A stretch of DNA of 9,124 nt from Microcaldota archaeon. GTDB taxonomy: Archaea; Micrarchaeota; Micrarchaeia; Anstonellales; Bilamarchaeaceae. Below, piece by piece: positions 1 through 9,124 of this stretch. Each line of letters begins with the position of its first letter. Position 1 is the stretch's first letter. Under the pieces are notes generated by a model. That model searched no databases and was not told the origin of the DNA. It worked only from the letters and a program-made list of their open reading frames with translations. Made by a program: the position numbers and the translations under genes. The stretch is taken from positions 1 to 9,124 of the forward strand of contig DAOUYQ010000019.1 in NCBI GenBank assembly GCA_030666035.1, written 5' to 3'.

Positions 1-2996
1 GTAAACATAACTCCGTTGGCGAGTATTTCTGCTGCTGTGGTTGGGAACTCATCTGCGGTGTCATTGTAGAACTTGAGCCCTACGCAGCCGTTTACTCTTG
101 TGGAAAGGTTTGCTGGAACATTGAATTCGGCTACATTGGCATCAGTTGAGTTCATGGAGATGAAGTTCATGTTCAGGATAGTATTCGAATCATTCATGTC
201 AGTGTCTGCATTAACCACTATATGTTCGTAGAAAATTCCGTAGTTCTCATCATGTCCAATCCAGAGGTTATCTGCAGTTACAATCGAGGTTAAATCACTT
301 TTCCAATATGAATCCACATTTCCATAGATTTCAAAGTTAGTGAGGATTATACCTGAGCTGTATGCCTCAAATCCATATGTATCTGCTCCATTATCCTTAG
401 ATATTGAATCATATATCTCTCCATTGCAGTTTTCAAAGTAATACGTATAAAAGATGTGATCATATACCTCAGAGTCACGGATAAGGAAGTTGCCACAGTC
501 AGTGAGCCAAAACGCATCCAATACAGTATTGTATGAAGTTATGCGGTGGAATTCCAAGTTCGGTGAGTTGTCCAGATAGATAGTTCCCCAATTATCATAA
601 AATGTGCAATCCGAAAAGTTGGCATTGTCCGCCTGCGCACCTTCAATCGCATAGAACCACCAGCCACCATAGCCATTTCCATAGAAAGTGGAGTCCATAA
701 CTATCATGTCAGTGGAGTCATCCACATAGATTCCGCTGTCATTGTTATCATATATCTCTTCACCATGGAATTCATTGCGGTCAGAACCAATATTCAGGAA
801 ATACCCATGAAACTCGTTGCCATATATCTGATTGCCTGAATAGTTTCCATCAGTTGAAGCATCCATATATACCCCACACCAAAGATTATCATATATAAAG
901 TTGTCCCTGAGCTGGGCAAAATTCGAGTTAACAAGGACAACCCCCTCCCAGGAATTGTTGTAAATCTCATTATCCTCAACTAGCGCCCAATCCGAATTTC
1001 CAAGGTATAGCCCTACTCCCAAATTGTTGTAAATATGATTTGGGTCAATTGTTGCAAAATCAGAATCAAACAAATAGATTCCTGCATCACAGGGGTTATC
1101 GTAAACATTATTGTCGTTAATATCCATCAGGTTAGAAAATGAAGTGCGGATTGCACCATTTCCCCCAACCTGGCAATTGTCATATAAGGTATTGCCAATA
1201 ATTTTGTTGTTGCTTCCCCAGTGCACATTTATTCCTGCGTTGTTGGAATTAGAAATATCGTTTCCTTCGATTATTGAATTCGTAACGTGCGCTCCACCAT
1301 TTCCATCAAAGTGAATACCTACATTCGCGTTAGTAATTGTATTATCTGCAATATACAAATCGGTTGAAGTTTTCGCTTGAACTGCCATCCAAGTAATAGC
1401 ATCAAATGTATTGGAAGTCACATTATCAAAGGAGGTATCTTCTAAGAGCACTCCATAACCATTGCCAGAGAAATCATTGGAATTAATAGATGCATACCAG
1501 GAATCAAGCACATAAATCGATTGTTTAATATTTGCAGTAAATTCATTGTCTTTAATTATTGCAGAATCACTCCCGTTTAGGAAAATTCCCTCATTGGCGT
1601 GACCAGTGAAAATGTTTTGGGTATTTACTCTCAGATCATCAGAGAAATAAACTGCGAGGCCACCATCATTATTATCAAAGTAGTTGCCCTGGAAGATTGC
1701 ACCATCCGAAGTGTCAAGTGCTACTCCGTCCGTATTGAGTGAAATATTGTTTCCAGTCAAAATAATTCCTGGAGACCTGCTGATGTTCATTCCCTTTTGC
1801 CAGCTGTCCGTAATATTGTTATCAATGAATGAAACGTCTGTGTTTTCTGTGAATGTGTCAACTTTCAGGATTACTCCCCAATCATTGCTATCAATATCGT
1901 TTTCCTGGAAGGTAACGTCATCCAAATCCACCAGGTACATTCCAAAAATATTGCCAGAAATATCATTGTTGCTAATTGTGCTCGGGTCAGCATTTTTTAG
2001 TATTAACCCATATTGCTGTACCCCTGCTCCGGTATCATAGACTTTGTTTCCGCTTATCACTCCATTGCTCAGGTTAAATATGTTCATTCCTGCCCCAATA
2101 TTATTATATATCTCATTGTCCAGGATTTGCACATTCTCGGCTACAACCCAGTGGTGGTACTCTGAAATTAACAGGCCGGAATAACTGTTTCCAATGAGGC
2201 CATTGTCGTAAATCTTGTTTCTGCTGAATATTGTATCCTTTACATCAAAGGCGCTAATCCCTCCGGCATCAGCATTGGAAATCTCGTTATCCATTAATTC
2301 GCTGTCTTCCATATACGAAATGTATATTCCTATGCTGCCCACATCATCTATTGTATTGTTGTAGATGTAGGCTTCGGAGCCTATTGCGCTGACTCCTTCG
2401 AAAACCATGGCAGGTTCAGCAACACCATGGATATCATTGAACTCAAGAAGAATGTTATCATAATCCCATACAAAAAAAGCGCTCAGAACTTGGTCTTTCA
2501 ATTCGTTGTCCAGGATTTCGCTGTCTGTAAGGTTGTACGCCATGATCCCATAAGAATTATTATAGAAATAATTGTTCTCCACAAGTATCTTGCCTACTCC
2601 GGCTCCGCCACCATCTTTACCAAGCTGGATTCCCATTCCATCGGTTCCTGAAGTGGAATTCTCAAAGTGGCAATTAATTATTGTAATTGTATTCAGGCCA
2701 TCATTCACAAAAATGAGCGCATCGCTTATTGTTGTTCCATTTATTATTCCATTTGCACCGGTGGATGTTGTACAATTAATTACGATATTGCTTGCAGTAA
2801 CATTAATACAGGAATCAGTGCCAGTATAATTCATCTGCCCTGCACCGGCGGGATTCCACTCATATGTTTCACCAGCAGTACCAAAAGTTACCATCCCGGT
2901 TGCACAGTCCAGTGCAGTGCCCGGGCCAAAATACGTGAGCGAAAAAGCAACGCCCATCATAACCAATACCATAAATAGGAATCTATATGCGTTCAT
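1..2996 (-). CDS. Secreted parallel beta-helix (NosD/PbH1-type) surface protein, 3' end off window
   Basis: One uninterrupted minus-strand frame runs from ATG 2996 to the left edge: 998 complete codons and no stop. Residues 1-20 form a hydrophobic signal peptide (begins MNAYRFLFMVLV). From about residue 60 to 880 the protein consists of roughly 28 degenerate rungs of 20-26 residues, with the pattern N-x-I-(Y/S)-x-N followed by G-(I/V/M)-x-hydrophobic. Examples are NEIYNN, NHIYNN, NQIYGN and NEFTAN. This is the pattern of right-handed parallel beta-helices (PbH1/NosD-like), which act outside the cell in adhesion, glycan binding or as surface structure. At least 20 N-x-S/T sequons suggest a glycosylated exterior protein. 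After about residue 880 the rungs fade into a different, Thr/Asn-rich domain that continues out of the window. No catalytic residues can be assigned. The start is supported by the signal peptide and by a TATA box about 26 bases upstream. Substrate unknown. Confidence 0.9.
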   Translation of the reverse strand, partial: MNAYRFLFMVLVMMGVAFSLTYFGPGTALDCATGMVTFGTAGETYEWNPAGAGQMNYTGTDSCINVTASNIVINCTTSTGANGIINGTTISDALIFVNDGLNTITIINCHFENSTSGTDGMGIQLGKDGGGAGVGKILVENNYFYNNSYGIMAYNLTDSEILDNELKDQVLSAFFVWDYDNILLEFNDIHGVAEPAMVFEGVSAIGSEAYIYNNTIDDVGSIGIYISYMEDSELMDNEISNADAGGISAFDVKDTIFSRNKIYDNGLIGNSYSGLLISEYHHWVVAENVQILDNEIYNNIGAGMNIFNLSNGVISGNKVYDTGAGVQQYGLILKNADPSTISNNDISGNIFGMYLVDLDDVTFQENDIDSNDWGVILKVDTFTENTDVSFIDNNITDSWQKGMNISRSPGIILTGNNISLNTDGVALDTSDGAIFQGNYFDNNDGGLAVYFSDDLRVNTQNIFTGHANEGIFLNGSDSAIIKDNEFTANIKQSIYVLDSWYASINSNDFSGNGYGVLLEDTSFDNVTSNTFDAITWMAVQAKTSTDLYIADNTITNANVGIHFDGNGGAHVTNSIIEGNDISNSNNAGINVHWGSNNKIIGNTLYDNCQVGGNGAIRTSFSNLMDINDNNVYDNPCDAGIYLFDSDFATIDPNHIYNNLGVGLYLGNSDWALVEDNEIYNNSWEGVVLVNSNFAQLRDNFIYDNLWCGVYMDASTDGNYSGNQIYGNEFHGYFLNIGSDRNEFHGEEIYDNNDSGIYVDDSTDMIVMDSTFYGNGYGGWWFYAIEGAQADNANFSDCTFYDNWGTIYLDNSPNLEFHRITSYNTVLDAFWLTDCGNFLIRDSEVYDHIFYTYYFENCNGEIYDSISKDNGADTYGFEAYSSGIILTNFEIYGNVDSYWKSDLTSIVTADNLWIGHDENYGIFYEHIVVNADTDMNDSNTILNMNFISMNSTDANVAEFNVPANLSTRVNGCVGLKFYNDTADEFPTTAAEILANGVMF

Positions 2997-3017
2997 GGGG
3001 CAAGTTTCCAGACGAAC

Positions 3018-3026
3018 TTTTATAAA
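3018..3026 (-). promoter_or_regulatory. TATA box of the beta-helix gene (leaderless)
   Basis: On the minus strand the sequence reads TTTATAAAA, a near-consensus archaeal TATA box. Its centre lies 26 bases before ATG 2996. Archaeal transcription usually begins 22-27 bases past the TATA centre, so the mRNA would begin at or next to the start codon. No Shine-Dalgarno sequence is present, consistent with a leaderless message. Confidence 0.7.
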
Positions 3027-3056
3027 TGTATGCAAAAATTAGACGAAAGAAATGCT

Positions 3057-3080
3057 CAAAAATTAGAAAAGAAAAAGAAG
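3057..3080 (-). terminator. T-rich terminator after the small secreted protein gene
   Basis: Just past the stop at 3087 the minus strand carries several T runs (TTCTTTTTCTTTTC, then ATTTTTG) without a stem-loop. Oligo-T tracts of this kind terminate archaeal RNA polymerase. They lie between this gene and the TATA box of the beta-helix gene, so the two are probably separate transcripts. Confidence 0.5.
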
Positions 3081-3086
3081 GAACTC

Positions 3087-3578
3087 CTAGCGGGGGCATC
3101 CGCCAAGACAAGCCATGTAGTTTGACCTGGCACCATCATAATCTGAAATTACTTCAGGAATCCTGGAGTATTCTGCCTTCACATATTGCTTCATTGTGCT
3201 TCGATACATGTGCTTGGCAGTCCGCAAATCGGTGTATGTGCTTGAAAGCCTAGTCATGAATGCAGCATAATTTCCTGCATCAAGGTAAACCCACAATGCA
3301 GTGCTGTGTGCATCAAGAGTGTTATTCATATCTGTTATCTGGGCAAGCTGTGCGGGGCTATAGCCCAAAGTGGTTCCATAACCGTATGCATAATCCAGCA
3401 GGGAGGGGGTGGGAGGACAAGGAGAGCAATCTTCCGGGCCAGTAAAGGCAATGTTGCACTGAACATTCATATTAAGCGCAGAATACCTCTCATATTCCGG
3501 ATCAGGATGATGCTGCGCAAGCGAGAAGCTTGAGATTAAAAGCAGCCCAAATAATCCAAGGATAATGAATTTTTTCAT
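3087..3578 (-). CDS. Small secreted protein with paired cysteines, unknown function
   Basis: The product has 163 residues from ATG 3578. Residues 1-21 are a clear signal peptide: MKK, then a long hydrophobic stretch, and a likely cut after Ser-Leu-Ala. The mature part has five cysteines: C41, C51 and C54 in a Pro-rich segment, and C157 and C161 near the C-terminus. Two disulfides or a metal site are possible. Residues 75-150 look helical, with Tyr, Ala and charged residues. An upstream in-frame ATG at 3608 was rejected because it would put ten residues before the signal peptide and almost touches the TATA box; start 3578 has GGTG six bases upstream. I recognise no family. The gene lies directly upstream of, and parallel to, the beta-helix gene, so both may belong to the cell surface, but each has its own promoter. 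Confidence 0.8.
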   Translation of the reverse strand: MKKFIILGLFGLLLISSFSLAQHHPDPEYERYSALNMNVQCNIAFTGPEDCSPCPPTPSLLDYAYGYGTTLGYSPAQLAQITDMNNTLDAHSTALWVYLDAGNYAAFMTRLSSTYTDLRTAKHMYRSTMKQYVKAEYSRIPEVISDYDGARSNYMACLGGCPR

Positions 3579-3608
3579 GTTTTGCACCAAGGTGTAATGA
3601 AAATGCAA

Positions 3609-3619
3609 GATATAAAAAA
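3609..3619 (-). promoter_or_regulatory. TATA box and short SD leader of the small secreted protein gene
   Basis: On the minus strand this reads TTTTTTATATC. The predicted transcription start is near 3588, leaving a leader of about 10 bases before ATG 3578. That leader begins with GGTG (3588-3585), a weak Shine-Dalgarno match six bases from the start. The T run may also help end transcription of the PCMT gene upstream. Confidence 0.55.
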
Positions 3620-3670
3620 CTTGTGGAAACGCAGAAATCCGATTTGGAGCATGGCGGAATTCAACAGAAG

Positions 3671-4306
3671 CTAATGAGGATTCCCGTCTCCGCCTTCATA
3701 CATGGGCACAAAAAGCACAGAGCAGATTTGCTCTTTTTGGATTCCTTTTTTTGTTTTTGTTATTTTGAAGAGGGCTTGTATGTATATTCCCCTCAGGGGG
3801 ATTATGAGGATTCCCCCAACCTTGAGCTGGGAAAGGAGTGCGGGGTAGGGTTCACTTGCTGCGGCGCTCACGATTATGCAATTGTAGGGGGCGCCCTCCG
3901 GATGGCCTTCCAATCCATCTTTCAGGAGCAATTCTACATTCTTCAGGGGCTTGAGGGATTTTTTTGCATTTGTGTGGATTTCGGGGTAGATGTCCAGGGA
4001 ATAAACCTTGCCTTTTTTTCCAACGAGGCAGGAGAGGAGGGCGGTCTGCCACCCTGAGCCTGTCCCGATTTCCAGTACGCTCATTCCTTTATCTATTTCT
4101 GCTGCATTGAGCATTATTCCTATCATGCTGGGGGCGGATGTAGTCTGGTGGTTTGAGATTGGGGTTGGGACATCTATATAAGCATTTTTCTGCTCGGAAA
4201 CCGGGAGGAAATCCTCCCTTGGAAAATGGAGCATGCATTCTGCCAGTTTTGCATCTATTATGCGTGAGTGCAAGAGGTATTCCACCATCTCCTCATTTGA
4301 TTCCAT
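3671..4306 (-). CDS. pcm: Protein-L-isoaspartate O-methyltransferase
   Basis: This is a SAM-dependent methyltransferase that repairs aged proteins in the cytoplasm by methylating L-isoaspartyl carboxyl groups. From ATG 4306 it has 211 residues, the usual length for the family. Visible features in order are PRE-F-LP (residues 29-35), the substrate-side segment around SNHQTTSAPSM (51-61), SAM motif I VLEIGTGSGWQT (77-88), the acidic motif II residue D105 in VYSLD, D130-G131, the post-motif segment with IIVSAAA (144-150), the hydrophobic strand GGILIIPL (164-171) and a C-terminal VLFVPM (198-202). The frame extends to 4456, but that would overlap the preceding gene; an in-frame ATG at 4324 is the main alternative start. 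The canonical G-Q-T-I-S is H-Q-T-T-S here, a variation within motif tolerance. The gap to the lipoprotein stop is 43 bases, so co-transcription is possible. Confidence 0.9.
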   Translation of the reverse strand: MESNEEMVEYLLHSRIIDAKLAECMLHFPREDFLPVSEQKNAYIDVPTPISNHQTTSAPSMIGIMLNAAEIDKGMSVLEIGTGSGWQTALLSCLVGKKGKVYSLDIYPEIHTNAKKSLKPLKNVELLLKDGLEGHPEGAPYNCIIVSAAASEPYPALLSQLKVGGILIIPLRGIYIQALFKITKTKKGIQKEQICSVLFVPMYEGGDGNPH

Positions 4307-4330
4307 TGTAGAGTATGTATGCATCCGCAA

Positions 4331-4340
4331 GTAATTTAGG
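4331..4340 (-). promoter_or_regulatory. Weak TATA-like element before the PCMT gene
   Basis: The minus strand reads CCTAAATTAC, centred about 29 bases before ATG 4306. The match is poorer than for the neighbouring genes. There is no Shine-Dalgarno sequence before either candidate start (4306 or 4324), which favours a leaderless message from a weak promoter. Read-through from the lipoprotein gene is the alternative. Confidence 0.3.
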
Positions 4341-4349
4341 ATTATCCGT

Positions 4350-5222
4350 CTATTTGGGGGCGCTTGGGAAATTGGGCTGCTCCAGCAATTGGTACCATTT
4401 CTGGGGGTGGCGGAAATCCTTTTGCGCAAATACTGAAGTGCACTCCTTGCCTGCATAAACTTCCATCCTTGCCCCTTCTGAATTATCTTCCGGGCACTCG
4501 TATGTGTACCAGGTGCCCCTGCATTCCCCGGGAGTGCAGGAAGTGCCGTTTACGCTTTCGCGGACATAGGTGTGGATCCAGTGCTCATCGTATTTTGCGC
4601 AGCCTTCCATTGAATAATCATAGGGTTCGGCAACTTCCAGGCGATAGGCAGCAACGATCCAGCCTTCCCCGGAATCCACGCTTATAGGAATGCCCTTTTC
4701 AATTGCGGTTTTGTTTGAAACTGGATAAGGCATATAGTCTCCCGGGCAGGTTATGCGCATCTCCTGCACATAGAGTACTCCCTCTTCTGCGGAGTAGGCC
4801 ATGAATTTCTTGCGCTGCGCATCCAGCTCTGCTATTCCCGGCCTTCCTTCACAAACATAATCTACCCTCACGCTAATGTTGAAAATTGCATCGTGGAGTG
4901 CCTGGTAATGTGCTACTGGGCCGGAGAGGGAACCGGCGATGTATATCTCCTGGGTAGATGGGTTGTCCCAGACAAAGCTTACTATTTCCGGGGATACTCC
5001 ATTAGGGCAGGAGATGCCCTTCGCAGTATAATAATGGGTTACGTAGCCGGATTCATCCGGCTGCGGAGCAACGTAACGCTCCAGTTCCCCGGTAAATGGA
5101 GAGAATTCTTCATCATAATAATAGGGAACTATTGTTGGGCCATTGCTATCGTTTCCATTGGAAGGGCACCCGCAAAATAAAAGAAGCAGGATAAGTGCAA
5201 AAATAGGGAATATTGCTCTCAT
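4350..5222 (-). CDS. Putative lipoprotein with eight extracellular cysteines, unknown function
   Basis: The protein has 290 residues. Its N-terminus is MRAIFPIFALILLLLFCGCP: a short hydrophobic signal ending in C17-G-C19, which resembles a lipobox and suggests lipid anchoring outside the membrane. The mature region is rich in Tyr, Glu and Pro and has eight further cysteines (72, 124, 159, 208, 229, 234, 243, 261). Several lie in Cys-Pro or Cys-Thr-Pro contexts and probably form four disulfides. Four N-x-S/T sequons are visible (NIS 115, NKT 170, NGT 225, NDS 24). I recognise no family. It starts four bases after the stop of the upstream polytopic membrane protein, with GGGGGT about nine bases before the ATG as a likely Shine-Dalgarno site. 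The two are therefore almost certainly co-transcribed, and this protein may be the external partner of the membrane protein. Confidence 0.82.
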   Translation of the reverse strand: MRAIFPIFALILLLLFCGCPSNGNDSNGPTIVPYYYDEEFSPFTGELERYVAPQPDESGYVTHYYTAKGISCPNGVSPEIVSFVWDNPSTQEIYIAGSLSGPVAHYQALHDAIFNISVRVDYVCEGRPGIAELDAQRKKFMAYSAEEGVLYVQEMRITCPGDYMPYPVSNKTAIEKGIPISVDSGEGWIVAAYRLEVAEPYDYSMEGCAKYDEHWIHTYVRESVNGTSCTPGECRGTWYTYECPEDNSEGARMEVYAGKECTSVFAQKDFRHPQKWYQLLEQPNFPSAPK

Positions 5223-5226
5223 AGTG

Positions 5227-6075
5227 CTAGACCCCCAATTCCCAGCCTTCTTCCCCGCTTTCCCTGCCTTTTTTTTCTTTTTCCTTTTCAGGGGTTTCTT
5301 CCTTTTTGGCTTTTTTGGGCTTTCCGGGTTTCTCTGCAGGTTTCTTTGCAGTTTTTTCTGCGGGCTTTGTGCGGGATTTCCGGCTGGGAATCCTCACTTT
5401 CCGCGGGAGCGTGGGGAGCTTGGCAGGAATCCGGCTCAATATCGGTGCGGGAACAATGCGTTTCTTGTGCTGAATAACGAAATCCCTTACCCCAACACAA
5501 ATGCGCAATATCCACTCAAGGAGGATGATGTATACAAAGTATTGCATTCCCATGGGAAGCACCTGGGTTATTTCAAAGAATTTCTGCTCAAATACTGTTG
5601 CATCAAGAATGGAGGGATTGCCTATAAAGAATGCAAGCAAACCCAGGGGAAGCATCTTTGCAAGGTCTTCGGATATTCCTTCGTCCCAGTACGCAGTTAT
5701 CCTTGTTGCGGCAACCACTGCAATTGCAATGTACATAACATCTGCTGCACTCTGGCTGCCCAGGAAAACCAGGAAAAGGGTCAGGAACATGAACCACACA
5801 AATGTAATTACTGGAAATGCAAGGGTATATTTCAGGATAAGTGCAAGCAGGTGGATTATCTCATCAACCGGGCCCTCATCCTTCGTGTGCTCAAGCACAA
5901 AGAATTTTTCCCTGGAAAAAGTTTTGTAGAAAGTTCCCAGGATTATTCCATAAACCGCGATTCCAAGGGCCATGATGAAAAAATTGGTGATGTCTGCACC
6001 CAGCACACCCACAACCGCAGAATAAATGCCTACAGTAAAATTTACAAGGGGCTCCTCAAATCCGATTAAGTCCAT
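5227..6075 (-). CDS. Polytopic membrane protein with Lys/Pro/Glu-rich cytoplasmic tail, unknown function
   Basis: The protein has 282 residues. Hydrophobic segments lie at about 31-50, 84-106, 112-128, 140-152 and 176-196, with a weaker one at 11-26, giving five or six spans. Residues 204-282 are a disordered, strongly basic then mixed-charge tail with repeated Lys-Pro-Ala-Glu-like units and a Lys/Glu run near 255-272. The positive-inside rule places the tail in the cytoplasm, where it could contact nucleic acid, ribosomes or acidic proteins; that role is inferred. No transporter or enzyme signature is recognised. The gene heads a two-gene operon with the lipoprotein at 4350-5222. The start is set by the TATA box 25 bases upstream. 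A 308-residue antisense frame across it is a shadow. Confidence 0.82.
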   Translation of the reverse strand: MDLIGFEEPLVNFTVGIYSAVVGVLGADITNFFIMALGIAVYGIILGTFYKTFSREKFFVLEHTKDEGPVDEIIHLLALILKYTLAFPVITFVWFMFLTLFLVFLGSQSAADVMYIAIAVVAATRITAYWDEGISEDLAKMLPLGLLAFFIGNPSILDATVFEQKFFEITQVLPMGMQYFVYIILLEWILRICVGVRDFVIQHKKRIVPAPILSRIPAKLPTLPRKVRIPSRKSRTKPAEKTAKKPAEKPGKPKKAKKEETPEKEKEKKGRESGEEGWELGV

Positions 6076-6095
6076 GTGGGAATTTAGAACGAAAA

Positions 6096-6104
6096 CTATT
6101 TATG
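6096..6104 (-). promoter_or_regulatory. TATA box of the membrane protein-lipoprotein operon (leaderless)
   Basis: The minus strand reads CATAAATAG, centred 25 bases before ATG 6075. This predicts transcription starting at the start codon. It is one half of a divergent promoter pair with the plus-strand box at 6139-6147; the two centres are 43 bases apart. Confidence 0.65.
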
Positions 6105-6138
6105 CGTAATCCGCACGAATTTGGGGGGGAGGAAAAGA

Positions 6139-6147
6139 CTTATATCT
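6139..6147 (+). promoter_or_regulatory. TATA box of the small zinc-ribbon gene
   Basis: The sequence CTTATATCT is preceded by a purine-rich GGAAAAGA that resembles a BRE. The predicted start is near 6168, leaving about 15 bases to ATG 6184, and this leader contains GGTGA (6174-6178) five bases before the ATG. A stronger GGAGGT at 6160-6165 would lie at or just upstream of the predicted start. Confidence 0.55.
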
Positions 6148-6183
6148 CTTGCAGATGATGGAGGTAAGGCAAAGGTGACCAAT

Positions 6184-6348
6184 ATGCATGGATTCGGAGG
6201 GCTGGACAACTGTTCATTGTGCGGCATAGAAGTTGAGGAAGGCGGAGAAAGGATGAGGAGCATCGATGATGTTACATATGTTTTTTGCACAAGATGCTCA
6301 AGAACAAGAAAAGCAGAGATTAGGAAAATGCTCAAGCTGAGTGAATGA
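6184..6348 (+). CDS. 54-residue CxxC/CxxC zinc-ribbon protein
   Basis: Two Cys-x2-Cys knuckles, C10-x2-C13 (NCSLCG) and C35-x2-C38 (FCTRCS), lie about 22 residues apart. They form a four-Cys zinc site, with a basic C-terminal helix after the second knuckle (residues 39-52, rich in Arg and Lys). Small archaeal proteins of this shape often bind nucleic acid or act as parts of larger complexes; the target here is unknown. ATG 6184 was chosen because GGTGA lies five bases upstream. GTG 6175 is an alternative, nine bases after GGAGGT, and would add three residues. The frame is open back to a TTG at 6121, but those codons overlap the promoter. The 3' end overlaps the convergent gene at 6332 by 17 bases. 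Confidence 0.75.
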   Translation: MHGFGGLDNCSLCGIEVEEGGERMRSIDDVTYVFCTRCSRTRKAEIRKMLKLSE

Positions 6349-6658
6349 TGGAAGCTTCAATTTCATCAAAGAGTTCATCGGATTCATCTGCAATTTCCCT
6401 GAGGGTTTCCTCAGCGCTTTTTCCCTTTTCTCCTGATTTTTCCTTGTTTTTGCGGAAAAGGTAGTTGGTGAAAAGGCCTACTGCCTGCATCTGCATAATT
6501 GCAATCTCATCTTTGCTTTTTGAGCGCATCTGTGCCCCTACAGATTGGAAAAGAAGCCTGGTGAATTTCGTTGAGCATTGCTTTTTCTTCAATTTATCTT
6601 TCTCCAGGAAGATTGCAAGCATTGCTTTTTTGAGCTTCGCTCTGGAGGGTGAAGGCAT
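6332..6658 (-). CDS. Small highly charged helical protein, unknown function
   Basis: The protein has 108 residues and no signal or membrane span. The N-terminal half is strongly basic (Lys/Arg clusters at residues 7-11, 20-26 and 45-49). A central amphipathic stretch (51-68) has several Met, Gln and Phe residues, followed by a Lys/Glu/Gly-Ser linker (70-82) and an acidic tail (83-102, with EETLREIADESDELFDEIE). This layout suggests a helical nucleic-acid- or protein-binding factor, but I recognise no family. ATG 6658 is supported by a TATA-like box about 24 bases upstream. The stop lies inside the end of the convergent zinc-ribbon gene. Confidence 0.65.
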   Translation of the reverse strand: MPSPSRAKLKKAMLAIFLEKDKLKKKQCSTKFTRLLFQSVGAQMRSKSKDEIAIMQMQAVGLFTNYLFRKNKEKSGEKGKSAEETLREIADESDELFDEIEASIIHSA

Positions 6659-6678
6659 GGGTGGATTAAGGGGGGAAG

Positions 6679-6686
6679 ATTTAAAT
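6679..6686 (-). promoter_or_regulatory. TATA-like box of the 108-residue protein gene
   Basis: The sequence is the palindrome ATTTAAAT, centred about 24 bases before ATG 6658. The spacing predicts a leaderless message, although a C6 tract lies between box and start. It sits just past the stop of the upstream gene (6701), so both separate and shared transcription are possible. Confidence 0.5.
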
Positions 6687-6700
6687 TCCTGCGCTGGGCT

Positions 6701-7105
6701 CTACGCGGTTCTTGCGCGCAATTCCAGGTAAATTATGACTGCCGCAAGAATAACTGCCAATGCAACCGGGAGCATGAAACTGGCGGTCTGCAGCATTAGT
6801 ATAATAATTGCAAGGAATCCGACCATGTATAAATAGAATCTTTTGCTGCCTTTCTGTGCATGTTTTACCGGAGCGTCCAGGGCATCCACATCAAACTCCA
6901 TCTTGTAGCGGTCGCTTTCCGGGATAGAGAATATATTTCCGGAATAGCTGCATTGGCTGCATACAAAAGTTTCCTCCGTTGGGGTAATAGAAAGGGAATG
7001 CACTTCCCTGGTGCTCTGCAGATTTAGGTAATCGTTTTCTTTGGGCTTGTATCCGCAGTTTGGGCAAAAGAGAATCCTGTTTTCCTGCTGCGGCGCCCTA
7101 TCCAT
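6701..7105 (-). CDS. Zinc-ribbon protein with two C-terminal membrane spans
   Basis: The protein has 134 residues. An N-terminal zinc ribbon is formed by C14-x2-C17 (FCPNCGYK) and C49-x2-C52 (VCSQCSYSG), the usual spacing of a rubredoxin-type knuckle pair. After a linker of about 35 residues come two hydrophobic helices at about 90-109 and 111-128, joined by a very short turn, ending in Arg-Ala-Arg. Both ends are therefore probably cytoplasmic and the ribbon faces the cytosol. Zinc ribbons fused to a membrane hairpin are common in archaeal proteins of unknown role, where they may recruit a partner to the membrane; that is inference. The gene is divergent from the 30-residue membrane peptide gene. 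ATG 7105 is supported by an A/T-rich TATA-like element 27-28 bases upstream. Confidence 0.78.
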   Translation of the reverse strand: MDRAPQQENRILFCPNCGYKPKENDYLNLQSTREVHSLSITPTEETFVCSQCSYSGNIFSIPESDRYKMEFDVDALDAPVKHAQKGSKRFYLYMVGFLAIIILMLQTASFMLPVALAVILAAVIIYLELRARTA

Positions 7106-7127
7106 GTATATATTATGGTGGGAAAAA

Positions 7128-7138
7128 TTAATAAAATA
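7128..7138 (-). promoter_or_regulatory. TATA-like box of the zinc-ribbon membrane protein gene
   Basis: The minus strand reads TATTTTATTAA, centred 27-28 bases before ATG 7105. The start codon has no Shine-Dalgarno sequence, so a leaderless or near-leaderless message is likely. It forms a divergent promoter pair with the box at 7190-7199. Confidence 0.45.
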
Positions 7139-7152
7139 GTTTTACTGGAAAA

Positions 7153-7174
7153 CCGGAACATCGGCTCCGGCCGA
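7153..7174. promoter_or_regulatory. Inverted repeats between divergent promoters, possible operator
   Basis: CCGGA (7153-7157) and TCCGG (7166-7170) form an inverted repeat with an 8-base spacer. Overlapping it, TCGGC-TCCG-GCCGA (7161-7174) is a 5-bp stem with a 4-base loop. This G+C-rich block stands between two A/T-rich TATA boxes (7128-7138 minus and 7190-7199 plus). That is where a repressor could control both genes, but no binding protein is identified. Confidence 0.25.
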
Positions 7175-7189
7175 AATAAACCAAATTCC

Positions 7190-7199
7190 TTTTATTTTT
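7190..7199 (+). promoter_or_regulatory. TATA-like box of the 30-residue membrane peptide gene
   Basis: The sequence TTTTATTTTT is centred about 24 bases before ATG 7218, the same spacing as at the leaderless genes of this window. This independent signal supports the small coding sequence downstream. Confidence 0.45.
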
Positions 7200-7217
7200 G
7201 CATGGAGAGAGAAGGGC

Positions 7218-7310
7218 ATGGAAAAAGTAGACCGAAAAATGCTCAGGCTCGGAGTTCTTCTGCTGATAGTAGTGCTGATGGACATCTGGATAGTCTGGAG
7301 GGCAGCATAA
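7218..7310 (+). CDS. 30-residue single-span membrane peptide
   Basis: A short frame begins at ATG 7218 (Met-Glu-Lys-Val-Asp-Arg-Lys) and ends at TAA 7308-7310. Residues 1-10 are charged (K3, D5, R6, K7, R10), residues 11-26 are almost wholly hydrophobic (GVLLLIVVLMDIWIVW lies at 12-27, with one Asp at 22), and R28 is followed by Ala-Ala. This is a typical small integral membrane peptide. A TATA-like box about 24 bases upstream fits a leaderless message. GGAG at 7204-7207 is an alternative weak Shine-Dalgarno site. The buried Asp could mediate helix-helix contact, so it may be a regulatory subunit of a larger membrane protein. The function is unknown and the call rests on composition and promoter spacing. 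Confidence 0.6.
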   Translation: MEKVDRKMLRLGVLLLIVVLMDIWIVWRAA

Positions 7311-7343
7311 GAGAATAAGCTGTGCTGCACCAACCAGGCAATG

Positions 7344-7354
7344 CATAAATTTTT
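7344..7354 (+). promoter_or_regulatory. TATA box upstream of the long hairpin RNA
   Basis: CATAAATTTTT is a good archaeal TATA box on the plus strand. The predicted transcription start is near 7372, about 30 bases before the hairpin at 7401-7468. No convincing coding sequence follows at leaderless distance; the open frame from ATG 7368 crosses the hairpin and clashes with the regulator gene. The T5 run could also help end the transcript of the 30-residue gene. Confidence 0.5.
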
Positions 7355-7371
7355 CGGTTAATACCCTATGA

Positions 7372-7470
7372 AAAGAAAGCAACAGAAACACTTTACTATC
7401 TTCTGCAGAGGGCAGGTGTGTTGGTGTGCGCAGCACACTAACATACCTTTATTTAGCCCTCTGCAGAATA
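7372..7470 (+). ncRNA. Putative structured RNA or 5' leader with a 29-bp hairpin
   Basis: Bases 7401-7413 (TTCTGCAGAGGGC) pair perfectly with 7456-7468. Bases 7414-7429 (AGGTGTGTTGGTGTGC) pair with 7433-7448 around a GCA triloop. The only irregularity is a 7-base one-sided bulge, TTATTTA (7449-7455). Two of the 29 pairs (7423-7439 and 7418-7444) are G-U in plus-strand RNA but would be C-A mismatches in minus-strand RNA, which argues for selection on a plus-strand transcript. A TATA box at 7344-7354 places the RNA start near 7372. It may be a free small RNA, a long leader of the winged-helix gene, or a DNA cruciform. It lacks the ACA box of an H/ACA guide. The RNA ends are estimates. Confidence 0.45.
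7401..7468. repeat. Long imperfect inverted repeat (13 + 16 bp arms)
   Basis: At the DNA level the outer arms are identical over 13 bp and the inner arms match at 14 of 16 positions. The outer arm holds a PstI-like CTGCAG palindrome at each end. No clear target-site duplication flanks it (left flank ends ACTATC, right flank begins TAATAT), so a recent mobile-element origin is not supported. TTTATTTA in the bulge resembles a TATA box and could act as a second promoter. Confidence 0.85.
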
Positions 7471-7483
7471 ATATCCATATATC

Positions 7484-7529
7484 GGGGGGAATCAGGAGGA
7501 ACCTCAAACTGAAGGGGGGTGTCCCCCCT
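7484..7529 (+). promoter_or_regulatory. Two G6 tracts competing for one C6 tract around an orphan AGGAGG
   Basis: GGGGGG at 7484-7489 and at 7514-7519 can each pair with CCCCCC at 7523-7528. The near pairing gives a 7-bp stem with a TGT loop (7513-7529). The far pairing also gives 7 bp (7484-7490 with 7522-7528) and encloses AGGAGG (7494-7499), a strong Shine-Dalgarno sequence with no start codon at normal distance. Such mutually exclusive structures in a leader can control expression of the downstream gene. The switch is inferred; the pairings are visible. Confidence 0.35.
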
Positions 7530-7554
7530 GCGGTTCGGAATGAGATTGGTTGGA

Positions 7555-8175
7555 ATGGACGACACTATAAAACTGGACCGGAGAAGTTTCGAAGCTTTGG
7601 CAGCAGATTCACGGGTGCGCATACTCAAATCCCTGGCACAGCAGAGGAAAACCCTCACTGAATTGGCAAAAGAAATTGGGCTCTCCAACTCAACTATGAA
7701 AGAGCACCTGGATGTGCTTGTGAGGGCCGGGCTGATTATCCAGCGGGATGAGGGGAGGAAATGGAAATATTATGACCTTACCCGCAAGGGGCATGGAATT
7801 GCGAGCCCGCATCCTACACGTGTTTTGATTATGCTTGCACTTAGTCTGCTCCTGGTTATGGGAAGCGGATGGAATTTTATTAATGCATATGAATTGCATT
7901 CATTTGGGGCACAGGATGCTGCAGTTGCCCTGGGGGAAAAAGAAAGTGCATTTATTGTTGCGGAAGCGGTCCCACCAGCGATGGAAGCTGCCGAAGAAGC
8001 TGATGCATCCAGGGAAGAAACAGTGGCTGTGGGAGCAGCATTCCAGGAAGAGCCTGCAGAAGCAGGCCTTATGGGAATCTCCTTCCCATATTTTGAGGCT
8101 ATCCTCATGGGATTGAGCGTATGCATATTTGTTCTCTCGCTCTATTATGCTAAGAGGGCATATTCTCTTGCATAG
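7555..8175 (+). CDS. Membrane-anchored ArsR-like winged-helix regulator
   Basis: From ATG 7555 the protein has 206 residues. Residues 7-80 are a winged-helix DNA-binding domain. It opens with LDRRSFEALAADSRVRILKS; the recognition region follows (TLTELAKEIGLSNSTMKEHL, 33-52), and then a wing (RDEGRKWKYYDLT, 64-76). TM1 lies at about 88-108. Residues 110-175 are an Ala/Glu-rich acidic loop and TM2 is at about 181-198, with a short basic end (KRA). The head and both ends should be cytoplasmic and the acidic loop outside. This is the layout of a one-component membrane sensor-regulator. In-frame starts at GTG 7519 and ATG 7540 are possible, but the extra residues are unlike the family. No clear Shine-Dalgarno site precedes any of them. 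The structured region upstream suggests RNA-level or autogenous control. Stop-to-stop distance to the convergent transglutaminase gene is six bases. Confidence 0.85.
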   Translation: MDDTIKLDRRSFEALAADSRVRILKSLAQQRKTLTELAKEIGLSNSTMKEHLDVLVRAGLIIQRDEGRKWKYYDLTRKGHGIASPHPTRVLIMLALSLLLVMGSGWNFINAYELHSFGAQDAAVALGEKESAFIVAEAVPPAMEAAEEADASREETVAVGAAFQEEPAEAGLMGISFPYFEAILMGLSVCIFVLSLYYAKRAYSLA

Positions 8176-8181
8176 AAAGGC

Positions 8182-9124
8182 TTACTTTTTGGGAAGATTC
8201 AGGTAGATGAGCATTGCCCCTGCAAAGAGAATCAGGCCCAGCAGAAGCAGGTTCCAGGGGTTGTGGTAGAATTGGGCCCCCCCTTCTTCCATCATGGCAT
8301 CATTTAATGCATCATCAAAAGAGGGTGAATAGAGCTGCGACCAGCCTTCTGCAACTTCAGAGCGCTCATCTGTAAAGTAAACATCATTGTAATATGTCCA
8401 AACTTCCACTATCGGGTAAGGGTGGTATGCCCAATAATTGTAGCCTGTCCCCTGCCTTGAAACTACTTCTTTATCTTCCTGGTCATAGTAAGGGCCGGAG
8501 GTGGGCTCCAGAACAAGCCAGTTTCCACCCTGCTTTATTTCCACCCATGCATGCCCTCCAACAGAGCCGCTGAAATTTACAGTGCCCAACACCACTCTTA
8601 CATCCTCTGGGGGGACTCCGCTTGCCCTGAGGAGTGAAACCAGGGTATTGGCCTGCTCAGAACAGTCGCTTACGGGCGTCCCATAAAATGGATTGGTGGA
8701 GTATGCAGGTGTATCTATAAGGAATTGGGAGGGCAGGAGCCATTTTTCCACTTCCCCGTGCAAATCTGAATCCGAAATCCATGCATAACCCCGTATAAGT
8801 TCATAAATATTTTCAGAATCCAGGCCGGAAACGCTTGAAACAATCTCATCTGCATCGGGCGTAACAAAACGCTGGTAAGGGGAACTTTGCCCTTCCTGGG
8901 GCTCCCAGCCCTCCCCCAAAAGGAATTTTTGGCCTTCGGAGGGGTGGAGTGCATCCGAAGAGGTTTTCTTAAGCTGGAGGATGCGGATTTTATTCTCGGC
9001 TTCTGCCTGCAGGACCTGGTTTGCATACTCCCTAAATACTGCGAATTCCTTTTCATCGGCAGCTTTGAGGAGCCGCTCTGATTCCAGGAGCTCATTAAGC
9101 TCAAGGAGTGTAAGCTCCACAACA
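8182..9124 (-). CDS. Tail-anchored transglutaminase-like (papain-fold) protein, 5' end off window
   Basis: The frame is open to the right edge; only 312 residues from GTG 9120 are visible, plus one codon before it. Numbered from that GTG, the core is at 145-210: catalytic Cys in VSDCSEQANTL (C153), His in VGGHAWVEI (H190), and an acidic residue in WLVLEPTSG (E205). The family (transglutaminase/protease-like) typically has Asp at the third position and here it is Glu. Residues 1-58 are helical and Glu/Leu-rich. TM at 288-308 (NLLLLGLILFAG) is followed by Lys-Lys, so the enzyme is anchored by its C-terminus with its domain outside if a signal peptide exists upstream. Likely roles are proteolysis or crosslinking of surface proteins; the substrate is unknown. 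The true start and any signal peptide lie outside the window. Confidence 0.85.
   Translation of the reverse strand, partial: VVELTLLELNELLESERLLKAADEKEFAVFREYANQVLQAEAENKIRILQLKKTSSDALHPSEGQKFLLGEGWEPQEGQSSPYQRFVTPDADEIVSSVSGLDSENIYELIRGYAWISDSDLHGEVEKWLLPSQFLIDTPAYSTNPFYGTPVSDCSEQANTLVSLLRASGVPPEDVRVVLGTVNFSGSVGGHAWVEIKQGGNWLVLEPTSGPYYDQEDKEVVSRQGTGYNYWAYHPYPIVEVWTYYNDVYFTDERSEVAEGWSQLYSPSFDDALNDAMMEEGGAQFYHNPWNLLLLGLILFAGAMLIYLNLPKK

Follow-up and report, generated by a model that had tools for sequence, protein, structure and literature searches.

The question raised by this locus is whether the long hairpin at positions 7401–7468 of the plus strand is an undescribed small RNA or a leader of the neighboring gene, as the initial annotation had proposed for this window (the whole stretch of 9,124 nucleotides analyzed, from a Microcaldota archaeon). 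A copy count for the arms bears directly on this: the hairpin is multi-copy in the genome and makes up the 5' part of a unit that runs to 7538. It is the 5' arm of an approximately 140-nt copy (7401–7538) of a dispersed repeat, and no stand-alone small RNA. Because the genome holds 21 copies, because these lie before, behind and inside unrelated genes, and because many are flanked by target duplications, we consider the unit to be a mobile repeat rather than a small RNA or leader tied to one gene.

The fold itself was reproduced. Folding of positions 7395–7475 returned an outer stem of 13 bp (7401–7413 with 7456–7468) and an inner stem of 16 bp (7414–7429 with 7433–7448), giving 29 bp closed by a GCA triloop (7430–7432) and interrupted on the 3' side by a 7-base bulge, TTATTTA (7449–7455). 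The energy of the folded segment was −49.7 kcal/mol, compared with −18.6 ± 2.7 kcal/mol for shuffled sequences (z = −11.4), and none of 200 shuffles equaled it. Both wobble pairs, read off the sequence, are G-U on the plus strand. A search of the window against Rfam found no family at or above its gathering score, in agreement with the earlier statement that the hairpin matches no known RNA family. With permissive settings, a minus-strand match to the mir-2831 microRNA precursor was obtained at 28.9 bits (E = 0.00057, against a gathering score of 90), which we took as the resemblance that any long hairpin would have to it.

As read from the printed copies, a clear long hairpin is present in 14 of the 21 copies of this genome (L013 being a variant form), is interrupted by inserted hairpins in 4, and is missing in 3. 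When copies of this genome were laid out ungapped, 125 of 130 cells paired in the outer stem (10 copies) and 138 of 144 in the inner stem (9 copies), with double changes at 12 of the 29 pairs; for either stem the pairing count was reached by none of 2000 shuffles, a test inflated by kinship among the copies. These stem counts omit, on account of indels, L016 (both stems), L022 (outer stem), and L014 and L012 (inner stem), and, on account of inserts or another sub-design, L010, L013, L023, L025, the L017 copy at 2515–2670 and the L018 copy at 1657–1704. Read as plus strand, the non-Watson-Crick cells comprised 22 G-T, 7 A-C and 4 others. At one site with an ortholog in a congeneric species (L023 compared with L289), 23 of 85 bases differ, and the 28 hairpin pairs divide into 20 unchanged, 1 with a single change, 4 with double changes, and 3 broken. 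The plus strand is thus the folding strand, as had been proposed, and the arms change with compensation rather than diverging without it, although they do so in a repeat rather than in an RNA gene. Even a strong hairpin on the plus strand whose arms show compensatory changes is not necessarily an RNA gene.

The long 5' hairpin was seen in this genus only; the copies inspected elsewhere carry other 5' parts or none, and 4 of 11 copies in genus g9 have another 5' part in common, GCGTAAGG. Within this genome, the stretch before the hairpin (7386–7400, plus strand) recurs with variation in the same place in several other copies, as judged by eye and unscored. The A/T-rich joint that follows the hairpin (7469–7483, plus strand) also recurs among the copies; counted with the hairpin's final bases, it starts GAATAATA, a word present in 13 of the 21 copies. 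By eye, small double-hairpin units (hairpin, AGAAG, hairpin, CAGA) were observed in this genome, inserted in the loops of elements and upstream of them (L017, L018, L019 and L025, and the upstream parts of L010, L012, L014 and L020). A similar unit was seen, again by eye, on a contig that bears a tnpB gene (L305), and for this reason the units may be remnants of IS605-type elements. Longer inserts of approximately 70–90 nt, with arms that look complementary, lie in the G/C hairpin and are shared by L017 and L022 and likewise by L038 and L039; these may be additional mobile hairpins that sit inside the core.

Among relatives, the most widely shared part of the repeat is the 55-base segment past the joint, 7484–7538, and not the hairpin. 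A query with 7300–7560 gave 28 matches in the genome of origin and matches in 14 of 40 genomes (this one and 39 relatives), and from the aligned cores a covariance model of 57 positions (R1) was made. The order of the whole repeat, 5' to 3', is long hairpin, A/T joint, G-tract 1, linker with a mini-hairpin, AACTG, G-tract 2, short loop, C-tract, and GCGGTTCGG. In the window, all on the plus strand, G-tract 1 (GGGGGGAA) occupies 7484–7491 and is predicted from the mirror-cell counts given below to be a third strand, mirroring G-tract 2. The linker mini-hairpin, AGG-AGGAA-CCT with three pairs, lies at 7494–7504. The core hairpin, at 7507–7535, is built of an AACTG/CGGTT base helix, an A.G mismatch, an A-T pair, and the two tracts, G-tract 2 (7512–7519) pairing with the C-tract (7523–7529) across the loop TGT. 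The element ends with CGG (7536–7538), the fixed 3' end at which flanking duplications begin in other copies.

Pairing in the core was assessed over 100 distinct rows. The core hairpin is paired in 98.4% of cells, with double changes at 8 of its 12 pairs, and the mini-hairpin in 83.7%. For the whole core, 95.5% of cells pair and double changes occur at 10 of 15 pairs, in an alignment that had been fitted to the structure; sliding the partner by 1–3 columns as a control lowered the paired cells to 48–63%. One pair of the core hairpin is U-G in 99 of the 100 rows where the other strand would give A-C, which indicates that the plus strand is the folded strand here as well.

Run over the genome of origin at E ≤ 0.01, the covariance model detected the 21 copies. 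With the cut-off at E ≤ 1e-3 it had hits in 35 of the 84 genomes searched in the order, and at E ≤ 1e-5 in 44 of the 301 searched in the phylum; these 44 are all labeled as of the same class or nearer and fall into 11 families. Other genomes also have many dispersed copies, up to 28 in G045, with 20 in G043, 12 in G013 and 9 in G024. A degenerate pattern, which catches close variants only, was scanned over one genome each of 84,980 species and gave 22 stretches, all in records labeled as Micrarchaeota, Diapherotrites/(I)ainarchaeum, archaea without a group name and, once, Altiarchaeales; the same pattern had no match in viral contigs. Distant BLAST searches with 7400–7545 found no match in phage and plasmid collections, and in the open-licence PMC literature we found no account of this element.

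G-tract 1 is the mirror image of G-tract 2, neither its direct repeat nor its complement. Pairs of tract 1 with tract 2 include GGGGGGAA with AAGGGGGG, GGGGGAGG with GGAGGGGG, GGGGGGAGA with AGAGGGGGG, GGGGGAGGAAA with AAAGGAGGGGG, and GGTGGGGG with GGGGGAGG. The 46 distinct variants, which represent 131 copies, give 322 cells, and 294 of these satisfy the rule that tract 1 has the same letter or a T over an A; this count omits 15 copies because of inserts or parsing failures, and a few mis-parsed rows remain in it. When G-tract 1 was swapped between copies, 2000 trials averaged 212 and never exceeded 239, a comparison again inflated by kinship; a direct-repeat reading gave 209. Over the G's of G-tract 2, tract 1 has G in 207 of 214 cells; over its A's (54 cells), tract 1 has A in 41, T in 4 and G in 9, and the 9 cells with G run counter to the rule. 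Also running counter are a few copies that keep the mirror with an A of G-tract 2 facing G instead of T. The mirror cells match the triplets of an antiparallel purine-motif triplex (G.G-C, A.A-T and T.A-T), and the mirror rule is what such a triplex demands. A three-stranded hairpin is accordingly the predicted fold of the plus strand of the element. Alternatively, G-tract 1 could be part of a quadruplex or could pair with the C-tract.

Movement of the unit was examined by means of its flanks. For each copy a repeat of the downstream flank, counted from the last two bases of the core, was sought in the 350 bases upstream. A direct repeat with a score of at least 13 starting at the 3' end of the core was found for 30 of 146 copies, compared with 1 of 845 swapped-flank controls; the other 116 copies (3 of them unsuited to the test) had no flank repeat at that score, and the copy in the window had no detectable one. 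The 30 repeats are 13–153 bp long. Sixteen of them begin at the first base after the core and the rest at −1 to +6, and between the upstream repeat and the core lie 1–174 bases, so that the 3' end is fixed and the 5' end variable. Note that two of the 30 have another possible cause, L035 lying within a local repeat array and the repeat of L197 being a tRNA T-arm word. Uninterrupted orthologous sites with one copy of the repeat were found in relatives for 6 of 19 loci queried (L013, L015, L022, L026, L174 and L228), the 19 consisting of 18 of the 30 plus L015, whose 9-bp repeat falls below the score limit. At two more loci (L023 and L134) the empty site was recovered in two collinear pieces, and for the other 11, among the matches listed, none extends 30 bases past the repeat on both sides. 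The flanking duplications and the empty sites show that the unit moves.

No strong motif was found at the target when the 30 sites were pooled over genomes, with at most 0.25 bits at any of 20 positions around the target point. As for the 5' part of the element, the 18 copies from G043 have no 8-mer common to 3 or more of them within 70 bases upstream of the core, and in 23 copies from G045 only A-rich words and TCGAGGAC (3 copies) recur there. Within four of the longest duplications, the first 11–44 bases past the target point are the same in both copies, and the differences beyond them are mostly synonymous, amounting to 22 bases and one amino acid in L228, five bases and no amino acid in each of L153 and L132, and four bases and one amino acid in L174. 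Simple duplication does not account for this pattern; it is as if the restored gene end had come from the allele of another lineage (species).

In the window, the element stands immediately before a gene for an ArsR-type winged-helix regulator with hydrophobic C-terminal segments (7540–8175, plus strand; PF01022, 45.5 bits), whose ATG is one base further than the end of the copy. The orthologs of this gene in three relatives (L286, L287 and L288) have no element in front, and DNA similarity to them starts at 7547–7548, the element and the stretch preceding it being without counterpart. The earlier argument from a TATA box and the start site predicted from it thus finds no support. In L286 a similar short hydrophobic frame, identified by eye, is separated from the regulator gene by 29 bases, compared with 229 bases here, which indicates that about 200 bases were added in the window. 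The frame in the window (7218–7310, 30 residues) lies between a minus-strand gene and the element, and its counterpart by eye stands directly before the regulator in L286; it is possibly a small membrane protein partner of the ArsR-type regulator.

Other copies are found upstream of start codons, downstream of stop codons, next to tRNA genes, and in frame within protein genes, where they add a short peptide to the host frame. Of the two in-frame cases, one is in argS of this genome (L024, 121–1857; arginine--tRNA ligase, 535 bits with a cut-off of 460) and the other in a trpE-like frame of a species in the same genus (L033, 593–2083; best model TrpE-arch, 489 bits versus 512, in two stretches). 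The 3' end of the element lies within 3 nt of a tRNA gene end, overlap counted, for 15 of 144 copies (139 loci). Nine of these contacts are with the 5' end of a tRNA on the same strand (L031, L043, L150, L155, L165, L173, L175, and two in L176) and six with the 3' end of a tRNA on the opposite strand (L148, L164, L168, L181, L187 and L230); some, the tRNA-Cys and tRNA-Thr cases, are orthologous. A protein-gene boundary falls 0–10 nt from the 3' end in 34 of 146 copies, which looks like over-representation on the basis of unreviewed open frames. Selection in such compact genomes may explain the placement at gene ends, and we therefore draw no mechanism from the preference for tRNA and gene boundaries. 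By eye, an opposite-strand copy was also seen inside an apparent intron of a tRNA-Arg gene (L034), a tRNA that ARAGORN did not report.

The reading that we consider somewhat probable is that of a non-autonomous mobile DNA element. Its plus strand would fold into the three-stranded hairpin, probably as single-stranded DNA, and the folded strand would be inserted at new sites with its 3' end fixed and the target duplicated, by an enzyme that would act in trans. From the sequences we infer three things: that the triplex forms, that the DNA is single-stranded, and in what order insertion proceeds. The combination of a fixed 3' end, a variable 5' end and duplications of variable length suggests insertion defined at the 3' end, and the mirror rule favors DNA as the folded strand. 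Speaking against a DNA element is the range of the duplications, 13 to 153 bp, which is unusual for a transposase; further points against the reading are the synonymous differences within the longest duplications and the 116 copies, the one in the window among them, that have no flank repeat at the score limit. A DDE-type MITE would have target duplications of one length, unlike those seen here. On general features, likeness to group II intron domain V and to integron attC was dropped, neither agreeing with the 3' end, the duplications and the mirror tract of the element. As for the enzyme, searches of this genome, which is 82% complete, detected no reverse transcriptase, Y1 transposase, tyrosine recombinase or Cas1. 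Across the order, a Y1 transposase is present in 20 of 83 genomes and a reverse transcriptase domain in 19 of 83; among 26 hand-chosen genomes, a tyrosine recombinase is present in 15 and Cas1 in 2. None of the four is constant across carriers. More tentatively, as a proposal that falls short of probable, the element would represent a class-wide family of gene-less minimal mobile elements in Micrarchaeota-group archaea, in which a strand of 57 nt folds up as a hairpin with a purine-motif triplex and is copied to new sites from a fixed 3' end, the target duplications ranging from 9 bp to over 100 bp.

The main rival is a retroelement, in which a reverse transcriptase would copy a plus-strand RNA with a fixed 3' end into a nicked target by target priming, as SINEs do. 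The geometry of the ends and duplications taken alone fits reverse transcription of an RNA equally well. A fixed 3' end, a variable 5' end and variable duplications are the classic geometry of target-primed reverse transcription, and the element has all three, with its 1–174 nt of 5' extras. The wobbles on the plus strand likewise count in its favor, and RNase P would free an RNA with about this 3' end at the nine copies that lie within 3 nt of the 5' end of a same-strand tRNA; the six abutting the 3' end of an opposite-strand tRNA count against it. The enzyme itself is found in G043 (one) but not in G000 (this genome), G013, G024 or G045, whose assemblies are incomplete (82–92%). Moreover, the mirror rule points to a purine-motif triplex, a structure that has been reported not to form in RNA (PMC4666352). 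Taking both sides together, we consider a retroelement rather unlikely.

That the copies constitute a family of regulatory RNAs, the one in the window being a small RNA or the 5' leader of the ArsR-type gene, appears very doubtful. The strength of the plus-strand hairpin, its compensatory changes, its retention at an orthologous site in two species, and the position of the window copy one base ahead of a start codon all fit such a role, but a regulatory RNA accounts neither for copies behind stops, beside tRNA genes and inside the argS and trpE frames, nor for target duplications and empty sites, nor for the absence of the element before the gene in the three relatives examined. Still less probable is RNA-guided homing, with the core as the guide scaffold of a TnpB/Cas12f-type nuclease and the guide just past its 3' end, empty alleles being cut and then repaired from filled ones. 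The foreign-looking synonymous changes in the duplication copies fit repair from the allele of another species, and a TnpB/Cas12f domain scored above cut-off in 12 of 16 element-bearing genomes, this one included, compared with 0 of 10 element-free genomes (one of which had a match below cut-off); these genome sets were hand-chosen, and the overall load of mobile elements may explain the association. In G000, G043 and G045, however, the tnpB hits are not adjacent to the listed cores, lying on other contigs or, on one G043 contig, at least 12 kb away, and G029 and G035 have 7 cores each and no tnpB hit. No core-like sequence was seen by eye behind the tnpB genes, the longest frame examined in L302 and L305 not being tnpB. 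The lack of a strong motif before the target in the 30 pooled sites is a further point against homing, and together with the distance of the tnpB hits from the listed cores it speaks against a TnpB guide RNA (omega RNA) as the identity of the core.

Several classes of small repeats resemble the mobile DNA element that we favor. SINE-type retroelements are non-autonomous, with a fixed 3' end, a variable 5' end and target duplications of variable length; the ends and duplications found here are of this kind and the element is likewise probably non-autonomous, whereas a poly-A or simple-repeat tail was not seen and no reverse transcriptase is constant in the same genomes. Mitochondrial double-hairpin elements and GC clusters are very small gene-less mobile repeats made of hairpins. 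In being small, gene-less and hairpin-built they are like the present element; we know of no mirror G-tract in them, and they belong to another domain of life. Rickettsia palindromic elements are small palindromic repeats that lie in frame inside protein genes, and the copies within argS and the trpE-like frame are similar, the hosts being unrelated and the likeness one of description.

The closest known systems are the triplex-forming repeats of methanogens and BoxC of E. coli. A mark of purine-motif triplex repeats, a third-strand tract that mirrors the purine strand of a purine:pyrimidine hairpin, is present in the element as a sequence. For the recurrent potential G-quadruplex repeats (rPQS) of the Methanomicrobiaceae, a hairpin with an antiparallel G-rich third strand has been reported in solution (PMC8044849). 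As far as the accessible portion of that report goes, rPQS are like the present element in being archaeal, multi-copy and intergenic, in the order G-rich, G-rich, C-rich on one strand, and in having a single non-G base per G-rich tract, A in the second. They differ in that their G-rich tracts are 3–5 nt apart, compared with about 20 nt here, where the linker holds the mini-hairpin and the AACTG/CGGTT base helix follows; they also belong to a methanogen lineage, and neither target duplications nor empty sites nor a fixed end are mentioned in the same portion (PMC8044849). BoxC / TM_ECO / PIT of E. coli and other bacteria are dispersed repeats with a purine-motif intrastrand triplex, such as is predicted for our element, with C-G-G triplets and T-A-A or T-A-T allowed (PMC4666352). 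In the available part of that account they are of class II, with the C-tract first, the third strand 3' and short loops, whereas the element is of class I with the third strand 5', and its linker of about 20 nt between G-tracts lies outside the 1–6 nt of the ITxF loop definition (PMC4666352). The same part links BoxC with instability and does not describe insertion with target duplication (PMC4666352).

Triplex-forming repeats have thus been described in bacteria and methanogens in reports whose accessible text contains no account of how they multiply (PMC4666352, PMC8044849). In the element described here, the mirror rule is backed by natural covariation across a phylum, and this raises two questions, whether the purine-motif triplex forms and whether a triplex is the recognized form of a mobile element. 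If the proposal of a class-wide mobile family is true, the same may hold for the repeats of this kind in methanogens and E. coli, which would then be mobile elements and not sites of regulation or instability.
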